In this document: positions 1 to 64,000 of the stretch, in pieces
Numbering within the stretch: the stretch's first letter is position 1
How the letters are laid out: each line of letters starts with the position of its first letter
Assembly (NCBI RefSeq): GCF_001563265.1
Contig: NZ_CP005083.1
Location: forward strand, 1,057,001 to 1,121,000
Direction of reading: 5' to 3'
From: Sphingobium sp. TKS
GTDB lineage: Bacteria > Pseudomonadota > Alphaproteobacteria > Sphingomonadales > Sphingomonadaceae
Length of the DNA: 64,000 nucleotides
Position numbers and translations under genes: made by a program
The notes under the pieces: model-generated
What the model was told of the DNA's origin: nothing
Seen by the model: only the letters and a program-made list of their open reading frames with translations
Databases searched by the model: none

Positions 1-520
1 CGGCCGAGGTGGCGACGGCAGACAGGTCGAGCTGACCCAGGGTGAGGGAAACGGTGTCGGTGCCGCTGGCGCCGGCCTGGATGTCGATCGTGGCCGGGGC
101 GGACGCGGAGAACAGGTCCTTGCCGTTGAACTGGGTCTTGCTCAGGACCGAGTCGATCTGCTTGCCGAGCTGGTCGATTTCATTCTTGATGTTGCCCTGC
201 GACTTCGTGTCGTTGGTGCCGTTCAGACCCTGAACCGTCAGTTCACGCATACGCTGCAGCATGTTGCTGACTTCGCCCAGCGCGCCTTCCGCCGTCTGGG
301 CGAGCGAGATGCCGTCATTGGCGTTGCGGATGCCCTGGGTCATGCCGCGGATCTGCGAGGTCATGGTCGATGCGATGGCCAGGCCGGCGGCGTCGTCCTT
401 CGCGCTGTTGATGCGCTTGCCGGTCGACAGGCGTTCCATCGCGGTGCTGAGAGCCTTGTTGGCCATGGCCGAAGCATTGGTGGCGCGCAGCGCCGAGGAG
501 TTGGTTCCGATAACAGTCAT
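1..520 (-). CDS. fliC: flagellin, N-terminal part (cut by window edge)
   Basis: This is the N-terminal 173 residues of a flagellin, the exported filament subunit; the rest lies beyond position 1. The start is MTVIGTNSSALRATNAS, followed by the conserved flagellin N-domain features (LSTGKRINSAKDDAAG, then NDGISLAQTAEGAL and ML..MRELTVQ). These form the D0/D1 coiled coils that polymerise and are recognised for export. The ATG at 518-520 has an AGGGAT ribosome site just upstream. The gene is transcribed away from the large flagellar cluster and is preceded by a good sigma-28 promoter at 584-610, which fits a late flagellar gene. Further flagellin copies may lie to the left. Confidence 0.95.
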   Translation of the reverse strand, partial: MTVIGTNSSALRATNASAMANKALSTAMERLSTGKRINSAKDDAAGLAIASTMTSQIRGMTQGIRNANDGISLAQTAEGALGEVSNMLQRMRELTVQGLNGTNDTKSQGNIKNEIDQLGKQIDSVLSKTQFNGKDLFSASAPATIDIQAGASGTDTVSLTLGQLDLSAVATSA

Positions 521-583
521 GATAATCCCTTTCCGTTCACTATCAGGTCGCTGCCATCAGGCTGCTTGCGGCCTCGAAAGGGG

Positions 584-610
584 ATAACGGCAGGGGCGAA
601 AGAGCTTTTA
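584..610 (-). promoter_or_regulatory. sigma-28 (FliA) promoter of flagellin
   Basis: On the minus strand the sequence reads TAAA, 15 bases, then GCCGTTAT, against the FliA consensus TAAA-N15-GCCGATAA. Spacing is exact and 6 of 8 bases of the -10 box match. It would give a 5' leader of roughly 55 bases before the flagellin start. The same layout occurs upstream of fliD in this window. Confidence 0.65.
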
Positions 611-713
611 GGCCGTTGCGCGTTTTTTCTGATATTTTTCAGGAAAGCCCGGAAAACCGGGGCTAAATGGACCCTTATGGGCGCCCCTATATACAGAAGC
701 GGGGGAAAAGTTC

Positions 714-761
714 CGGCAAGGCGGAAAAAAATTGCCGTTATGCGGCAAGGGGTTTGCCGCA
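714..761. promoter_or_regulatory. paired CGGCAA/TTGCCG dyads, candidate activator site
   Basis: Two nested dyads lie between divergent flagellin and the sigma-54-type activator gene. One is CGGCAA at 714-719 with TTGCCG at 732-737. The other is a perfect 8-bp inverted repeat TGCGGCAA/TTGCCGCA at 741-748 and 754-761. Dyads of this type are plausible binding sites for the neighbouring activator. FlbD sites in Caulobacter are said to contain a CGGCAA-like core, but that comparison is from memory. The rest of the 339-bp gap (521-859) shows only the flagellin promoter. Confidence 0.4.
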
Positions 762-859
762 TTAACCATATGCTAACCACAGTCCGGCAGTTTCAAACCA
801 TCGAAGGGGTCAGGGGCGTGCGGGGGCACAATCCTACCAAATCATGGGGACAAAAGTTC

Positions 860-2128
860 ATGTCATCGTTGGACGTGAGCCGAGGAGTCTGCGCGCTCGT
901 TCCGGGCCTGCAGCACTGGCTGGAAAATGCGTTCTATTCCGTGCGGATCGTGGACGCGCAAAGTCCGCGTGAGCGCGAGGGCGCTGAACGGGATAATCGG
1001 CGCGTCCTGCTGGCGACCGAGATCGGCCATGCGACCCATCGCGACATATTGATCAACCTGGTGGACGGAGCGCCTTCGCTGGTGCCCGCCGCCAGCGGCC
1101 TGCCTGCCCGCGTGGCTTTCGGTCTGGAAGATATGGGCTTTGCCTTCGCGTTGATCGCGGAACTGGCCCGTCCGGCGGCTCTCCCGGCGGTGGGCGACAA
1201 TGCCAGCGCGCGCCTGATGACGCTGGCCGGCCGCGTGGCGCGCAGCGACGCCACCGTGCTGATCCAGGGCGACACCGGCACCGGCAAGGAAGGCATGGCG
1301 CGCTTCCTCCACGCCCAGTCGGGCCGCACCACCCATGACTTCATCGCCGTCAACTGCGCGGCGCTCCCCGAAACCATGATGGAGGCGATGCTCTTCGGTC
1401 ATAAGAAGGGCAGCTTCACCGGCGCGGCCAATGCTTCGGAAGGCCTGTTCCTGGCGGCGGACGGCGGCACCTTGTTCCTCGACGAAATCGCGGAACTGCC
1501 GCTGGCGCTTCAGGCCAAGCTGCTGCGCGCCATTCAGGAAGGCGAAGTGCTGCCCGTCGGCGCGACTCACCCGGTGCCGGTCAATGTCCGCATCATCGCG
1601 GCCTGCAACCGCAACCTTGCCGCCGAAGTCGCCGCCGGGCGCTTCCGCGAAGATCTTTACTGGCGCCTCAACGTCATGCCGCTGGAGCTGCGCCCGCTGG
1701 CCGAGCGTCCGGGCGACGTGACCGCCATCGCCGCCGCCATGCTGCTGCGGCATCAGGATATGGCGAAGGCTGCCTTTGTGTGGCCGACCGCCGCCGCTCT
1801 GGAAAAGCTGACCGCCCATGTCTGGCCGGGCAATGCCCGTGAGCTGGGCAATGTGCTGCAGCGCGCCGTTGTCCTGCGGGATGGCGACCGCATTTCCGCC
1901 GACGATCTGCACATCACCGGCGCGCCGCAGCTTCGCCTCGTGGAGCAGGTTCTGGCGCCCGCCGATCCGATCCGCCTGCGCGACGTGGCCCATCATTCGA
2001 AGCTGGAGGCTGTCCGCGCCGCGCTGCGCGAAACCGACGGTCACCGTGCCGCCGCCGCGCGCAAGCTCGGCATTTCCGAACGCACCTTGCGCTATCGGCT
2101 TGCCGAGATGCGCGAGCTGGCTGCTTAA
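860..2128 (+). CDS. flbD: sigma-54-dependent flagellar transcription activator, FlbD/FleQ type
   Basis: A 422-residue AAA+ enhancer-binding protein that should drive sigma-54 promoters of the flagellar hierarchy. Visible motifs are Walker A GDTGTGKE (137-144), the sigma-54 contact loop GSFTGA (184-189), Walker B LFLDEI (205-210) and a C-terminal Fis-type helix-turn-helix (RAAAARKLGISERTLRYRL). About 130 N-terminal residues precede the AAA+ domain and show no obvious receiver aspartates, so phosphorylation control is not evident. The ATG at 860 is preferred because it has GGGGA upstream and yields a family-length protein; the open frame runs further upstream into the promoter region. It sits 13 bp before fliE. 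FlbD and FleQ cannot be told apart here, so the symbol is provisional. Confidence 0.85.
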   Translation: MSSLDVSRGVCALVPGLQHWLENAFYSVRIVDAQSPREREGAERDNRRVLLATEIGHATHRDILINLVDGAPSLVPAASGLPARVAFGLEDMGFAFALIAELARPAALPAVGDNASARLMTLAGRVARSDATVLIQGDTGTGKEGMARFLHAQSGRTTHDFIAVNCAALPETMMEAMLFGHKKGSFTGAANASEGLFLAADGGTLFLDEIAELPLALQAKLLRAIQEGEVLPVGATHPVPVNVRIIAACNRNLAAEVAAGRFREDLYWRLNVMPLELRPLAERPGDVTAIAAAMLLRHQDMAKAAFVWPTAAALEKLTAHVWPGNARELGNVLQRAVVLRDGDRISADDLHITGAPQLRLVEQVLAPADPIRLRDVAHHSKLEAVRAALRETDGHRAAAARKLGISERTLRYRLAEMRELAA

Positions 2129-2141
2129 GGGGAGATAGGGC

Positions 2142-2501
2142 ATGTCCGGCATTTCTCCGACCGACAGCGTGATGGCGATCCGCAACGCCATCCTCCAGAA
2201 GAACGCCGCGCTGCGCGATGTCGCGCAGACCGGCAACACCAACGGCCCTTCCGCCGTCGGCACCAACGGCGCCACCGCGCCGGGCGGGTTTACCGACGCG
2301 CTGAAATCGGCGCTAAGCCAGGTCAACGGCCTGCAAAATCAGGCGGGTGAAGCAGCCGCCTCGTTCGAACGGGGGGAAACGACGGATATCGCCGGGGTCA
2401 TGCTGGCCAAGCAGCAGGCGTCGGTGAGCTTCGAAGCCACCCTTCAGGTCCGCAACAAATTGTTGTCCGCTTACAAGGACATCATGAGCATGCCGGTGTA
2501 A
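2142..2501 (+). CDS. fliE: flagellar hook-basal body protein FliE
   Basis: A 119-residue rod/MS-ring adaptor that joins the MS ring to the proximal rod and lies next to the export gate. The C-terminal half carries the FliE signature: FTDALKSAL, then a helix with SFERGETTDIAGVMLAKQQA, then FEATLQVRNKLLSAYKDIM. The N-terminal 45 residues are Gly/Ala/Thr-rich and probably flexible. The start has a clear AGGGGAGATAGGGC ribosome region. The stop is one base before the fliF start, so the two are co-translated parts of one operon. Confidence 0.95.
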   Translation: MSGISPTDSVMAIRNAILQKNAALRDVAQTGNTNGPSAVGTNGATAPGGFTDALKSALSQVNGLQNQAGEAAASFERGETTDIAGVMLAKQQASVSFEATLQVRNKLLSAYKDIMSMPV

Positions 2502-2502
2502 T

Positions 2503-4272
2503 ATGAGCGAGAACGCACTCACCACCAATGTTGGCGGCGCTGCCGCTCTCCCCGCCACCAGCCCCGCCTTTGGCGGCGCCAAAGGCATGGATGCGCTGAA
2601 GGCGCGCTTCACCGGCTTCGTCAGGCAACCGGCCGTGGCGAAAAGCCTGCCGCTGCTGGGCCTGCTGGGCGTCGTCGCCATGGCTGGCGCCGCCTGGCTG
2701 GCGCTGCGCGAACCGCCGCAGCGCGACCTGTTCCGCGCTTTGCCCGATGCCGACAAGTCGGCGGTCGCGCAGGTGCTGGACCAGAATGGCATCCGCTACG
2801 ACTTCGACAATTCGGGCAGCATGACTGTCGGAGAGGATGATTATTTCAAGGCGAAGATGATGCTCGCCGCCCAAGGCCTGCCCAAGAGCGCGCCCGACGG
2901 CAACAGCATGATCGACAGCCTGCCCATGGGGGCCAGCCGCGCCGTCGAGGGCGAGAAGCTCCGTTCGGCCCGCGAAATGGACCTCGCCCGCACGATCGAA
3001 GCGATCGACAGCGTCGAGAGCGCCAAGGTCCACCTCGCGGTCGAGCCGCCGAGCGTGTTCCTGCGCGAACGGGCCAAGCCCTCAGCTTCTGTGATGCTGC
3101 GTCTGGCGCAGGGCCGCCAGCTCACCGACGCGCAGGTCAGCGCCATCGTGCATCTGGTCGCTTCCTCGATCCCGGAACTCAATCCGGAGGATATTTCGGT
3201 CGTCGACCAGAATGGCCGCCTGATCAGCAACAATGACAGCAACGCCGCCGACGATCGTCAGCTCGCCATCCAGACCCGGATGGAGGATCGCTATCGCCAG
3301 TCGGTGATCGCACTGCTGACCCCGATTTTGGGCGCTGGCAAATTCTCGACCGAGGTGCATACCGAACTCAACTTCGCGGAACGCCAGGCGACCCGCGAAA
3401 CCTATCCGCAGGACGAAGCGCGTCTGCGCAACGAAACCGGCAGTTGGCAGTCCGACCCGCGCGGGCAAGGAAACGGAGCCGGTAGCGAGGCGAGCGGCAT
3501 TCCGGGCGCGCTCAGCAATCAGGCTCCGGTCAACCCGACCGTGACCCAGACCAATCCCAATGGCCAGGCCGTAGCCCAAGGCTCGACAAATCAGGGCACC
3601 ACTAGCGCGCAAACCGCCGCCCAACCCGGCACGCCGCCCAATCCGCTGATGAAGACGGAAGAGACCTTCAACCGCAGCTTCGAACTCGGCCGCGAAGTCT
3701 CCGTGACCAAGGACGCCATCGGCACGGTCAAGCGCCTGTCGGTCGCCGTCGCGCTCGACAACGGCCCGGACGGCAAGCCGCGCAGCGCGCAGGAGATCGC
3801 CGCCCTCGAAGCGCTGGTGAAGGGCGCGGTCGGCTTCGATCAGGCGCGGGGCGACGTCGTGGCTTTGTCCTCGCGCAGCTTCGCCAAGGAAGAGGTGGTT
3901 CAGGCGCCCTGGTATGAGGCCGAATGGGTGTCGCCGCTGGTGCGCAATGTTTCGGCGCTGCTGGTCGCGCTGCTGGTGATCTTCGGCATCGGCCGCCCGC
4001 TGCTCAAGCGCCGCGCCGCCGCCCAGGCCGCCGTTGCTGAACAGGTCGCCGCGGAGGGGAAGAAGATCGGCCGCGAAATCTCGACCGAGATCACGCGCCA
4101 GGTGACGGTGAACCCCGATGGTTCGACGCCCATCACGCTCGACATGATCTCGTCGACTTATGACTACGCCCAGCGCGCCGACCTGATCCGCAATTTCGTG
4201 AAGCAGGATCCCGACCGCGCCGCCCTGGTCGTCCGCGACCTTCTGAAGGAAGGGAAGAAGGAAAATGCCTGA
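2503..4272 (+). CDS. fliF: flagellar MS-ring protein FliF
   Basis: A 589-residue inner-membrane protein forming the MS ring, the base on which the flagellum is built. Two membrane segments are seen, near residues 48-68 and 479-500. The periplasmic ring-building region between them includes SAKVHLAVEPPSVFLRERAKPSASVML, a FliF/YscJ signature, here cited only by its span around residues 172-200. A Gln/Asn/Gly-rich linker lies near residues 315-375. The extreme C-terminus, which in the family binds FliG, is present. The gene overlaps fliG by 8 bp. The length is normal. Confidence 0.96.
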   Translation: MSENALTTNVGGAAALPATSPAFGGAKGMDALKARFTGFVRQPAVAKSLPLLGLLGVVAMAGAAWLALREPPQRDLFRALPDADKSAVAQVLDQNGIRYDFDNSGSMTVGEDDYFKAKMMLAAQGLPKSAPDGNSMIDSLPMGASRAVEGEKLRSAREMDLARTIEAIDSVESAKVHLAVEPPSVFLRERAKPSASVMLRLAQGRQLTDAQVSAIVHLVASSIPELNPEDISVVDQNGRLISNNDSNAADDRQLAIQTRMEDRYRQSVIALLTPILGAGKFSTEVHTELNFAERQATRETYPQDEARLRNETGSWQSDPRGQGNGAGSEASGIPGALSNQAPVNPTVTQTNPNGQAVAQGSTNQGTTSAQTAAQPGTPPNPLMKTEETFNRSFELGREVSVTKDAIGTVKRLSVAVALDNGPDGKPRSAQEIAALEALVKGAVGFDQARGDVVALSSRSFAKEEVVQAPWYEAEWVSPLVRNVSALLVALLVIFGIGRPLLKRRAAAQAAVAEQVAAEGKKIGREISTEITRQVTVNPDGSTPITLDMISSTYDYAQRADLIRNFVKQDPDRAALVVRDLLKEGKKENA

Positions 4273-5278
4273 AGCCGCCGAAGCCACGGCGCTCAAGGGT
4301 AGCGCTGCCGCCGCCGTCCTGCTGATGCTGTTCGACGAGGATGAAGCCGCGCAGATCCTCTCGCGCCTGGAGCCTGATGAAGTCCGCCAACTCGGCTATG
4401 CGATGTACGATGTCGCGGATGTGCAGGTTGAGGAAGTCAACGAAGCGCTCGACCATTTCGTCACCAAGGCGAAGAAGCGCACCACCATCGGCTATGGCGC
4501 GACCCGCCATATCCGCGGCGCGATGACCAAGGCGCTGGGCGAGGAGCGGGCCGAGAATATGCTGGCCCGGATCACCCCGCCGACCCGCTCCACCCAGCTT
4601 GAAATGCTGAAATGGATGGACGCCAAGGAAATCGCCGTGCTGATCGAGGTGGAGCATCCGCAGATCATGGCGATCGTGCTCGCCCATCTGGAGGCGCCGA
4701 TCGCGGCCGACGTGCTGCAATTGCTGCCGACCGAATATCAGGAAGAGATCGTCTATCGCATCGCCACGCTCGGCCCGGTGTCGAACGAAGCGCTGGACGA
4801 CCTCGAACAGCTTCTGCTGCGCGGCAACATGTCGAAGAAGCAGGGCGGCGCCTCCCAGCGCGGCGGCACGGTCGAGGCGGCGGCGATCATGAACAATGTC
4901 CGCAAGGATAATGAGCAGCGCATCATCAAGGCGCTGGCCAAGCGGGACAAGATGGTCGCCCAGACGATCGAGGAGGAAATGTTCGTCTTCGACAACCTCA
5001 TCGACATGGACGACAAGAATATGGGCACGCTGATGCGCACCGTCGACAGCGCCGTGCTGGTCGTGGCGCTGAAGGGCGCGAACGACATGCTCAAGGCGAA
5101 GATTTTCGGGTCCATGTCGGCCCGCGCCGCGCAGGCCATATCCGACGAGATCGAGGAACGCGGGCCGATCCGCCTGGCCGAAGTGATCGACGCGCAGAAA
5201 CTCATCATCGGAACCGCGCGCCGCATGGCCGATGCGGGCACCATCATGCTGGGCGGCAAGGGGAATGATTTTGTCTAA
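4265..5278 (+). CDS. fliG: flagellar motor switch protein FliG
   Basis: A 337-residue switch-complex subunit that links the MS ring to FliM and contacts the stator through its C-terminal domain. The middle domain carries the EHPQ motif at residues 130-133, which binds FliM. The C-terminal charged torque region is around IEEEMFVFDNLIDMDD and later. It starts inside the fliF 3' end (8-bp overlap) and its own 3' end overlaps the fliH start by 14 bp, typical of a tightly coupled flagellar operon. Confidence 0.96.
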   Translation: MPEAAEATALKGSAAAAVLLMLFDEDEAAQILSRLEPDEVRQLGYAMYDVADVQVEEVNEALDHFVTKAKKRTTIGYGATRHIRGAMTKALGEERAENMLARITPPTRSTQLEMLKWMDAKEIAVLIEVEHPQIMAIVLAHLEAPIAADVLQLLPTEYQEEIVYRIATLGPVSNEALDDLEQLLLRGNMSKKQGGASQRGGTVEAAAIMNNVRKDNEQRIIKALAKRDKMVAQTIEEEMFVFDNLIDMDDKNMGTLMRTVDSAVLVVALKGANDMLKAKIFGSMSARAAQAISDEIEERGPIRLAEVIDAQKLIIGTARRMADAGTIMLGGKGNDFV

Positions 5279-5897
5279 GCTTTGGGCCAATGCAGAGGTC
5301 GCCAGCATTCCGCTGGGCGGCATGGGACAGGTGACGAGCGGCGGCTTCCGCAGCCTGTTCGCGCCGGTGCATGCCGCGCCCGGCCAGCCGGTGCATGACA
5401 GCGTGCCGCAAAGCGAAGAGGAAGTGCTGGAACAGGCCCGGATCGAAGCCTTCGCCATGGGCTTTGACGAAGGCAGCCGCGTGACGGCGGAAGCCAATGC
5501 GGCCGACGCCGAGGCGCGCAAGCGCCTTGCCGAAGCGCTGGAATTGTTGGCTCCCGCGCCCAGCGGCATGTTGTCGACCATGCTGTCCGCCACCGTGGTG
5601 CGGCTGGTCGAACAGATTGTGGGCGAGGTCGAGATCGACATCGAACGCTTGCTCCAGCGTTGCGACAGCGTCGCCGCCTTCATCGAGGATAATGACGAGA
5701 AGGGCGCGCTGCACCTGCATCCGGACGATATCGAACTGCTGGACGGCGAGAATATCGGCGTGAAGCTGGTCGCGGACCACGGCATGCAACGCGGCTGCGT
5801 CCGGCTGGAAACCGCTGACGGCTGGGTCGAGGACGGCCCCGACATACGCCTGTCGCGCCTGCGTGCGTTGCTTGACGATATGGAGGGTAAGGCATGA
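5265..5897 (+). CDS. fliH: flagellar export ATPase regulator FliH
   Basis: A 210-residue peripheral stalk protein that binds FliI and holds the ATPase at the export gate. It is recognised by position between fliG and fliI and by the FliH-like layout: a charged helical region (residues about 45-85, with EEEVLEQARIEAFAMGFDEG) then a C-terminal domain with VVRLVEQIVGEVEID and LHLHPDD. The ATG at 5265 has AAGGGG just upstream and overlaps fliG; the frame is open further upstream but lacks a better start. The stop overlaps the fliI start (ATGA). Confidence 0.88.
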   Translation: MILSKLWANAEVASIPLGGMGQVTSGGFRSLFAPVHAAPGQPVHDSVPQSEEEVLEQARIEAFAMGFDEGSRVTAEANAADAEARKRLAEALELLAPAPSGMLSTMLSATVVRLVEQIVGEVEIDIERLLQRCDSVAAFIEDNDEKGALHLHPDDIELLDGENIGVKLVADHGMQRGCVRLETADGWVEDGPDIRLSRLRALLDDMEGKA

Positions 5898-7222
5898 TCA
5901 ATGCCGCGCTCGCCCAGGCGGAGACGCTGTTCGACCATATGCAGGTGCAGAACCGCCAGCCGCGCCATGTCGGCCGGCTGGTCAGCCATGATGCAGGCAT
6001 GCTGGAAGTCACCGGTTTCCGTCGCCCCATCGGCGCGGGCGCGCGGGTGATTGCATCGGACGGGTCGATCTGCCGAGCCGAAGTCGTGGGCTTTCGCGGC
6101 GACAAGACCCTGTTGGTGCCGCTCGACAGCGACGCGCCGCTGGAAAATGGGGCGCGGGTCGAGCCGGACAGCCAGGCGACCATGGTGCAGGTGGGCGAAG
6201 GCCTCATCGGCCGCGTGATCGACGCGATGGGCCAGCCGCTGGACCGCAAGGGGCCGATCATCGCGGGCGGTTCGTGGCCGCTCAACGGCGTCAAGGGCAA
6301 TGTGCTCGACCGGGGCCGCGTCACCGAGCCGTTCGATCTGGGCGTCCGCGCCGTCAATGCGCTGCTGACCGCCGGGAGGGGACAGCGCATCGCGATCATC
6401 GCGGGTTCGGGCGTCGGCAAGTCGGTCCTGATGGGCCAGATGATCCAGGGCGCCGAAGCTGACATCGTCGTCGCGGGCCTGATCGGGGAACGCGGCCGGG
6501 AGGTCAGCGATTTCCTCGAAACCAAGCTCAAGGGCGCGATGCACAAGAGCATCGTCGTTGCCGTCCCCGCCGATCATCCGCCGGTGCTGCGTCTGCGCGC
6601 CGCCGCCCGCGCCACTGCCATTGCCGAATATTTCCGCGCCCGCGGCAAGAAGGTGCTGCTGCTGATCGACAGCCTGACCCGCTGCGCCCATGCCCAGCGC
6701 GAGATCGGGCTGGCGCTGGGCGAGCCGCCTGCGATGAAGGGCTATCCGCCTTCCGCTCTGGCGCTGATCCCCCGGCTGGTGGAACGCGCTGGCGTCGATA
6801 GCCGGACCGGGGGCTCGATCACCGCGCTTTATACCGTGTTGGCCGATGGCGACGATACGGACGATCCGATCGTCGATGCCGCCCGCGCCATTGTCGACGG
6901 CCATTTCGTGCTGTCGCGCCACCTTTCCGAGCAGTCGATCTTCCCCGCCATCGATGTCGGCAAGTCGCTGTCCCGCGTCATGGCCGATGTGGTGCCGGAC
7001 GAGCATCGGCTAGCCGCCGCTTCCTATCGCCGCCTCTGGGCCGCCTATGAGGAAAATCGCGACCTTATCCTGATGGGCGCCTATCGCCCCGGCAATGATC
7101 CGGTGATCGACGAAGCGGTGCAACGCCGCCAGGACATCCTCGACTTCATCCGCCAGGATCAGAAGAGCTTCATCGACCTCGACACCAGCGCCAACGCCCT
7201 TATCGCGGAGTTCGGCGCGTGA
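5894..7222 (+). CDS. fliI: flagellum-specific export ATPase FliI
   Basis: A 442-residue F1-beta-like ATPase that unfolds or feeds export substrates to the type III gate. Walker A is GSGVGKS at residues 171-177; the conserved GLIGERGREV follows, and Walker B is LLLIDSLTRCAHAQREIG. These are diagnostic for FliI-type ATPases. The start codon overlaps the fliH stop by 4 bp, and the stop overlaps the GTG start of fliJ. Confidence 0.97.
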   Translation: MINAALAQAETLFDHMQVQNRQPRHVGRLVSHDAGMLEVTGFRRPIGAGARVIASDGSICRAEVVGFRGDKTLLVPLDSDAPLENGARVEPDSQATMVQVGEGLIGRVIDAMGQPLDRKGPIIAGGSWPLNGVKGNVLDRGRVTEPFDLGVRAVNALLTAGRGQRIAIIAGSGVGKSVLMGQMIQGAEADIVVAGLIGERGREVSDFLETKLKGAMHKSIVVAVPADHPPVLRLRAAARATAIAEYFRARGKKVLLLIDSLTRCAHAQREIGLALGEPPAMKGYPPSALALIPRLVERAGVDSRTGGSITALYTVLADGDDTDDPIVDAARAIVDGHFVLSRHLSEQSIFPAIDVGKSLSRVMADVVPDEHRLAAASYRRLWAAYEENRDLILMGAYRPGNDPVIDEAVQRRQDILDFIRQDQKSFIDLDTSANALIAEFGA

Positions 7223-7644
7223 AGGGAGAAGTCGCCCGCCGCCAGCGCGTGCTGCGCGTCCGCCATGTGCAGCATGCCATGGCCGTGGCCGAAACCGCGC
7301 GCGCCCGCGACGAGGCGGAAGGCATCGCCCGCAATGTCGATCGCCTGCGGACGGTGCGCGATGATCTTTTTACCGGGCAGGGCATCGCAACTGGCGCGAA
7401 TTTTGCAGCGATGCAGGAACTGGCGGGCCGTCTGGAACAGGCGGGGCGTCAGTTGGACGGTGCGCTCTACGATGCGCGCCGCAAGGTGGAGGTCAAGGAA
7501 GGCCTTAGCCTGGCGGCCAATCGGGATCGCGAAATCGCCGTGAAGCTCAAGGATCGCGCCCGCGCGGACCTGGAGGAATGGCGGGAGAATAAACTCGCGG
7601 CCCTGCCGCGCTATCGCCGGATGCAGAGGACAGGAGATGTCTGA
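7219..7644 (+). CDS. fliJ: flagellar export chaperone FliJ
   Basis: A 141-residue, strongly charged, mostly helical protein in the fliJ position between fliI and fliK. FliJ is the coiled-coil central stalk that sits in the FliI hexamer and activates export. The sequence shows little conservation, as usual for FliJ; the assignment rests on size, heptad-like helices rich in Arg, Glu and Ala, and position. The start is GTG at 7219, overlapping the fliI stop. Its 3' end overlaps the next gene by 8 bp. Confidence 0.8.
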   Translation: MKGEVARRQRVLRVRHVQHAMAVAETARARDEAEGIARNVDRLRTVRDDLFTGQGIATGANFAAMQELAGRLEQAGRQLDGALYDARRKVEVKEGLSLAANRDREIAVKLKDRARADLEEWRENKLAALPRYRRMQRTGDV

Positions 7645-9556
7645 CGTGAACATGTTGACCAGCCTCAAGGCTCTGCTTTTTTCGTCGGCCTCGACGCAGA
7701 TGCCCGCCGATGGCGCGGGCGTGCTTGCCATGCCGGTGGAGGGCGCGGTGGATTTCGCCAAGCTGCTGAACGGCACAATGGAAGCCGCGCCCGAGGGTAA
7801 GCAGGCGGCGGAGATGCCTAGCCTCCCGCAAGTGGCTGCCCCGACCGTCACGGCTAATGCCGTTGCAGTCGAAGGCGTGGAGATGGAAGGAGCAGGTATC
7901 GCACCGGCCAAGGTCGATAGCGCCAAGGCTGAAAAAGGGGGGGTCGAAACCGCCACTCCCTTGCCCTTCGGTTTGGCGAACGCCCTGAAGGCCGTGCAGA
8001 GCCATCGCAAGGAGACGCTGCCGCTTCCGCCCGGCCTTGCCAAGAAAATCGAAGCGCCCGCTGAGTCTGCGGATGCGGTTCCGGCGCCTGTTGTTGATGG
8101 CGAGCCTGTCGAAGAGGTCGCGGCGGAAACGCCAGCGCCCATACTGGTGCCAGTGCCCGTGGCTGTAGAGGATAGCGAAGTCGACGCGCCGGAACTGCCC
8201 GACATCAAGCCTCATGCGCAGTCCAAGGCGGCTCGCCCCGTCAAGGAAGCCAAGCTGGAAAAAGCCGAGGCTTTGCCCGAAGCGCCTGCAACGGAACAGT
8301 CGGATGAGCCGGTGAAGGCCGATCAGGGCGACAAGGACAAGCCGAAAGAGCAGGGCGAAGCCGCGCCGCTTCCGCCGCCCGTTGTCGCCGTCGTGCAAAC
8401 GCCGACGCTGCAAAGCGTTCCGGCGCAGCCGCTGCCGACATCTGCAACTGTGGCCACATCCGCGCCACTGCCGGAGACGGCAGCGGTGAAGCTGGATAGC
8501 GGCAAGACTCTGCCGGCGGAGGCGCAGATGCAGCCCCAAGCCGCCGAGCAGCCCGTCCCCGCTCAGGCGACGGCCGAAAAGCCGCGCGTGGTGGAGAGCA
8601 ATGCGCAGTCGGCCATTCCCGCCCCGGCAATATCGGCGCCTGCCGACCGCCCGAAAACGACTGTCGCAACATCGACCACCGATAGTGCGCCCGTTCCGGT
8701 TGAACTGCCCGTCCCGGCAACGCCCGCAGTCGAGAGCCGTCAGGTGAAATCCGAAGCTCTTGCCTTGCTGCAACTGGTCCGCGATCAGGTCGCCGCCCGC
8801 CAGCCAGGCACGCCGGTCCGGGCAGGGGAACCGCTCGCGGTCCGCGCCAAAACCGGCCGCGCCGCCATTCCGGCCGAGCCTGCACCTGCCAACACCGCCC
8901 AACCGGTTCCGACCGACGCGGCGCCTCAAGCCCCGCTCGCCCAGCCTGGCACTGCTCCCTCAGTCCAGCCGACCGTCGCCACGCCGCCGGTAGTGGACCT
9001 GTCGGCTAGCCTTGGCGCGCAGGTCGTCGACATGGGTGTTTCCGGCCAGTGGATCGATGGTCTCGCCCGCGATATTGCCGGGCTGTCCGCCAATGGGGCG
9101 CAGGGCCGCTTCCAGATCAATGCCGACCAGCTTGGCCCGGTGCAGGTCGATATCCGCCAGGGCAGCGATGGCGCGGCGGTCAGCCTGACGGTCGCCAGCG
9201 AGGCCGCCGAAATGGCGCTGCGCCAGGACAGCGACCGGCTGCGTCTTGACGCCAGCCTGTCGGCGGTGCGCATCACCGAAGTGAAAATCGAGCGAACCCC
9301 GCATATCGGGGAAACCGCGCGGCCGGACAGCGCGAACCAGCAAGGATCGCAGCAGCAATCGTCCCAAACCGCCAATGCCTGGGCGAACAACAGCCAGAGC
9401 ATGGCGCAGTCGCAGGGCCAAGCCCAAGGTCAGGGCCGTTGGCGCGCTCAGGAAAATGGCAATTTTGCCCCTAAAAATACCGGCGATCCTGCCGTTCTTA
9501 ACCATGACGAGACGCGCCGGGCGGGTAATGACGCCGTGCGTGCGCGTTATGCCTGA
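7637..9556 (+). CDS. fliK: flagellar hook-length control protein FliK
   Basis: A 639-residue protein with a long Pro/Ala/Val/Glu-rich, low-complexity N-terminal two thirds and a compact C-terminal domain (residues about 465-560). The latter includes GRFQINADQLGPVQVDI and SVRITEVKIE-like segments of the FliK/Flg_hook domain. FliK is an exported molecular ruler that switches substrate specificity from hook to filament by contacting FlhB. The tail is Gln/Ser-rich. Length is on the high side of the family, all of it in the disordered ruler region. RBS GGACAGGAG lies before the ATG. Confidence 0.88.
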   Translation: MSDVNMLTSLKALLFSSASTQMPADGAGVLAMPVEGAVDFAKLLNGTMEAAPEGKQAAEMPSLPQVAAPTVTANAVAVEGVEMEGAGIAPAKVDSAKAEKGGVETATPLPFGLANALKAVQSHRKETLPLPPGLAKKIEAPAESADAVPAPVVDGEPVEEVAAETPAPILVPVPVAVEDSEVDAPELPDIKPHAQSKAARPVKEAKLEKAEALPEAPATEQSDEPVKADQGDKDKPKEQGEAAPLPPPVVAVVQTPTLQSVPAQPLPTSATVATSAPLPETAAVKLDSGKTLPAEAQMQPQAAEQPVPAQATAEKPRVVESNAQSAIPAPAISAPADRPKTTVATSTTDSAPVPVELPVPATPAVESRQVKSEALALLQLVRDQVAARQPGTPVRAGEPLAVRAKTGRAAIPAEPAPANTAQPVPTDAAPQAPLAQPGTAPSVQPTVATPPVVDLSASLGAQVVDMGVSGQWIDGLARDIAGLSANGAQGRFQINADQLGPVQVDIRQGSDGAAVSLTVASEAAEMALRQDSDRLRLDASLSAVRITEVKIERTPHIGETARPDSANQQGSQQQSSQTANAWANNSQSMAQSQGQAQGQGRWRAQENGNFAPKNTGDPAVLNHDETRRAGNDAVRARYA

Positions 9557-9582
9557 GATGCGGGATTTACGGGGAACTTTCC

Positions 9583-10248
9583 ATGAGTGACGATGCGAAG
9601 CCGAAGAAGAAAAAGGGCGGGGGCATGAAGATGATCCTGCTCATCGTCATCGCCATGGTCGTGGGCGGCGCGGGGGCCGCTGGCGGCCTGTATGCTGCCG
9701 GTTTCTTCAGCCCGAAGGAAGAAGGGCCGAAGGAAGACCCGAACAAGCCCGTGCTCGTCCTGGCGGGCGAAAGCGCGGAGGACGTCGCCAAGGCCCATGG
9801 CTATGCCGGCGGCGGCGGCGGTGGCGGCGAAGGCGGCGGTCATGAAGGTGGCGGCGGCGGTCATGTCGCGTCCGGCGTCCATGTTCCGGCCAAGGGCATC
9901 GACCTGCCCGTCCCGGCGAACCCGGCGGCCTATCAGGCGACCTATTTTCAGTTGCAGACGCCCTTCACCTCCAACATGTCGGATACGGACGCCTTCGCGC
10001 AGATTTCCATCGCCATTTCGACCTATTACGACATCCGCGTGGTGGAAGCGATCAAGGCGCACGAGACGGCGATTCGCAGCCAGGTCTTGATGATGCTGGC
10101 CGAACAGCCGGTGGAGGCTCTCTCCACGCCGGCGGGCAAAAGGGCGCTTCAAGGCAAGATCAAGGCCATCATTAACGACATTTTGAAGCAAAAGACGGGC
10201 TATGGCGGCGTCGATAACGTTTATTTTACCAATTTCGTTATTCAATAG
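9583..10248 (+). CDS. fliL: flagellar basal body-associated protein FliL
   Basis: A 221-residue single-pass membrane protein that surrounds the stator and supports torque. It has a Lys-rich cytoplasmic start (residues 2-11), one membrane helix near residues 13-40 and a periplasmic FliL domain from about residue 110 (SDTDAFAQISIAISTYYDIRVVEAI). An unusual Gly/His-rich linker lies near residues 76-94, made almost only of Gly with interspersed His and Glu. Its ability to bind metal is not known. It starts the second half of the cluster, 26 bp after fliK. Confidence 0.92.
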   Translation: MSDDAKPKKKKGGGMKMILLIVIAMVVGGAGAAGGLYAAGFFSPKEEGPKEDPNKPVLVLAGESAEDVAKAHGYAGGGGGGGEGGGHEGGGGGHVASGVHVPAKGIDLPVPANPAAYQATYFQLQTPFTSNMSDTDAFAQISIAISTYYDIRVVEAIKAHETAIRSQVLMMLAEQPVEALSTPAGKRALQGKIKAIINDILKQKTGYGGVDNVYFTNFVIQ

Positions 10249-10299
10249 GGCTGCCTGAACGTGCGGGAAGTCCCCCGCCCTGGACGGCAGGGGACTGAA

Positions 10300-11199
10300 A
10301 TGACCGACGTTCAAGCCTATGCCTTCGGGCGGGGGGAATCGCAGGCGCCGCTGATGCTGTCGGGGCTGGACCGGCTGGGCGAAAAGCTCGGCCGGCGTTT
10401 GCGTGCCCTGATCGAGCCGATTGCCGGGGTCCGTCCGCATGTCGTCGCGCAGGATGCGCGCGCGCTGGAATTCGGAACCTGGAGCCAGGACGTGCCCGCC
10501 TCCTCCAGCATTGGCGTCTATCGCCTGTCTCCGCTGAAGGGACAGGTGTTGCTGCGGCTGGACGCGGCGATGATCTCGACGCTGGTCGATTGTTTCTATG
10601 GCGGCATCGGCAACCGTTCGCTGCCGCCGCGTGGCGAATTCACCCCGACCGAAGACCGGCTGATCGCCCGCATTTCCGACGCCTTCATCGCCCGGCTGGT
10701 CGAATGTTGGAGTGATATGCTGGCGCTCGACGCGGGCCTGATCGTGCGGGAAACCGGCATCGGCTTTGCCGCCGCCGCGCAGCCGGGCGAACAGATGGTG
10801 CTGCAACGCTTCCTGCTCAGCATCAGCCGGGACGCCGAATGGCCGATCGACCTCATCTTCCCGCTTTCCGCGCTGCGCGGGGTCGAGCCGCTGATGGGCG
10901 CCAGGATTCCGATCGATGACGAGCGCGCCGACCCTGTCTGGCAAGCCCGCATCGCTTCGCGCATGCGCGACATCCGCCTGCCTGCCCGCACGGTGCTGGC
11001 GCGCCCCAATCTTTCGCTGGCCGAACTGATGCAGCTCAAGGCCGGGGACATTATTCCCGTCACCATCAACCGCAGCCTGCCGCTCATCGTGGGCGACCGC
11101 ATCGTCGCCCATGGCTCGATCGGTGAACAGGACGGCCGCGCCGCATTCCAGATCGAAAAGCTGGCCAACAATCAACCTTCATGGGGATCCGAACAATGA
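10300..11199 (+). CDS. fliM: flagellar motor switch protein FliM
   Basis: A 299-residue switch protein that forms most of the C ring and binds FliG and, in the family, phospho-CheY. The ATG at 10300 is preferred over an upstream GTG at 10261 because AGGGGACTGAA precedes it. The body shows the FliM middle domain (SIGVYRLSPLKGQVLLRLDAAM region, GEFTPTEDRLIARI) and a C-terminal SpoA-like domain (LSLAELMQLKAGDIIPV). The N-terminal EIDALL-type CheY-binding motif is not recognisable, so signal input may differ. The stop overlaps the fliN start. Confidence 0.9.
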   Translation: MTDVQAYAFGRGESQAPLMLSGLDRLGEKLGRRLRALIEPIAGVRPHVVAQDARALEFGTWSQDVPASSSIGVYRLSPLKGQVLLRLDAAMISTLVDCFYGGIGNRSLPPRGEFTPTEDRLIARISDAFIARLVECWSDMLALDAGLIVRETGIGFAAAAQPGEQMVLQRFLLSISRDAEWPIDLIFPLSALRGVEPLMGARIPIDDERADPVWQARIASRMRDIRLPARTVLARPNLSLAELMQLKAGDIIPVTINRSLPLIVGDRIVAHGSIGEQDGRAAFQIEKLANNQPSWGSEQ

Positions 11200-11534
11200 G
11201 CGACATGAGTGAAGCCCCGCGCCTCGACAGCGTGGGCGAGGACAGCATTTCCCGCATGGTGAACAACCGCCAATTCCGCCTGCTGGCGGACATTCCCGTC
11301 CGCATGTCGGTGGAGGTTGGATCGACATCGCTGCGTCTGGCCGAGGTTATGGACCTGGCGGAAGGCAGCGTGGTGGAGCTGGACCGTCAGGCCGACGATC
11401 TGTTGGACATCATGGTCAACGGCGCACTGATCGCCAAGGGCGAGGTGGTGACGGTGAACGGCCGTTACGGCATCCGCATCGTGGAGATCGCGGCAACGGA
11501 AACGCGCCTTGCCGGCATCGAACGGCGCGGTTGA
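11196..11534 (+). CDS. fliN: flagellar motor switch protein FliN
   Basis: A 112-residue C-ring component with one SpoA domain: LADIPVRMSVEVGSTSLRLAEVM then GSVVELDRQADDLLDIMVNG and VNGRYGIRIVEI. FliN binds FliH and docks export cargo at the switch complex. The ATG at 11196 overlaps the fliM stop (ATGA) and has GGGGAT upstream; an in-frame ATG at 11181 is a less likely alternative. Confidence 0.94.
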   Translation: MSDMSEAPRLDSVGEDSISRMVNNRQFRLLADIPVRMSVEVGSTSLRLAEVMDLAEGSVVELDRQADDLLDIMVNGALIAKGEVVTVNGRYGIRIVEIAATETRLAGIERRG

Positions 11535-11633
11535 TCGCCCGGAACAGCAATATCGCTGAATTTTACCGCTTGCCTTGCGCGCCATTATCGGCAGACCGCA
11601 TGACGGATTAACCATAGTCGCGAAAGCCCATCC

Positions 11634-11900
11634 ATGATCTGGTACTTCGTCAAGCTGCTGATATTGTTGCCGCTGGTGGGTGGCATGGCCTTTGGCGCAT
11701 TGTGGCTGTGGCGCAAATATCAGCCCGGCATGATGGTCGGGCAGAATGACCGCTCATTGAAATTGCTGGAAGCGCTGCCGATGGGGACTTTCGGCAAGCT
11801 CGCCGTGGTGGAGTTCGAGGGCAAGAAGATCCTGCTCTCCGTCACTCGCGGCCGCATCGAGAAGATCGCGGAAGGCGATACCTATCGTGCCGGGCGCTAA
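11634..11900 (+). CDS. fliO: flagellar biosynthesis protein FliO
   Basis: An 88-residue small membrane protein. One N-terminal membrane helix (residues 3-23) is followed by the short FliO domain ([35 protein letters not shown]). FliO helps assemble the FliP ring of the export gate. It lies 99 bp after fliN, with only AT-rich spacer between. The region between fliO and fliP has been invaded by a REP palindrome. Confidence 0.88.
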
Positions 11901-11910
11901 TTCTGCTGTC

Positions 11911-11993
11911 GTTCCCGCGGAGGCGGGAACCCATCTCCCAACAGTAGCGTCCAGATGCGAAGTACGGGGATGGATCCCCGCCTTCGCGGGGAT
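11911..11993. repeat. REP palindrome pair between fliO and fliP
   Basis: Two hairpins: GTTCCCGC/GCGGGAAC at 11911-11930 and ATCCCCGC/GCGGGGAT at 11974-11993. This is the two-palindrome layout common in sphingomonad intergenic DNA. The second hairpin ends inside the fliP start codon, so it contributes the ribosome-site Gs and the first two bases of the ATG. Confidence 0.8.
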
Positions 11994-12771
11994 GACGAAA
12001 TGGGCGTGGGCAGGATTGCTGCTCGCGGCGTTGTTCATCGCCATCCCCGCCTTCGCCCAAGCCGCGCCCGCAGCCCCGCCGCCCGTCGACAATGGCGGCG
12101 CGCTAACCCGCGCCATGGGGCAGATCGGCGGCGACGGCCGCTCACTCTCGCTCTCCCTGCAAATCCTGATCCTCATGAGCCTGCTGACGGTGTTGCCGTC
12201 GCTGATCCTCATGATGACCAGCTTCACCCGCATCATCATCGTGCTGTCGCTGCTGCGTCAGGCGCTGGGATTGCAGCAGACGCCGCCCAATCAGGTGCTG
12301 GTCGGCCTGTCGCTGTTCCTTTCCCTCTTCGTGATGCGCCCCGCCATCGACCAGATCAACGCCCAAGCCTTCGACCCCTATGGCAAGGGCCAGATCCCCA
12401 TCGAGGAAGCGGTAGGCCGATCGGCCAAGGTGCTGCACGGCTTCATGACCAAGCAGACCCGCGAAACCGACCTCAAGCTGTTTGCCAATCTGGCCGAGGC
12501 GCCTGCGTTCCGCACGCCCGCTGATATTCCCTTTTCGATCCTGTTGCCCGCTTTCGTGACGTCGGAACTCAAGACCGCGTTTCAGATCGGCTTCATGATC
12601 TTCCTGCCCTTCCTCATCATCGACCTTGTCGTCGCCTCCACGCTGATGGCGCTCGGCATGATGATGCTTTCCCCCACCATCATCTCCATGCCGTTCAAGC
12701 TGTTGCTGTTCGTGCTGGTCGATGGCTGGGCGCTCACCATGGGGTCGCTTGCCGGCTCCTTCGCGACATAG
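11992..12771 (+). CDS. fliP: flagellar export gate protein FliP
   Basis: A 259-residue core subunit of the flagellar type III export gate (FliP5Q4R1). A cleavable signal peptide ([21 protein letters not shown], about 24 residues) is followed by a Pro/Ala linker and four membrane segments, including [19 protein letters not shown], the FliP signature. The ATG at 11992 gives a normal signal peptide. The frame is open upstream to 11887, but those residues are a translated REP palindrome and are unlikely to be part of the protein. The ribosome site lies in the 3' arm of that hairpin. Confidence 0.93.
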
Positions 12772-12781
12772 AGGTGGGGCG

Positions 12782-13054
12782 ATGGAGAATGCCGATTTCT
12801 TCATGGGGCTGGCGCAACAGGCGCTGTGGATCACGGCGCTGGCGGCAGCGCCGATCCTGATTCCGGCGCTGGTCGCGGGCGTGCTGATCGGCATGATCCA
12901 GGCGGCGACCTCCATCAACGAACAGACGCTGGCCTTCATTCCCAAAATCATCGTCGTCGGTGCCATGCTGGTGCTGTTCGGCGGCTCCATCATGGTGCTG
13001 ATCGCGGATTTCACGCGCGAGATTTTCGAGCGCATTCCGGATCTGCTCCAATGA
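12782..13054 (+). CDS. fliQ: flagellar export gate protein FliQ
   Basis: A 90-residue two-helix membrane protein, full length for FliQ (ALWITALAAAPILIPALVAGVLIGMIQAATSINEQTLAFIPKI). It packs around FliP and FliR in the export gate. The start at 12782 has GAGGTGGGGCG just upstream. The stop overlaps the fliR ATG. Confidence 0.94.
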   Translation: MENADFFMGLAQQALWITALAAAPILIPALVAGVLIGMIQAATSINEQTLAFIPKIIVVGAMLVLFGGSIMVLIADFTREIFERIPDLLQ

Positions 13055-13833
13055 TCGCGCCGGGCTTCGCCAATGTGGAAGTCCAGCTCTGGATCTGGCT
13101 GATCGCCATGATCCGTCCCGGCGCGGCCTTTGTCGCCGCCCCGGTCTTCGGCGCGCCTGCCGTGCCGCTGCAACTGCGCCTGATCCTCTCGCTCGCGCTG
13201 GGCATGGCGGCGCTCAACAGCGTGCATATCGTGCTGCCCGCCGATGGCGTCGCCAGTTTCCAGGGCGTGATGCTGGTTGCGGGCGAGGTGCTGGCGGGGC
13301 TCGCCATCGGCTTTGCGGTGCAGATCGGCTATGCCGCCGCGCTGGTCGCGGGCGAGGCGATCGGCAACACTATGGGCCTCAATTTCGCGGCGATGGTCGA
13401 TCCGTCCTCGGGTCAAGCGACGCAAGCGGTGGGGCAGTTTCTTTCCATCCTTTCGACCTTCCTGCTGCTCGCCATGGACGGCCATCTGATGCTGGTGAGC
13501 TTCGTGGTGCAAAGCTATCAGGCGATGCCGCCCGGCGGCGCGATGCTGAGCAATGACGCCATCTGGCATCTGATCGAATTTGGCGGCGCGCTGCTGGGCG
13601 CGGGCGTCACCATTGCGCTCCCGGTCGGTTTCGCACTGGTGCTGGTGCAGATCGTCATGGGCATGCTGGCGCGCACCGCGCCCGCGCTCAACCTGTTCGC
13701 GGTCGGCATGCCGGTGGCGCTGATGGCGGGCCTCATCCTGCTGGCCGTCACCGCGCCGATCATGGGGGAGGGGATCACCGCCGCGCTCAAGGCCGGGCTG
13801 GACCAGGCCCAATATATTGCGGAAGGGCACTGA
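13051..13833 (+). CDS. fliR: flagellar export gate protein FliR
   Basis: A 260-residue polytopic membrane protein closing the FliP/FliQ gate. The family hallmark IRPGAAFVAAPVFGAPAVP near the N-terminus is present, and about six hydrophobic segments follow, including GEAIGNTMGLNFAAMVDPSSG. The ATG at 13051 overlaps the fliQ stop (ATGA); the frame is open upstream but that part has no FliR similarity. It ends 3 bp before flhB. Confidence 0.94.
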   Translation: MIAPGFANVEVQLWIWLIAMIRPGAAFVAAPVFGAPAVPLQLRLILSLALGMAALNSVHIVLPADGVASFQGVMLVAGEVLAGLAIGFAVQIGYAAALVAGEAIGNTMGLNFAAMVDPSSGQATQAVGQFLSILSTFLLLAMDGHLMLVSFVVQSYQAMPPGGAMLSNDAIWHLIEFGGALLGAGVTIALPVGFALVLVQIVMGMLARTAPALNLFAVGMPVALMAGLILLAVTAPIMGEGITAALKAGLDQAQYIAEGH

Positions 13834-13836
13834 CCC

Positions 13837-14976
13837 ATGGCACAGAGCAATGGCGGCGGCGAAAAGACCGAAAAGCCGACAGCCAAGAAGCTGAAGGACG
13901 CCGCGAAAAATGGCGACATCCTCCAGTCCCGCGATCTGGCGACGGCGCTGGTGGTGATGGCGGGCATTGGCTGGATCGCGGTTACCGGCCCCTCCGTCGT
14001 CGAATCCCTGTCCGACATGCTGATCGAGGCGCTGCGCTTCCGGCGGGAGGATGTGGTCAATTTCGCGCCCGCCGACCGGGGGTTTGCGCTGTTGTCCGGC
14101 ATCGCCCTGCCAGTGGCGGGGATCATGCTGGCGACGCTGCTCGCTGCCATTGCCGGACCGGCGCTGCTCGGTTCGCTGGGCTTTCGACCGGGCGCCTTCG
14201 CGCCCAAGGCGTCGAAGCTCAATCCCGCCGCTGGGCTGAAGCGCATGTTCGGGCTTCAGGGCCTGATCGAACTGGTGAAGTCGATCGCCAAAGTGTCGCT
14301 GCTCGGCGCGATCGGCGTCTGGATGATCTGGGACCGGCTGACGCAGATCGTCGGGCTCGGCAAGGCGGGTCTCGCCCCCGCCATGGCGGACCTGGGCAAT
14401 ATGTTCATCATGACCTGCCTGGTGATGGCGGGCGGCCTGTTCCTGATCGCGGGCATCGATGTGCCGGCGCAGCTCATCCAGCGCTCGAAACGCCTGTCGA
14501 TGAGCAAGCAGGAGATCAAGGACGAGCATAAGGAGAGCGAAGGCTCGCCCGAGCTCAAGGGCCATATCCGCCGCCGCCAGTTCGAGGTGCTGAGCGGTTC
14601 CACCCGCAAGGCGGTGGCGGAGGCCAGCGTGATCATCACCAACCCGACCCATTTCGCCGTCGCGCTGCGCTACAAGCCGGGGCATGACGCCGCCCCGGTC
14701 GTGGTGGCGCGGGGTTGCGACGCGGTGGCCGCCGCGATCCGCGAACTGGCCGACCAGAATGGCGTGACGGTGCTGCAATATCCCGACCTTGCCCGCGCCA
14801 TCTACTTCACCTCGCGCGCCGGACAGATCGTCAATGAGGGGCTGTACATGGCCGTCGCCACGGTCCTCGCCTTCGTCTTCCGGGTCGAGAACCGCATGGC
14901 GAGCGAGATGGACCGCCCGTTCATCACCGTGCCGGACGATCTGCGCTTCGATGCGGAAGGCAAGAAAACGACCTGA
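13837..14976 (+). CDS. flhB: flagellar export switch protein FlhB
   Basis: A 379-residue gate protein that switches export specificity. Its N-terminus has the EKTEKPTAKKLKDAAKNGDI signature, followed by four membrane segments (residues about 30-210). The cytoplasmic domain has the autocleavage motif N-P-T-H at residues 269-272, the canonical position. All residues needed for self-cleavage are seen. It is the last gene of the export-gate run; a 103-bp spacer with a sigma-28-like promoter follows. Confidence 0.96.
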   Translation: MAQSNGGGEKTEKPTAKKLKDAAKNGDILQSRDLATALVVMAGIGWIAVTGPSVVESLSDMLIEALRFRREDVVNFAPADRGFALLSGIALPVAGIMLATLLAAIAGPALLGSLGFRPGAFAPKASKLNPAAGLKRMFGLQGLIELVKSIAKVSLLGAIGVWMIWDRLTQIVGLGKAGLAPAMADLGNMFIMTCLVMAGGLFLIAGIDVPAQLIQRSKRLSMSKQEIKDEHKESEGSPELKGHIRRRQFEVLSGSTRKAVAEASVIITNPTHFAVALRYKPGHDAAPVVVARGCDAVAAAIRELADQNGVTVLQYPDLARAIYFTSRAGQIVNEGLYMAVATVLAFVFRVENRMASEMDRPFITVPDDLRFDAEGKKTT

Positions 14977-15020
14977 TTTCAGACGGTTGATTTGCAATCG
15001 AAAAATGACACATGCTTAAC

Positions 15021-15047
15021 TAAAGCTTAGTGCTTCTTGTCCGTATA
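15021..15047 (+). promoter_or_regulatory. sigma-28-like promoter before the 152-aa gene
   Basis: TAAA at 15021, 15 bases, then TCCGTATA. The CCG falls at the canonical position of the FliA -10 element (GCCGATAA) and the spacing is exact. The match is weaker than at fliD or flagellin, but location before a gene in the late flagellar block supports it. Confidence 0.4.
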
Positions 15048-15079
15048 ATATTCACGGGGACGCATTACGATGGTGCGTC

Positions 15080-15538
15080 ATGAACGACTATTTTTCGCGG
15101 GGCGAGATATCGCCGGTTGAACGCAGCGCCACTCGCGCGCCTTCCGCCGTGTCCGCCGTTCAGCCTATTTCCTCCTCCGCGACGGTTCGTCAGGGCGGAG
15201 GATCGTCGGCGCAAACCGCCTCGGACGATCAGGCACCCTCGGAAGGCCGCATCGCCAGCAGCGCTGAATATGCCAAGGTGCATGCCCGCATAGCCGACAT
15301 ATTGGCCGAATTGAGCACCCAAGGCACGACCAAGACGGTCGATGGAGCGGCGGAGGAAATCCAGTCCATGCTGCCCGCCCCGCAGGTTCTGGTACCGCTG
15401 CCCCCCGCTTCGAAGGAAGCCGTGGAAAGCTCCATCCGCATCGCCAAGCGCATTGCCGAACAGGCGGCTATCGCCCATGTCGCACAGGCCAATATGCGGC
15501 ACGGAGCGGTCGATCAGATCATAACCGTCGGCGGCTGA
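15080..15538 (+). CDS. unknown protein inside flagellar cluster
   Basis: A 152-residue soluble protein not recognised as any named flagellar family. The first 75 residues are Ser/Ala/Gln-rich and probably disordered; the rest is predicted helical (AEYAKVHARIADILAEL, then SKEAVESSIRIAKRIAEQAAIAHVAQ). It occupies the place where flaG often lies, before fliD, but lacks FlaG features. A sigma-28-like promoter and a hairpin flank it, so it may be a separate late transcript. A role as chaperone, anti-sigma factor or filament accessory is possible but unproven. Confidence 0.65.
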   Translation: MNDYFSRGEISPVERSATRAPSAVSAVQPISSSATVRQGGGSSAQTASDDQAPSEGRIASSAEYAKVHARIADILAELSTQGTTKTVDGAAEEIQSMLPAPQVLVPLPPASKEAVESSIRIAKRIAEQAAIAHVAQANMRHGAVDQIITVGG

Positions 15539-15553
15539 AGCGTTCTGATGATG

Positions 15554-15577
15554 TCTCAGCGCGTTCTTGCGCTGAGA
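15554..15577 (+). terminator. hairpin after the 152-aa gene
   Basis: A perfect 9-bp stem TCTCAGCGC/GCGCTGAGA with a 6-base loop. T runs follow only after about 9 bases, so it is a possible rather than textbook terminator. Confidence 0.4.
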
Positions 15578-15622
15578 TGTCCCGCCTTTTCCGGCTTTTT
15601 CCATTCCCGTGAAAATCATTCC

Positions 15623-15649
15623 TAAAGGTCTTGGGCTTAGGGCCGTTCT
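15623..15649 (+). promoter_or_regulatory. sigma-28 (FliA) promoter of fliDS
   Basis: TAAA at 15623, 15 bases, then GCCGTTCT. The spacing is exact and GCCG-T matches the FliA -10 element. The fliD start lies about 20 bases downstream. It shares GCCGTT with the flagellin promoter. Confidence 0.6.
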
Positions 15650-15669
15650 CATATTTGAAAGGACGGCCC

Positions 15670-17118
15670 ATGACTTCGGTGAGCAGCAGCATCTTGACGG
15701 CGCTTGGCGCGGGATCGGGCATCGATACCGCCTCGCTCGTCTCCAGCCTGGTCAGCGCAAGCAAGGAGCCCAAGCAGACGGCCATCACCAGCCGCCAAAC
15801 GCTGAACAGCGCGCGCATTTCCGCGCTGGCCTCCGCTTCCAGCTCGCTCGATACCTTTGCCGATGCGTTGAACAGCCTGCTCGCGGGCACCGGCTATTCG
15901 GGCACGCCTGCCTCCAACGACGCCAGCATCGCTTCCGTCAGCGCGCTGCCCGGCGGCGCGCCGACCGGCCTTCCCGCGCAGGTCGTCGTCAATCAGCTCG
16001 CTTCGGCGCGGACCCTGGTCTCTACGGTCAATGCCAATCAGGACGCCGCGCAGGGCGCTGCGGCTACCGTCGGCATCGGGGAATTGTCCCTGCAGGTCGG
16101 CAACGGCAGCCCCGTTTCCATCACGATCAGCGCGGCCAACAACAGCTATACGGGCCTGGCTGCCGCGATCAACAGTTCGGGGGCGGGCGTGACCGCGACC
16201 GTCGTCACGGACTCCCAGGGCACGCGGCTGATGCTCAAGGGACCAACCGGCGCGGCGAATGATGTTTCGCTGACCACGGTTTCTTCCACCACCGATGCGA
16301 CGACGGGCGCCGACCTGTCCCAATTCGCCTGGTCCGCGACCACCCCGCCTGCCGGCAGCAGGATGAGCTCCGCCGCCCAGCCCAAGGATTCGATCATCCT
16401 GCTCGACGGGGTGGAGCAGCATTATGCCGGGAACACGATCGACAGCGCGATCCCCTATCTGCGCATCGACCTGAACAAGGCAGCGCCCGGCACCAGCGTC
16501 ACGCTCTCCACGGCCGAGCCGACGACCTCCATGCGTGACCTGATGGTCGAGTTCGTCAACGCCTATAACACGCTGATGAAGGCGCTGAACACGGCGACCT
16601 CGACCGGCACGGACTCTTCCAATGCGGGAGTGCTGAACGGCGAATCCTCGATCCGCGACATGAAGCGGCAATTGTCGCAGATGGTCTCGACGCAGCTCAC
16701 CTCGACCGGCGCCTACAAGACGCTGAACGATCTGGGCATCAGCACCAATCGCGACGGCACGATCTCGCTGGACACGGCCACGCTCGACAAGGCGATCGCG
16801 GCCGACCCGAAGGCGATCACGCAGATGCTGAACCCCTCGGCCAAGACCGCCACCAATATCGGCCTCGCCGGGCTGATGGACAGCGTCCGCGACAATATCC
16901 AGAAGACCGACGGCCCGCTCGCCGCCTCGCAAAGCAAGTACAAGGCGCTGGCCGACGATCTGGCCAAGCAGCTTGAGAAGCTCGACACCCAGATGACGGA
17001 TTATCAGGCGCAGCTCACCAAGGTCTATTCGGCCATGGAAACCCGGCTGTCCGCCCTCAAGGCAACGCAGAGCTATCTGACGCAACAGGTGGCGCTGTGG
17101 ACCAAAAGCGACAATTGA
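15670..17118 (+). CDS. fliD: flagellar filament cap protein FliD
   Basis: A 482-residue filament cap that folds flagellin at the growing tip. The FliD N-domain is present (GAGSGIDTASLVSSLVSA, a near-universal start). The C-domain includes FVNAYNTLMKALN, GVLNGESSIRDMKRQL and KTLNDLGISTNRDGTISLD. Both ends form coiled coils. The ATG at 15670 has AAAGGA upstream and is preferred over the longer frame from 15631. It forms a short operon with fliS and has its own sigma-28-like promoter. Confidence 0.95.
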   Translation: MTSVSSSILTALGAGSGIDTASLVSSLVSASKEPKQTAITSRQTLNSARISALASASSSLDTFADALNSLLAGTGYSGTPASNDASIASVSALPGGAPTGLPAQVVVNQLASARTLVSTVNANQDAAQGAAATVGIGELSLQVGNGSPVSITISAANNSYTGLAAAINSSGAGVTATVVTDSQGTRLMLKGPTGAANDVSLTTVSSTTDATTGADLSQFAWSATTPPAGSRMSSAAQPKDSIILLDGVEQHYAGNTIDSAIPYLRIDLNKAAPGTSVTLSTAEPTTSMRDLMVEFVNAYNTLMKALNTATSTGTDSSNAGVLNGESSIRDMKRQLSQMVSTQLTSTGAYKTLNDLGISTNRDGTISLDTATLDKAIAADPKAITQMLNPSAKTATNIGLAGLMDSVRDNIQKTDGPLAASQSKYKALADDLAKQLEKLDTQMTDYQAQLTKVYSAMETRLSALKATQSYLTQQVALWTKSDN

Positions 17119-17139
17119 TAAAAAAGGGTCAGGAAGATC

Positions 17140-17535
17140 ATGTTCTATAATCATGGCGGTTTCGGTGGCGCGGCGGCGCGGCGTTATGCGGCGGTCCACA
17201 CCGGCAGCCGGATCGAGGGCGCGACGCCCCATGCGCTGGTCAAGGTGCTGTTCGACGAACTGGTGCTGGCGCTGGACGCGACGGCCCTGGCTGAACGCAA
17301 TGGCGACCGCCTGAAGGTGTCGGACAAGCAGGCCCGCGCCATGTCGATCCTGTTCGCACTCGAATCGAGCCTGGACTTCGACAAGGGCGGCGACATCGCG
17401 ACCGGCCTGGCGCAAATCTATCGCGAAGCCCGCCGTCTGCTGCTGGCCGGCGCCAAGGAGCATGATGCCGCCCCGGTCGATCAGGCCCGCGTCATGATCG
17501 GTGAGATCGCGGAAGCGTGGAACCAGATCGGCTGA
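17140..17535 (+). CDS. fliS: flagellin export chaperone FliS
   Basis: A 131-residue all-helical chaperone that binds the flagellin C-terminus and prevents early polymerisation. Recognisable features are the early Y-A-A-V-x-T region, ATPHALVKVLFDELVLALD, and KQARAMSILFALESSLDFDKGGDIA. It lies 21 bp after fliD behind AAAAAAGGGTCAGGAAG and is the last flagellar gene of the block. Confidence 0.92.
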   Translation: MFYNHGGFGGAAARRYAAVHTGSRIEGATPHALVKVLFDELVLALDATALAERNGDRLKVSDKQARAMSILFALESSLDFDKGGDIATGLAQIYREARRLLLAGAKEHDAAPVDQARVMIGEIAEAWNQIG

Positions 17536-17543
17536 AAATATCT

Positions 17544-17622
17544 GTCATCCCAACGCAAGCTGGGATCTCGGGAGGCTAGGCCGTGCCCTCTCGTCTGAGA
17601 TCCCGGCCTGCGCTGGGATGAC
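17544..17622. repeat. REP palindrome after fliS
   Basis: Outer arms GTCATCCCA (17544) and TGGGATGAC (17614) enclose two shorter imperfect palindromes (GGGATCTC/GAGATCCC). Same family as the palindromes at 11.9, 20.0 and 25.7 kb. Confidence 0.75.
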
Positions 17623-17682
17623 GGACATGTTGCATGGGGTTGCGCCATCAAAGGCGCGCCTGTATAGGCAGCGCTCGCAAAG

Positions 17683-17708
17683 GGCGGCCCGGCGGGGGCC
17701 GCCTTTTT
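17683..17708 (+). terminator. strong intrinsic terminator or attenuator before argD
   Basis: An 8-bp GC-only stem GGCGGCCC/GGGCCGCC with loop GGCGG is followed directly by five T. It ends fliS transcription or, since it lies only 43 bp before argD, could act in the argD leader. Confidence 0.7.
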
Positions 17709-17750
17709 GCGTTTCGGAAGTGTTTGCATCAGCCCAGAAAGGGAAGGATC

Positions 17751-18944
17751 ATGTCGATTACGCCGCTCATGCCCGTTTACCCCCGGTGCGATGTACGCCC
17801 GGTCCGAGGCGAGGGCTGCTATCTGATCGGGGAGCGCGGTGAGCGCTATCTGGATTTCGCCAGCGGCATCGCGGTCAACCTGCTGGGCCATGGCCATCCC
17901 AAGCTGGTCAAGGCGATCGCGGATCAGGCCGCGACGCTGATGCATACGTCGAACCTTTACGGCATGCCGCTGGGCGAGAAATTCGCGCAGCGTCTGGTCG
18001 ACACGACCTTTGCCGATACGGTGTTCTTCACCAATTCGGGCGCCGAGGCCGTGGAATGCGCGATCAAGACGGCGCGCCGCTATCACTATGCCAAGGGCGA
18101 AGCGCACCGGCATAAGATCATCAGCTTCGACAACGCCTTTCACGGGCGGACGCTGGGGACGATTTCGGCCACCAGCCAGCCCAAGATGCGCGACGGCTTC
18201 GAACCGCTGCTGCCCGGCTTTACCGTGGTGCCGTTCAACGATCTGGAGGCCGCGACGGCCGCCGTCGATCAGAACACCGCCGGTTTCCTGGTGGAAACGG
18301 TGCAGGGCGAAGGCGGCGTGACCCCGGCGACCCAGTTATTTCTCGCAGGGCTTCGCAAGCTGTGCGACGAGCAGGGCCTGCTGCTGATCCTGGACGAAGT
18401 GCAGTGCGGCTATGCCCGTACCGGCACTTTCTTCGCCCATGAGCAATATGGCCTTAAGCCCGACATCATGGCGGTGGCCAAGGGTATCGGCGCGGGCTTC
18501 CCGCTGGGCGCTTGCCTCGCGACCGAGGAAGCGGCCAAGGGCATGGTGTTCGGCACCCATGGCTCGACCTATGGCGGCAATCCGCTGGCCATGGCGGTCG
18601 GGCTGACCGTGCTGGACGAAGTGCTGGGCGAGGGTTTCCTCGATCATGTGAACATGATCGGGGCGCGCCTGCGCTCTGCGCTGGAGCAGCTCATCCCCAA
18701 TCATGACATGTTCGAGGATGTGCGCGGCCTTGGCCTGATGCTGGGCGTCAAGATGAAGGACAGCTACGACGCCCGCGCTTTCGTGGCGCATCTGCGCGAC
18801 AATCATGGCCTGCTGACTGTGTCGGCGGGGCAGAATGTCGTGCGCATCCTGCCGCCGCTCGTGATCGAGGAAAGCCATGTCACGGAGTGCATAGAAAGGC
18901 TTTCGGCCGGCGCGCGGAGCTTTGCGGAGCCCGCGACAGCCTGA
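17751..18944 (+). CDS. argD: acetylornithine aminotransferase
   Basis: A 397-residue PLP-dependent class III aminotransferase. It converts N-acetylglutamate semialdehyde to N-acetylornithine in arginine synthesis and often serves as succinyldiaminopimelate aminotransferase too. Seen are [15 protein letters not shown] (phosphate binding), [24 protein letters not shown] and the PLP lysine K244 in [18 protein letters not shown] 17751 follows GGGAAGGATC. The order argD-argF fits an arginine operon; the 58-bp gap to argF contains a short dyad. Confidence 0.95.
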
Positions 18945-19002
18945 CACCGGACATCCCCCTCCGTTCGCTGGAAACGAACGGAGGGCGGGAGTGGGGGTTA
19001 TC

Positions 19003-19932
19003 ATGACCAGACATTTTCTGAATCTGAGTGACGCCGGCGGCGATGCGATTGCCGCCATGATATCCGACGCCATCGACCGGAAGGCGGCGCGCAAGAGCTG
19101 GCCCAAGGGGCGGGCCGATGCGGATGCGCCCCTGGCCGGGCATACGCTGGCGATGATCTTCGAGAAGAATTCGACCCGGACCCGCGTATCGTTCGACATG
19201 GCGATCCGCCAATTGGGCGGCACGTCGCTGATCCTGGACGGCGCGACCAGCCAGCTCGGACGCGGAGAAACCGTTGCCGACACGGCGCGGGTGCTCAGCC
19301 GCATGTGCGACGCCATCATGATCCGCACCGACGATCATGCGAAGATCGAGGAAATGGCGCATCATGCCAGCGTTCCGGTGATCAACGGCCTGACCGACCT
19401 GTCGCATCCCTGCCAGATCGTCGCGGACCTGCTGACCGTGGTGGAACATGGTGTGGCGCTGCCCGGCAGCCAGTGGGCGTGGCTGGGCGACGGCAATAAT
19501 GTGCTGCATTCGATCGTCGAGGCGGCGGGCCTGATGAAGTTCGATGTGCGGATTGCGGTGCCCGAAGGCTATGATCCCGACCCGTCCTTCGAAGCCGAAG
19601 CCCGCGTGCGGGGCGCGCAGATTATCCACAGCCGCGATCCGCAGGCGGCGGTGGCGGGCGCCGATATCGTCGTCACCGACACCTGGATCTCCATGGGCCA
19701 ATCTCATGCCGAGGAAAAGCTGGCGGCGATGATGCCCTATCAGGTGACGCCCGAATTGATGGCGCTGGCCAAGCCGACGGCGAAGTTCCTGCACTGCCTG
19801 CCCGCCCATCGCGGCGAGGAAGTGGTGGAGGCGGTGATCGACGGCCCGCAGTCCGTGATTTGGGACGAGGCGGAAAACCGCATCCATGCCCAGAAGTCGG
19901 TGCTGCTCTGGGCGGTGGGCCGGCTTGGTTGA
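19003..19932 (+). CDS. argF: ornithine carbamoyltransferase
   Basis: A 309-residue transferase making citrulline from ornithine and carbamoyl phosphate. The carbamoyl-phosphate loop STRTR is at residues 57-61, HPCQ at 135-138 and the ornithine/catalytic HCLP at 264-267. All family residues are in place and length is normal. ATG 19003 lies downstream of argD with GGGGGTT upstream; the longer frame from 18922 reads through intergenic dyad DNA. Confidence 0.96.
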
Positions 19933-19980
19933 GTTTGGGTGAGCTGTTGTTTGAGTTGTTAGGCGCCGTAAGCGCGTCGT

Positions 19981-20063
19981 GTTCCTGCGCAGGCAGGAAC
20001 CCAGTTCAGACGATGTGATGATATACGGAGGGCGGAACTGGGCTTCTGCCTGCGCAGGAGCAC
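19981..20063. repeat. REP palindrome pair between argF and hslO
   Basis: Two hairpins built on TTCCTGC-GCAGGAA (19981-20000) and CTGCCTGCGCAGGAGCAC (20044-20063), with flanking CCAGTTC/GAACTGG arms making an outer inverted repeat. The rest of the 265-bp gap shows nothing else. Confidence 0.75.
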
Positions 20064-20197
20064 GGTTTACCCAGACCGAACATCCAGTCGGCTTCCCACC
20101 CAACCCAGCCAAAGCCCATTTGCAAGCCCGACGATCGCCCCCTATCTAAGCGCCTTTGCATGACCGGCCCGCTCTGGCGCGCCACACGGAGCCTGAT

Positions 20198-21100
20198 TTG
20201 ACCTCTTCCGCCTCACTCGACCAAGCCTTGGGCTTCACCATCCCTTCGCGCCATGCGCGCGGGCGGATCGTGCGGCTGGGGCCGGTCCTCGACGATGTTC
20301 TGGCCGCTCATGCCTATCCGCCGCAGATCGAGCGTCTGCTCGCCTCCGCGCTGGTGCTGGCGGCGCTGCTCGGCACGATGCTCAAGGATGTCGGGGGGCA
20401 GCTCACCATGCAGGCGCAGACCGAAAATGGCGTCGTCAGCCTGCTGGTTGCCGATTACAAGGGCGGCGAAGTGCGCGGCTATGCCAAGTTCGACGCCGAC
20501 CGGCTGGCCGAACTTGGTCCCGATCCAACGCTGTTCGGCCTGTTCGGCAAGGGCTACCTCGCCATCACCTTCGACCAGGCGGTTTCGGGCGAACGTTATC
20601 AGGGGATCGTGCCGCTGGACGGCGAATCGCTGGCGGACGCGGCGGAGCATTATTTCTTCCAGTCCGAACAGATTCCCAGCATCATCCAGATCGCGACCCG
20701 CCACGATCCGGGCGAGGGATGTCTGGCGGCCGGGCTGCTGCTCCAGCATCTGCCCGAAGGCGAGGTTGGGCGCGAGCGGCTGCACGTCCGCCACGACCAT
20801 CCGGAATGGGAGCATGTCCAGGCGCTGGCCCATACGCTCAAGGATGCGGAGCTGACCGATGGCGAGCTGCCGCTGACCGATATCGTCTGGCGGCTGTTCC
20901 ATGAAGAGGATGAGGTGCGCGTCACCGATTCGACAGCGCTCAGCAAGGGCTGCCGCTGCGATCTCGACCATATCCGCAGTGTCATTGGCCGCTTTCCGGC
21001 GGCCGAGCGGGCGGAAATGGCCGACGATCGGGGGGTCATTGGCGTAGATTGCGCCTTTTGCTCACGCCTCTTCCCGGTGGCGCTCGACAGTTTCGGATAG
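20198..21100 (+). CDS. hslO: Hsp33 redox-regulated chaperone
   Basis: A 300-residue redox-activated holdase of the cytoplasm. The C-terminal zinc switch is intact, with the C-x-C pair (GCRCDLDHI) and C-x-x-C pair (VDCAFCSRL). The substrate-binding domain includes GQLTMQAQTENGVVSLL and GYLAITFDQ. I chose the TTG at 20198 because GGAG lies upstream; an in-frame TTG at 20156 would add 14 residues but has no ribosome site. It is often found near argD-argF in sphingomonads. Confidence 0.92.
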   Translation: MTSSASLDQALGFTIPSRHARGRIVRLGPVLDDVLAAHAYPPQIERLLASALVLAALLGTMLKDVGGQLTMQAQTENGVVSLLVADYKGGEVRGYAKFDADRLAELGPDPTLFGLFGKGYLAITFDQAVSGERYQGIVPLDGESLADAAEHYFFQSEQIPSIIQIATRHDPGEGCLAAGLLLQHLPEGEVGRERLHVRHDHPEWEHVQALAHTLKDAELTDGELPLTDIVWRLFHEEDEVRVTDSTALSKGCRCDLDHIRSVIGRFPAAERAEMADDRGVIGVDCAFCSRLFPVALDSFG

Positions 21101-21217
21101 CGTCGGACCTTTCGATCCTGCGCCATTATGGCCGGTCGATTCGGTTCCGCTATCAAATTGCCGCAATTGACGGGCAAGGCGGATGCGGATGGACGGACGA
21201 TCGACAGGGGGATCGCG

Positions 21218-21622
21218 ATGATGGCAGGACGGCGCGCCCTTGCGGCGGCCTTGGCGATGATGATGGTCACGAGACCTGCCGTCAAAGCGGCGGCGCCCCT
21301 GCCGCGCCTACCCAAAGGGCTGGAGGCGGGCGAGTGGGAATTGCGCGAGCGGGGGCCGGATGGCCCGATCCGCAAGCTCTGCATCGCCCATCTGAACCAG
21401 CTTCTGCAAAGCCGCCATGCGGGCAATAGCTGCAAAAGCTTCACCGTGAGCGAAACGCCCAAGCGGCTGGTCGTCACCTACGAATGCGGCACGGCGGGCA
21501 ATGGACGGACCGATCTTCGCATCGAAACCGCGCGCCTGGTCCAGATCCAGTCGCAGGGCATCGCCAATGGCGCGCCCTTCGCCTTCGCGCTGGAAGGGCG
21601 GTGGGCGGGCGCCTGTCATTAG
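21218..21622 (+). CDS. secreted protein, DUF3617-like
   Basis: A 134-residue protein with an Ala/Met-rich signal peptide (about 30 residues). The mature part begins LPRLPKGLEAGEWELRERG, the G-x-W-E layout of DUF3617-type periplasmic proteins. It has two likely disulfide pairs (Cys in KLCIAHL, NSCKSF, YECGT and GACH). The ATG pair at 21218/21221 has AGGGGGATC upstream. Function unknown. The left IS1380 end lies right after its stop, so the 3' region is disturbed but the ORF is intact. Confidence 0.7.
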   Translation: MMAGRRALAAALAMMMVTRPAVKAAAPLPRLPKGLEAGEWELRERGPDGPIRKLCIAHLNQLLQSRHAGNSCKSFTVSETPKRLVVTYECGTAGNGRTDLRIETARLVQIQSQGIANGAPFAFALEGRWAGACH

Positions 21623-23293
21623 CCCACATTTCCCAAGTAAGGCGCTGATTTCGCTGTCCTGACCATTATATTTCCTATATAAAACATGGTGTTGAAGGCT
21701 GCGAGGGGCGCGTTTCATGGATCACCCAGAGGGTGCGGGCTTGCAACGGGCAGATCGGGTGGATTTCGACCCTCGCGTGCGGCTGGAATTTCGCGGCACG
21801 CAGCTCAGTTCCGACGGCGGCCTTCTGGTGATGCGCGAGCTTGATGACGCGCTCGGGTTGTCCGATTTGGCGTCAGCGGCGCTGCGCGATACTCGCTCTG
21901 GCAAGAACACGGTCCATCGGCTCGACGGCCTGTTCCGGCAATCAGTCTTTGGGCGGCTGGCCGGATACGAGGATGTCAACGACGCCAACCGTCTCGCCTG
22001 CGATCCGGTCATGCGCCAAGTTGTCGGCGGCAGAGCGGTCGATGCACAAGCGGCCTCGGCATCGCAGATGGGACGGTTCGAGACCGAGACGCTGGCTCTG
22101 GCCGGGAACCGTGCCGCGCTGGCCGACCTGAACGGGCAATGGATCGACCGGTTCCATGACCGTAACGGGCTGAAGTACATCGTTCTGGACATGGACAGCT
22201 CGGTCAGCCCGACCCATGGCGACCAGGAAGGGTCCGCCTGGAATGGCCATTTCGACTGTAGCTGCTATCACCCCAACTTTCTGTTCAACCAGTTCGGGAT
22301 GCTGGAACGCTGCGCCCTGCGCCATGGCAACGTCCACAGCGCCGATGGCTGGCGTGATGTTCTCGACCCCGTCATTGCGCGCTACGCGGAGCGCGACCTT
22401 GGTGGCAGGTTCTTCCGGGCCGATGCTGCCTACGCGATCCCGGCGATCTATGAGCGATTGGAAGAAGCGCGGTTCTTCTACGCCATCCGGCTGCCCGCAA
22501 ACGCGGTCCTCAAGGACAAGATCGCGCATCGGCTAACGCGCCCTGTCGGGCGGCCGTCACTGACCAAGGTCAAGCGGTTCTTCGAGGAATTCGAGTATCA
22601 GGCGGCGTCCTGGGACAAGGAACGCCGGGTGATCGCCAAGATCGAATGGCATCCGGGCGAACTGTTCCCGCGTGTCGGCTTCATCGTCACCAACCTGCCG
22701 ATGGAGCCGGACTGGGTGGTGCGGTTCTACAACCAGCGCGGCACCGCCGAGCAGCACATCAAAGAGGGCAAATACGCCTTTCGCTGGACGCGGCTGTCGT
22801 GCCGGAAGTTCCGCGACAATGAGGTGCGGCTGCAACTGCACGCCCTGGCGTACAACCTGGCCACCTTCTTGCGCTGCATCGAGCTGCCCGAGGCCATGGC
22901 CGACTGGTCGTTGACCAGCCTGCAACTGAAGCTGATCAAGATCGGGGCACGTGTGGTCCGTCACGCCCGCACCATCACCTTCCAGCTGGCCGAGGTCGCT
23001 GTCACCGGCACGATGGTACGCGCCATCCTCGCCGCTATCCGCCGATTGCGAGCGCCACCGCTATGCGCATGATCGCGATCCACGCTCAAACTGAACGAAA
23101 GCGGCTGGACAGATCTGTCCGCTGCGCTGAAAAACGCCGCCCCTGGGCAAGGAAACAGCGGCTTCGCGGTCTGATCCGTCCAGATCCAGCAGTCTGCGCG
23201 ACCGCAGGTGCCGCTTGCGGCAGAAAATCCTTGTCTAGCGCTCGGATACAGGCGATCTTCACCTCAAACGACACGCCACTTGGGGAATGCAGG
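21623..23293 (+). mobile_element. IS1380-family insertion sequence
   Basis: About 1.67 kb with one transposase gene and imperfect terminal inverted repeats. CATTTCCCAAGT at 21627-21638 matches ACTTGGGGAATG at 23278-23289 (11 of 12 when reversed). Outer CC/GG bases extend the ends to about 21623 and 23293. The length fits the family. No target duplication could be identified (TTAG versus ATGA). It lies between a secreted-protein gene and an HPP-family gene. Confidence 0.7.
21717..23072 (+). CDS. IS1380-family transposase
   Basis: A 451-residue DDE transposase. Family-typical segments are LSSDGGLLVMRELDDALGL, LDMDSSVSPTHGDQEGSAWN (first Asp region), FFRADAAYAIPAIYE (second Asp) and YNQRGTAEQHIKEGKYAF (Glu). 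No frameshift or stop is seen, so the copy may be active. It starts 90 bp inside the left end. Confidence 0.93.
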   Translation: MDHPEGAGLQRADRVDFDPRVRLEFRGTQLSSDGGLLVMRELDDALGLSDLASAALRDTRSGKNTVHRLDGLFRQSVFGRLAGYEDVNDANRLACDPVMRQVVGGRAVDAQAASASQMGRFETETLALAGNRAALADLNGQWIDRFHDRNGLKYIVLDMDSSVSPTHGDQEGSAWNGHFDCSCYHPNFLFNQFGMLERCALRHGNVHSADGWRDVLDPVIARYAERDLGGRFFRADAAYAIPAIYERLEEARFFYAIRLPANAVLKDKIAHRLTRPVGRPSLTKVKRFFEEFEYQAASWDKERRVIAKIEWHPGELFPRVGFIVTNLPMEPDWVVRFYNQRGTAEQHIKEGKYAFRWTRLSCRKFRDNEVRLQLHALAYNLATFLRCIELPEAMADWSLTSLQLKLIKIGARVVRHARTITFQLAEVAVTGTMVRAILAAIRRLRAPPLCA

Positions 23294-23758
23294 ATGAAGT
23301 GGGCGACGACCGATGCGATGTCGTGGCGGCGGATCGGGCTGGCAGGCTCGGTCTTTCTCGCCACCCTCGCGCTGTTCGGTGGGCTCGCTTATCATTTCGC
23401 GATCGTTGCGATGTGGATGCCGCTGGTCAATTCGGTCGCGTTGATTGCCACGACCCCCTCGGCTCCCTCGGCGCGGCCCTGGCCGATCATGGCGGGGCAT
23501 GCCGCGACCGCGTTCGTCGGTTCGCTGGCCGGCTGGATGTTCGGCGCTTCGGTGCTGGTCGCGATCATCGCCGCCACGCTCGGCCTGCTGCTGATGATGG
23601 CGGCCCGTGCGGTCCATCCGCCCGCGGCGGCGACGGGGCTCGTCTTCACGCTGCATCCGGTGCCCCCGCATGTCGCGGTGCCGCTGCTGATGCTGGGCGC
23701 CGGTGCGGTGACGCTGATCGGCATGGCGCTGCGCCGCTGGGATCGCCCGTCCGCATGA
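23294..23758 (+). CDS. HPP-family integral membrane protein
   Basis: A 154-residue protein with four membrane segments and the family-naming motif H-P-P in RAVHPPAAATGL. HPP proteins have been linked to nitrite transport in plastids and cyanobacteria, but bacterial roles are mostly untested. The start codon is the first base after the proposed IS1380 right end, so its native promoter and leader were replaced by IS DNA. The open frame continues upstream into the IS, but that part does not resemble HPP. Confidence 0.75.
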   Translation: MKWATTDAMSWRRIGLAGSVFLATLALFGGLAYHFAIVAMWMPLVNSVALIATTPSAPSARPWPIMAGHAATAFVGSLAGWMFGASVLVAIIAATLGLLLMMAARAVHPPAAATGLVFTLHPVPPHVAVPLLMLGAGAVTLIGMALRRWDRPSA

Positions 23759-24109
23759 CCCCCGGATTGGGCATCGCCTGAATTTCGGCTAGGAGCCGGC
23801 GGATCGGGACTTCTATGATTTCCATCGTCAATACCGAATGCCACGTTCCCAAAACGTTCTCCGACTTGGCCAAAATCGCAGCTTGGGGCCGACTGGGCCT
23901 ATACGGCACGATCCCGGCGCTCCGGCGCTTGATCGTCTTGCTGCGCTTGCCGACGGCATAGGCCGCGAGCTGGGGCACCAAAAGACCATCTCGAAACCGA
24001 TCCGCCCTGCAGATCGCGGTGAGATCGAACGCTGAATCTTGTCATAAGTCGTCGGCCTTGACTCGACCTGCCATCCTTTGATGGAATCACCTAGCAGGAA
24101 GGAGGAATT
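23759..24109. other. 351-bp intergenic stretch, no clear gene
   Basis: A 48-codon frame with a ribosome-like GGGA exists at 23815-23961 on the + strand, and short frames run on the minus strand; none resembles a known family. It may be decayed DNA left by the adjacent insertion. The last 15 bases hold the strong ribosome site of the next gene. Confidence 0.4.
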
Positions 24110-24274
24110 ATGTTCGACGATCAAGACCGCGCTTATTTTGCTCGGCGAGCAAAGACGGCCCGTGAATTGGCCTCAGAGGCTACCGATCCCGCCATAAGTA
24201 AGATTCACGCCGATATGGCTGAAGAATATGAAATTAGGCTGGACGCGCTTGCGCTGACGCGTCGGGAGGGGTAG
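24110..24274 (+). CDS. small conserved-looking protein, 54 aa
   Basis: A 54-residue acidic, helical protein ([20 protein letters not shown], then [15 protein letters not shown]). It has a perfect AAGGAGGA ribosome site five bases before the ATG, the best in the window. It lies 10 bp before queC and may be co-transcribed. Short helical proteins of this look are common in sphingomonads, with no assigned role that I know. Confidence 0.7.
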
Positions 24275-24284
24275 CGCGAGGCTT

Positions 24285-24977
24285 ATGGTTGCCAATAGCG
24301 GAAAATTCGCCGTCGTCCTGCTGTCGGGCGGGCTCGACTCCATGGTTGCGGGCGGGCTGGCGCGCGAGGCCGGCTATCGCGTGCTTGCGCTCTCGATCGA
24401 TTATAATCAGCGCCACCGCCTGGAATTGCGGGCGGCGGGCCGGGTGGCGACGGCGCTCAACGCGATCTCGCATATCGTGTTGCCGCTCGACCTCACGGCC
24501 TTTGGCGGGTCGGCGCTGACCGCCGACATCGCCGTGCCCAAGGGCGGGGTCGGCCCCGGCATTCCCGTGACCTATGTGCCCGCGCGCAACACCATCTTCC
24601 TGTCGCTGACCCTGGGCCTGGCGGAAGTGGCGGGCGCGAGCGATGTGTTCATCGGCGTCAATGCGCTCGATTATTCGGGCTATCCCGATTGCCGCCCGGA
24701 GTTCATCGACGCGTTCCAGAAGATGGCGGCGCTGGCCACCAAGGCCGGGGTCGAGGGCCATCCTATCCGCATCAACGCGCCGCTCCAGCATATGAGCAAG
24801 GCCGATATCGTGCGAGAGGCGCATCGGCTGGGGCTGGACGCGGGGCTGAGCTGGTCCTGCTACGATCCGACGCCCGACGGCAAGCATTGCGGCCTGTGCG
24901 ACAGTTGCCGCCTGCGTTCCAAGGGGTTCCAGGAAGCGGGGCTGCCCGATCCCACCATCTATGCAGTAAAGCCCTGA
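24285..24977 (+). CDS. queC: 7-cyano-7-deazaguanine synthase
   Basis: A 230-residue ATP-dependent enzyme that converts 7-carboxy-7-deazaguanine to preQ0 in queuosine synthesis. The P-loop SGGLDS is at residues 14-19. The zinc ligands are four Cys: C192, C202, C205 and C208 (HCGLCDSC). Partnered with queE 4 bp downstream, giving two consecutive steps of the pathway. queD and queF are not in this window. Confidence 0.95.
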
Positions 24978-24981
24978 CGCC

Positions 24982-25629
24982 ATGAGCTATGCCGTCAAGG
25001 AAATGTTCCTGACTTTGCAGGGAGAGGGCGTCCATGCCGGACGCCGCGCGGTGTTCCTGCGCTTTGCCGGCTGCAATCTGTGGAGCGGGCGGGAGCAGGA
25101 CCGGGCAAGCGCGATCTGCCAATTTTGCGACACGGATTTCGTCGGCACGGATGGCGATGGCGGCGGCAAATTTGCCGACGCGGACAGTCTGGCCGATGCG
25201 GCTCTGGCCTTTTGGGGCGAGGGGCGGGAGGGGCGCTATATCGTGCTCACCGGCGGGGAGCCGATGCTCCAGATCGATGATGCGCTGGTCGATGCGCTGC
25301 ATGCGCGCGGCTTTGCCATCGCGATCGAGAGCAACGGCACTTTGCCCGCGCATCCCGGGCTGGACTGGGTGTGTATCAGCCCCAAGGCGGGTAGCGAGGT
25401 GGTCCAGCGCAGCGGCAATGAGCTGAAGCTGGTCTGGCCGCAGCCGGGGTTAGGGCACAGCCTGGCCGATGTCGAGGATATGGAAGGCTGGGCCTTCGAT
25501 CATTTGCTGGTGCAGCCGCTGGATGACCCCGATGCGGCGAAAAACGCCCAGGCTGTGGTGGACCTGGTGATGGACAGGCCGCGCTGGCGCCTCAGCCTCC
25601 AGTCGCACAAATATCTGGGGTTGCGATAA
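24982..25629 (+). CDS. queE: 7-carboxy-7-deazaguanine synthase, CX14CX2C type
   Basis: A 215-residue radical-SAM enzyme making 7-carboxy-7-deazaguanine from 6-carboxytetrahydropterin. The iron-sulfur ligands are C31, C46 and C49: a CX14CX2C spacing instead of the usual CX3CX2C. The same variant motif is known from Burkholderia multivorans QueE. The GGEP motif (TGGEPML) and ESNGT follow. It sits 4 bp after queC in an operon. Confidence 0.94.
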   Translation: MSYAVKEMFLTLQGEGVHAGRRAVFLRFAGCNLWSGREQDRASAICQFCDTDFVGTDGDGGGKFADADSLADAALAFWGEGREGRYIVLTGGEPMLQIDDALVDALHARGFAIAIESNGTLPAHPGLDWVCISPKAGSEVVQRSGNELKLVWPQPGLGHSLADVEDMEGWAFDHLLVQPLDDPDAAKNAQAVVDLVMDRPRWRLSLQSHKYLGLR

Positions 25630-25670
25630 AGAGTGCTGCCTGAATTGGGTGGCTGCCGGACATCATTTCC

Positions 25671-25697
25671 GTCATCCCAGCTTTCGCTGGGATGATG
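25671..25697. repeat. REP palindrome after queE
   Basis: A single hairpin, CATCCCAGC-TTTC-GCTGGGATG, between the convergent ends of queE and the next gene. It may also serve as a bidirectional transcription stop. Confidence 0.7.
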
Positions 25698-25738
25698 ATC
25701 GTTGACGTCAGCAATAGGCCATTACAGCCATCAATCTA

Positions 25739-26446
25739 TCAGGGCTGAACGCCGGTCTTCTGGTTCCACGCGATCTGGCAGGCGGGCAACATCTTGCCCT
25801 TCTTCCAGCATTTGGGGTCGAAGGACGGCAGTGTCAGCGAATAGCTCCGGCCCGGATCGCCATAAAATTGCTCGCCGGCCAGGATCAGCGACTTCTTGAT
25901 CGAGCCAAGACCATTGCGCGCCACGTCGTTGAGCGTCCCGCGCTGGGCGAAGATCGCCTGCCGCCCCACCAGCGCCGCCGCCTGACAGAAGCCGCGCTGC
26001 GCCTGCACCGTCGAATAGCCCGAATAGATGCGCGTGCCATATTGGTCCGACGCCATCTGGCCGGGCTTGCCCTTGCCGACGGTGCGCTGGAAATAGCCGA
26101 GCAGCGTGGCCTGCGCCGCGTCGAGTTCGGCGTCATGATGGGCGATCATCGCATTATAGTTGCTGATCGACAGCAGGGTCGGTTCGAACTGGCATTGCAA
26201 AGCCGCTACATTGAGCGCGGCGCGCAGGTTCCACACCAGCCCTGCCTTGATCTCCGCCGGGTTTGCACCCGGCAGGCCGAGCGCGGTGGCTGCCTCCGCA
26301 TCCGTCAGGGGCGGGGTGGAGAAATCGGGTGGGGACCAGAAAAATTGCGCGGCGGCCGGCTGCGTCAACAACGGCGCCGCCAGCGCGGCCAATCCCAGGA
26401 CGGCCCTGCGCCCAAAGAATCCGTGCACTATGGAACGGAATGTCAT
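25739..26446 (-). CDS. secreted protein of unknown function
   Basis: A 235-residue exported protein. The leader contains a twin-arginine-like motif (GRRAVLGLAALAAP) and a likely cleavage after QPAAA. The mature part is helical (SISNYNAMIAHHDAELDAAQ) with paired Cys (QCQFE, GFCQA, KCWKKG, PACQIA). No family recognised. It follows the lipoprotein gene at 26522 by 75 bp on the same strand and may be part of the lipB transcript. Confidence 0.72.
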   Translation of the reverse strand: MTFRSIVHGFFGRRAVLGLAALAAPLLTQPAAAQFFWSPPDFSTPPLTDAEAATALGLPGANPAEIKAGLVWNLRAALNVAALQCQFEPTLLSISNYNAMIAHHDAELDAAQATLLGYFQRTVGKGKPGQMASDQYGTRIYSGYSTVQAQRGFCQAAALVGRQAIFAQRGTLNDVARNGLGSIKKSLILAGEQFYGDPGRSYSLTLPSFDPKCWKKGKMLPACQIAWNQKTGVQP

Positions 26447-26521
26447 CGAAATCCCTCTTTGAAGCGACCGCTGCGAACTATCTCCGGTTCGTCTGTATCA
26501 CGCCTGAACGTGGACGCCAGC

Positions 26522-26815
26522 CTATTGATCCGACAGCACTTCCGTATCCGCGGCGGGCTTTTCCGCGCTCTCATTCTTGGGAGCGGGAGCCGGAGCGGCC
26601 GCATTGTCGCTGCGGTTCGCGGGCACGGCCATGGCGGTGCCCTCGCTCTGCACGCCGTCCAGATCGGTCATGGCGTCGGTTGCGGTGCCATCCACCACTT
26701 CCAGATTGTTCATCGGAACGGCGGTGCTGCTTTCCTTCTTGCTGCCGCATCCGGCAAGCGCGATGCAGCCCGTCAAAATCAGCGTCTTCACCATCGTCTT
26801 CGCGTCAGGACGCAT
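26522..26815 (-). CDS. small lipoprotein
   Basis: A 97-residue precursor with a lipobox (L-A-G-C, in GCIALAGCGSKKES), so the mature protein is lipid-anchored. The remainder is Ala/Asp/Glu-rich and probably disordered. GAGGAG lies six bases before the ATG. No function recognised. It lies between lipB (61 bp upstream) and the secreted protein gene. Confidence 0.75.
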   Translation of the reverse strand: MRPDAKTMVKTLILTGCIALAGCGSKKESSTAVPMNNLEVVDGTATDAMTDLDGVQSEGTAMAVPANRSDNAAAPAPAPKNESAEKPAADTEVLSDQ

Positions 26816-26876
26816 CCGGGTCTCCTCAAGCGTTCAAGCATGCCCGGCAGCCCCCCACCTGGCGAAAGCGGCGACC

Positions 26877-27587
26877 CTAGCGGCCCATCTCGCATTGCTC
26901 AACCCCCGTGGGGTCGCCTGTCCCGCAGCGGCGCAGGCGGCCGATAAAGGCCGGGAGATGCCGGGCTAGCGCCGCGTCAAGCTCCGTCATCGACGCTTTT
27001 TTGCCGAGCGCGGCGATGCTGGTTACCGGATATTCGGCCAGGCCGCACGGCACAATGCCTCCGAAATGGGACAGATCGGGATCGACATTGATCGAAAAGC
27101 CGTGGAGCGTGACCCAGCGCCGTACCCGGATGCCGAGCGCGCCGATCTTCGCCTCGCGCCCTTGCAGATCGTCGGTCCAGATGCCGATCCGCCCCTCCGC
27201 GCGGCGGGCGGCAATGCCCAGGTCGCCCAGCGCATCGATCATCCAGCCTTCCAGATGATGGACGAAGTTGCGCACATCCTTGCCGCGTTCCCGCAGGTCG
27301 ATATTGAGATAGCCGATGCGCTGGCCCGGCCCATGATAGGTATAGCGTCCCCCGCGCCCGGCATCATGGACCGGAAAGCGCGGGTCGAGCAGTTCGGCCG
27401 GATCGGCGCTGGTGCCTGCCGTATAGAGCGGCGGATGTTCAAGCAGCCAGACCCGTTCGCTGGCCTGCCCCTCGAAGATCGCCGCCGCCCGCGCCTCCAT
27501 CTCCGCCAGCGCCGCGGGATAGTCGACGGGCGCGCTTTCCACGCGCCATTCCATGGTTTCGGCTAAGGGCTGGGGCAGGGACGACAT
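26877..27587 (-). CDS. lipB: octanoyltransferase LipB
   Basis: A 236-residue enzyme that moves octanoate from acyl carrier protein to lipoyl domains of dehydrogenases. The [12 protein letters not shown] signature is present. The catalytic dyad is C181 (GGIVPCG) and K147 (EAKIGALG). The start at 27587 gives the typical length; the long upstream frame is non-coding. It is divergent from the membrane-protein gene at 27717. Confidence 0.94.
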
Positions 27588-27716
27588 GGCGCTTCCTTGA
27601 CTTGGCGTGAGCGAGCGATCAAGTCTCCTCCGCGTTTTTCCAAAAGCATCGCGGGCAAAAGTGGGAACCGGTTTTGCGCAAGAAGCGATGCGGCAGCAAA
27701 CAACAGGGTTAAAGAT

Positions 27717-28505
27717 ATGGCGACAATGTCCATCGGCAAGGCTTGGGAGGAGGCGGTCGCCTTCGTCTCGCGCGAAAGCAGCCTGCTGTTTCCGGTCGCC
27801 CTGCTGTTCGTGGCGCTGCCGGGCTTGATCCTGCAGGAAATGACGCCGCCCGAACTCGCCAAATGGAACCTGTCGGAAGCGAGCATGCCGCAGGTGCCGG
27901 GCAGCTTCTGGCTGGCGATGATGCTGGCGGTCGTCATCATCTGGTTCGGATCGCTGACGCTGTTTGCGCTGGCCCTTCGTCCCGGCATCAGCGTGGGGGA
28001 GGCGCTGCGGCTGAGTTGCGCGCGCTTGCCGGTGCTGCTGGGCACCGCGCTGGTGGTCGCGGGCTTTCTGGCGGGGGCGGTGATCGCAGCGACGCTGGTC
28101 GTGACCGCGCTGTCGCTGGTCGCCAAGCCGCTGGGCGCGACCCTGGCCCTGCTGCTGGGCGCGGGGGTGGTCGCCGTCACCATCTTCGCCAGCGTGCGGC
28201 TGCTGCTGCTCAACCCCGTGGTGATCGACGGGACGGAGGGGGTGATGGCTTCGCTGCGCTACGGCTGGGCGCTGACACGTGGGCATTTCTGGCGGCTGCT
28301 GGGCTTCGTGCTGGCGCTGACGCTGCTGTCGGCCATTATCGGGGGCGCCGCGCAGTCCGTTTTCGGCGTCATCGGCACGCTGGTCGGCGGGCAAACGGGG
28401 GGGCGGCTGATCGGCGGCGTGGCCGCCGCCGCTGTCTCGACGGTGGTGCAGGTCTATATGCTGGTGATGCTGGCGCGGCTCTATCGTCAGGCCGTAGCCG
28501 ACTGA
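27717..28505 (+). CDS. polytopic membrane protein, GDPD-membrane-domain-like
   Basis: A 262-residue protein with about six membrane segments and little else. It resembles the membrane domain found with glycerophosphodiester phosphodiesterases (pattern: [24 protein letters not shown], then long hydrophobic helices). There is no enzyme domain. The function is unknown. The start is ATG 27717 or the in-frame ATG at 27726. The 3' end overlaps the convergent GNAT gene by 19 bp. Confidence 0.7.
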
Positions 28506-29086
28506 CCCAGCATCGGCACATGGGGCGCGGCGTCGGGCGGCAATAAACCAGCCAGTCGCGGATCGGCAAAGATCTCGACCTCGCGCTTGGTCGGCACGAA
28601 GCCTGCCTTCTGGTAAAAACCCAGCGCTGCCGGACTGTCCAGCGTGCAGCTATGCACCCAGAAGCGCATGACATCCTTGCGCCAGGCCAGCGTCTTGGCC
28701 TGCGCGATCAACCATTTGCCCAATCCCTTGCCGTTCAGCGTCGGGATCAGCCCGAAAAAGGCCAGCTCGCAATCGGGCAATGAGCGGAAATCCAGCTCCA
28801 GCAGCCCGACCTCCACGCCGCGCGGGTCGGTCACGGCGTAGACCTCGACAGCGGGATCGTGGATGATCGCCGTCAACGCCGCATCGTCCATCATCAGGCG
28901 AGAGAACCATAGCCACGGTTCGCCCACGCGCCGGAACAGCGCGCGATAGGCGTCGGGCGTCGGGGTCTTCCACGGCACCAGCCGCAGCGGGGTGGGCGGC
29001 ATCGGTGCGGGCCGGGGCCGCTCCCGCATTTCCAGATGGGTGACGATCGTCGCGATCTGGCCGTCGGGGACGGTTGTCAGACTCAT
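28487..29086 (-). CDS. GNAT-family N-acetyltransferase
   Basis: A 199-residue acetyltransferase. The acetyl-CoA site is seen around [23 protein letters not shown] (a Q/R-x-x-G-x-G/A variant, here N-G-K-G-L-G), followed by [15 protein letters not shown], the usual GNAT C-terminal motif. The substrate is unknown. It lies 8 bp after hemF and is probably in the trmL-hemF operon. Confidence 0.85.
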
Positions 29087-29094
29087 GGGCGGCG

Positions 29095-29946
29095 TCAGCT
29101 CCAGCTTGCCATCGGCGGCAGGCTCATCAGGATCGCGTCGACATTTCCCCCGGTCTTGAGCCCGAACAGCGTGCCGCGATCATGCACCAGGTTGAATTCG
29201 GCATAGCGGCCGCGCCATTCCAGCATGCGGGCATACTCTTCCTCCGACCAGCTTTCGTTCATCCGGCGGCGGACGATGGGCGGGAATGCCTTGACGAACG
29301 CTTCGCCCACATCCTGGGTAAAGGCGAAATTGGCGTCGAAGTCGCCCTCCAGATGATCGTAGAAAATCCCGCCGACGCCACGATGTACGCCGCGATGGGG
29401 GATGAAGAAATAGTCGTCCGCCCATGTCTTGAAGCGGGGATAATAGTCCGCGTCATGGGCATCACAGGCGGCCTTTAGCACATCATGGAAATGGGCCGTG
29501 TCCTCATCGCGCGGCAAGGGCGGGTTGAGGTCGGCACCGCCGCCGAACCAGCTTTTCGACGTCACCAGATAGCGCGTGTTCATGTGCACGGCGGGCACAT
29601 GGGGATTGGCCATATGCGCGACCAGGCTGATGCCGGTGGCGAAGAAGCTCGGGTCGTCGCTCGCGCCATGGATGGTCTTGGCGAATTCGGGCGAAAAGGC
29701 GCCGCCGACGGTCGAGACGTTGACGCCGACCTTTTCGAACACCTTGCCCTTCATGACGCCGCGCACGCCGCCGCCGCCTTCTCCGGCAGCTAGGCCGGGA
29801 GCCTCGCGATCCCAGGCTATATAGTCGAAGCGGGCATCGGAACCTGCCTCGCGCTCAATCGCCTCGAATTCGGCGCAGATGCGATCCCGAAGCGATTCGA
29901 ACCAGTTGCGGGCGGCTTGCTGATGCGGATTGAGAGACAATGTCAT
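29095..29946 (-). CDS. hemF: oxygen-dependent coproporphyrinogen III oxidase
   Basis: A 283-residue heme-synthesis enzyme that oxidatively decarboxylates coproporphyrinogen III. Recognised by GGVRGVMKGKVFEKVGVN, SWFGGGADLNP, RGVGGIFYDHLE and EWRGRYAEFNLVHDRGT. All are HemF signatures. The ATG at 29946 gives the standard start; it is 13 bp after trmL. It points to aerobic heme synthesis. Confidence 0.96.
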   Translation of the reverse strand: MTLSLNPHQQAARNWFESLRDRICAEFEAIEREAGSDARFDYIAWDREAPGLAAGEGGGGVRGVMKGKVFEKVGVNVSTVGGAFSPEFAKTIHGASDDPSFFATGISLVAHMANPHVPAVHMNTRYLVTSKSWFGGGADLNPPLPRDEDTAHFHDVLKAACDAHDADYYPRFKTWADDYFFIPHRGVHRGVGGIFYDHLEGDFDANFAFTQDVGEAFVKAFPPIVRRRMNESWSEEEYARMLEWRGRYAEFNLVHDRGTLFGLKTGGNVDAILMSLPPMASWS

Positions 29947-29959
29947 GTTGGAAACTCGG

Positions 29960-30418
29960 TCATTGCGGGAAACGTCCAGTCTGGCGAAGAGCCTCGGCAA
30001 TCGCGATGCCCGTGGAAACGGCGATGTTCAAGGATCGAAAGCCCGCCGCCATCGGAATGCGCACGCGCACGTCCACCAGATCGCGGACGGTATCGGGCAC
30101 GCCGGCGCTTTCCGACCCCATCAGCAATATGTCGTCGGCACGGAATTCGACGTCCGGCAGACGCTGCGAAGCATGGCTGCTCATCAGCATCAGCCGCCGT
30201 CCCTGCGCCCGGCGAAGGGCATCGAACGCCTCGAAATTGGCGTGGCGCGTCACATCGGCCGACGCGCCATAATCCATCGCCGCCCGCTTCAGCTTTGCGT
30301 CGGAAAAGGCGAATCCCATCGGCATGATGATGTCCACGGGCACGGAAAAGCAGGCGGCAAGGCGCAGAATTGCGCCGACATTGCCGGCGATTTCGGGTTG
30401 GTAAAGGGCGATACGCAT
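29960..30418 (-). CDS. trmL: tRNA (cytidine/uridine-2'-O-)-methyltransferase TrmL
   Basis: A 152-residue SPOUT methyltransferase for the wobble base (position 34) of leucine tRNAs. The N-terminal MRIALYQPEIAGNVGAILR and C-terminal knot motifs (LMGSESAGVP; IPMAAGFRSLNIAVSTGIA) are diagnostic. An ATG at 30430 would add four residues; neither has a strong ribosome site. It heads the trmL-hemF-GNAT run. Confidence 0.92.
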   Translation of the reverse strand: MRIALYQPEIAGNVGAILRLAACFSVPVDIIMPMGFAFSDAKLKRAAMDYGASADVTRHANFEAFDALRRAQGRRLMLMSSHASQRLPDVEFRADDILLMGSESAGVPDTVRDLVDVRVRIPMAAGFRSLNIAVSTGIAIAEALRQTGRFPQ

Positions 30419-30622
30419 AGCCCGCGCCATAGAACAGCCCGGTTAATTCTCATAGCCTGTCTAAATTGCTTGGCAAATGGCGCATCCTACGGTTATCAGG
30501 CCTGCAAACCGCGCCAGGGGGAAAAGCGCGCCCATTTATATGGGCGCTGCGGCTCTCCTGATAACATAGCCATAAGGGGCGATGCGGCGGGGCCAGGGAC
30601 GTTCTTGCAAGGGTTGAGGTGC

Positions 30623-31201
30623 ATGGCGATCGTTGAACATGTGGAGAGTGAGGCGGCATCCGTCTCCGGTGGGGGCGGCGATGGTGTTCGCCGGCGTGAT
30701 TTCATCAATATCGCCGCGGTGAGCTTCGCCGGCGTCGGTGCGGTCGCGGTTGTCGTGCCGCTGGTCGACCAGATGAACCCCAGCGCGGATGTGCTGGCGC
30801 TCGCGTCGACCGAAGTCGATATCTCGTCGATCCAGCCGGGTCAGGCGATCAAGACCACCTTCCGGTCGCAGCCGCTGTTCGTGCGGCACCTGACCGACAA
30901 GGAAATAGCCGAGGCCGACAAGGTCGATCCGTCCACGCTGCGCGATCCGCAGACGCTGGAGCAACGCACGGTCGACGGCAAGAAGCAGTGGCTGATCACC
31001 ATGGGCGTCTGCACCCATCTGGGCTGTGTGCCGCTGGGCGCGGGCGAGGGTGAGAATCGCGGCGAGTTCGGCGGCTATTTCTGCCCCTGCCACGGTTCGT
31101 CCTACGACACCGCCGCCCGTATCCGCAAAGGCCCCGCGCCGAAGAACCTGGAAGTGCCGAAGTACAGCTTCACTTCCGACACCGCCATTCTCGTGGGTTG
31201 A
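30623..31201 (+). CDS. petA: ubiquinol-cytochrome c reductase Rieske iron-sulfur subunit
   Basis: A 192-residue Rieske protein of the bc1 complex. It has a twin-arginine signal/anchor ([15 protein letters not shown]), then the cluster motifs CTHLGC (C130, H132, C135) and CPCHGS (C154, C156, H157). The cluster is placed in the periplasm. It is the first gene of petABC and is divergent from trmL across about 200 bp. ATG 30623 follows AAGGGTTGAGGTGC. Confidence 0.96.
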
Positions 31202-31212
31202 GGGGGACTGTC

Positions 31213-32505
31213 ATGAGCTTTCCATGGGCTGAACATTATACTCCCAAGCATCCCGCGATGCAGTGGATCGACGAGAAGCTGCCGCTGCCGCGCCTCGTCT
31301 ACAACGCCGTGGGCGCCGGCTATCCGGTGCCGCGCAACCTCAATTATTTCTGGAACTTCGGCGTGCTCGCCGGTCTGGCGCTGATGATCCAGATCGTCAC
31401 CGGCGTGATCATGGCGATGCACTATGGCGCGAACGCTGCGGTTGCATTCAGCACCGTCGAACACACGATGCGCGACGTGAATGCGGGCTGGCTGATGCGC
31501 TACGCGCATGCCAATGGCGCCAGCTTCTTCTTCATCGTCGTCTATCTGCACATCTTCCGCGGTCTCTATTTCGGCTCCTACAAGGCGCCTCGCGAAATGG
31601 TGTGGCTGCTGGGCCTCGTGATCTTCCTCCTCATGATGGCGACCGCCTTCATGGGCTATGTGCTGCCCTGGGGTCAGATGTCCTACTGGGGGGCGAAGGT
31701 GATCACCGGCCTGTTCGGCGCGATTCCCGTGGTGGGCGAGCCGATCCAGACCTGGCTGCTCGGCGGTTTCGCGCCCGGCAACGCCTCGCTCAACCGCTTC
31801 TTCTCGCTGCACTTCCTGCTGCCCTTCGTGATCGCGGCGGTGGTGATCCTGCACATCTGGGCGCTGCACATTCCGGGCTCGTCCAACCCGACCGGCGTGG
31901 AAGTGAAGGGGCCGCAGGACACTGTGCCCTTCCACCCCTATTACACCGCGAAGGACGGCTTCGGGGCGGGCGTGTTCCTGATCATCTTCGCGATCCTGCT
32001 GTTCTATGCGCCGAACTATCTGGGGCACCCGGATAACTATATCGAGGCGAACCCGCTCTCGACGCCCGCGCATATCGTGCCGGAATGGTATTTCTGGCCC
32101 TTCTACGCGATCCTGCGCGCCTTCACCGTCGACTTCTTCTTCGTTCCGGCGAAGCTGCTGGGCGTGCTGGCGATGTTCGCGTCGATCCTGCTGCTCTTCT
32201 TCCTGCCCTGGCTTGACACCTCGGGCGTGCGTTCGGGCAGCTATCGCCCGACCTTCAAGAAGTTCTTCTGGATCCTGATCCTCGATGTATTTGTCCTGGG
32301 TTATTGCGGCGGCGCGCCGGCGGCGGAACCCTATGTGATGATCTCCCAGGTCGCTGCGGCTTATTATTTCGCGCACTTCCTGATCATCCTTCCGCTGATC
32401 TCGCGCTTTGAAAAGCCGCTGCCGTTGCCGAACTCGATCACCGAGGCGGTGCTGGCGAAATATGGCAAGACCGACGGCGAACCCGTCGCGGTTCCGGCCG
32501 AATAA
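31213..32505 (+). CDS. petB: ubiquinol-cytochrome c reductase cytochrome b
   Basis: A 430-residue membrane cytochrome b with the two haem-ligand histidine pairs in helices B and D. The Qo-site P-E-W-Y motif ([16 protein letters not shown]) is intact. Eight hydrophobic helices are seen; the length is normal for the fused (non-split) alphaproteobacterial form. Spacing is 11 bp after petA and 15 bp before petC. Confidence 0.97.
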
Positions 32506-32520
32506 GGGGGTAGACAGAAG

Positions 32521-33369
32521 ATGGTTCGCATTGGCGCATTTCTCGTCGGCCTCTTTTTCGCTGGCTGGCTGTTGGTTTCCTTTCTGGTGGGCGCGGTGGC
32601 CTATGTCACCGATCCGCCGGCGGTCACGGTGGAACATGAATTCCACCGCGATCCCAAGCATGTCGCTTTCTCGTTCGACGGCCCCTTCGGCAAGTTCGAC
32701 CAGGCGCAGCTCCAGCGCGGGTTTCAGGTCTTCAAGGAGGTCTGCTCGGCCTGTCACAGCCTGAAGTTCGTGGCTTTCCGCGACCTCAAGGGCATTGGCT
32801 ATAACGAGGCGGAGATCAAGGCGATCGCCAAGCAGTGGGCGATCAAGACCCCCGACGTCGATCCCAAGACGGGCGAGATGTCGACCCGCGATCCGATCCC
32901 GGCGGATTATTTCCCCAAGCCCTTCGCCAACAATGTCGCGGCGATGGCGGCGAACAATAACGCGATCCCGCCGGATTTGTCGCTGATGACCAAGGCCCGC
33001 CACCATGGCAGCGCCTATGTCTATTCGCTGCTGACGGGCTTCCAGGCGCAGCCGGCTGAGTTGCTGAAGGAATTCCCCGACGCCAAGACGCCGGAGGGGC
33101 TGCACTTCAACCCCTATTTCGCCAACCTGAACTTGGCCATGGCGCCGCCGCTGACGGCCGATGGTCAGGTGACCTATGGCGACGGCACCAAGGCGTCGGT
33201 CGACCAGATGGCGCAGGACGTCGCGGCCTTCCTGACCTGGACGGCCGAACCCAAGCTGGAAAACCGCCGCCGCGCGGGTCTGGCGACGATCTTCTTCCTG
33301 CTGATCGCGACGGGCTTGGCTTATATGGCCTATCAGAATATCTGGGCGGACAAGAAAAAGGCCGCCTGA
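32521..33369 (+). CDS. petC: cytochrome c1
   Basis: A 282-residue cytochrome c1. It has an N-terminal membrane signal, the covalent haem site CSACHS (C75, C78, H79) and a C-terminal membrane anchor ([18 protein letters not shown]). It passes electrons from the Rieske centre to soluble cytochrome c. A terminator follows at 33394. Confidence 0.96.
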
Positions 33370-33393
33370 TCGCGACCTGAAACGGACATGGGA

Positions 33394-33423
33394 GGGGGCA
33401 CGGGAAACCGGGCCCCCTTTTTC
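33394..33423 (+). terminator. intrinsic terminator of petABC
   Basis: A stem GGGGGC/GCCCCC with an inner CGG-GAAA-CCG is followed by TTTTTT. It separates petABC from apt. Confidence 0.75.
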
Positions 33424-33436
33424 TTATGAGGCAAAG

Positions 33437-33973
33437 ATGAGCGCTGACAGTCTGGCGGCCCTGGTCCGCACCATCCCCGACTTCCCCAAGCCCGGCATCC
33501 AGTTCCGGGACATCACGACCCTGCTGGCGGACGGGGCCGGTCTGGCAGAACTGGTGGAGCGCATGGCGGCGGTCGCCCGGCCGCTCGATCCGGCGTTCAT
33601 CGTGGGGATCGAGGCGCGGGGTTTCATTCTGGGCGCGGCGTTGGCCCATGCGCTGGGGGTGGGATTCGTGCCCGTCCGCAAGAAAGGCAAGCTGCCCGGC
33701 AAAACCGTCGGCATCGATTATGTGCTGGAATATGGCACCGACAGGCTGGAACTGCATGAAGGGCAGATTCCGGATGGCGCGCGGGTGGTGCTGGTGGACG
33801 ATCTGATCGCGACCGGCGGCACCGCGCTCGCGGCGGCTCAACTGGTCCGTGAGCAGGGTGCGACCGTGTTGATGGCGCTTTTTGCCATCGATCTGCCCGA
33901 TCTGGGTGGCATGGCGGCGCTGGAAGCGGACGGCGTGGCGTCTGCGGCGATCATTGCCTTTGAAGGGCATTGA
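33437..33973 (+). CDS. apt: adenine phosphoribosyltransferase
   Basis: A 178-residue purine-salvage enzyme forming AMP from adenine and PRPP. The PRPP-binding motif [17 protein letters not shown] is complete, and the N-terminal [15 protein letters not shown] is typical of APT. It starts 13 bp after the petABC terminator and is probably transcribed separately. Confidence 0.95.
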
Positions 33974-34013
33974 TCAGTTAAGGCCGCAATTGGCCAATTG
34001 CTGACGAGAGATA

Positions 34014-34165
34014 TCCGTTCGGGCTGAGCCCTTCGTCTGCCTGCCAAGGCAGGCGCTCAGGATAAACTTGCCTTCGGCAAGTCGAAGTCCTCAACCGAGC
34101 GGAGTGAGGCTCCCATGCTTCCCCTTCGCTCAGCAAGACCCTTCGACAAGCTCAGGGCGAACGGA
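34014..34165. repeat. long REP-type inverted repeat after apt
   Basis: Outer arms TCCGTTCG (34014) and CGAACGGA (34158), with inner CTGAGC and GCTCAG and the common CTTCGACAAGCTCAGGGCGA segment. It is a longer palindromic repeat of the sort often seen between sphingomonad genes, lying between convergent apt and mtnN. Confidence 0.7.
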
Positions 34166-34213
34166 AACTGAAAATCCGCTCCCCACCCATTGCTCCGCTA
34201 TGAGGTTAAACGT

Positions 34214-34831
34214 CTACCCTCCAAGCGCGCCCTCCAGCATGTCCACCGCTTTCGCCAGGCGCTCGTCCAGCAGCGCCAGCAATTGGGTCCATCCCAGCAT
34301 GTCGCCCAGTTCGCCGGGGCCATCGGAAATGCCCCGCAGCCCCATCACCGGCACTCCGAAGCGCTGGCAGGCGCGGACCACCGCAAAGGTTTCCATGTCG
34401 ACCATGTCGGCATCGATCGCGGCATAATCCTCCCCACCCACGATATTCGCTCCCGTGGAGAGCCGGGCAGCGCGCAGTTCCAGCGGCGTATGCAGCGGCA
34501 TGTCGACCGGATGATCCGAAAAAGGCGTGACTCCCTTGGGAAAGCCGAGGCGGGAGGCATCCATGTCCCGCCAGGACACGCTGGCGACCTGATACACCTC
34601 CCCTAAAGTGCAGTTGCGCGATCCCGCCGAACCCAGCGAAACGACGAGATCCGGCAAGGACTGATCCTGGTTCAGCCGCTGGAGCGCCAGCCCGGTGCTG
34701 AGCGCCGCTTCCACCGGGCCGACCCCGATCATCAACGGATCGAATCGTGCCTTGAGATGAGGCCCATATTCATCCTCGACCGCCATCACGAACAGAACCC
34801 GCTTGTTCGCGATCATTTCTCCGCTTGGCAT
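34214..34831 (-). CDS. mtnN: 5'-methylthioadenosine/S-adenosylhomocysteine nucleosidase-like
   Basis: A 205-residue phosphorylase-fold nucleosidase. Features: VMAVEDEYGPHLKARFDPLMIGVGPVEAALST, LVVSLGSAGS, and the ribose/catalytic region MVDMETFAVVRACQRFGVP with GLRGISD. It would cleave MTA or SAH in methyl recycling. It is somewhat shorter than typical MtnN, so substrate choice is uncertain. The start follows AGGGGGACGGCC. It is 31 bp after manA on the same strand. Confidence 0.8.
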   Translation of the reverse strand: MPSGEMIANKRVLFVMAVEDEYGPHLKARFDPLMIGVGPVEAALSTGLALQRLNQDQSLPDLVVSLGSAGSRNCTLGEVYQVASVSWRDMDASRLGFPKGVTPFSDHPVDMPLHTPLELRAARLSTGANIVGGEDYAAIDADMVDMETFAVVRACQRFGVPVMGLRGISDGPGELGDMLGWTQLLALLDERLAKAVDMLEGALGG

Positions 34832-34862
34832 GGCCGTCCCCCTCTCCTTCATTGATGTCCGC

Positions 34863-35684
34863 TCAGGGCAGGCGGGCAAGCAGCGCGCTCATGCCGGTGT
34901 CGATGGCAAGGTCGGCAGTCCCTTCGATCAGCCAGCATTCGCCCTGCCGCCAAGCCTGCCCATCGATCGTGCCGGAGCCCGCCAGCGGAATGAACCACAG
35001 CATCTTGCCCTCGATCTGCCGGACGGTTCCTGCCTTGCCCTGCACCATGTCCAGGATGAAGGGCGCATCGGAGCTTGCGACCAGCGTCTCTTCCGCAGTG
35101 ATCGGAACGATGCGGTCCGGCATCGCATGGGGCGTGGCGATGCTGACGGCCATCGCCTCGTCCAGATGCAGTTCGCGCGGACGGCCATAGTCGTAAAGGC
35201 GGTAGGTCACGTCGTTATTCTGCTGTATTTCCACCAGGGTCACACCGCCGCCGATCGTATGCACCGTACCGGCGGGGATATAATAAAAGCTGCCTGCGCT
35301 CACCGCCTTCCAGTCCATCAGCGCTTCGATTTTGCCGTCCAGGGCGGCGGTGCGCAGTTCCTGCACCGGCAGGTCGCGTGTCAGGCCGATGCCTAGCCGT
35401 GCATCGGGCTCCGCGTCCAAAATATACCAGCATTCGGACTTGCCGCCCGCCAGCCCTTGTTTCTGCGCCTGCGCATCATTGGGGTGAACCTGCACCGACA
35501 GCTTCTCGCTGGTGAAGATATATTTGACCAGCAGCGGCAGTGGCCTGGCCTGACCGGCCTCCTTTGGCGGCGAGAACCAGACTTCGCCGATGCGCTTGCC
35601 TTCGGTCGAGGCGATGGCGGAGGGGATGTCGGTGCGGCCCCAGGGTTTTTCGACCAAGTGAGTGAGAAGGCGGGTCGTGGTCAT
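34863..35684 (-). CDS. manA: class I mannose-6-phosphate isomerase
   Basis: A 273-residue zinc-dependent cupin isomerase interconverting mannose-6-P and fructose-6-P. The zinc motif QVHPNDAQAQ and the GTVHTIG region are visible. It is of the short bacterial form (compare Bacillus ManA) rather than the 390-residue one. It feeds GDP-sugar and polysaccharide synthesis. It is divergent from a small membrane-protein gene across a region with two perfect dyads. Confidence 0.9.
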   Translation of the reverse strand: MTTTRLLTHLVEKPWGRTDIPSAIASTEGKRIGEVWFSPPKEAGQARPLPLLVKYIFTSEKLSVQVHPNDAQAQKQGLAGGKSECWYILDAEPDARLGIGLTRDLPVQELRTAALDGKIEALMDWKAVSAGSFYYIPAGTVHTIGGGVTLVEIQQNNDVTYRLYDYGRPRELHLDEAMAVSIATPHAMPDRIVPITAEETLVASSDAPFILDMVQGKAGTVRQIEGKMLWFIPLAGSGTIDGQAWRQGECWLIEGTADLAIDTGMSALLARLP

Positions 35685-35860
35685 GTGGCTCTTTATGAGC
35701 GGTCGTTCCCGGCAGGCAAGCGCTCTTGTCGGGACGCGGCGGAATGCGTGTTGGAAAAACGCGCGGCGGTCGGCAACGGTAATGCTCCGCAATGGCGGGA
35801 GAAAGGCCGCAGACCATTCCTCCGTCCGGACTGGAAACGATGCGTAGCGATCTTCGCGTC

Positions 35861-35893
35861 TGGAAATTGGATTTCCAGTTTCTATATGAAACT
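35861..35893. promoter_or_regulatory. two perfect dyads in the divergent manA promoter region
   Basis: TGGAAAT/ATTTCCA (35861-35877, 3-base spacer) is joined at one base to AGTTTC/GAAACT (35877-35893, 5-base spacer TATAT). The tract is AT-richer than its surroundings and could be an operator. Confidence 0.45.
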
Positions 35894-35920
35894 AGTATTT
35901 TCAGCGAGGATAAAAAAGAG

Positions 35921-36202
35921 ATGAACCGGCCCGGCAAGGACAGGAAGTTCGGCGTGCGCCTGCCCGACCGGCGCGGCCTAGGCCAAGGGGAGGGGTCCAT
36001 CATGGCCCGGACCCGGCAGGTTCTTCCAAGGGTGGAGGAAGGCTTGGTTCGTGTCCTCTTCCCTCTTCTGGCAGGGGCGGCGGTCCTGGTGTTCTTCACG
36101 ATTGTCTATCGACTGGTCGACGATCCCTTGGTCGCGGGCGTGATCGCCCTGATCGTGCCGATGATCTTCCTGCCGCTCTTCCGCGGGCACAGAGTCAATT
36201 GA
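35921..36202 (+). CDS. small membrane protein
   Basis: A 93-residue protein with two adjacent hydrophobic segments (VLFPLLAGAAVLVFFTIVYRL and VAGVIALIVPMIFLPLF). An in-frame ATG at 36002 has the stronger ribosome site (AAGGGGAGGGG) and would give 66 residues. No family recognised. It overlaps the 3' end of the convergent sugar-kinase gene by 8 bp. Confidence 0.6.
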   Translation: MNRPGKDRKFGVRLPDRRGLGQGEGSIMARTRQVLPRVEEGLVRVLFPLLAGAAVLVFFTIVYRLVDDPLVAGVIALIVPMIFLPLFRGHRVN

Positions 36203-37118
36203 TCCCCGCCCCCTCCAACGCATCCATGGCCAAGGCCACCGTGCCCAGAGGGCCGGCCTGATCGCCCAGCAGCGGCGCGGTAACGATTCGACTGACGCTG
36301 TCGCTGTCGACATGCGGCAAATAGCCTCCAAGCTGGGCGACGACCTTTTCGCGGATCCGATTCAGCAGATCGACCCGCCCCATGCCGACGCCGCCCCCGA
36401 TCAGCACCTGGCGGGCCGCAGTGCTGAGCAGGATGGTCGAAACCAGATGCGCGATATCGTTCGCCACATCATCCCAGCGCGGATCGGCGGCATCGATTTC
36501 ATGGCCTGGAACGCCGAAGCGTTTGGCGAGTGCGGGGCCGGACACCAGCCCCTCGATGCAGTCGCCATGGAAGGGGCAACTGCCTGCGAAGCGGTCGCCT
36601 GGAGCGCGGGGCACGCGGATATGGCCGATTTCCGGATGCATGGCGCCATGGACCGTGCGGCCGTTGAAGGCGAAACCCCCGCCCACGCCGGTGCCGATGG
36701 TGATGTAGCACAGGCTGTCGGATGGCCCATCGGCTTGCGCGCCTGCTCCCCATCGCGATTCCGCCAGCGCGGCGCCGTTGACGTCGGTATCGATCGCGGC
36801 GGGGCAATCGAAAGGCGCGGTCAACGTGCCGAAAATATCCGCGCCTGCCCAATCGGGCTTGGGCGTTGGCAGCATGAAGCCGAAATCGGGCGCGCGGCGG
36901 TCCAGACGAAGCGGACCGAAGCTGCCGATCCCGATCGCTGCGAAGGGCGTCTCGGCATGCCAGCGCTCCAGGATCGCGACGGCCCTGGATAGCGTGTCTG
37001 CGGGGGTCGTGGTGGGAATTATCTCCCGGCCCAATATCGTCCTGCCGCGTGCGCGCAGCACGAAGACCTTGGTTCCCCCGAGTTCGACCCCGGCCAGCAT
37101 CGGTTCAGCGTTCATCAT
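36195..37118 (-). CDS. ROK-family sugar kinase (fructokinase type)
   Basis: A 307-residue kinase. The N-terminal phosphate loop is GVELGGTKV, the second ATP site is ITIGTGVGGGF, and the zinc motif is built on GHIRV then CPFHGDCIEG. This pattern fits bacterial ROK fructokinases (Mak/ScrK) that phosphorylate fructose at C6. ATG ATG at 37118/37115 are equivalent starts. The nearby mannose-6-P isomerase would use the same hexose-phosphate pool. Confidence 0.88.
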   Translation of the reverse strand: MMNAEPMLAGVELGGTKVFVLRARGRTILGREIIPTTTPADTLSRAVAILERWHAETPFAAIGIGSFGPLRLDRRAPDFGFMLPTPKPDWAGADIFGTLTAPFDCPAAIDTDVNGAALAESRWGAGAQADGPSDSLCYITIGTGVGGGFAFNGRTVHGAMHPEIGHIRVPRAPGDRFAGSCPFHGDCIEGLVSGPALAKRFGVPGHEIDAADPRWDDVANDIAHLVSTILLSTAARQVLIGGGVGMGRVDLLNRIREKVVAQLGGYLPHVDSDSVSRIVTAPLLGDQAGPLGTVALAMDALEGAGIN

Positions 37119-37253
37119 CGCGCACCAATCATATTGGCCCAATCCTCTCAAGTCCGGAAGCGCCCCGCTTTACCGTCCATCCCGAAGGTGATGGTCCAGT
37201 CCCGGCTTCATGCGGAATATGGCTCAGGCTGTTGATGGGGATCGGCCCAAATC

Positions 37254-37290
37254 AAAAACCCCGCTGGCCTATCGAGGTCAGCGGGGTTTT
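37254..37290 (-). terminator. terminator of the tRNA-Val locus
   Basis: An 8-bp stem CCCCGCTG/CAGCGGGG with A and T runs on the two sides. On the minus strand it follows the CCA end of the tRNA fragment by three bases and ends in five T. Confidence 0.85.
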
Positions 37291-37293
37291 CAA

Positions 37294-37343
37294 TGGTGGG
37301 CGTGGCAAGGATTGAACTTGCGACCCCTGCGATGTCAACACAG
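37294..37343 (-). tRNA. tRNA-Val(GAC), 3' half only (attachment-site remnant)
   Basis: The minus strand carries the anticodon stem-loop (CTGTG-TTGACAT-CGCAG, anticodon GAC), variable loop, T-arm (GTCGCAAGTTCAATCCTTGCC-like) and acceptor strand CACGCCC-A-CCA. The sequence then changes to unrelated DNA exactly at the 5' side of the anticodon stem. The D-arm and 5' acceptor strand (expected GGGCGTG) are absent. This is the usual signature of a tRNA 3' end left behind by a tyrosine-integrase element. It cannot make a functional tRNA by itself. Confidence 0.85.
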
Positions 37344-37957
37344 GGATGAAAACGTAAGTGATTGAAAAACGTCACGTTGTCCTCGTAGCAAACGAGTACA
37401 AGAAGTGAACAGACGGTGGTTTAGAAGGATTTACACGCAAGTTTCACGCAAGCTCTGATTGTCGAGGATCGAGGCAGATGGCGGGGGAAATCAGGCAGGC
37501 CGTTACGTCTCACAGGGCGGCGAAGCCAGTCCCGGCATCCCGAGTGAAGCTCGCTCTCAGTGCAACGAAAAAAAGCGCTCGGCAACCTACCGATCACTTT
37601 TGCACACCGATCGTGACGCACCATCGCATCAATCTCAGGCGGTGTTCGCCACCGAAACAGCGGTAGTCGAGCGAGGCGGCACCTTTGCTCCAGGAGGGGG
37701 ATGAACGGTTAGGATTAGCATTTAACTGTGCGCGCCGCGCACCTCTGACAACAATCAGACCATCGCAAGGCTTTTCCGCCGCCGCGTTTTTCTTTCGGAT
37801 ATCATTGGGAGACCGGATAGCTGTCAGGCTCACAGAGATAAGGCACGCCATACGGTTATCGAGTCTTGGCGGCGTCGACAGCGGATATCTCGCTACCATG
37901 AAGTGATCGGTTGCTTTCGCTTTGTTTCTATCCGCCAATCCGCTAACGCACCCGGCC
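37344..37957. other. left end of island, no convincing gene
   Basis: 614 bp with only short, unsupported frames. It holds the ACGCAA tandem repeat at 37430 and probably the integrase arm sites or the promoter of the glycosyltransferase gene. Confidence 0.5.
37430..37452. repeat. island-end repeat, left copy
   Basis: TTTACACGCAAGTTTCACGCAAG has two ACGCAA units 11 bp apart. It matches 58660-58682 at 20 of 23 positions in the same orientation. It lies 87 bp inside the tRNA junction. Candidate integrase arm-binding site. Confidence 0.6.
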
Positions 37958-39577
37958 ATGCCGTCGAACAGGACAGAAACCTACCCAACCGCAAGTCCCG
38001 GCCTCTGGTTGAAGCTGTGCATCCATTTCGATGCCTTCCTTGCTTCGCCGCGGGGCTATTCGATGGCTGCCTGGTGGCGCCTGCGTCGAAAGCGGCTGCG
38101 CTCTCATAGCCAGTTTGCGCGGCTGCTCGGAGGCTCGCGCCGAGCCTACGACATGTGGTTATCATTGGAGGAGAAGAACGCCCTTCCTCCGGCGAATTGC
38201 GATGCGGGGCCGCCGATCCTAGCTCTTGTTGAGGTCGGAGCGGGTAAGCGGGAACTGGAGAAAACCCTCCTTAACCTATCTGCTGAGGGCGTGCGGGCGC
38301 TAGTGATTGGTTCCATGGACGTGCCCTCCCTTGTGGAGGCAGCCCGACAAATCCATTGGGAGGGTGAGCCTTGGTTGCTGCCTATGGCAGCTGGCGATCA
38401 GCTCGCGCGGGGAGCGATGCAAACTTACCGAACCGCCACTGACGGTACGGATGCGCGGATCGTATACGCCGATGATGATCTTCTGAACGGGAAAGGGCGC
38501 CGAACCGCGCCGCATTTCAAGCCAGATTGGAACAGCGAGCTATTCCACTATTTCGACTATCTGACTGGCGCTTGTATCTTGCGCTCCTCGCGTCAGGAGT
38601 TGGAGGCGGTTGCCGAGGCACCTGACTGGGCGCGGCAGCTGGTAACGCGCAAAGTGGGGGAGGCGGATCCTCTGCATGTTCGAAAAATTCTGCACCATCG
38701 CGGGAGCCGTCCTCGTCCTCAGGTCCCTGCAGTTCCTTGCCAAGTGAAGGGGGAGCTACCGTGCGTCACTGTCATCGTGCCTACGCGCAATCGACTGGAC
38801 CTGTTGCAGACCTGTCTGAAGGGGATAGCGGCGACTGACTATCCCGATGTCGAGGTGATCGTCGTAGACAATGACAGCGATGATCCGCAGACTCTTGCGT
38901 TTCTCGCCGGCCTCGACCTGCCCCGCCATCGGGTACTGCGCCATGCGGGTGCATTTAACTATTCCGCGATCAACAATCGCGCTGTGGGAGAGGCGCGGGG
39001 GCAACTGCTGTGCCTCCTTAACAACGATATCGAGGTGATTGAACCCATGTGGCTGGCGACGATGGCTGCCCAGGCCTTGAGGGCGGATGTCGGAGCTGTG
39101 GGTGCGCGGCTGCTTTATCCAGATGGGCGGATCCAACATGCCGGTGTCGTGATCGGTGTGGGAAATGCGGCAGGTCATGCCCATCGTTTTCTCAAGCCGG
39201 ATGAAGAAGGCTATTTCTATCGCCACGCGCTTCCGCAGTTCACCACAGCGGTGACGGCCGCTTGTCTGGTTGTATCGCGCGAGCGCTTCCTTGCGACGGG
39301 TGGTCTAGACGAGTGCAATTTTCCTGTTGCCTTCAATGACGTGGATCTTTGCATGCGGCTCAATCAGCGAGGCTGGCAGTCGCTCTATGAACCGCGTGCG
39401 ACGCTGATTCACCATGAATCGGTTTCACGCGGCTTCGATCGTGACCCAGTCGGAGCGGCCAGATTCGCGGGGGAGCTTGCGGCGCTTCAACGGTCGTGGG
39501 GAACGGCGAAGGTCGTTGATCCATTCCATCACCCTGAACTCAGCCGTGCGAGCGAACGTTTTGTGGTGGGGCTGTAG
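37958..39577 (+). CDS. family 2 glycosyltransferase
   Basis: A 539-residue two-part protein. The first half has an inactive-looking transferase-like domain (IVYADDDLL, HFKPDWN, YLTGACILR). The second half, from about residue 265, is a GT2 domain: VTVIVPTRNRLDLLQTCL, VEVIVVDNDSDD, LLCLLNNDIEVI (D-x-D-like) and FNDVDLCMRL. This layout is common in rhamnosyl- and O-antigen transferases. Start at ATG 37958; no strong ribosome site. It heads a three-gene run. Confidence 0.85.
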   Translation: MPSNRTETYPTASPGLWLKLCIHFDAFLASPRGYSMAAWWRLRRKRLRSHSQFARLLGGSRRAYDMWLSLEEKNALPPANCDAGPPILALVEVGAGKRELEKTLLNLSAEGVRALVIGSMDVPSLVEAARQIHWEGEPWLLPMAAGDQLARGAMQTYRTATDGTDARIVYADDDLLNGKGRRTAPHFKPDWNSELFHYFDYLTGACILRSSRQELEAVAEAPDWARQLVTRKVGEADPLHVRKILHHRGSRPRPQVPAVPCQVKGELPCVTVIVPTRNRLDLLQTCLKGIAATDYPDVEVIVVDNDSDDPQTLAFLAGLDLPRHRVLRHAGAFNYSAINNRAVGEARGQLLCLLNNDIEVIEPMWLATMAAQALRADVGAVGARLLYPDGRIQHAGVVIGVGNAAGHAHRFLKPDEEGYFYRHALPQFTTAVTAACLVVSRERFLATGGLDECNFPVAFNDVDLCMRLNQRGWQSLYEPRATLIHHESVSRGFDRDPVGAARFAGELAALQRSWGTAKVVDPFHHPELSRASERFVVGL

Positions 39578-39583
39578 GACGCT

Positions 39584-40423
39584 GTGGCGGCGTTACCCTC
39601 CAGACGACTCGCTTTGCCACAAGTGACGCTGTGCGCGGTCACCTCGGTCAACGTGCCGGCAACGTTACGGGCGCTCGAATTATGTTTGGCCCAGATCGAT
39701 TTCGCTGCTTGCAAGCTGTTAACTGACGCCCCCGTAAGGCCTGATCATCCCGAAATTTCCGTCATCCCCATCTCTCGGCTCGACTCCTCCGCAGCCTATT
39801 CCGAATTTGTTCTGTCGCGGATGGTGGATTATGTGGCCACTTCCCATTGCCTGATAGTCCAGTGGGATGGTCATGTGCTCGACGCAGCAAGATGGCGTCC
39901 TGAGTTTCTCGATTATGACTATATCGGCGCGAGTTGGCCGCAGTTCGATGATGGCCATGATGTAGGCAATGGCGGCTTTTCCCTTCGCAGCCGGTGCCTG
40001 CTTGAGGCTTGCCTCCATCCGAGGTTCAGCGCGTCCCATCCCGAGGATCTTGCTATCGGGCGCGCCAATCGCTCTTGGCTCGAAGGGGAAGGGATGCGCT
40101 TTGCTCCACGTGCGCTTGCCGACTTGTTCGCCACCGAGCGAAATGGCGATTTGGAAAGGAGCTTTGGCTATCATGGCGTGTGGAACATGCCTCGCGCAAT
40201 CGGCATGGAGGCTTTCTGGCGGGTTTATCGAGGTCTTGATGACCGTGGAACGATAAAGCATGATCTCACCAGCATTTTGAACGATGTCCGGCATGGCCCT
40301 GGCGGTTTCTTGCGCATGGTGAGGATGATTGTGGACTACGTGAAGCAGTACACCGGATCCAAAGCAACTGTGGTAACCCACAGTCTGCTGAAGCCATCCA
40401 GCAGAAGGCGTGACAATCTGTGA
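39584..40423 (+). CDS. DUF5672-type protein
   Basis: A 279-residue protein with GTG start six bp after the glycosyltransferase. It carries CLIVQWDGHVLDAARWRPEF then YDYIGASWP and VGNGGFSLRSR, the pattern of DUF5672 proteins, which are found with glycosyltransferases and are themselves thought to be transferase-like. The stop overlaps the next start (GTGA). The role in glycan modification is inferred from context. Confidence 0.75.
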   Translation: MAALPSRRLALPQVTLCAVTSVNVPATLRALELCLAQIDFAACKLLTDAPVRPDHPEISVIPISRLDSSAAYSEFVLSRMVDYVATSHCLIVQWDGHVLDAARWRPEFLDYDYIGASWPQFDDGHDVGNGGFSLRSRCLLEACLHPRFSASHPEDLAIGRANRSWLEGEGMRFAPRALADLFATERNGDLERSFGYHGVWNMPRAIGMEAFWRVYRGLDDRGTIKHDLTSILNDVRHGPGGFLRMVRMIVDYVKQYTGSKATVVTHSLLKPSSRRRDNL

Positions 40424-41376
40424 CCAACCCATTACCTGGTTTACCGCTGATCGAGTCTCCGCTGTTTCCCGTGCTCAAGGCAGAGCAAGGGCTAAATGCT
40501 GAGGAAGAGGGGATCGCCGCCAGCCTGTACGAAAAGGGCTACGCGGTGTTCGATTTTCCGGACGCGGATCTCGATGCGCGAATTGATCGGATTAAGCGCA
40601 ATTTGTCACCTCGTTACGGGATCGATTTCGACGATCCTCAAAGCGACAAAACGATAGGCGAACGCCGCATCCAGGATGCTTGGGCCGTCAACGAAGATGT
40701 TCGTGCTATTGCCGCAAACGAGGCGGTGCTGGATCTACTGAGTAAGCTATATGGGCGTCGTGCCTTTCCATTTCAGACACTCAACTTCCCGGTCGGCACG
40801 CAACAGGATGCCCACTCAGACTCCGTGCATTTTTCGAGCCTGCCGGAACGATTTATGTGCGGGGTATGGCTGGCCATGGAGGATGTCGGTCCCGATGCAG
40901 GGCCGTTACTCTATTATCCCGGATCTCATCGCTGGCCGATCATGTCGAATGCGCTGATTGGGCGGCGGGGTTATGGGGGCGATCTGAGTTCGGCACAGGA
41001 TCCTTACGGACCGGCTTGGCGCGCACTGTGTGAAGTTCATGACGCAAAGGAGGAAGTTTTCTTGGCACACAAGGGGCAGGCGCTGATCTGGTGCGCGAAC
41101 CTGCTGCATGGTGGCAGCCGCCAGGCTGATCATCGTTTGACGCGCTGGTCACAGGTGACGCATTATTATTTCGATGATTGCATCTATTACACGCCAGCCT
41201 TTTCCGACGAAGCGCTGGGAAGGCTGGCTCTGCGCGAACTGGCATCAATCAGCGATGGCCAGCCACGGATAAGCCATTATCAGGGAGAAGATGTCAGGGC
41301 GCCGCCGCCTGAAAGGAAGGCCAAGGGCCGGTCCATCTGGCGGAAACTGAAGCGGGTCATGTCGTCTGCCTTTTAG
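40420..41376 (+). CDS. phytanoyl-CoA dioxygenase-family oxygenase
   Basis: A 318-residue Fe(II)/2-oxoglutarate-type oxygenase. The iron-binding H-x-D is in AHSDSVHF, the distal His in NLLHGGS and the 2-oxoglutarate Arg a few residues later (QADHRLTRW). Its start GTG overlaps the previous stop by 4 bp. With the two preceding genes it suggests an oxidised or decorated surface sugar. The substrate is unknown. The tail is Arg/Lys-rich. Confidence 0.8.
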   Translation: MTNPLPGLPLIESPLFPVLKAEQGLNAEEEGIAASLYEKGYAVFDFPDADLDARIDRIKRNLSPRYGIDFDDPQSDKTIGERRIQDAWAVNEDVRAIAANEAVLDLLSKLYGRRAFPFQTLNFPVGTQQDAHSDSVHFSSLPERFMCGVWLAMEDVGPDAGPLLYYPGSHRWPIMSNALIGRRGYGGDLSSAQDPYGPAWRALCEVHDAKEEVFLAHKGQALIWCANLLHGGSRQADHRLTRWSQVTHYYFDDCIYYTPAFSDEALGRLALRELASISDGQPRISHYQGEDVRAPPPERKAKGRSIWRKLKRVMSSAF

Positions 41377-41729
41377 TCCAGCCACGCCGCGCTCGGTTCA
41401 AATCCTGCAAATTGGCTATGGCACCGAACGATTTGCCGGGCGACCGCTTCCACTCTCGTCCGCAGATAGGGGGTAGCGACCAGAATGTGATAATTATGCT
41501 GACCGACATGTCCGTTCGTCGTCAAGGCGCGTCGAATTCGTCGATGAAGTTTATAGATTAAGAATATCTATTCGCTACGCATCATCATGCCATTAATATT
41601 TATATATATATGATTTTCAGAAATCTATCGCGACAATATAGGCGTATAGCTCAGGGGGTTATTAACCTTGCGGTTGAAAGGGCACGCCCGACATGGAGGG
41701 GGTCGTTCATTGGAATTTACTGTCCGCCT
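41377..41729. other. AT-rich intergenic stretch before IS nest
   Basis: No gene. AT content rises sharply around 41560-41640 (ATATT/TATATA runs). At 41641-41688 there is a tRNA-like start (GGCGTATAGCTCAG) whose first five bases pair with ACGCC at the end, but no tRNA can be folded. Confidence 0.5.
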
Positions 41730-42512
41730 GAGAGCCTGTCTTGAATCTCATGCATAACGAGCGATGCGCCTGATGAGGACGATGGCAGTAGCGGCATAGA
41801 GTAGGGCAGTTGCGGATTTGATGGTTCGCTCGAAGTCCTTGGCCAAGCGGCGATTTCGATTGAGCCATGCGAAGGTTCGTTCGATCACCCACCGTCTGGA
41901 ATGGACGACGAACCCGGTCTGGTCGGCGAATTTCCGAACGATCTCTATCGTGATGGAGGTAGCGTCTCGGACGCGATTGCTGTTGTAGGCGCTGTCGGCA
42001 TAGGCGTGCGCGACCAAGGGGTGCCGCTGGCGTGATTGCCTGAGCAAAGGCACTGCGCCGTCTCGGTCCTCCACATCAGCGTCATGGGCCAGCAGTTCAA
42101 GCGCACGGCCATCGGTATCGACCATGGCGTGGCGCTTGCGGCCCATGATCTTACCCGCATCATAGCCGCGCGGTCCGCCCGCTTCGGTGATCTTCACACT
42201 CTGGCTGTCGATGGCCGCTGCTGACGGCATCGGTTCTCGCCCTGTTCGGACGCGGTCCATCTGGACGAGATGGTGGTTGAGACGTTCGAATATCCCGTCA
42301 TCACGCAGTGTGCAGAACCACCGGTAGACCGGTAGACCGTGCGCCATGGTGGAAAGCTGTCAGGCAAAAGCCGCCAAGGACATCCTGCCCGCAGCAAATA
42401 GAAAATGGCCTCATGATCTCCCGCATCGGCCAACGCCGTCGCCGTCCGCTTTGGCATGACGCGGGCGAATAGGGTTCGATCAAATTCCATTCCGCGTAGT
42501 AAGATCGCTTCC
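41730..42512 (-). mobile_element. IS5-family (IS427-type) remnant
   Basis: The 3' end of the element is intact: GAGAGCCTGTCTTGAATCTC at 41730-41749 is an IS427-type terminal repeat. The opposite end, upstream of the transposase start, is missing because the IS21-type element begins at 42513. Confidence 0.7.
41748..42490 (-). pseudogene. IS5-family transposase, frameshifted
   Basis: Translation of the two minus-strand frames gives one transposase. The N-part is [15 protein letters not shown] to PPWRTVY; the C-part is [11 protein letters not shown] to the end, with [14 protein letters not shown] and WVIERTFAWLNRNRR. The break is an 8-bp tandem duplication of GGTAGACC at 42323-42338 (+ strand). 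Removing one copy restores W-R-T-V-Y-R-W-F. The gene is therefore inactivated, unless a frameshift is used. Confidence 0.85.
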
Positions 42513-42624
42513 TGTGGACCGGCGTGCAAAAGGGACCCCGTTAGCGGGGTGATCGGCGTCTAAATGGGACCCCTCATTCTGGTGGTGTAGTTGACTGCCT
42601 GGTTTTCCAGGTGGTGAGATCGGG

Positions 42625-44139
42625 ATGTTGGTGGTGGAGACGGTTGTTCGGATTCGGCGGGAGCACGCGAGCGGGAAGGCGATCAAGGCGATTGCGCGGG
42701 ATCTGCGGCTGTCTCGCAAGGTAGTGCGCAAGGCGATCCGGGCGCCGGAAGGCGCGTTCGATTATCGCCGCACGGTTCAGCCGCTGCCCCGGCTTGGTCC
42801 GTTCCAGGAGCGGCTTGATACGCTGCTGGCGGAGAACGAGGTCCGGCACCGGCGTGATCGGCTGCGCATGACCCGGATCCATGATCTGCTGTGCCGTGAG
42901 GGGTTCGAGGGATCCTACGACGCGGTCCGGCGCTACGCCCGGCGCTGGACGGAAGCGAGGCGCAAGGATGCGGGTGATGGGGCGCCCGCGTTCATCCCGC
43001 TCATGTTCAAGCCCGGCGAGGCCTACCAGTTCGACTGGAGCCACGAGGATGTGGAGATCGCGGGCAAGCCGATGCGAGTGAAGGTGGCGCAGATGCGGCT
43101 GTGTGCGTCGCGGGCTGTCTACGTCCGGGCCTATCCGCGCGAGACGCAGGAGATGGTGTTCGACGCCCATGCCCGGGGCTTTGCCTTTTTTGGCGGCGTT
43201 CCCCTGCGCGGCATCTACGATAACATGAAGACCGCGGTCACCACCGTGTTCGTCGGCAAGGAGCGCGTGTTCAACCGCCGCTTTCTGGTCATGGCCGATC
43301 ATTACATGGTCGAGCCGACCGCTTGCTCGCCGGCGGCGGGATGGGAGAAGGGTCAGGTCGAACACCAAGTCCAGACGATCCGGGGCCGGTTCTTCCAGCC
43401 TCGCCTGCGCTTTGCCAGCATCGAGGAGCTCAACGGGTGGCTGGAGGCCGAGTGCCTGCGCTGGGCCGCAACGCACGCGCATCCCGAGCAGAAGGAGCTG
43501 ACCGTTGCCGAGGCGCTGGCTCTCGAACGGCCAGCCCTGCAGCCGATGCTGGCGCCCTTCGACGGCTTCCACGAGACCGCCCATGCCGTGACCGGCACGT
43601 GCCTGATCAGCTTCGACCGCAACCGCTACTCGGTCATGGCCAAGGCTGCGCGGCGGGCCGTCCAGGTCCGCGCCTATGCCGACCGCATTGTCGTGCGCCT
43701 CGGCGACGAGGTCATCGCCGAACATGCCCGGCACTTCGGCCGTGACCGGACGATCTATGATCCCTGGCATTACCTGCCCGTTCTGGCGAACAAGCCCGGC
43801 GCTTTGCGGAACGGCGCGCCCTTCCAGGGGTGGGACCTGCCACCGGCACTAACGCGGTTGCGGCGCAAGCTGGGCGGCGGTGATGAAGCCGACCGCCGCT
43901 TTGTGCGCGTGCTGGCAGCCGTAATGACCGATGGTCTGGAAGCGGTCGAGGCCGCGATCCGGGAGGCGCTCGATAACGGGGCCGTCAGCGACGAGGTGAT
44001 CCTCAACATCCTGGCCCGATACCGGGACCCGCCATCCGAGCGCCCTTTGGACGTGGTCGTTGATCTCAAGCTCAGCCACCCGCCGGTTGCGGACTGTGCG
44101 CGCTATGACACAGTGCGAGGCCTCCATGCAACGGCATGA
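42625..44139 (+). CDS. istA: IS21-family transposase IstA
   Basis: A 504-residue transposase with an N-terminal helix-turn-helix ([21 protein letters not shown]) and an integrase-type catalytic core ([15 protein letters not shown] for the first Asp; IYDNMKTAV for the second; [17 protein letters not shown] for the Glu region). Intact. It overlaps istB by about 35 bp. Confidence 0.95.
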
Positions 44140-44854
44140 GATGATCGAGGCGATGCGAGCGCTCGGGCTCAAGGGCATGGCAGGGGCCTTCGACGAGGCG
44201 GTCACCACCGGGTTGCAGCGCAAGCGCACGACCAACGAGATCCTGACCGACCTGCTGCGGGCAGAAGCGGCGCATCGTCATGCCGCCTCGATCCGCTATC
44301 GCATGACCGCGGCCAAGCTGCCTGTAATCAAGGACCTCGATGCCTTCGTGTTCGAGGGCACCCCTATCAACGAAGGGCTGGTGCGTTCCCTGCACGCAGG
44401 TTCGTTCCTGCCCGGTCGCCGCAACATCGTGCTCATCGGCGGCACAGGGACGGGCAAGACCCATCTGGCCACCGCAGTCACCGCCAGCGTCGTGCGTGCC
44501 GGTGCCCGTGGGCGCTACTTCAACACGGTCGATCTCGTCACCCGGCTCGAGGAAGAGGCGCGCATCGGCAAAGCCGGATCCATCGCCGCCCAGCTCAGCC
44601 GGCTTGATCTCGTGGTGCTCGATGAACTGGGTTATCTGCCGTTCGCCCGATCCGGCGGGCAGCTCTTGTTCCACCTGATCAGCAAGCTCTACGAGCAGAC
44701 CTCGGTCATCATCACCACCAACCTCGCCTTCGGCGAGTGGCCCACCGTGTTCGGCGACCCGAAGATGACCACCGCGCTGCTCGACCGCATCACCCACCAT
44801 TGCGACATCGTCGAGACCGGCAACGACAGCTGGCGCTTCAAAAACCGCAGCTGA
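44105..44854 (+). CDS. istB: IS21-family ATPase helper IstB
   Basis: A 249-residue AAA+ ATPase that assists IstA. Walker A is GGTGTGKT at residues 112-119 and Walker B is [12 protein letters not shown]. Intact. ATG 44126 is an alternative start with a better ribosome site. Confidence 0.93.
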
Positions 44855-45020
44855 CCCAATCAGAAAAACGCCTTCGCGCTGCTGACGCCTCCGGTCGGGC
44901 TACGCCCTCCCTACGCCGCCAGCAGCGCGAAACCCGCGCCCAACATCGATCGATCTATGCAACGCTAACGGGGTCCCTTTTGCGCGCCGATAGGGGGGCC
45001 CGATTGAACGCCGATTGACA

Positions 45021-45586
45021 ACCTCGCCGACATTGGCCTGGCGCCGACGTCCGGGGATCCCTGCGATCTTGTGACCGATAAAGGCTATCATTCGCGCGAG
45101 CTCCTCAAGGGTCTCGACGGCGACATCTGGAAGACGCGCATCGCCGAGCCGGCACCGCCGAATGGATATCTGCGCTGGCACGGCGACGAGGCTGCCCAGA
45201 AGGCCGTCTACGCCAATCGGTCTCGCCTGAAATCCGCCGTCGGACGCAAGGCGATGCGCAAGCGTGGTGAGATGGTCGAGCGTAGCTTTGCCCACGTCCT
45301 GGATCGCGGCGGCATGCGCCGCGCGTGGCTGCGCGGGCGCGAGAATGTTCACAAGCGTTATTTGATCCACGTCGCCGGGTTCAATCTTGGCATTCTCATG
45401 CGCGCCCTGTTCGGTTGCGGCACTCCGAGGGGCGCCAGGGGCGCATCCAAGGCATTCTTGTTCGTAGTTCAGACCGATGTTGCGCTCGTCATCGCCCTCG
45501 TCGCCGAGTTCGACGGAGAAAGGGCCATGCTCCTCATCGTTTTTACCCCTGAAGGCGCTGACAGACCCGGCTGAAAACCGACTTCG
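45021..45586 (+). pseudogene. IS1182-like transposase, C-terminal remnant
   Basis: The frame at 45023-45574 reads LADIGLAPTSGDPCDLVTDK, then GYHSRELL, RTRIAEP-like, GEMVERSFAHVLDRGGMRRAW and RGRENVHKRYLIHVAGFNLG. This is the C-terminal third of an IS1182/IS4-type DDE transposase. The N-terminal part is gone at the IS21 boundary. Its right edge abuts a truncated glycosyltransferase. Confidence 0.75.
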
Positions 45587-46330
45587 TCACCGCGCTGTTA
45601 GCATGAACAGATAGCGCAGATGCCGCCATCCGTCGCGCCAAGGACGAAGATGGGGTGCTCGCATTCGCAGGTCCGGTGACAGCGTGGCCGGAACCTCATC
45701 TATGCGAAGGCGATGGAGGCTCGCCTTGATGATCATCTCGCTCGCAAATTCCATGCCCGAGCTCTGCAGGTTGAGACGGGCGCATGCTTCGCGTCGGATC
45801 GCCCGTAAACCGCAGTGAGCATCTTCTACGCCAGCCCGGAAGAACAGGTTCAGAATCGCGGTCAGCGCGGGATTTCCGATGTAACGGTTCTTCCAAGGCA
45901 TGGCACCTGGGCCGATACCTCCTTTGAAACGGGAGCCCATACAAAGGTCGGCTCCGTCGAGTAGGCGGCCAATCATCTTCACGCCATCAGTGAAGTCGTA
46001 GCTGCCATCACAATCGCCCATGAGGATGTAGCTGCCATAGGCGCCGCGACAGCCGCCGATCAGCGCAGCTCCGTAGCCTTTCTCCGCAACCGGGACGACC
46101 CGCGCGCCAAGGCTGAGCGCCAGCGCCTGACTGCCATCAGTCGATCCGTTGTCCGCGACTAGAATCTCGCCGGTAAGGCCGTACTCTGCCGCAATCTGGT
46201 CAAGGGCGTCCTGCGCATTTGCGATGCAGTGAGGCAGGCATTGAACCTCGTCTAAACAGGGCATGACTATCGATACGTCGACGCCGCCTTCCTCTGGTAA
46301 GGCAAACACCGTCTTGAGCGATTTAATCAT
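45587..46330 (-). CDS. family 2 glycosyltransferase, C-terminally truncated
   Basis: A 247-residue GT2 of the dolichol-phosphate mannosyltransferase kind: VSIVMPCLDEVQCLPHCI, ILVADNGSTDGSQ, YILMGDCDGSYDF (D-x-D region) and MGSRFKGGI. Homologues usually continue after W-R-H-L-R-Y-L-F-M-L with membrane helices; here the frame stops a few codons later at the junction with IS-derived DNA. It may be non-functional. The ATG at 46330 has GGGGGA upstream. Confidence 0.75.
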   Translation of the reverse strand: MIKSLKTVFALPEEGGVDVSIVMPCLDEVQCLPHCIANAQDALDQIAAEYGLTGEILVADNGSTDGSQALALSLGARVVPVAEKGYGAALIGGCRGAYGSYILMGDCDGSYDFTDGVKMIGRLLDGADLCMGSRFKGGIGPGAMPWKNRYIGNPALTAILNLFFRAGVEDAHCGLRAIRREACARLNLQSSGMEFASEMIIKASLHRLRIDEVPATLSPDLRMRAPHLRPWRDGWRHLRYLFMLTAR

Positions 46331-46819
46331 GCCGTTTCCCCCAAGGTGCATGGTAGACGGCTACGAGAAAATGGTAAATGAAACTTAAATGTCTTTGAGA
46401 GCAGACCTAACAGGCCGCGAAGCGCCTACAGGCTGAGTACAACCGAGTGCCCAATCCGCGTCTAACCGCGCAGGGATTAGCCGGTGAACCGGCTGGTTCG
46501 CTGGAGGTGATTTAGGTTTGAGCTATGCTGCAGGGTCTGTCCTCCAGCGTCGCATGATATTGCGCTTCAGCTTCTGCCGGAGGAATATGTCTCGCGGCTG
46601 TCTATGTGAACCAATCGATTGGTTCAGCGTGGAACGCTGCATTGCTTGGAGCGAGCGCCATGGTGTGCGCTGGTGTATCGCCCCCGTTGCTATTGGAACT
46701 TAAGCGGACTGCCTTCGAGTATTGAGGTGAAGGACTCAGTGCGCTCCCAAAGAGCTATCTCTCCGAATCACATCCCCTGCCTGTGAAACAGATGGGCCTC
46801 TGCAACAATGGAGGTACCT
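46331..46819. other. 489-bp regulatory-looking gap before parB
   Basis: Contains the 20-bp palindrome at 46607 and a GCCGGT/ACCGGC hairpin near 46480. A 61-codon frame at 46518 has no support. Likely promoter and partition-site region. Confidence 0.5.
46607..46626. promoter_or_regulatory. perfect 20-bp palindrome, candidate parS or operator
   Basis: Half-site TGAACCAATC followed directly by its reverse complement GATTGGTTCA, with no spacer or mismatch. It lies about 190 bp before the parB-like gene. It does not match the canonical chromosomal parS core (GTTTCACGTGAAAC), so a private site is likely. Confidence 0.5.
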
Positions 46820-47770
46820 ATGCAGGACTATCAGAATGAAATGTTCCCTGACGTTGTCGGCATCACTGACGCGGACATGATCCCGGACCCGAAGCCGGAA
46901 TTCACTTTGAGCGCGACGCCCGCCTTCTCGCCCAAGTCCCTCTTCGTTGACGCGGAGAAATGCGTTGTCTGGCAGCATACCGCACGCGACGCCGATAAGC
47001 TGGTCGATGCGGATATCCGTCCGCTGGCGGAATCGATCAAGGCGTCGGATCAGCAGGTTCCCGTCCGTGTCCGCCGCCTTGAAGATGACCGCCTCGAAAT
47101 TGTCGCGGGGGTGCGCCGCTGGAAAGCCATTCGCTTGCTCAACGATGAAGGCTATCCCGTCAAGCTGCTGGTCCAGATCGTCCAGATGGACGAGGACGCT
47201 GCGTTCCGCTTCGCTGCCGCCGAAAATGGCCCCCGCTCGGATCTCACGCCGATCGAGCGCGCCCGCTTCTACCAGGCCGCCATCGATCACCAGTATCACA
47301 CCGGAAAGGCGTGCGCCGATGCGTTCGGCTTGCACAAGGCATCGATCTCGCGAGTTCTCGATGTTCTGCGCGTGCTCCAGTTCGTCGGCAAGAAGATCGA
47401 TGATCATCGCGCTATCTCGGCAGCGCAGGCCAGTTGGCTGATGAGCCTGCTTCGCAACGTGAATGACGAGGCCGATCCGACAGACGAGGGTTTCGAGGGG
47501 GATCGACACGCCGAGGTCATCGCCGCGATCGATGCGGCCGCGCCGGGCAGCGCAGCGGAGGTTTTCGGCCAACTTCGTCAGGCGCTCGCTCCCTCCCACA
47601 AAGATGGCGGCATCGACATCGTCGTCGATGACGACATCATCCTCGGTTCGGTCACGCGCTCCAAGTCGGGGGCGGTTCGTATCGCCATCGGCCCCGAGGC
47701 GGGGTCTGTCGAGTTGCCGATGCTGATGGCTTCGATCCGGGTGGCGCTGACCACGCTGCGTGCTGGCTAG
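46820..47770 (+). CDS. ParB/RepB/Spo0J-family DNA-binding protein
   Basis: A 316-residue ParB-like protein. The ParB nuclease-like/CTPase domain spans about residues 30-130 (DIRPLAESIKASDQQVPVRV, then LEIVAGVRRWKAIRLL with the G-x-R-R-W motif). The central helix-turn-helix is KACADAFGLHKASISRVLDVL. A ParA partner is not next to it, as is common for island ParB homologues that regulate transcription or transfer instead of segregation. It starts after GGAGGT and ends in a strong terminator. Confidence 0.88.
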   Translation: MQDYQNEMFPDVVGITDADMIPDPKPEFTLSATPAFSPKSLFVDAEKCVVWQHTARDADKLVDADIRPLAESIKASDQQVPVRVRRLEDDRLEIVAGVRRWKAIRLLNDEGYPVKLLVQIVQMDEDAAFRFAAAENGPRSDLTPIERARFYQAAIDHQYHTGKACADAFGLHKASISRVLDVLRVLQFVGKKIDDHRAISAAQASWLMSLLRNVNDEADPTDEGFEGDRHAEVIAAIDAAAPGSAAEVFGQLRQALAPSHKDGGIDIVVDDDIILGSVTRSKSGAVRIAIGPEAGSVELPMLMASIRVALTTLRAG

Positions 47771-47784
47771 GGCGGCAGAGTATG

Positions 47785-47820
47785 GAGGGCGGTTGCGTGC
47801 GCGCAACCGCCCTCTTTTTT
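47785..47820 (+). terminator. intrinsic terminator of the parB-like gene
   Basis: A perfect 13-bp stem GAGGGCGGTTGCG/CGCAACCGCCCTC with a short loop, then six T. Confidence 0.9.
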
Positions 47821-47878
47821 GCCGGTCGAACGGAAAAGATCCGATCGGTCCCAGCTTTGAAGGGTGAGAAGACTAATT

Positions 47879-47949
47879 AAAGTTATGGGCGCGCGATAAC
47901 GTGTTCTCCTCCGCCGCAGGGGGTGGAGGACGGTGTGGCCCATAACTTT
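47879..47949. other. oriT-like inverted repeat upstream of relaxase
   Basis: A perfect 12-bp inverted repeat, AAAGTTATGGGC at 47879-47890 and GCCCATAACTTT at 47938-47949. An inner imperfect stem TCCTCC/GGAGGA lies in the loop. On the minus strand the left arm reads into CGCGCGCCCATAAC, which contains the GCGCCC core of IncQ/MOBQ nick regions. It lies 22 bp before the relaxase start. This is the expected place and form of an origin of transfer; nicking is unproven. Confidence 0.5.
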
Positions 47950-47970
47950 CCGAGAGAAGGGGTGGGGTAG

Positions 47971-50025
47971 GTGACAGGTCATGCTTGGACGATCGGAGGC
48001 AGATCCGCTGATATGCATGCCTTGCGTGAGGCACTCGCGCTCGAACGCCAAAGCCGCAAGAAGGCATCGGTGCTCGAATATGAGCGACTTCAGGCAGAGC
48101 GCAATGCGCGCAAGGTCGGCACTGCCATTCGCCGCCAGATGCGCGAGGCTGGCATGACGCCGACCTGGATCCAGGTCCATCCACGATCGCTGAGTGGATA
48201 CCGCGATGGTGGGCGACGCTGCCGGCGTATCGAGATCATGTCCGGGCTGATCGTGGCAAAGCGGTCCCATCGCGGTAGCGACGGGCTATCGTCATTCCAT
48301 TTCAAATGGACCTCGCGCGGCCTCGGCAACCGGCGCAAGCACGGTTCCCACCGCTATCGCCGGGGCGAGGCAGTCCGGCATCTGCGTTATATCCTTCGTG
48401 AACAGGCGCGCGAGATCGACGGCGGGGGCCTCGTTAGCAACATCTCCACCGACCCAGACACGCTCGCCAGCGTCTTTGACGCCCTTGAAGAGTTGGAAAG
48501 CCACGGCCGCACGAATGCTAACGTCTATGTGTCAATCGTGCTCAGCCTACCAAACGAGCTGACATCCGCCGAGCGACAAGTCCTTCTCTCGAATATTTGC
48601 GCGATATTCGAGCGCGAAAAGCTGCCGCATGCCGCGGTGCTGCATGCGCCTGACCCGGATGGGGATCAGCGCAACAATCACGCGCACATAATGTTGAGCC
48701 TACGGCCCTTTCGCGCCGAGGCCGATGGGGGTTTCGCCTTCGGCGTCGGCACGGCGGCCGACCTCAACGACAAAGAGTTCATCAAAGCGATGCGCTTGGA
48801 GATCGCGGCGCTGATGAATGCTGCGATGATCGAAGCCGGCCATGAGCGCCGTTTCACTGCTCTGAGCAATCAGGAACGCGGACTGCTCGTCCGACCCAAA
48901 AGCGAAGGCAAGTCGTCACCTGGCCGCAAGCATCGCGAGCGCCGACAGGAGCGGATAGACTTGATGGCCGGTGAGAAAGCCTATCGCGAGGAACGGATTA
49001 ACGCCCTCGGCGTGGTACAGGAGGAACTGATCGCCGCCCTGGTGGCGCCGCAGGTTGACCGCAACGCTGAACTCGAAGCCATGCGCGCCAAAGTTCACGC
49101 TGCCCCCGCTGCTACGACAGTTTGCGCTGCAGTCACGATCTCGCCGGTTGCGCGCGTGCAACCGCCGGCATCACCGCCGGTCAGGTCCAATATGGCACCG
49201 CAGCAGACATCACCGGTTCCCGCTCCTGTCCCGCCGGACCTTGACATATTACTTGCCCGCCTCTCGGAAATGCGATGGCCGCCGCTCGAACGGCAGAATG
49301 GGCGCATCGTTCTAGGTTCGCCCACGCGCTATCTCCACGAAAAGGCCGTAATCGATCGCTTGCGACCGGCGCAGATGGACCAGCGCGTCCAAGCGAGGCT
49401 CGAAGAAGAATGGGCCGTTGCGATCGACGCACTGCGTAAGCGCCTGACGCAGTCAGAGCCCTTCGGCCGGGCACTCGAAGCCGATTTTTCCGACCAGGCA
49501 CTGATCGACAAGGCCGCCAAATCATTCTTCGAATGTAATCAGCATGATCCTGATGTGATCGCGTTGGTCGTGGCGCAAAGGTCGGCGGCGGAACGTCGTG
49601 TTCTTGAGCTGCAAGAACGGAAGCGGGTCGAGAAGCAAAAACGCCAGCAACGCGCTAAAAAAGTAGGAGCCGCCGTGGCACGGATCTGTGGTGCTGCCGG
49701 CGCGGGGCGTGTCAGCGAAACAGACAGGGCGCCGCTACGACCACTGATCGCCCTTCTGGAGGAGCCTCTCATCGATGGCAGGCTAGCCCTCTTCATTAAT
49801 AGCGGGAAACTCTATGTGCAGGCCCGCGATCCTGAACTGATCGATTTAGCAGGCAAGCTCTTCGACATGAAGGCGGGATCAGCCGCGCTGGCACTCCTGG
49901 CACAGGAGACCAACGGTCTACTCTCGCCAATCGCGCAGCCGTTCCAGACGTCTTACGCCTTGAACCCGGTCGGCGTCGATACCCCGCAGACGCCGCTAGG
50001 ACGCGCGGAGAGAGGGCGAGAATGA
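47971..50025 (+). CDS. divergent MobA/MobL-type relaxase
   Basis: A 684-residue protein. The relaxase core, about residues 165-260, has VYVSIVLSLPNELTSAERQ and the metal-binding triad H224, H237, H239 in LHAPDPDG and NNHAHIMLSLRPF. Relaxases nick oriT and lead DNA into a recipient. Unlike standard MobA, the core is preceded by about 150 residues (SFHFKWTSRGLGNRRKHG, HRYRRGEAVRHLRYILRE) and the N-terminal catalytic tyrosine motif is not recognisable. The C-terminal 350 residues are charged and coiled-coil-like. GTG start at 47971; an ATG at 48013 is possible. Confidence 0.75.
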   Translation: MTGHAWTIGGRSADMHALREALALERQSRKKASVLEYERLQAERNARKVGTAIRRQMREAGMTPTWIQVHPRSLSGYRDGGRRCRRIEIMSGLIVAKRSHRGSDGLSSFHFKWTSRGLGNRRKHGSHRYRRGEAVRHLRYILREQAREIDGGGLVSNISTDPDTLASVFDALEELESHGRTNANVYVSIVLSLPNELTSAERQVLLSNICAIFEREKLPHAAVLHAPDPDGDQRNNHAHIMLSLRPFRAEADGGFAFGVGTAADLNDKEFIKAMRLEIAALMNAAMIEAGHERRFTALSNQERGLLVRPKSEGKSSPGRKHRERRQERIDLMAGEKAYREERINALGVVQEELIAALVAPQVDRNAELEAMRAKVHAAPAATTVCAAVTISPVARVQPPASPPVRSNMAPQQTSPVPAPVPPDLDILLARLSEMRWPPLERQNGRIVLGSPTRYLHEKAVIDRLRPAQMDQRVQARLEEEWAVAIDALRKRLTQSEPFGRALEADFSDQALIDKAAKSFFECNQHDPDVIALVVAQRSAAERRVLELQERKRVEKQKRQQRAKKVGAAVARICGAAGAGRVSETDRAPLRPLIALLEEPLIDGRLALFINSGKLYVQARDPELIDLAGKLFDMKAGSAALALLAQETNGLLSPIAQPFQTSYALNPVGVDTPQTPLGRAERGRE

Positions 50026-50198
50026 CCAACAAAGGGCGAGGGCTATTTGCGCCGATCACCATGAACAGTCGGAATTCGCTGCCATCGGCCCGATGAGCAG
50101 CACTGACTTATTGGAGCTTGGATGAGGGAAGTGGCTGACGCTGGAAAGTGAAAGACATCTCCCGAGCACCGGGATCGCAGCCGACCCTGTGCCGACCA

Positions 50199-50747
50199 AT
50201 GAGTACTAACTGCATGATCTACCTCAACGAAGAAGACCGCCAACGCGAAGCGCAGGCGAAGGAGGGCGCGATCGCCCTTGCTACCGTCGCGAGCTGGCAG
50301 ACGGAGCCATGTCCCATTATGCTGCCGCCGGTGCTCGCAGGATTTGTTTACTGTCGGACGGTTGACCTTGTGCTGGCGCACTGGCGCCGGAACGTGTCGC
50401 TCGGCAGGCTTCTTGCGGTGGCACGCGAGACGCGGCTGGACGTGCTGCTGGTGGAGCCCGCCTGGATGGCATCCGGATCAGACTTCCGGGTGTCTGCGAT
50501 CCTCTGCCGCAGCGGCGAGACGCACGTCTATCGGGGCTTGCGGCTGTGGGCCGCTGGCGTGGATGGTCCAACTTGGCTGATCCCCGATCCTGCCGACAGG
50601 GATCTGGATCCATCCTGCTTCGACCTAAGCCTGAAGCGGATGACTCCAGATGAACAACGACCCTTTAGCGATCTCGAGACGCGCGATCTCGGTCTGCTGG
50701 TGGGCGGTATCCGGTGGAAGGCGATAGCGGGGGGGCACCTAGTATGA
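50199..50747 (+). CDS. unknown protein, paralog of the next gene
   Basis: About 182 residues, soluble, no recognised family. The core reads LDVLLVEPAW, then ILCRSGETHVYRGLRLW, GPTWLIPD and DLETRDLGLL. The same order (LDILLLRF, DICMHSG, HYRGW, GEFWFVP, ARQREVGL) is found in the gene at 50959, so the two are diverged copies. The start is uncertain: ATG 50199, ATG 50214 or GTG 50148, none with a strong ribosome site. It follows the relaxase by 173 bp on the same strand. Confidence 0.65.
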   Translation: MSTNCMIYLNEEDRQREAQAKEGAIALATVASWQTEPCPIMLPPVLAGFVYCRTVDLVLAHWRRNVSLGRLLAVARETRLDVLLVEPAWMASGSDFRVSAILCRSGETHVYRGLRLWAAGVDGPTWLIPDPADRDLDPSCFDLSLKRMTPDEQRPFSDLETRDLGLLVGGIRWKAIAGGHLV

Positions 50748-50958
50748 GCATGGCCTGCGAATTTGCGCAGCGCTTGCCAACCAACGGGAGGCAGCGTGCC
50801 TGCGATCGCTTTGATGGTCAGCGGCTGGGCGGCTCCTGTCGGCGGCAGCGTTAAGAAGACAGGAAGTTCAGACAGCTGAGCACTGTGAAATGAAATAGGG
50901 GAAAGGCGTGGGACCGGCTCGGCGGCCATGCCCCCTGCTGAAATAAGGTCCACATCAA

Positions 50959-51483
50959 ATGAACATGCCCATCATGTCGCGTCCTGCACGGGACGCGACA
51001 ACCCTTCCGTTCGTCCGCGAAGCGGTGCGCCGCCGCTTGTTTGCGGTCGCGCATCAGATCGGCGGGTTGATTGATTTCGAGCCGCACCACAGGATTCCGG
51101 GTGCAGAAGGAGGAATCCTGCTCATGGAGCGGAACCTGCTCGTCATGTGCACATCGCAGTTCCGGCCGCTCGGCTGGGATTTGGCGGAGGAGATCTGCAT
51201 GCGGCAGGGCCTGGATATTCTGCTGCTTCGTTTTGATGCTTACCAGCTGACTTTTGACATCTGCATGCACAGCGGTAGTGCGTGGCTCAGCCACTATCGC
51301 GGTTGGTCGGCCGACGGAGAATTCTGGTTCGTTCCGCGTGTCGATGATGGCAGCCGCTATGTGAAGGCCAGTCGATATGGTCTCCTTCTTACCGATCATC
51401 CACCCTATGCAAACGCTCGGCAGCGCGAAGTGGGGCTGGCCACTGCTTGCCCTTGGGACGCGCGAATGGAGGTCCGGGCATGA
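50959..51483 (+). CDS. unknown protein, paralog of the previous gene
   Basis: A 174-residue soluble protein. It shares the LD[VI]LL, I-C-x-x-S-G, Y-R-G and W-[FL]-[VI]-P blocks with the protein at 50199. Its stop overlaps the start of the next gene (ATGA), so it is translationally coupled to a protein with a relaxase-like triad. That coupling suggests a role in DNA transfer, but nothing in the sequence shows an enzymatic activity. Confidence 0.7.
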   Translation: MNMPIMSRPARDATTLPFVREAVRRRLFAVAHQIGGLIDFEPHHRIPGAEGGILLMERNLLVMCTSQFRPLGWDLAEEICMRQGLDILLLRFDAYQLTFDICMHSGSAWLSHYRGWSADGEFWFVPRVDDGSRYVKASRYGLLLTDHPPYANARQREVGLATACPWDARMEVRA

Positions 51484-52076
51484 GTCCGAAGGCCAAAACG
51501 AAGGTAGTGACGAAGCCTGAGCCAGAAGCCCTGTCGCGCTATGTCGCCGATGCGAGCGATCATCCCGGATTTCGGTATGCGCGCTATTTCTGGAAGGAGA
51601 ATAATCTGAAATGTGGGATCAAGACGGCCGTCCTGGCGAAGCTCCAGCCCGCGGGTCACCCTGCTGCGCGCCACGACCTGTTGCTGCCTGCAACAGCCGC
51701 TGGAGAATATGCGGACCTCGATTACCTGCTTACGCGCTATGATGCGACGCAGCCCCTCATCGAGCGCAATGCCTATGTCCAATATACGGTCGATCTTCCG
51801 GCCGACCGCCCGGTCCACGCCAGTTGGGAGGAGGTTCGCGAATGGGTGATGGGCTATTTCGTGCGGGAGTTGCAGCTTGCTGCCCTGTTGGTGTTGCACA
51901 TGCCTTTCCGCGCCGGATCCGCCAATGCTAGCCATGTTCACATCCTGCTGCCCGCACGCCGGTTAGGCCCCGATGGATTCGGATTTCATGCGAGAGCGAC
52001 CTGCTCAGACTCGGGGTTCAAGGATGGACTCACCAATTGGATGGCATTCCAAGCAATGAAGACACGTCCAACATAG
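51480..52076 (+). CDS. stand-alone protein with relaxase-like histidine triad
   Basis: A 198-residue protein. The second half reads YVQYTVDLPADRPVHASWEE, then LVLHMPFRAG and ASHVHILLPARRLGPDGFGF, matching the MobA/MobL core layout with H140, H152 and H154 as the triad. There is no tyrosine-bearing N-terminal motif and no helicase or primase part. GGAGGTCCGGGC precedes the ATG at 51480. It may be a reduced relaxase, an auxiliary nuclease or a regulator. It is the second such core in 4 kb. Confidence 0.65.
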   Translation: MSPKAKTKVVTKPEPEALSRYVADASDHPGFRYARYFWKENNLKCGIKTAVLAKLQPAGHPAARHDLLLPATAAGEYADLDYLLTRYDATQPLIERNAYVQYTVDLPADRPVHASWEEVREWVMGYFVRELQLAALLVLHMPFRAGSANASHVHILLPARRLGPDGFGFHARATCSDSGFKDGLTNWMAFQAMKTRPT

Positions 52077-52143
52077 CTATCGCGCAGCAGACTGCCAGAG
52101 TCGTTCAGCCGCCTGGCGGTATAGTGGCAGTCAGGCGGTGCGC

Positions 52144-52184
52144 TTTAACCCGCATTATCTCCAATCGGACATTTGCGGGTTAAA
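52144..52184. repeat. 11-bp perfect inverted repeat
   Basis: TTTAACCCGCA at 52144 and TGCGGGTTAAA at 52174, separated by 19 bases. It lies in the 401-bp gap between the relaxase-like gene and hipB. It could be a terminator-like stem or protein site. A frame overlapping it (52138-52353) is not supported as a gene. Confidence 0.6.
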
Positions 52185-52390
52185 CGCCCGCTATGATGCG
52201 GCGACGCTGGAAATTGGCCAATGGCCCGTTCAGGCGACAGCGGGTCCACCCGGCTATGAGCACGAGCACCACGTGCTCCCATGCGCCCATCGGGTCGCCA
52301 TTGCGCGTGTCGGGGTCAGGTCTTTCGGAGGCTTCCCCTGGCCTCAGCGGTAGGGCGTTGGATGATGTATGACTATGCTTTTAGGACGTA

Positions 52391-52447
52391 ATTTGAAGCG
52401 TTATTAAATATCAAATGTTGAAAAATAGAGCGAGGATGATGTATATA
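52391..52447 (+). promoter_or_regulatory. hipBA promoter with inverted operator
   Basis: TTGAAA at 52418 and TATATA at 52442 (18-base spacer) form a sigma-70-like promoter in strikingly AT-rich DNA. ATTTGA (52391) and TCAAAT (52411) make a dyad just upstream, a plausible HipB site for autorepression. Confidence 0.5.
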
Positions 52448-52477
52448 AGATTATTATTCTGAGTAAATGATATAGAA

Positions 52478-53107
52478 ATGGACATCAACTCTATGATTCT
52501 TGAGGAGTTTGGGCAAAAGGTGCTCGATGCGCGTAGGCGCAAGGGCCTCAGCCAGCGCGCTGTGGCGGAGCGAACCGGCGTCCCCCAGGCGCACATCTCC
52601 AAAATCGAGCAAGGTCGGGTCGATATCCGGCTGTCGAGTCTGGTTGAGCTCGCACGCGCACTCGATCTCGAAGTCCTGTTGCTACCGCGTCAGGCCCTAC
52701 CTGCGGTTGAAGGCGCTGTACGGGCCGTTGAAAGCGAAGCTAGCGTCGGGGCGGAACGCCGCGCGCTGGCGACGCTTGCCCAGCATGAGCGGGCGCTGGA
52801 GCAGATTCGCGCTGCCAATCCCAGTTTAACCCTCGTGGAGAAGCTACTATCGACGAGCAGGGAACTGAAGCTCATGCCCTATGATGCCGAGACGCTTAAG
52901 GCGCTGCAGCGCGCGCTTGCGCCGGTGGAACAGATCAGGCAGCAACTCGCCTCGGCTGGCCCGGACGACGCTAAATTGGGGAAACTGCTCGATCGAGTGA
53001 ACCGGAGTTTGCGGGCTTTACGCAACGCGCAGGTCAGTGCGCTGCCGCGACCCGCGTCAAGGTCAGCGCTCCCGGCCTATCGCCTAGATGAGGATGATGA
53101 TGACTGA
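52478..53107 (+). CDS. hipB: HipB-type antitoxin, Xre helix-turn-helix
   Basis: A 209-residue regulator. The Xre domain at residues about 10-70 has SQRAVAERTGVPQAHISKIEQGR and LSSLVELARALDLEVLLL. A long C-terminal helical extension (residues 75-190) is unusual; classical HipB is about 90 residues. The acidic tail is D-E-D-D-D-D. It overlaps hipA by 8 bp, as in toxin-antitoxin operons, and should repress its own promoter. Confidence 0.85.
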   Translation: MDINSMILEEFGQKVLDARRRKGLSQRAVAERTGVPQAHISKIEQGRVDIRLSSLVELARALDLEVLLLPRQALPAVEGAVRAVESEASVGAERRALATLAQHERALEQIRAANPSLTLVEKLLSTSRELKLMPYDAETLKALQRALAPVEQIRQQLASAGPDDAKLGKLLDRVNRSLRALRNAQVSALPRPASRSALPAYRLDEDDDD

Positions 53108-54308
53108 GACACGCGTGCTCGACATCTATCTCGCCGATCGCAAGATCGGCACCATTGTCGCGCTCGACGGCGATCGCGCCATCTTCAGTTTCGCCGACGA
53201 TTACGCCGCCGATCCGGATCGGGCGACGCTCAGCCTCGGCTATCGCGACACGTATGGAGCCCTGATTGACGAGCCTCGGGCGCATCGCGTCCGGCTCGAG
53301 CCGTTCTTCTCCAACCTTCTGCCCGAAGGCGCGCTCAAGGAATATCTTGCGCGGCGCGTCGGTGTGAAGGCATTGCGCGAGTTCCAGCTCCTCGCAGCCT
53401 TAGGTGGCGATTTACCGGGCGCCGTGCGAGCGATGCCGAGCGAGGTGGCGTCGGCGGACCTAGCTCAGGTTTCCGAGGTGGCCGCGGCGCTTCCGCCGCG
53501 ATTGCGCTTTTCGCTTGCCGGGGTGCAGCTCAAATTCTCCGCACTTAAGAATCAGGGCAAGAAGGGCGGGCTGACCCTTCCCGTCGAGGGTGAGAGCGGA
53601 GAATGGATCGTCAAGCTCCCTTCAACGAATTTTGCCAACCTTCCCGAGAACGAATTCTCGATTATGACGTTGGCGAGATTAGTCGGCATTGACGTGCCCG
53701 AGATCGAATTGCTCCCCATCGACAGGGTCGAAGGCCTACCGGCGGGCGTCGAGCAACTGGGCGATAGCGTTTTCGCTATCCGCCGGTTCGATCGGTCTCC
53801 GCAGGGGCGCATCCACATCGAAGATTTCGCCCAGGTGTTTCGTGTCTATCCGGACGACAAATATGAAACCGCCAGCTACCGCAACATCCTCGCGGTGCTC
53901 GCCGACGCGACTGATGACCGGAGTATCGACCAGTTCATTCGTCGGCTGACGTTCAGCGTGCTAGTCGGCAATGGCGACATGCATCTGAAAAACTGGTCGC
54001 TCATCTATCCCGATGGCAGGAGTCCCATTCTCTCACCGGCCTATGATCTACTGTCGACCATCGCCTATCTACCGGGTGATCAGGCGGCGCTGAAATTCCG
54101 GCGGTCCAAGGAATGGGGCGAGTTCAACGAAGGCACCCTTATCCGCCTCGCTGATAAGGCGCGCATCGCGACGCGGCCTGTCCTCAAGGCTGCGCGCGAA
54201 ACAGTAGAGAGGTTCGACACCGCCTGGTCCGAAGAGAAAACGAAACTGCCGCTGCCGACCAAGCTGATCGAAGCTATAGAAAAGCATCGCGGTGGCCTGG
54301 CCATTTGA
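53100..54308 (+). CDS. hipA: HipA-type kinase toxin
   Basis: A 402-residue HipA-family Ser/Thr kinase. The catalytic loop N-G-D-M-H-L-K-N is at residues 291-298 and the metal-binding motif is SPAYDLLST. The N-terminal HipA region (FFSNLLPEGALKEYLARR) and RFSLAGVQLKFSAL are intact. E. coli HipA phosphorylates GltX and causes growth arrest. Several in-frame ATGs (53088-53100) cluster at the start; 53100 is closest to the family N-terminus. Confidence 0.9.
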   Translation: MTETRVLDIYLADRKIGTIVALDGDRAIFSFADDYAADPDRATLSLGYRDTYGALIDEPRAHRVRLEPFFSNLLPEGALKEYLARRVGVKALREFQLLAALGGDLPGAVRAMPSEVASADLAQVSEVAAALPPRLRFSLAGVQLKFSALKNQGKKGGLTLPVEGESGEWIVKLPSTNFANLPENEFSIMTLARLVGIDVPEIELLPIDRVEGLPAGVEQLGDSVFAIRRFDRSPQGRIHIEDFAQVFRVYPDDKYETASYRNILAVLADATDDRSIDQFIRRLTFSVLVGNGDMHLKNWSLIYPDGRSPILSPAYDLLSTIAYLPGDQAALKFRRSKEWGEFNEGTLIRLADKARIATRPVLKAARETVERFDTAWSEEKTKLPLPTKLIEAIEKHRGGLAI

Positions 54309-54469
54309 CGGTGGTCACATCGCTTTTGGATATTGGAGAGGGCGACGAACCGCCATTATGCTGACTAAAGCGATCTGGCCTGCTCCGCTACGCCCTACTG
54401 GCTGCGCTTCACAGGCCATTGTTTCATCCGCGCTCATGCGAACAAATGACGCTGTCCCGCGGGTGACGA

Positions 54470-55795
54470 TCAGACGCTAAGCTGGATGAGGATGCTTCCC
54501 GCCATCTCGCCACGAATGCGGACGTGTTCCGGGCGATCCGGGTCGTCCTTCATTTGCGCGAGCAGAACCGACGCTGAAGTGGAAGCCGCATGCGAAAATG
54601 GCTCCGCACCAGCAGGCTTGCCAGCCTCAAGCTCCCAAAGAATGTCGGTGAACTCGTCGAAGCTCTTTCCGGCGTCCTTATTGAACTTGCTCGCCGCCGG
54701 TGAGCGGGGATCGGCCACGAAATAGTTGCGCAGCAGGAAAAACAGGGATCGAATATCGCCAACATCCTGTTCGTGTGAAGTAGGCTGAAGGATAGGCCGG
54801 GATTGGCGAGCCTCCTCCAAAGCACGGCGGAGCGGAGCGACCGGATCGCGAGCACAACTGGCCCACGCCACCGCTTGCGTCACGGCGAGCCAGAGAATTG
54901 TCAGCGCGTCGGGACCATGCAGGCGGTGCAGCGGCCTGCGATACGCATCCCGCTGCCGGGCGAACTGTCCAGCATGGCGCTTGATGTGTCGTGTCCAGAG
55001 GCGTGCCCGGTTGGCCAACAGGTCAATATAGATATTTGCGTATTCATCGCCGAGGGCATTGAAAATCCGCGCCTCATCTATGCGAGCCACTCCTACTTCC
55101 GGGTGGGCCTCCAATTGCCCCAACTCGTCTTCAGTCAGGTTACGATGTTGAGCGGTCTTATAGAGATCCAATGCTGAAAGCGCCCGGCTGGCCTCGGTGG
55201 TGAGATAACGCGCACCGGATGCCTCCGACGTAATCTTACCATTGTTGTAATCGAGACCATCGTGCCCCGTCGGCTCGAAAACGCGCCGAAACCCGTCTTC
55301 ACCAGCCCGGATAAGGTTGGCAAGCAGATGGTAGCGAGCGAGCAATTCCAGCACGTCCAGGACTGCCTCGGCCGACAGTTCGCCGATCCCAGTCGTCGGG
55401 ATCGCGATCGAAGCGCTGGCGAGGCGCCCTTGCATGGCGAGAAGAAGAAATTCACGGTCTGTGTTGCCAATCTCCGCGAGATCCACGGCAAGTTCGTGCG
55501 GGCAGCCGAGATCCAAGACATCGCGCATGCGCCGAGCGACGCGACCCTTGCCCCCGGTCCGCTTGGTTAGCGTCGCCGCGAGAGATGCAGGGCTGCGACC
55601 GAGGTTGCGGCAGTCGAAGATGTGACGCTGATTAACCAAATGCACCTTGGTGGCCTCGGTGATGTTCGGCGCGGAGGCAGGGATTTCGAAGCCCTGGCCC
55701 AGCGCTTCGGCCATATAAGGCGCGATCTTGTGTCCAACTTCGTACGCGAGAATTTCGTCAGCGACAGCTGCGAAGTCATGATGATATTTAGTCAT
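54470..55795 (-). CDS. unknown protein, 441 aa
   Basis: A large, mostly helical soluble protein (VLDVLELLARYHLLANLIRA, then RDPVAPLRRALEEARQSR). No nucleotide-binding, nuclease or membrane motif is visible. It is convergent with hipA and divergent from the 56107 gene, with the 38-bp repeats between. GGGGA lies seven bases before the ATG at 55795. Its place in the island and lack of known domains make it a fair candidate for a novel cargo function. Confidence 0.7.
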   Translation of the reverse strand: MTKYHHDFAAVADEILAYEVGHKIAPYMAEALGQGFEIPASAPNITEATKVHLVNQRHIFDCRNLGRSPASLAATLTKRTGGKGRVARRMRDVLDLGCPHELAVDLAEIGNTDREFLLLAMQGRLASASIAIPTTGIGELSAEAVLDVLELLARYHLLANLIRAGEDGFRRVFEPTGHDGLDYNNGKITSEASGARYLTTEASRALSALDLYKTAQHRNLTEDELGQLEAHPEVGVARIDEARIFNALGDEYANIYIDLLANRARLWTRHIKRHAGQFARQRDAYRRPLHRLHGPDALTILWLAVTQAVAWASCARDPVAPLRRALEEARQSRPILQPTSHEQDVGDIRSLFFLLRNYFVADPRSPAASKFNKDAGKSFDEFTDILWELEAGKPAGAEPFSHAASTSASVLLAQMKDDPDRPEHVRIRGEMAGSILIQLSV

Positions 55796-55880
55796 AATAG
55801 TCCCCAAAAAATGGACGGTCCTCCAAATTGAAAAAGGATCGCCGTGCTTTGCCCAACAAACGCTGCACTTGAGGAGACAA

Positions 55881-55970
55881 GCGCATCAAATGAGATGTGA
55901 AGATGCGCTCGGGGGGAAGCACATCAGCCGAGGTGTAAAGATACACTCGGGGGGGAGCACATCAGCCGAG
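55881..55970. repeat. 38-bp tandem repeats, 2.4 copies
   Basis: Copies start at 55881, 55919 and 55957 (the last partial), with exact 38-bp period and 29 of 38 identity between the first two. Each full copy contains GCACATCA-like, GTGT-A-AGATAC and CTCGGGGGG. The block lies in the 311-bp divergent promoter region and could be iterons or operators. Confidence 0.7.
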
Positions 55971-56106
55971 ATACTTGCTCTCGACGTCTATAAGCTTGGA
56001 CCATGTAGAGATTAGATCAAGCGGTTTTTTGAATGGCCGAAAATTTTTTAAAAGGTCTCAAAGCTGACTGACCGAATCGTGCTGACCAACCTGCGATGAT
56101 GCGGCC

Positions 56107-56760
56107 ATGACGACCGACGAACTCACAGCCGATCTGCGCGAAAAAATGGGCGCGCTCCTCAAAACTTCGGGTGAAGTACGCATCGCCGAGGAGGCACGGG
56201 TCAGCCTTCTCGATGATGAAATTAGGGAGGCGCAGACTTGGGCCTTTCGGCGGGCAGCCTACCATGAGCGCGATCGTCGCTGCTATCGCGTCGGTAGTGC
56301 TTTTGAACCGGGCGGCGGCTTGGACCTCGATGATGTCGCGCTGACCGGGCTCGACTGCCTTGGCATCCGTGGCGTGCTGCTGGTCGCTGCCACTGCTCGG
56401 CAGCATCCGAACCTTCCGCTGAACGGCATTCTGAAGAAGCTGTTTGCGTCCGAGGCAGGCCAACAGATCCGCGCATGGGGCGCATGGCGCCGCTGGCACT
56501 GGCTCTCCGACCTTTATCGCGCAGAGACCCAGACTTTCCTCAATTCTAAAAAAGGCAAGGATCCGGCCCAGCAATGGCGCAGCGGCAAGCCAACGGCTGC
56601 ACAGGAACATATCATCCGAGAGATTGCGCGACTCCTGCAAATTGATCGGCCTGCGTTTGCGCGACGCGGTGACGCCTTTGAATGGATCAAAGCCGCGGGC
56701 GGCAATCCCCGCTTTCATGAGCCGCCACCCCTTCCGGATCTGCCCGAAATCGGTGAATGA
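56107..56760 (+). CDS. unknown protein upstream of integrase
   Basis: A 217-residue soluble protein with many Trp and Arg in the middle (RAWGAWRRWHWLSDLYRAET). No family recognised. It starts a coupled run (56107, 56757, 57123) leading to the integrase. ATG 56107 follows GATGATGCGGCC. Confidence 0.65.
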   Translation: MTTDELTADLREKMGALLKTSGEVRIAEEARVSLLDDEIREAQTWAFRRAAYHERDRRCYRVGSAFEPGGGLDLDDVALTGLDCLGIRGVLLVAATARQHPNLPLNGILKKLFASEAGQQIRAWGAWRRWHWLSDLYRAETQTFLNSKKGKDPAQQWRSGKPTAAQEHIIREIARLLQIDRPAFARRGDAFEWIKAAGGNPRFHEPPPLPDLPEIGE

Positions 56761-57047
56761 AAATGCAGGATCATCAAAAGGACGCACCCGGAGCAGCGGA
56801 ACTTTACTTCGCGGAGACGGCGCTGCTTGCAGCCGGCGCCGCAAGGCTACGTACCCTCCGACGCGAGCATGGTCAGCTCATGTCAGCCTTTGTGGCAGTG
56901 ACCGTCGGCGCAGCCACAGCGGATGCGCTGGAACAGGCGAGCGCCTTCCATCGCAGGCTGACTGAGCTCGAGCAGTTGCTTGCCGACAATATTGAAGAAC
57001 TCCAGATTCTGATCTGCCCAAGTTGGCACCCCGCCAAAGCTATCTGA
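56757..57047 (+). CDS. unknown small helical protein
   Basis: A 96-residue helical protein (FHRRLTELEQLLADNIEELQ). Its ATG overlaps the previous stop (ATGA), so the two are translationally coupled; ATG 56763 is an alternative. No family recognised. Confidence 0.6.
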   Translation: MKMQDHQKDAPGAAELYFAETALLAAGAARLRTLRREHGQLMSAFVAVTVGAATADALEQASAFHRRLTELEQLLADNIEELQILICPSWHPAKAI

Positions 57048-57122
57048 CCGAATCGCCCGTTCCGGTGAGGGTAAAGCTTACGCCATGAAGAAATCAGCAG
57101 ATATTGAGGGACAGCACGAAAA

Positions 57123-57566
57123 ATGCACAGGATGCAACGTACCATCATCACGTCGCCGGGCACCGCCGACGCCAGCTCGCGAGAAAAGATCTCGCTCTTC
57201 GATGGACAGATTTTGGAAGGCACGCAGCCCGAGGTGGCCCGCGTTAGCGCCGATATCATCAAGTTAGATCGGAAAATCACCAACGCCGTCCAGGCGCAGC
57301 GGGGAATCAACCTCAGTCCGGCGGATCTCGATGTGCTCACCCTCATCGGTGTTTTGGAATTGCTGGGAGCAGCTAGGAACATAGTAATAAAGGAAAATGC
57401 ACAATGGCGATCCAGGGCGGCCTCTACGCCAGAGGCGGATATTACCTCGACTACATCAGGGGGAAAGGGGGCAAGCTTGCAAGCTCCAAGCTATACATCT
57501 GCTGGTACCAAAAAGAGGCAGGTCGGATCCGACGAAAGAGCACAGGCACGAGCGATGTTCGGCTAG
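57123..57566 (+). CDS. small protein overlapping the integrase start
   Basis: A 147-codon frame whose last third overlaps the integrase by 163 bp in another frame. The first 95 residues are helical and protein-like (LSPADLDVLTLIGVLELLGAA); the overlapped part is Ser/Thr-rich and may be incidental. It occupies the place of an excisionase or control gene but lacks a recognisable DNA-binding motif. Confidence 0.45.
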   Translation: MHRMQRTIITSPGTADASSREKISLFDGQILEGTQPEVARVSADIIKLDRKITNAVQAQRGINLSPADLDVLTLIGVLELLGAARNIVIKENAQWRSRAASTPEADITSTTSGGKGASLQAPSYTSAGTKKRQVGSDERAQARAMFG

Positions 57567-58714
57567 CCAGCGAGGCGCTGGATCGCCATTTTCTGGAAGC
57601 CACGAAACCGTCGTCGCCCGCTGCCGTAGAGGTTTATACGGTTAGCAAGGCCCTGACAGATTATTGGCTGACGACGGGTAGCAAGCGCGTCAGTTCCGAC
57701 GCCATTCGCGCGAGGCTGAAGCTTTTTTCGCGGTTCCTGGATCATGAGGTGGAAAACGGTCGCATGCGGGACCCCATTCTTCCGATGGATCTTGACGATG
57801 ATGTCATTGATCGTTTCCGCTCGTGGGGCGTCGCAGACCCCATCCTGACGCGCAAACGCGGCCTATCAGGGGAATGGACGGTTTCGAGCCGATCCCGGGC
57901 CGCATCAACTGTCGAAGAAAGTGTCATCCAGCTCAAGGCGGCGCTGAATTATGCAGCCGTGAAGGGGCGGGCAGCCGTACCCCAGCTGAAGCATCTGACC
58001 CGCGACGAAGTGACTGCTCCGCGCAGCTACAGGCTTTCGATTGAGATGCTAGCTAAGATGCTGGATTATACCGCCACGGGGGCGGGAAAATACGCAGGAC
58101 ATGCTGATCGCCTGGTTCCGCTCAGGAGGTACCTCATCGGGGCGATCTCTACGTTGGCAAGACCGGACGCGATCATGGATATGTCCGTGCAGAGCGATCG
58201 ATCCCAATGGTATGCCGATGCCATGGTCTTTGATTTGAATCCGGCAGGCCGGATCCAAACGCGCAAGCGGCGATCGGTGCTTCCTATCCCACCGATGCTC
58301 GATCATTGGCTGCGGGCCACCGATGGTAAGCTGGTGTGCCGCGAGGTTACCCGACGTGGCTCGGACGGGAGGGAATGGATTGAGCAGATACCTGTCACGT
58401 CTGTCAAAAAGGCCTGGAGCGCCATGGCGCAGGACTTGGGGATTCCGACAGGATGGGGGCCAAAGCTCATCAGGTATTCGGTCGCGACGATCATTACCAA
58501 GAACCGGGTCGACCTTTTCGAACTCGAGATGGCCCTTGGGCACCGCGTGCTGAAAAGGACAACCAGCATCTATGCGATCTTCGATCCCGATTACCTCAGC
58601 ACCGTCCGGTCTTGTATCACTTCCCTCTGGGAGGAACTGGAACGCTTATGCGAACATCCTTTACACGCAACTCTTACGCAAGTTGGCGAGGATGGGCGGC
58701 GACGGCGATTATAG
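57404..58714 (+). CDS. tyrosine-type integrase
   Basis: A 436-residue phage-type recombinase that should integrate and excise the island. Catalytic residues: R253 (TLARPDAIMD), K354/R357 (KLIRYS, where His is more usual than Lys), H380 (LGHRVL) and Y390 (TTSIYAIF). The N-terminal SAM-like arm-binding domain is present. The repeat shared with the island's left end lies in its last codons. It is intact and points right, towards the presumed attachment side. Confidence 0.9.
   Translation: MAIQGGLYARGGYYLDYIRGKGGKLASSKLYICWYQKEAGRIRRKSTGTSDVRLASEALDRHFLEATKPSSPAAVEVYTVSKALTDYWLTTGSKRVSSDAIRARLKLFSRFLDHEVENGRMRDPILPMDLDDDVIDRFRSWGVADPILTRKRGLSGEWTVSSRSRAASTVEESVIQLKAALNYAAVKGRAAVPQLKHLTRDEVTAPRSYRLSIEMLAKMLDYTATGAGKYAGHADRLVPLRRYLIGAISTLARPDAIMDMSVQSDRSQWYADAMVFDLNPAGRIQTRKRRSVLPIPPMLDHWLRATDGKLVCREVTRRGSDGREWIEQIPVTSVKKAWSAMAQDLGIPTGWGPKLIRYSVATIITKNRVDLFELEMALGHRVLKRTTSIYAIFDPDYLSTVRSCITSLWEELERLCEHPLHATLTQVGEDGRRRRL
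58660..58682. repeat. island-end repeat, right copy
   Basis: TTTACACGCAACTCTTACGCAAG, 20 of 23 identical to 37430-37452 and in the same orientation, again with two ACGCAA units 11 bp apart. It lies inside the 3' end of the integrase gene. Confidence 0.6.
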
Positions 58715-58906
58715 ACAAGGTCCGCTAAGCTGGACAACAAACCCCCCGTCTACCAGGTACAGGATGAAAGCTGGCTCGGAAGCAGGGCATGGCTTCTCAT
58801 GCCAGCCTTGGGTAAATGCAGCCTTTAAGTCGGCGAGCCTCACCATCCGTTAACCATTCCAGCCCATAGCATGGTGTCAATTTTCGGGTGGATCAGGCCA
58901 AGGCCC

Positions 58907-59923
58907 ATGCGCATTTCGCTGTCGATCATCGTTCCGGTCTTCAACGAACAGGAAAGCATCTCGCTCTTCCTGGACGCAGCGCGTCCGGCGGTCGCCGAAG
59001 CGCTCGACCTCATCGGTTCAGACGCTCGCGCCGAGTTTCTCTTCATCAACGATGGCAGTACAGACCGCACCGGCGACATATTGACGATCCTTGCCCGTTT
59101 TAACCCCGATGTCCGTTTGGTCACCCTGTCACGCAACTTCGGCAAGGAAGCGGCGCTCGCGGCCGGCATTGACCGGGCGAGGGGGGACGCCGTCATCCCG
59201 ATTGACGTGGACCTTCAGGACCCGCCTGAGGTCATCATCTCGATGGTGCGCCACTGGCTGGCGGGGGCGAAGGTGGTCAATGCGCGGCGCGCCGACCGGT
59301 CGAGCGACGACTGGTTCAAGCGCTGGAGTGCCCATGGCTTCTATCGGCTGATCAACCGCCTTTCCGATCATCCCATTCCGGAAAATGTCGGCGACTTCCG
59401 GCTGCTCGATCGCCAGGCCGTGGACGTCATCAAACAACTTGGCGAGCAGGCGCGCTTCACCAAAGGGCTCTTCTCCTGGGTGGGGTTTCGGGTCGCCACC
59501 ATCGATTATGAGCGTGCGCCGCGCGAAGCCGGAAGCAGCAAGTGGCGCGTCAGCAAGCTCTGGTCGCTCGCCGTCGACGGGATAACCGCCTCCACCACCA
59601 TGCCGCTGCGCATCTGGTCCTATATCGGCGGCGGGATCGCGCTTATGGCCTTTGCCTATGCCGCCTTCCTGGTGGTGCACACGCTGCTGACCGGGGTGGA
59701 TACGCCCGGCTATGCCTCTATCATGGTTGCGGTGCTGATGTTGGGCGGCCTTAACCTCATGAGCCTTGGCATTATTGGCGAATATCTGGGCCGCGTCGCG
59801 CAGGAAGTGCGTCATCGCCCGCTCTATGTCGTGGCTGACGAAAGCGAAGCGGCAGCGTCGCCCCTTACCCAGTCCCATTGCAAGGAAGAGGACGAATGGA
59901 CCGATCAGCCTATGCGAGCATGA
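58907..59923 (+). CDS. polyprenol-phosphate glycosyltransferase (GtrB-like)
   Basis: A 338-residue GT2 enzyme with two C-terminal membrane helices (residues about 235-310). Family motifs are LSIIVPVFNEQESISLFL, FINDGSTDRTGDIL, LSRNFGKEAALAAGID, IPIDVDLQDPPEVI and RREAG-like. It would load a sugar on undecaprenyl phosphate for transfer to a surface glycan. ATG 58907 has AAGG upstream; ATG 58871 has none. The end overlaps the methyltransferase start by 28 bp. Confidence 0.88.
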   Translation: MRISLSIIVPVFNEQESISLFLDAARPAVAEALDLIGSDARAEFLFINDGSTDRTGDILTILARFNPDVRLVTLSRNFGKEAALAAGIDRARGDAVIPIDVDLQDPPEVIISMVRHWLAGAKVVNARRADRSSDDWFKRWSAHGFYRLINRLSDHPIPENVGDFRLLDRQAVDVIKQLGEQARFTKGLFSWVGFRVATIDYERAPREAGSSKWRVSKLWSLAVDGITASTTMPLRIWSYIGGGIALMAFAYAAFLVVHTLLTGVDTPGYASIMVAVLMLGGLNLMSLGIIGEYLGRVAQEVRHRPLYVVADESEAAASPLTQSHCKEEDEWTDQPMRA

Positions 59924-60621
59924 GCGCGCAGGAGCATGATCATTGGTGGTTTGTCGCTCGCCGCACCATCATCGATCACCTGGTCCGTGCCCATGTGCCG
60001 CTGCCGTCCGATGCTCGCATCCTTGAAGCGGGCTGCGGCACCGGCGGCAACCTCGCCCTGCTGGCCCAATATGGCGCGCTCGATGCCATGGAATATGACG
60101 AGGATGCACGCGCCTCGGCGACTGCGCGCGGTCTCTGCCGGGTGGAGGCGGGCGCCTTGCCTGACGCGATCGGCTTTGCCGAAACCCGTTATGATATGAT
60201 CGCGCTGCTCGACGTGCTCGAACATATCGATGAGGATGAAGCATCCGTTCGCGCCTTAGGCGCCCGGCTGGCGCCGGGCGGACGGCTGCTGCTGACCGTG
60301 CCGGCAGCGCCTTGGCTCTGGTCGGATCACGACGTGCTGCATCACCACAAGCGCCGCTATACGCATGACGGTCTGTTGGAGGTTATTAGTGCAGCGGGAT
60401 TGAAGGTCGAAGTTTCTGGCTACTTTAATAGCTTGCTCTTCCCGCTCGCGGTGGCGCAGCGCTTCGCTCACCAACTGCTGCTGCGTGACACACCGCTCGA
60501 TGCGCGTCCCGCGCCTTTCGTCAATGCCGCGCTTCAGCGGGTCTTTGCGGCGGAACGACACCTGCTTGGCCGTGTTCCTTTCCCCATGGGCCTATCACTT
60601 TATGCCATTCTCTCTGTCTGA
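59896..60621 (+). CDS. class I SAM-dependent methyltransferase
   Basis: A 241-residue methyltransferase. The SAM motif I is ILEAGCGTGGNLALL and the second is YDMIALLDVLEHIDED. The C-terminal half has a hydrophobic stretch, as in methyltransferases tied to surface glycans. It is coupled to the preceding glycosyltransferase by overlap. AAGGAAGAGG lies before the ATG at 59896. The 3' end overlaps the convergent gene by 27 bp. Confidence 0.85.
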   Translation: MDRSAYASMSAQEHDHWWFVARRTIIDHLVRAHVPLPSDARILEAGCGTGGNLALLAQYGALDAMEYDEDARASATARGLCRVEAGALPDAIGFAETRYDMIALLDVLEHIDEDEASVRALGARLAPGGRLLLTVPAAPWLWSDHDVLHHHKRRYTHDGLLEVISAAGLKVEVSGYFNSLLFPLAVAQRFAHQLLLRDTPLDARPAPFVNAALQRVFAAERHLLGRVPFPMGLSLYAILSV

Positions 60622-62172
60622 TGGAGCATTGCGCGGGTCATAGGGGAGTTTCCACGAGCCATCCCAGCAACGCGCCGGCTCGCGTGCATCGGCACGAGCC
60701 GGATCAACAGGGCGGATAAGTGCAGGAACCTTGTCCACCGGGGCAAGATAGGATCCTTTGGGAAAGGCTGCGAAGTGCTGGTCCCAGGCTTTGAAGAAGC
60801 TGCAGCGCACTTCAGGTGCTGCGGGATAGACCAGCGCGCGGCGGATTTCGGCAAAGCCGGTCAGGCTGCCGACGGCAAGCACCACCATGAACCAGGGCCG
60901 TCTCTCGCCCCGCTGCACCACATGGTCGCTGACCATCACTGCAAGCACCGCGAGTGCCGTGATCGAGCCGCGCATCATGAAATCGGTGGACCAACCGATC
61001 TGCACGAAGGGGATGATCATCAGCCAGGCAAACATCAGCCACAGACTTTCCCGGCCGAACCGCGTCGATCGTCCAGCGATGGCCAGAGGGATCAGGTAAG
61101 GCAGCGTCTCGAAGGATTGGAACAGCAGCCATTGCACGAATGGGATCGGCTGGAAATGAAAGCCGACATCGTCCGATGCGGCGCCCAGATAGATCAGCGA
61201 AGGAAGGCTGAGGAGAAGCGAAGCTGCCGGCGCTATAAAGTCGCGCAGGCGAAGCGCACGCGTGACCAGCGCCCGCACGCCTGCCAAAGCAACGAAGGGC
61301 ATGGCTCCCATCAATCCTAACGGCGACCAGACCGCCGTCAGCGGCAGCACCGCCAGCCAGGGGGCAAGAGGTACGCGGCCCTCGCGCCACAGCATATAAC
61401 CGACGGCGCCTACCCAGCCGGCAATGGCGTGTTGCGGCACCCAGAAAAGCAGTGTGATGGTCGAGGAATATTGGATTTCAGCCCAATCTTCCATGTGACC
61501 GGTGAGCATTCCCTGCATGAGCAGATCGCCGATCGCATCCATGCCGGAGAAAATGATAAAGATCGTCAGACCGATCAGGCGTGATCGCCGATCGGCGAAC
61601 AGCTGGCTGGCGAGGGCGAGCAGGAGTGCGATCAGCGTCGCATTCTGCACCAGCAGTGCCATATCCGCCGCCCTGGAGCCAAAGACCTTGAAGACCAGCG
61701 CCGGCACCAGGAACATGCCGATCGGCGCGCGCAGCAAGTCAGGCTCCGGGCGCGCCGTATATATGAACGGCCAAGGGTTGATACCCATATCCCGCAGCAC
61801 GGCAAAGCGCACCTGCCAGTCCACATTGGCATAGAAGAACCGACCTTCGCCGCTCAAGAGCAGCAGCGACAGCGCAACCAGAATGCAGGTCAGCACCGTG
61901 CCCCAGCTAATCCTGCAGCTATCTCTCGTGACTTTGACGGTGACGACGCAAAGTGCTGCAATGACCAACCCGCCGAAGGCGTAGGCCCAGACAGGCACGA
62001 TATCGAGAAAACGCCAGAGCAGTAGCTGACTGCAGCCAAACCAGGCGATAAGTATTGCCCATATGCAGCCGGGCTCGGTAGGTGTGACACGCCATGACCT
62101 TCGCAACGCTGCAGCCGAATCAACGTTGCGGAACTGCTCTGACATTTGCGCTACAATTGATGCTTCCCCCAT
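60595..62172 (-). CDS. polytopic membrane protein, glycosyltransferase-like
   Basis: A 525-residue protein with about 11-12 membrane segments. It has a large loop after the first helices (NVDWQVRFAVLRDMGINPWPF, LRAPIGMF), which resembles lipid-linked sugar transferases of the GT-C class, although a D-E/D-D motif was not clear. The nearby GtrB-like enzyme makes the likely donor, so this could be the transferase that uses it (a GtrA/B/C-like set). Function inferred from context only. Confidence 0.65.
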   Translation of the reverse strand: MGEASIVAQMSEQFRNVDSAAALRRSWRVTPTEPGCIWAILIAWFGCSQLLLWRFLDIVPVWAYAFGGLVIAALCVVTVKVTRDSCRISWGTVLTCILVALSLLLLSGEGRFFYANVDWQVRFAVLRDMGINPWPFIYTARPEPDLLRAPIGMFLVPALVFKVFGSRAADMALLVQNATLIALLLALASQLFADRRSRLIGLTIFIIFSGMDAIGDLLMQGMLTGHMEDWAEIQYSSTITLLFWVPQHAIAGWVGAVGYMLWREGRVPLAPWLAVLPLTAVWSPLGLMGAMPFVALAGVRALVTRALRLRDFIAPAASLLLSLPSLIYLGAASDDVGFHFQPIPFVQWLLFQSFETLPYLIPLAIAGRSTRFGRESLWLMFAWLMIIPFVQIGWSTDFMMRGSITALAVLAVMVSDHVVQRGERRPWFMVVLAVGSLTGFAEIRRALVYPAAPEVRCSFFKAWDQHFAAFPKGSYLAPVDKVPALIRPVDPARADAREPARCWDGSWKLPYDPRNAPSDRENGIK

Positions 62173-62243
62173 GCGTGTAACTTAGAGGTTTTTGATCTGC
62201 AGGTCGATGATGTGTCGAAATTCGATCAGTTAGCGGATGCTAA

Positions 62244-62650
62244 TTATTTTCTCATGCCGGTAATATCTTCTGGTGCTTCGGCCACCGCCCGCTGCACCAC
62301 CTGTTCCATTCCGGCGATCTCGGGATCGGTCAGTTCGTCGAACTGACCACGCTTGCTGTTGGAAAGACGTCCGCCGTTCTGAAGCATCAGGCGGATCAGC
62401 AATGCAGCCCGGCGGTCCGGCATATCGACTATTTTGCGGACACCTTCCATGGCGCGGTCAAACAAAACCGAGAAGGCCAGTTCTTCGCGCAGGTCCCTAC
62501 GGACGGTATCGACTACGCGGTCATAGAGATATTCGGCGACAGAGGTGGCGTCGATCGCGCCTAACAGGGGTCTTGAGAAGCTCTCCAGAACTGCGTCATA
62601 GCTGCGCTGATCGTGGACGATGATGGCCCAACCCAGCTGCTTCGCGGCAC
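62244..62650 (-). pseudogene. Fic-family protein, C-terminal remnant
   Basis: The minus frame gives QLGWAIIVHDQRSYDAVLES, then FSRPLLGAI, EYLYDRVVDTVRRDLREEL, VDMPDRRAALLIRLMLQNGG and KRGQFDELTDPEIAGMEQV, which is the C-terminal region of Fic proteins of the COG3177 kind. The Fic catalytic motif and N-terminus are absent. Only a 73-codon piece from ATG 62465 is formally open from a start. It sits next to an intact but different Fic gene. Confidence 0.65.
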
Positions 62651-62721
62651 AGATATGGGTTATCGCTATAGGCCGCCCATTCCGTCACTCATTGGACGCC
62701 GACCGTTCTTATCCTGCAACC

Positions 62722-63957
62722 TTACATGTAAAGGCGCGGGAACAATGTTTCTAACGTGTCACTCGGAAAGCGAAGGGAAACCGGCCCCTTCGGTTTCTCG
62801 GAGGCGAGCAGCCCCTCGTCGGTCAGTTGTTTGAGGACCCGACGGGCAGAACGTTCAGGCAATTGCGTGATCCGTTCCGCCTCACCCCGGTCAAATTCTC
62901 CGCGGATCAGCGCTTCCTGCAGAAGACGGCTGCTCTCTTTTGGCAGTGTCGGGCTGAGCGCAACATATCGATCGAGCCGTTTGGCCAACACGTCCAGTTC
63001 GAACAGGCTCGACATATAGGCCAACTGATCGAGGCACACTTTGAGGAACCAGGTCGTGAAAAGCTCCAATCCCTTCAGCGACAGATGCCCGCGACCATCA
63101 CGCTCCCCCTGCCGGACCTCGTCCGCCCAGGCCATATGCCTTTTATACTCGCTGCGCCCATCAAGCCCCGGCTCCAGTCCACGCGCCAGTCCGCGAGAAA
63201 TGGACCACAGACCATGGGCGCCGATGCCAGCTTTATGGGCCATGGCGTGGCTCATGAGGCGGCTGACCCGGCCATTGCCATCGGGGAAAGGGTGAATCCA
63301 GTTGAAGCGATGATGCGCAGTCGCCATGGCAAGGACGCGTTTCGCCTTTCCAGGACCGACGCCTTGTAGAACTCGTCCAGGGGCAGGCTCAAAGGCGAAG
63401 CGCAGATTGAAATAATCCATGAACGCGGGCACGCACCGGCTGCTCGGCGGCAGGTGTCGGCCGATCTCGACATCCTGATCAGGTCCCGCCCGCCATTCCC
63501 CGGGCGTCATCATGAAGGATCGATCGCCATTGCGTATGGTCAGTATCTCAGGTGATGCATCCGCGTAGAATTGCCGGTGTAGTTCGCGTATATAGTCCGG
63601 ATCGGCAGGGTCGGGGAGAGTGCCCGTGGCCGCTTGCCGGTCGATATGTTCCTGCAGGCGATAGTGGGCGACGGCTTCCTGCTGGAGATCGCGCTGCCCT
63701 TCGTCCCTTGCTCCCTCCAGTGCTCGCTCGATATCGCGCGGACGTGTGTTGTGGCCTTCGATCAGATTACTGTAATAGGTGTTCATCAGCCGTACGAGGT
63801 CGGCTAGGTTCGAAGCGGTCGTAGGATGGAGCGATCGCCCGAGGCGCTCTGCGTTGGCCGCTACCTCGGCAATCAGGTCGGGCAAGTCTCCATTTAACGT
63901 ATCGATCCGTGCAGGCTCAATGCGGCTAGGGCTTTCATCAGGCTGTTGAGCGATCAT
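62722..63957 (-). CDS. Fic-family protein (AMP-transferase-type)
   Basis: A 411-residue Fic protein. The catalytic motif HPFPDGNGR is at residues 222-230 and complete. An inhibitory-helix-like S-x-x-x-E-G motif (SNLIEG, residues 63-68) lies N-terminal, so it is likely a self-inhibited class II Fic. The C-terminus has a winged-helix-like segment (RITQLPERSARRVLKQLTDEGLL) probably binding DNA. Target unknown. Confidence 0.9.
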   Translation of the reverse strand: MIAQQPDESPSRIEPARIDTLNGDLPDLIAEVAANAERLGRSLHPTTASNLADLVRLMNTYYSNLIEGHNTRPRDIERALEGARDEGQRDLQQEAVAHYRLQEHIDRQAATGTLPDPADPDYIRELHRQFYADASPEILTIRNGDRSFMMTPGEWRAGPDQDVEIGRHLPPSSRCVPAFMDYFNLRFAFEPAPGRVLQGVGPGKAKRVLAMATAHHRFNWIHPFPDGNGRVSRLMSHAMAHKAGIGAHGLWSISRGLARGLEPGLDGRSEYKRHMAWADEVRQGERDGRGHLSLKGLELFTTWFLKVCLDQLAYMSSLFELDVLAKRLDRYVALSPTLPKESSRLLQEALIRGEFDRGEAERITQLPERSARRVLKQLTDEGLLASEKPKGPVSLRFPSDTLETLFPRLYM

Positions 63958-64000
63958 TTGGCCGATCTTAGCAAGTGCACGAAATTAAGGCAACAGCCCG

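Follow-up and report, generated by a model that had tools for sequence, protein, structure and literature searches.

A mobile set of three small genes in sphingomonads encodes a relaxase-fold protein that seems to have lost its cutting residue

Three small genes behind a relaxase

The window, i.e., the whole stretch of 64,000 nucleotides analysed here, carries a cassette of three small genes, which we named P1, P2, and P3 (Table 1); L and G numbers are our labels for loci and genomes. The original prediction placed the cassette next to a full relaxase, a ParB-like gene, and an oriT-like site, and all three neighbours are present, the inverted repeat owing its putative oriT role to its position. 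The window relaxase matched PF03389 with 45.5 bits (cut-off of 26.7) and, below the cut-off of 200 bits, NF041496 (66.2 bits, E 3e-18). The end of the ParB-like gene (47687-47820) gave a sub-threshold match to ar35, an alphaproteobacterial sRNA (27.3 bits, cut-off of 45, E 0.036). Directly downstream of the cassette, a HipB-like (HTH_3) and HipA-like (HipA_C, Couple_hipA) pair occupies positions 52478-54308. Between hipA and a tyrosine-recombinase-like gene (57404-58714, PF00589 below the cut-off) lie two longer ORFs for which Pfam gave no confident match (54470-55807 and 56107-56760).

Table 1. Position and basis of the cassette genes, their leaders, and the upstream features in the window.
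Feature	Position	Strand	Details and basis
oriT-like 12-nt inverted repeat	47879..47949	+	47879-47890 with 47938-47949; function from position only
MobA/MobL-type relaxase of full length (684 aa), directly before the cassette	47971..50025	+	PF03389
P1 leader (predicted)	50124..50199	+	TGGCTG 50132, RTGAAA 50148, CAGCC 50178; model R1
P1, protein without assigned family, paralogue of P2 by profile	50214..50747	+	ORF, conserved start, profile comparison
P2 leader (predicted)	50866..50941	+	GCTGAGC 50875-50881, RTGAAA 50890-50895, partner GCTCGGC 50917-50923
P2, 174 aa, without assigned family	50959..51483	+	ORF, homologues
P3, stand-alone relaxase-fold protein, 198 aa, H140/H152/H154	51480..52076	+	Predicted fold, alignments

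P1 had been assigned a start at 50199; the conserved start is M6 of that version. P1 and P2 had been described as paralogues with four common ordered blocks. Three of these blocks stand, namely LD-x-LL (residue 80 in P1 and 85 in P2), Y-R-G (111 and 113), and W-x-[VI]-P (WLIP at 126 and WFVP at 123), whereas the remaining one, I-C-x-x-S-G, is matched exactly by P2 (ICMHSG at 101) but not by P1 (ILCRSG at 101), so that the common form is I-x-x-x-S-G. The single-sequence BLASTP match between the two proteins was weak (E 0.001), and thin profiles gave a probability of 78.7. With larger profiles (27 P2 rows against 15 P1 rows), the probability reached 98, with an E value of 3.1e-13 over 139 columns. 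Judged by these profiles, the likeness is above chance and the proposed paralogy holds. Pfam and NCBIfam gave no family for either protein at E values up to 1, and P1, P2, and P3 matched no PADLOC family at E values up to 0.01.

The start codon of P3 overlaps the stop codon of P2 (ATGA), and the 198-residue protein has the histidines predicted for it. They are invariant in 13 rows and in 21 diverse rows, and they form the three-histidine metal motif of the MobA/MobL (MOBQ) relaxases. As anticipated for a protein with this triad, P3 is predicted to adopt the HUH relaxase fold (residues 27-198), which it has in common, along with the motif, with the MobA/MobL (MOBQ) relaxases MobA of R1162 (2ns6) and NES, the staphylococcal relaxase of 4ht4. 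P3 differs from MobA/MobL in being a stand-alone protein coupled to P2 and in scoring below the family cut-offs: it matched PF03389 in one sequence block (65-170; E 7e-4) with 19.9 bits for a cut-off of 26.7, and NF041496 with 30.4 bits for a cut-off of 200. The protein is basic (pI 9.1).

A further difference concerns the catalytic residue. In relaxases, the nucleophilic tyrosine sits on the N-terminal catalytic helix. The corresponding helix of P3 (48-55, KTAVLAKL) has no tyrosine, and no conserved tyrosine was found in it among 27 P3-like rows, which have K/R instead and P three residues on, in a MAFFT alignment that is loose there for true relaxases. Thus, a nickase role for the "minimal partner" originally proposed is not suggested by the sequence. 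On the predicted model, P3 seems to have lost the usual cutting residue and to have kept the fold and the metal site. MobM (MOBV) is described as using a histidine in place of the tyrosine (PMC5863519); P3 has no match to that family by sequence, and near its catalytic helix K54 is widely conserved (at least 90% in alignment A11), whereas H60 occurs only among close relatives. Stand-alone proteins of 196-245 aa with an H..HxH block and without a conserved catalytic tyrosine were also seen at L022, L024, and L026.

Occurrence, mobility, and relaxase neighbourhood

We read 66 loci chosen by P3 or P2 matches (the window, L044-L054, L058, L089-L108, and L154-L186), with stretches of 9-20 kb per locus. 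These loci are not independent, as L046-L050 represent one site in five genomes and several genomes give two to four copies. P3 was called in 63 loci, P2 together with P3 in 54, and P1 in 24, in line with the expectation that the genes travel together. Where P2 and P3 lie within 200 nt of each other (54 pairs), P2 directly precedes P3, with gaps from -31 to +101 nt. Compared with L044, dN/dS was about 0.15 for P1, 0.13 for P2, and 0.13 for P3, the dS of P3 being saturated at 2.3. The ratio did not exceed 0.25 in eight of nine comparisons, and the ninth gave 0.51 (P3 of L101/L102).

Among 198 genomes, including that of the window, P1 was found in seven, P2 in nine, and P3 at high identity (at least 54%) in the same seven as P1. 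This search yielded 70 places, 60 of them weaker and not counted as P3 at that stage; one of these (G119) was recovered as L173 by a broader P3 profile. The P3 profile matched 22 of 397 family genomes at E values up to 1e-15 (30 places, of which G293:C19, G285:C7, and G295:C15 were left out of the full-length reading), and the broader profile matched 29 of 261 order genomes at E values up to 1e-20 (45 places, 44 within the loci read and one, G564:C1, a partial match left out); both counts include the window's own genome. The closest P3, 95% identical, is from Sphingobium herbicidovorans. Eight of 72,556 plasmid records matched P3 at E values up to 1e-5, two of them over at least 80% of its length. 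Phage records gave no match (50,697 searched by tblastn at E values up to 1e-3), nor did viral contigs in a pattern scan. A scan of genome contigs with the single P3 sequence returned nothing, and with an alignment it returned four loci, three of which duplicate L044, L047, and L050.

The three genes are a mobile gene set of various sphingomonad bacteria. In G015, a 2726-bp segment occurs both on the chromosome and on a plasmid at 97.8% identity, although the flanks are unrelated (L051/L052), and in G442, 1582 bp are 96.7% identical at two sites (L101/L102). The window and L044 have only the cassette DNA in common (76% from 50077 to 51991), and their relaxases are 32% identical. Broken copies also occur: L117 has a P1 remnant, P2 of L058 is split over two ORFs, and stops interrupt P3 at several places. 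We rejected a tie of the cassette to tRNA genes, since only L052 and L096 have one within about 1 kb. The repeated unit of L102 ends by eye at an apparent tRNA-Ser 3' fragment (6149-6180), like an island attachment site, and L101 has a diverged version of it; ARAGORN called no tRNA at this position of L102.

In 14 of the 66 loci, a full relaxase is encoded on the same strand no more than 400 bp upstream. Twelve were detected by local HMM (window, L044, L099, L103, L105, L165, L166, L167, L173, L176, L178, and L179) and two by Pfam (L172 and L175). Five more loci have a relaxase further off (L054, L090, L097, L155, and L168), giving 19 of 66 within the stretch read, and all 19 relaxases are on the cassette strand. 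The upstream relaxases belong to two Pfam families, MobA_MobL and PF03432 with TraI_middle and LPD7 (L099, L105, and L176). The MobA_MobL match is below the cut-off for L175 and L179, the L173 relaxase matched the local model and nothing in Pfam, and that of L167, outside the Pfam scans, was called by the local model only. Since L099, L105, and L054 went into one of the local models, its call of these loci holds by construction; Pfam supports them.

In the remaining 47 loci, no relaxase was detected by two local profile models on the called ORFs and by Pfam scans of chosen neighbours, a count that may include missed relaxases. The set as an obligatory relaxase partner was therefore rejected, and a partner in cis is not required. 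Seen from the relaxase side, a window-like relaxase is encoded in 6 of 198 genomes (E up to 1e-20, at most five candidates scored per genome); the cassette lies behind it in G000, G011, and G119, and no cassette is adjacent in G075, G082, and G102. A 78-aa ORF at L188 matched the P1 profile with E 0.004, which we took as chance. The accessory set that had been proposed is thus supported in part. The association is recurrent and oriented, neither necessary nor exclusive, and any simple probability for the adjacency is weakened by the non-independence of the loci and the lack of a control set of loci.

Folded leaders before P1 and P2

In most cases, a conserved element lies about 60-75 nt before P1 and P2. 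It is made up of a helix strand, the RTGAAA motif, and a predicted hairpin, the loop of which is complementary to the initial helix strand. As far as comparative analysis goes, it is a newly seen folded element, absent from the original prediction. In the P2 leader of the window, a second hairpin (50905-50911 with 50926-50932) holds the helix partner GCTCGGC in its loop.

The P1-type leader is nearly invariant (TGGCTG, GAAA, and CRGCC). Model R1, built from 16 sequences with the window's P1 leader among them, was run on 34 sources and gave 20 strong matches. These comprise the 16 building sequences, L055 (a copy of L044), L048 and L049 (the L046 site), and L058, the only new one. In the window's own genome, the sole match is the window's P1 leader. 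Among 298 family genomes, eight matches occurred in five, seven being building sequences and the eighth preceding a P1 remnant. In the later loci, which are independent of the model, four of seven P1 genes have the leader (L154, L158, L160, and L161), and it is absent where P1 is downstream of P3 (L174, L175, and L181).

RTGAAA was found by a fixed rule 40-115 nt upstream of 47 of 59 P2 genes, compared with about 0.04 per gene by our own estimate at equal base frequencies. Twelve P2 genes lack it by this rule, and redundancy removed ten of the 47 that have it. In L090, L097, and L100, a leader is visible though the called start is wrong. Six of seven P3-only loci lack the leader anchor and the seventh pairs weakly; an unrecognised P2 is possible in two of the seven (L184 and L185). 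Together with the missing leader of P1 genes behind P3, this indicates that the leader belongs to P1 and P2, not to P3.

Because the leader loops vary in length, pairing was assessed by permutation. The P2-type leader is variable in sequence, and in the 37 non-redundant leaders the mean pairing score was 13.13 with the own partner versus 10.95 with the partners of others. Among 20,000 permutations, this score was reached in none with G-U allowed, in 36 with Watson-Crick pairs only, and in 1070 with A-C allowed, in windows picked after sight of the first leaders and with between-locus G+C differences uncontrolled. These differences are controlled in dinucleotide shuffles. The pattern points to pairing on the sense strand, i.e., in RNA or sense single-stranded DNA. 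For P1, the long-range pairing score was reached in 2577 of 5000 permutations, which are uninformative because the sequence is nearly invariant. The small P1 hairpin has ten cells changed on both sides, a value reached in 0 of 500 shuffles, and an ordinary number of pairs with both-side changes (410 of 500). On MAFFT alignments, RNAalifold recovered no structure for the P2 leader and, for the P1 leader, just the helix that is nearly invariant.

A coding upstream ORF was rejected, as its frame is not conserved as coding across loci: the RTGAAA frame enters P1 in the window, L096, L097, and L100, and does not in L044, L046, L050, L051, L094, and L098, and in L089-L091 the element is of an ACGAAA type. 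Rfam at the gathering score gave two matches in six loci, none within the leader, and in the window (46300-52500, E up to 1) none within the leader. In L097 (4850-5750, E up to 5), one match fell in the P2 leader with 11.6 bits for a cut-off of 35 (E 2.4). REP-associated HUH proteins (RAYT/TnpA-REP) are described as HUH-fold proteins linked to hairpins (PMC8266576), like P3; however, the best solved matches of P3 are relaxases, and the P1-type leader, with a single occurrence in this genome, is not a dispersed repeat.

Possible functions of the set

From the computed features, i.e., the predicted fold, the absent tyrosine, the gene pair, the mobility, the strand-biased relaxase adjacency, and the covarying leader, we infer DNA binding by P3, assistance to a relaxase, and autoregulation. 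We tentatively favour, as possible though short of probable, a mobile set of accessory genes for DNA processing in conjugation or mobilization, which would be controlled by the leader and in which P3 would aid or tune a true relaxase. P3, a relaxase with a kept HUH fold and three-histidine site and a lost nucleophile, would most likely bind hairpin single-stranded DNA at a putative transfer origin without Tyr-dependent nicking; such binding follows naturally from its pI, fold, and metal site, and without the tyrosine P3 would lack the usual covalent intermediate. It would assist or tune a true relaxase, adjacent or supplied in trans. That P3 recurs behind different relaxases suggests that it helps or tunes the relaxosomes they form, and the large number of loci with no relaxase detected suggests that it acts in trans or as a decoy. 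The paralogues P1 and P2 may control or assist P3, and the folded leader before each would control expression, probably as RNA by autoregulation, and so probably set the dose of P1 and P2. Many of the 66 loci may lie in mobile DNA, itself enriched in relaxases, which counts against the helper reading.

MobC and NikA are relaxosome accessory proteins, a group with folds other than that of relaxases. P3 resembles them as a small gene beside a relaxase gene with a presumed role in DNA processing and differs in having the relaxase fold itself. OB-fold accessory proteins are described for the relaxosome of a Gram-positive ICE (PMC12614216). In the titles and opening abstract lines of the open-licence literature, the set was not described among stand-alone, truncated, or tyrosine-lacking relaxases, nor under Sphingobium relaxases, relaxosome accessory homologues, decoy relaxases, or sphingomonad structured RNAs.

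Conjugation starts with relaxases, which also serve to type mobile elements, and sphingomonads carry pollutant-degradation genes on such elements. If borne out, the favoured accessory role would mean that gene transfer in these bacteria is controlled at a further level that has so far gone unrecognised; short MobA/MobL hits need not be nickases, and the leader would allow RNA control to be tested directly. An extended version, which we consider unlikely, combines the altered relaxase with RNA-binding P1/P2 and leader RNA into an accessory or decoy acting in trans on conjugation across relaxase families. If true, an RNA-controlled, nucleophile-free relaxase would spread between islands and transfer systems and govern DNA processing.

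Somewhat unlikely is that P3 antagonises transfer, a tyrosine-less relaxase serving as a decoy that takes up a competitor's transfer origin or relaxosome, as fertility-inhibition or defence cargo of islands. The missing nucleophile in a kept fold with its metal site and the 47 loci without a detected relaxase agree with this, as do restriction, nuclease, or helicase genes near L046, L051, L054, L089, L104, L107, and L162, and fertility inhibition between plasmids is described (PMC5696584). However, the cassette proteins have no PADLOC match, and cooperation would account at least equally well for the tight same-strand position behind a relaxase in 14 loci.

We regard as rather unlikely that the cassette is a transposable unit mobilised by P3 with an unusual nucleophile, for which MobM would be a precedent, and with the leader as its left end. 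Near-identical copies have unrelated flanks, and homology begins at the leader or close to it in L051/L052, L097/L100, L096/L098, and a G058 plasmid site that lacks 3 kb (L046 8028-11050) holding the cassette and a 143-aa gene, with the left junction about 14 nt before TGGCTG. Yet a deletion would account equally well for this junction, which shows TGA microhomology and a leftover piece from the end of the 143-aa gene. The left end is also inconstant, lying about 20 nt further upstream in L052/L058, about 75 nt further in L101/L102, and much further in L090/L091 and L093/L095. Neither a constant right end nor a target duplication was seen, the tRNA-Ser-like end of L102 and the tRNA genes beside L052 and L096 look like island ends, and a leader also stands inside the cassette, before P2.

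An RNA module unrelated to conjugation, in which P3 (or P1/P2) binds or processes the leader RNA and the set regulates itself, would explain the covarying sense-strand pairing, but it leaves the recurrent relaxase neighbours unexplained and is improbable. The protein eS12 has an L7Ae-like RNA-binding fold. At E values up to 1, the P2 profile matched 17 PDB sequences, all of them eS12 (best E 0.024); this likeness is non-significant, weakens to E 0.16 with a larger alignment, and has no counterpart for the P1 profile. It is the sole hint at the biochemistry of P1 and P2. The predicted structure of P2 is poor (pLDDT 61.6), and no significant fold match was found for it. That the genes are ordinary decayed mobilization genes carried by plasmids or islands, with no common function, is very improbable: broken copies exist, but purifying selection contradicts decay for most compared copies, and the invariant metal triad, the covarying leader, and the P2-P3 order kept in 54 loci also speak against it.

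Several other genes recur around the cassette. A third small gene (119-124 aa, CxxC...C...H) follows P1 in L046 (8650-9009) and eight other loci and is absent from the window. A conserved gene of 112-167 aa follows P3 in L096 (7018-7521) and eight other loci, with no PADLOC match for the L096 copy and only a sub-cut-off Pfam match for the L054 copy. An Xre/MbcA/ParS-type antitoxin-like gene, assigned by Pfam on the L044 copy (10113-10505), lies within about 5 kb of the cassette in L044, L092, L106, L107, and L050. In five genomes, a divergent pair of UvrD-helicase/PD-(D/E)XK and PD-(D/E)XK genes stands beside the cassette (L046 1932-7780 and L047-L050), and the helicase has GajB-type PADLOC matches. 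Finally, an abiF RNA (RF03085, 47.1 bits) was detected in L097 (852-887), about 4 kb from the cassette.
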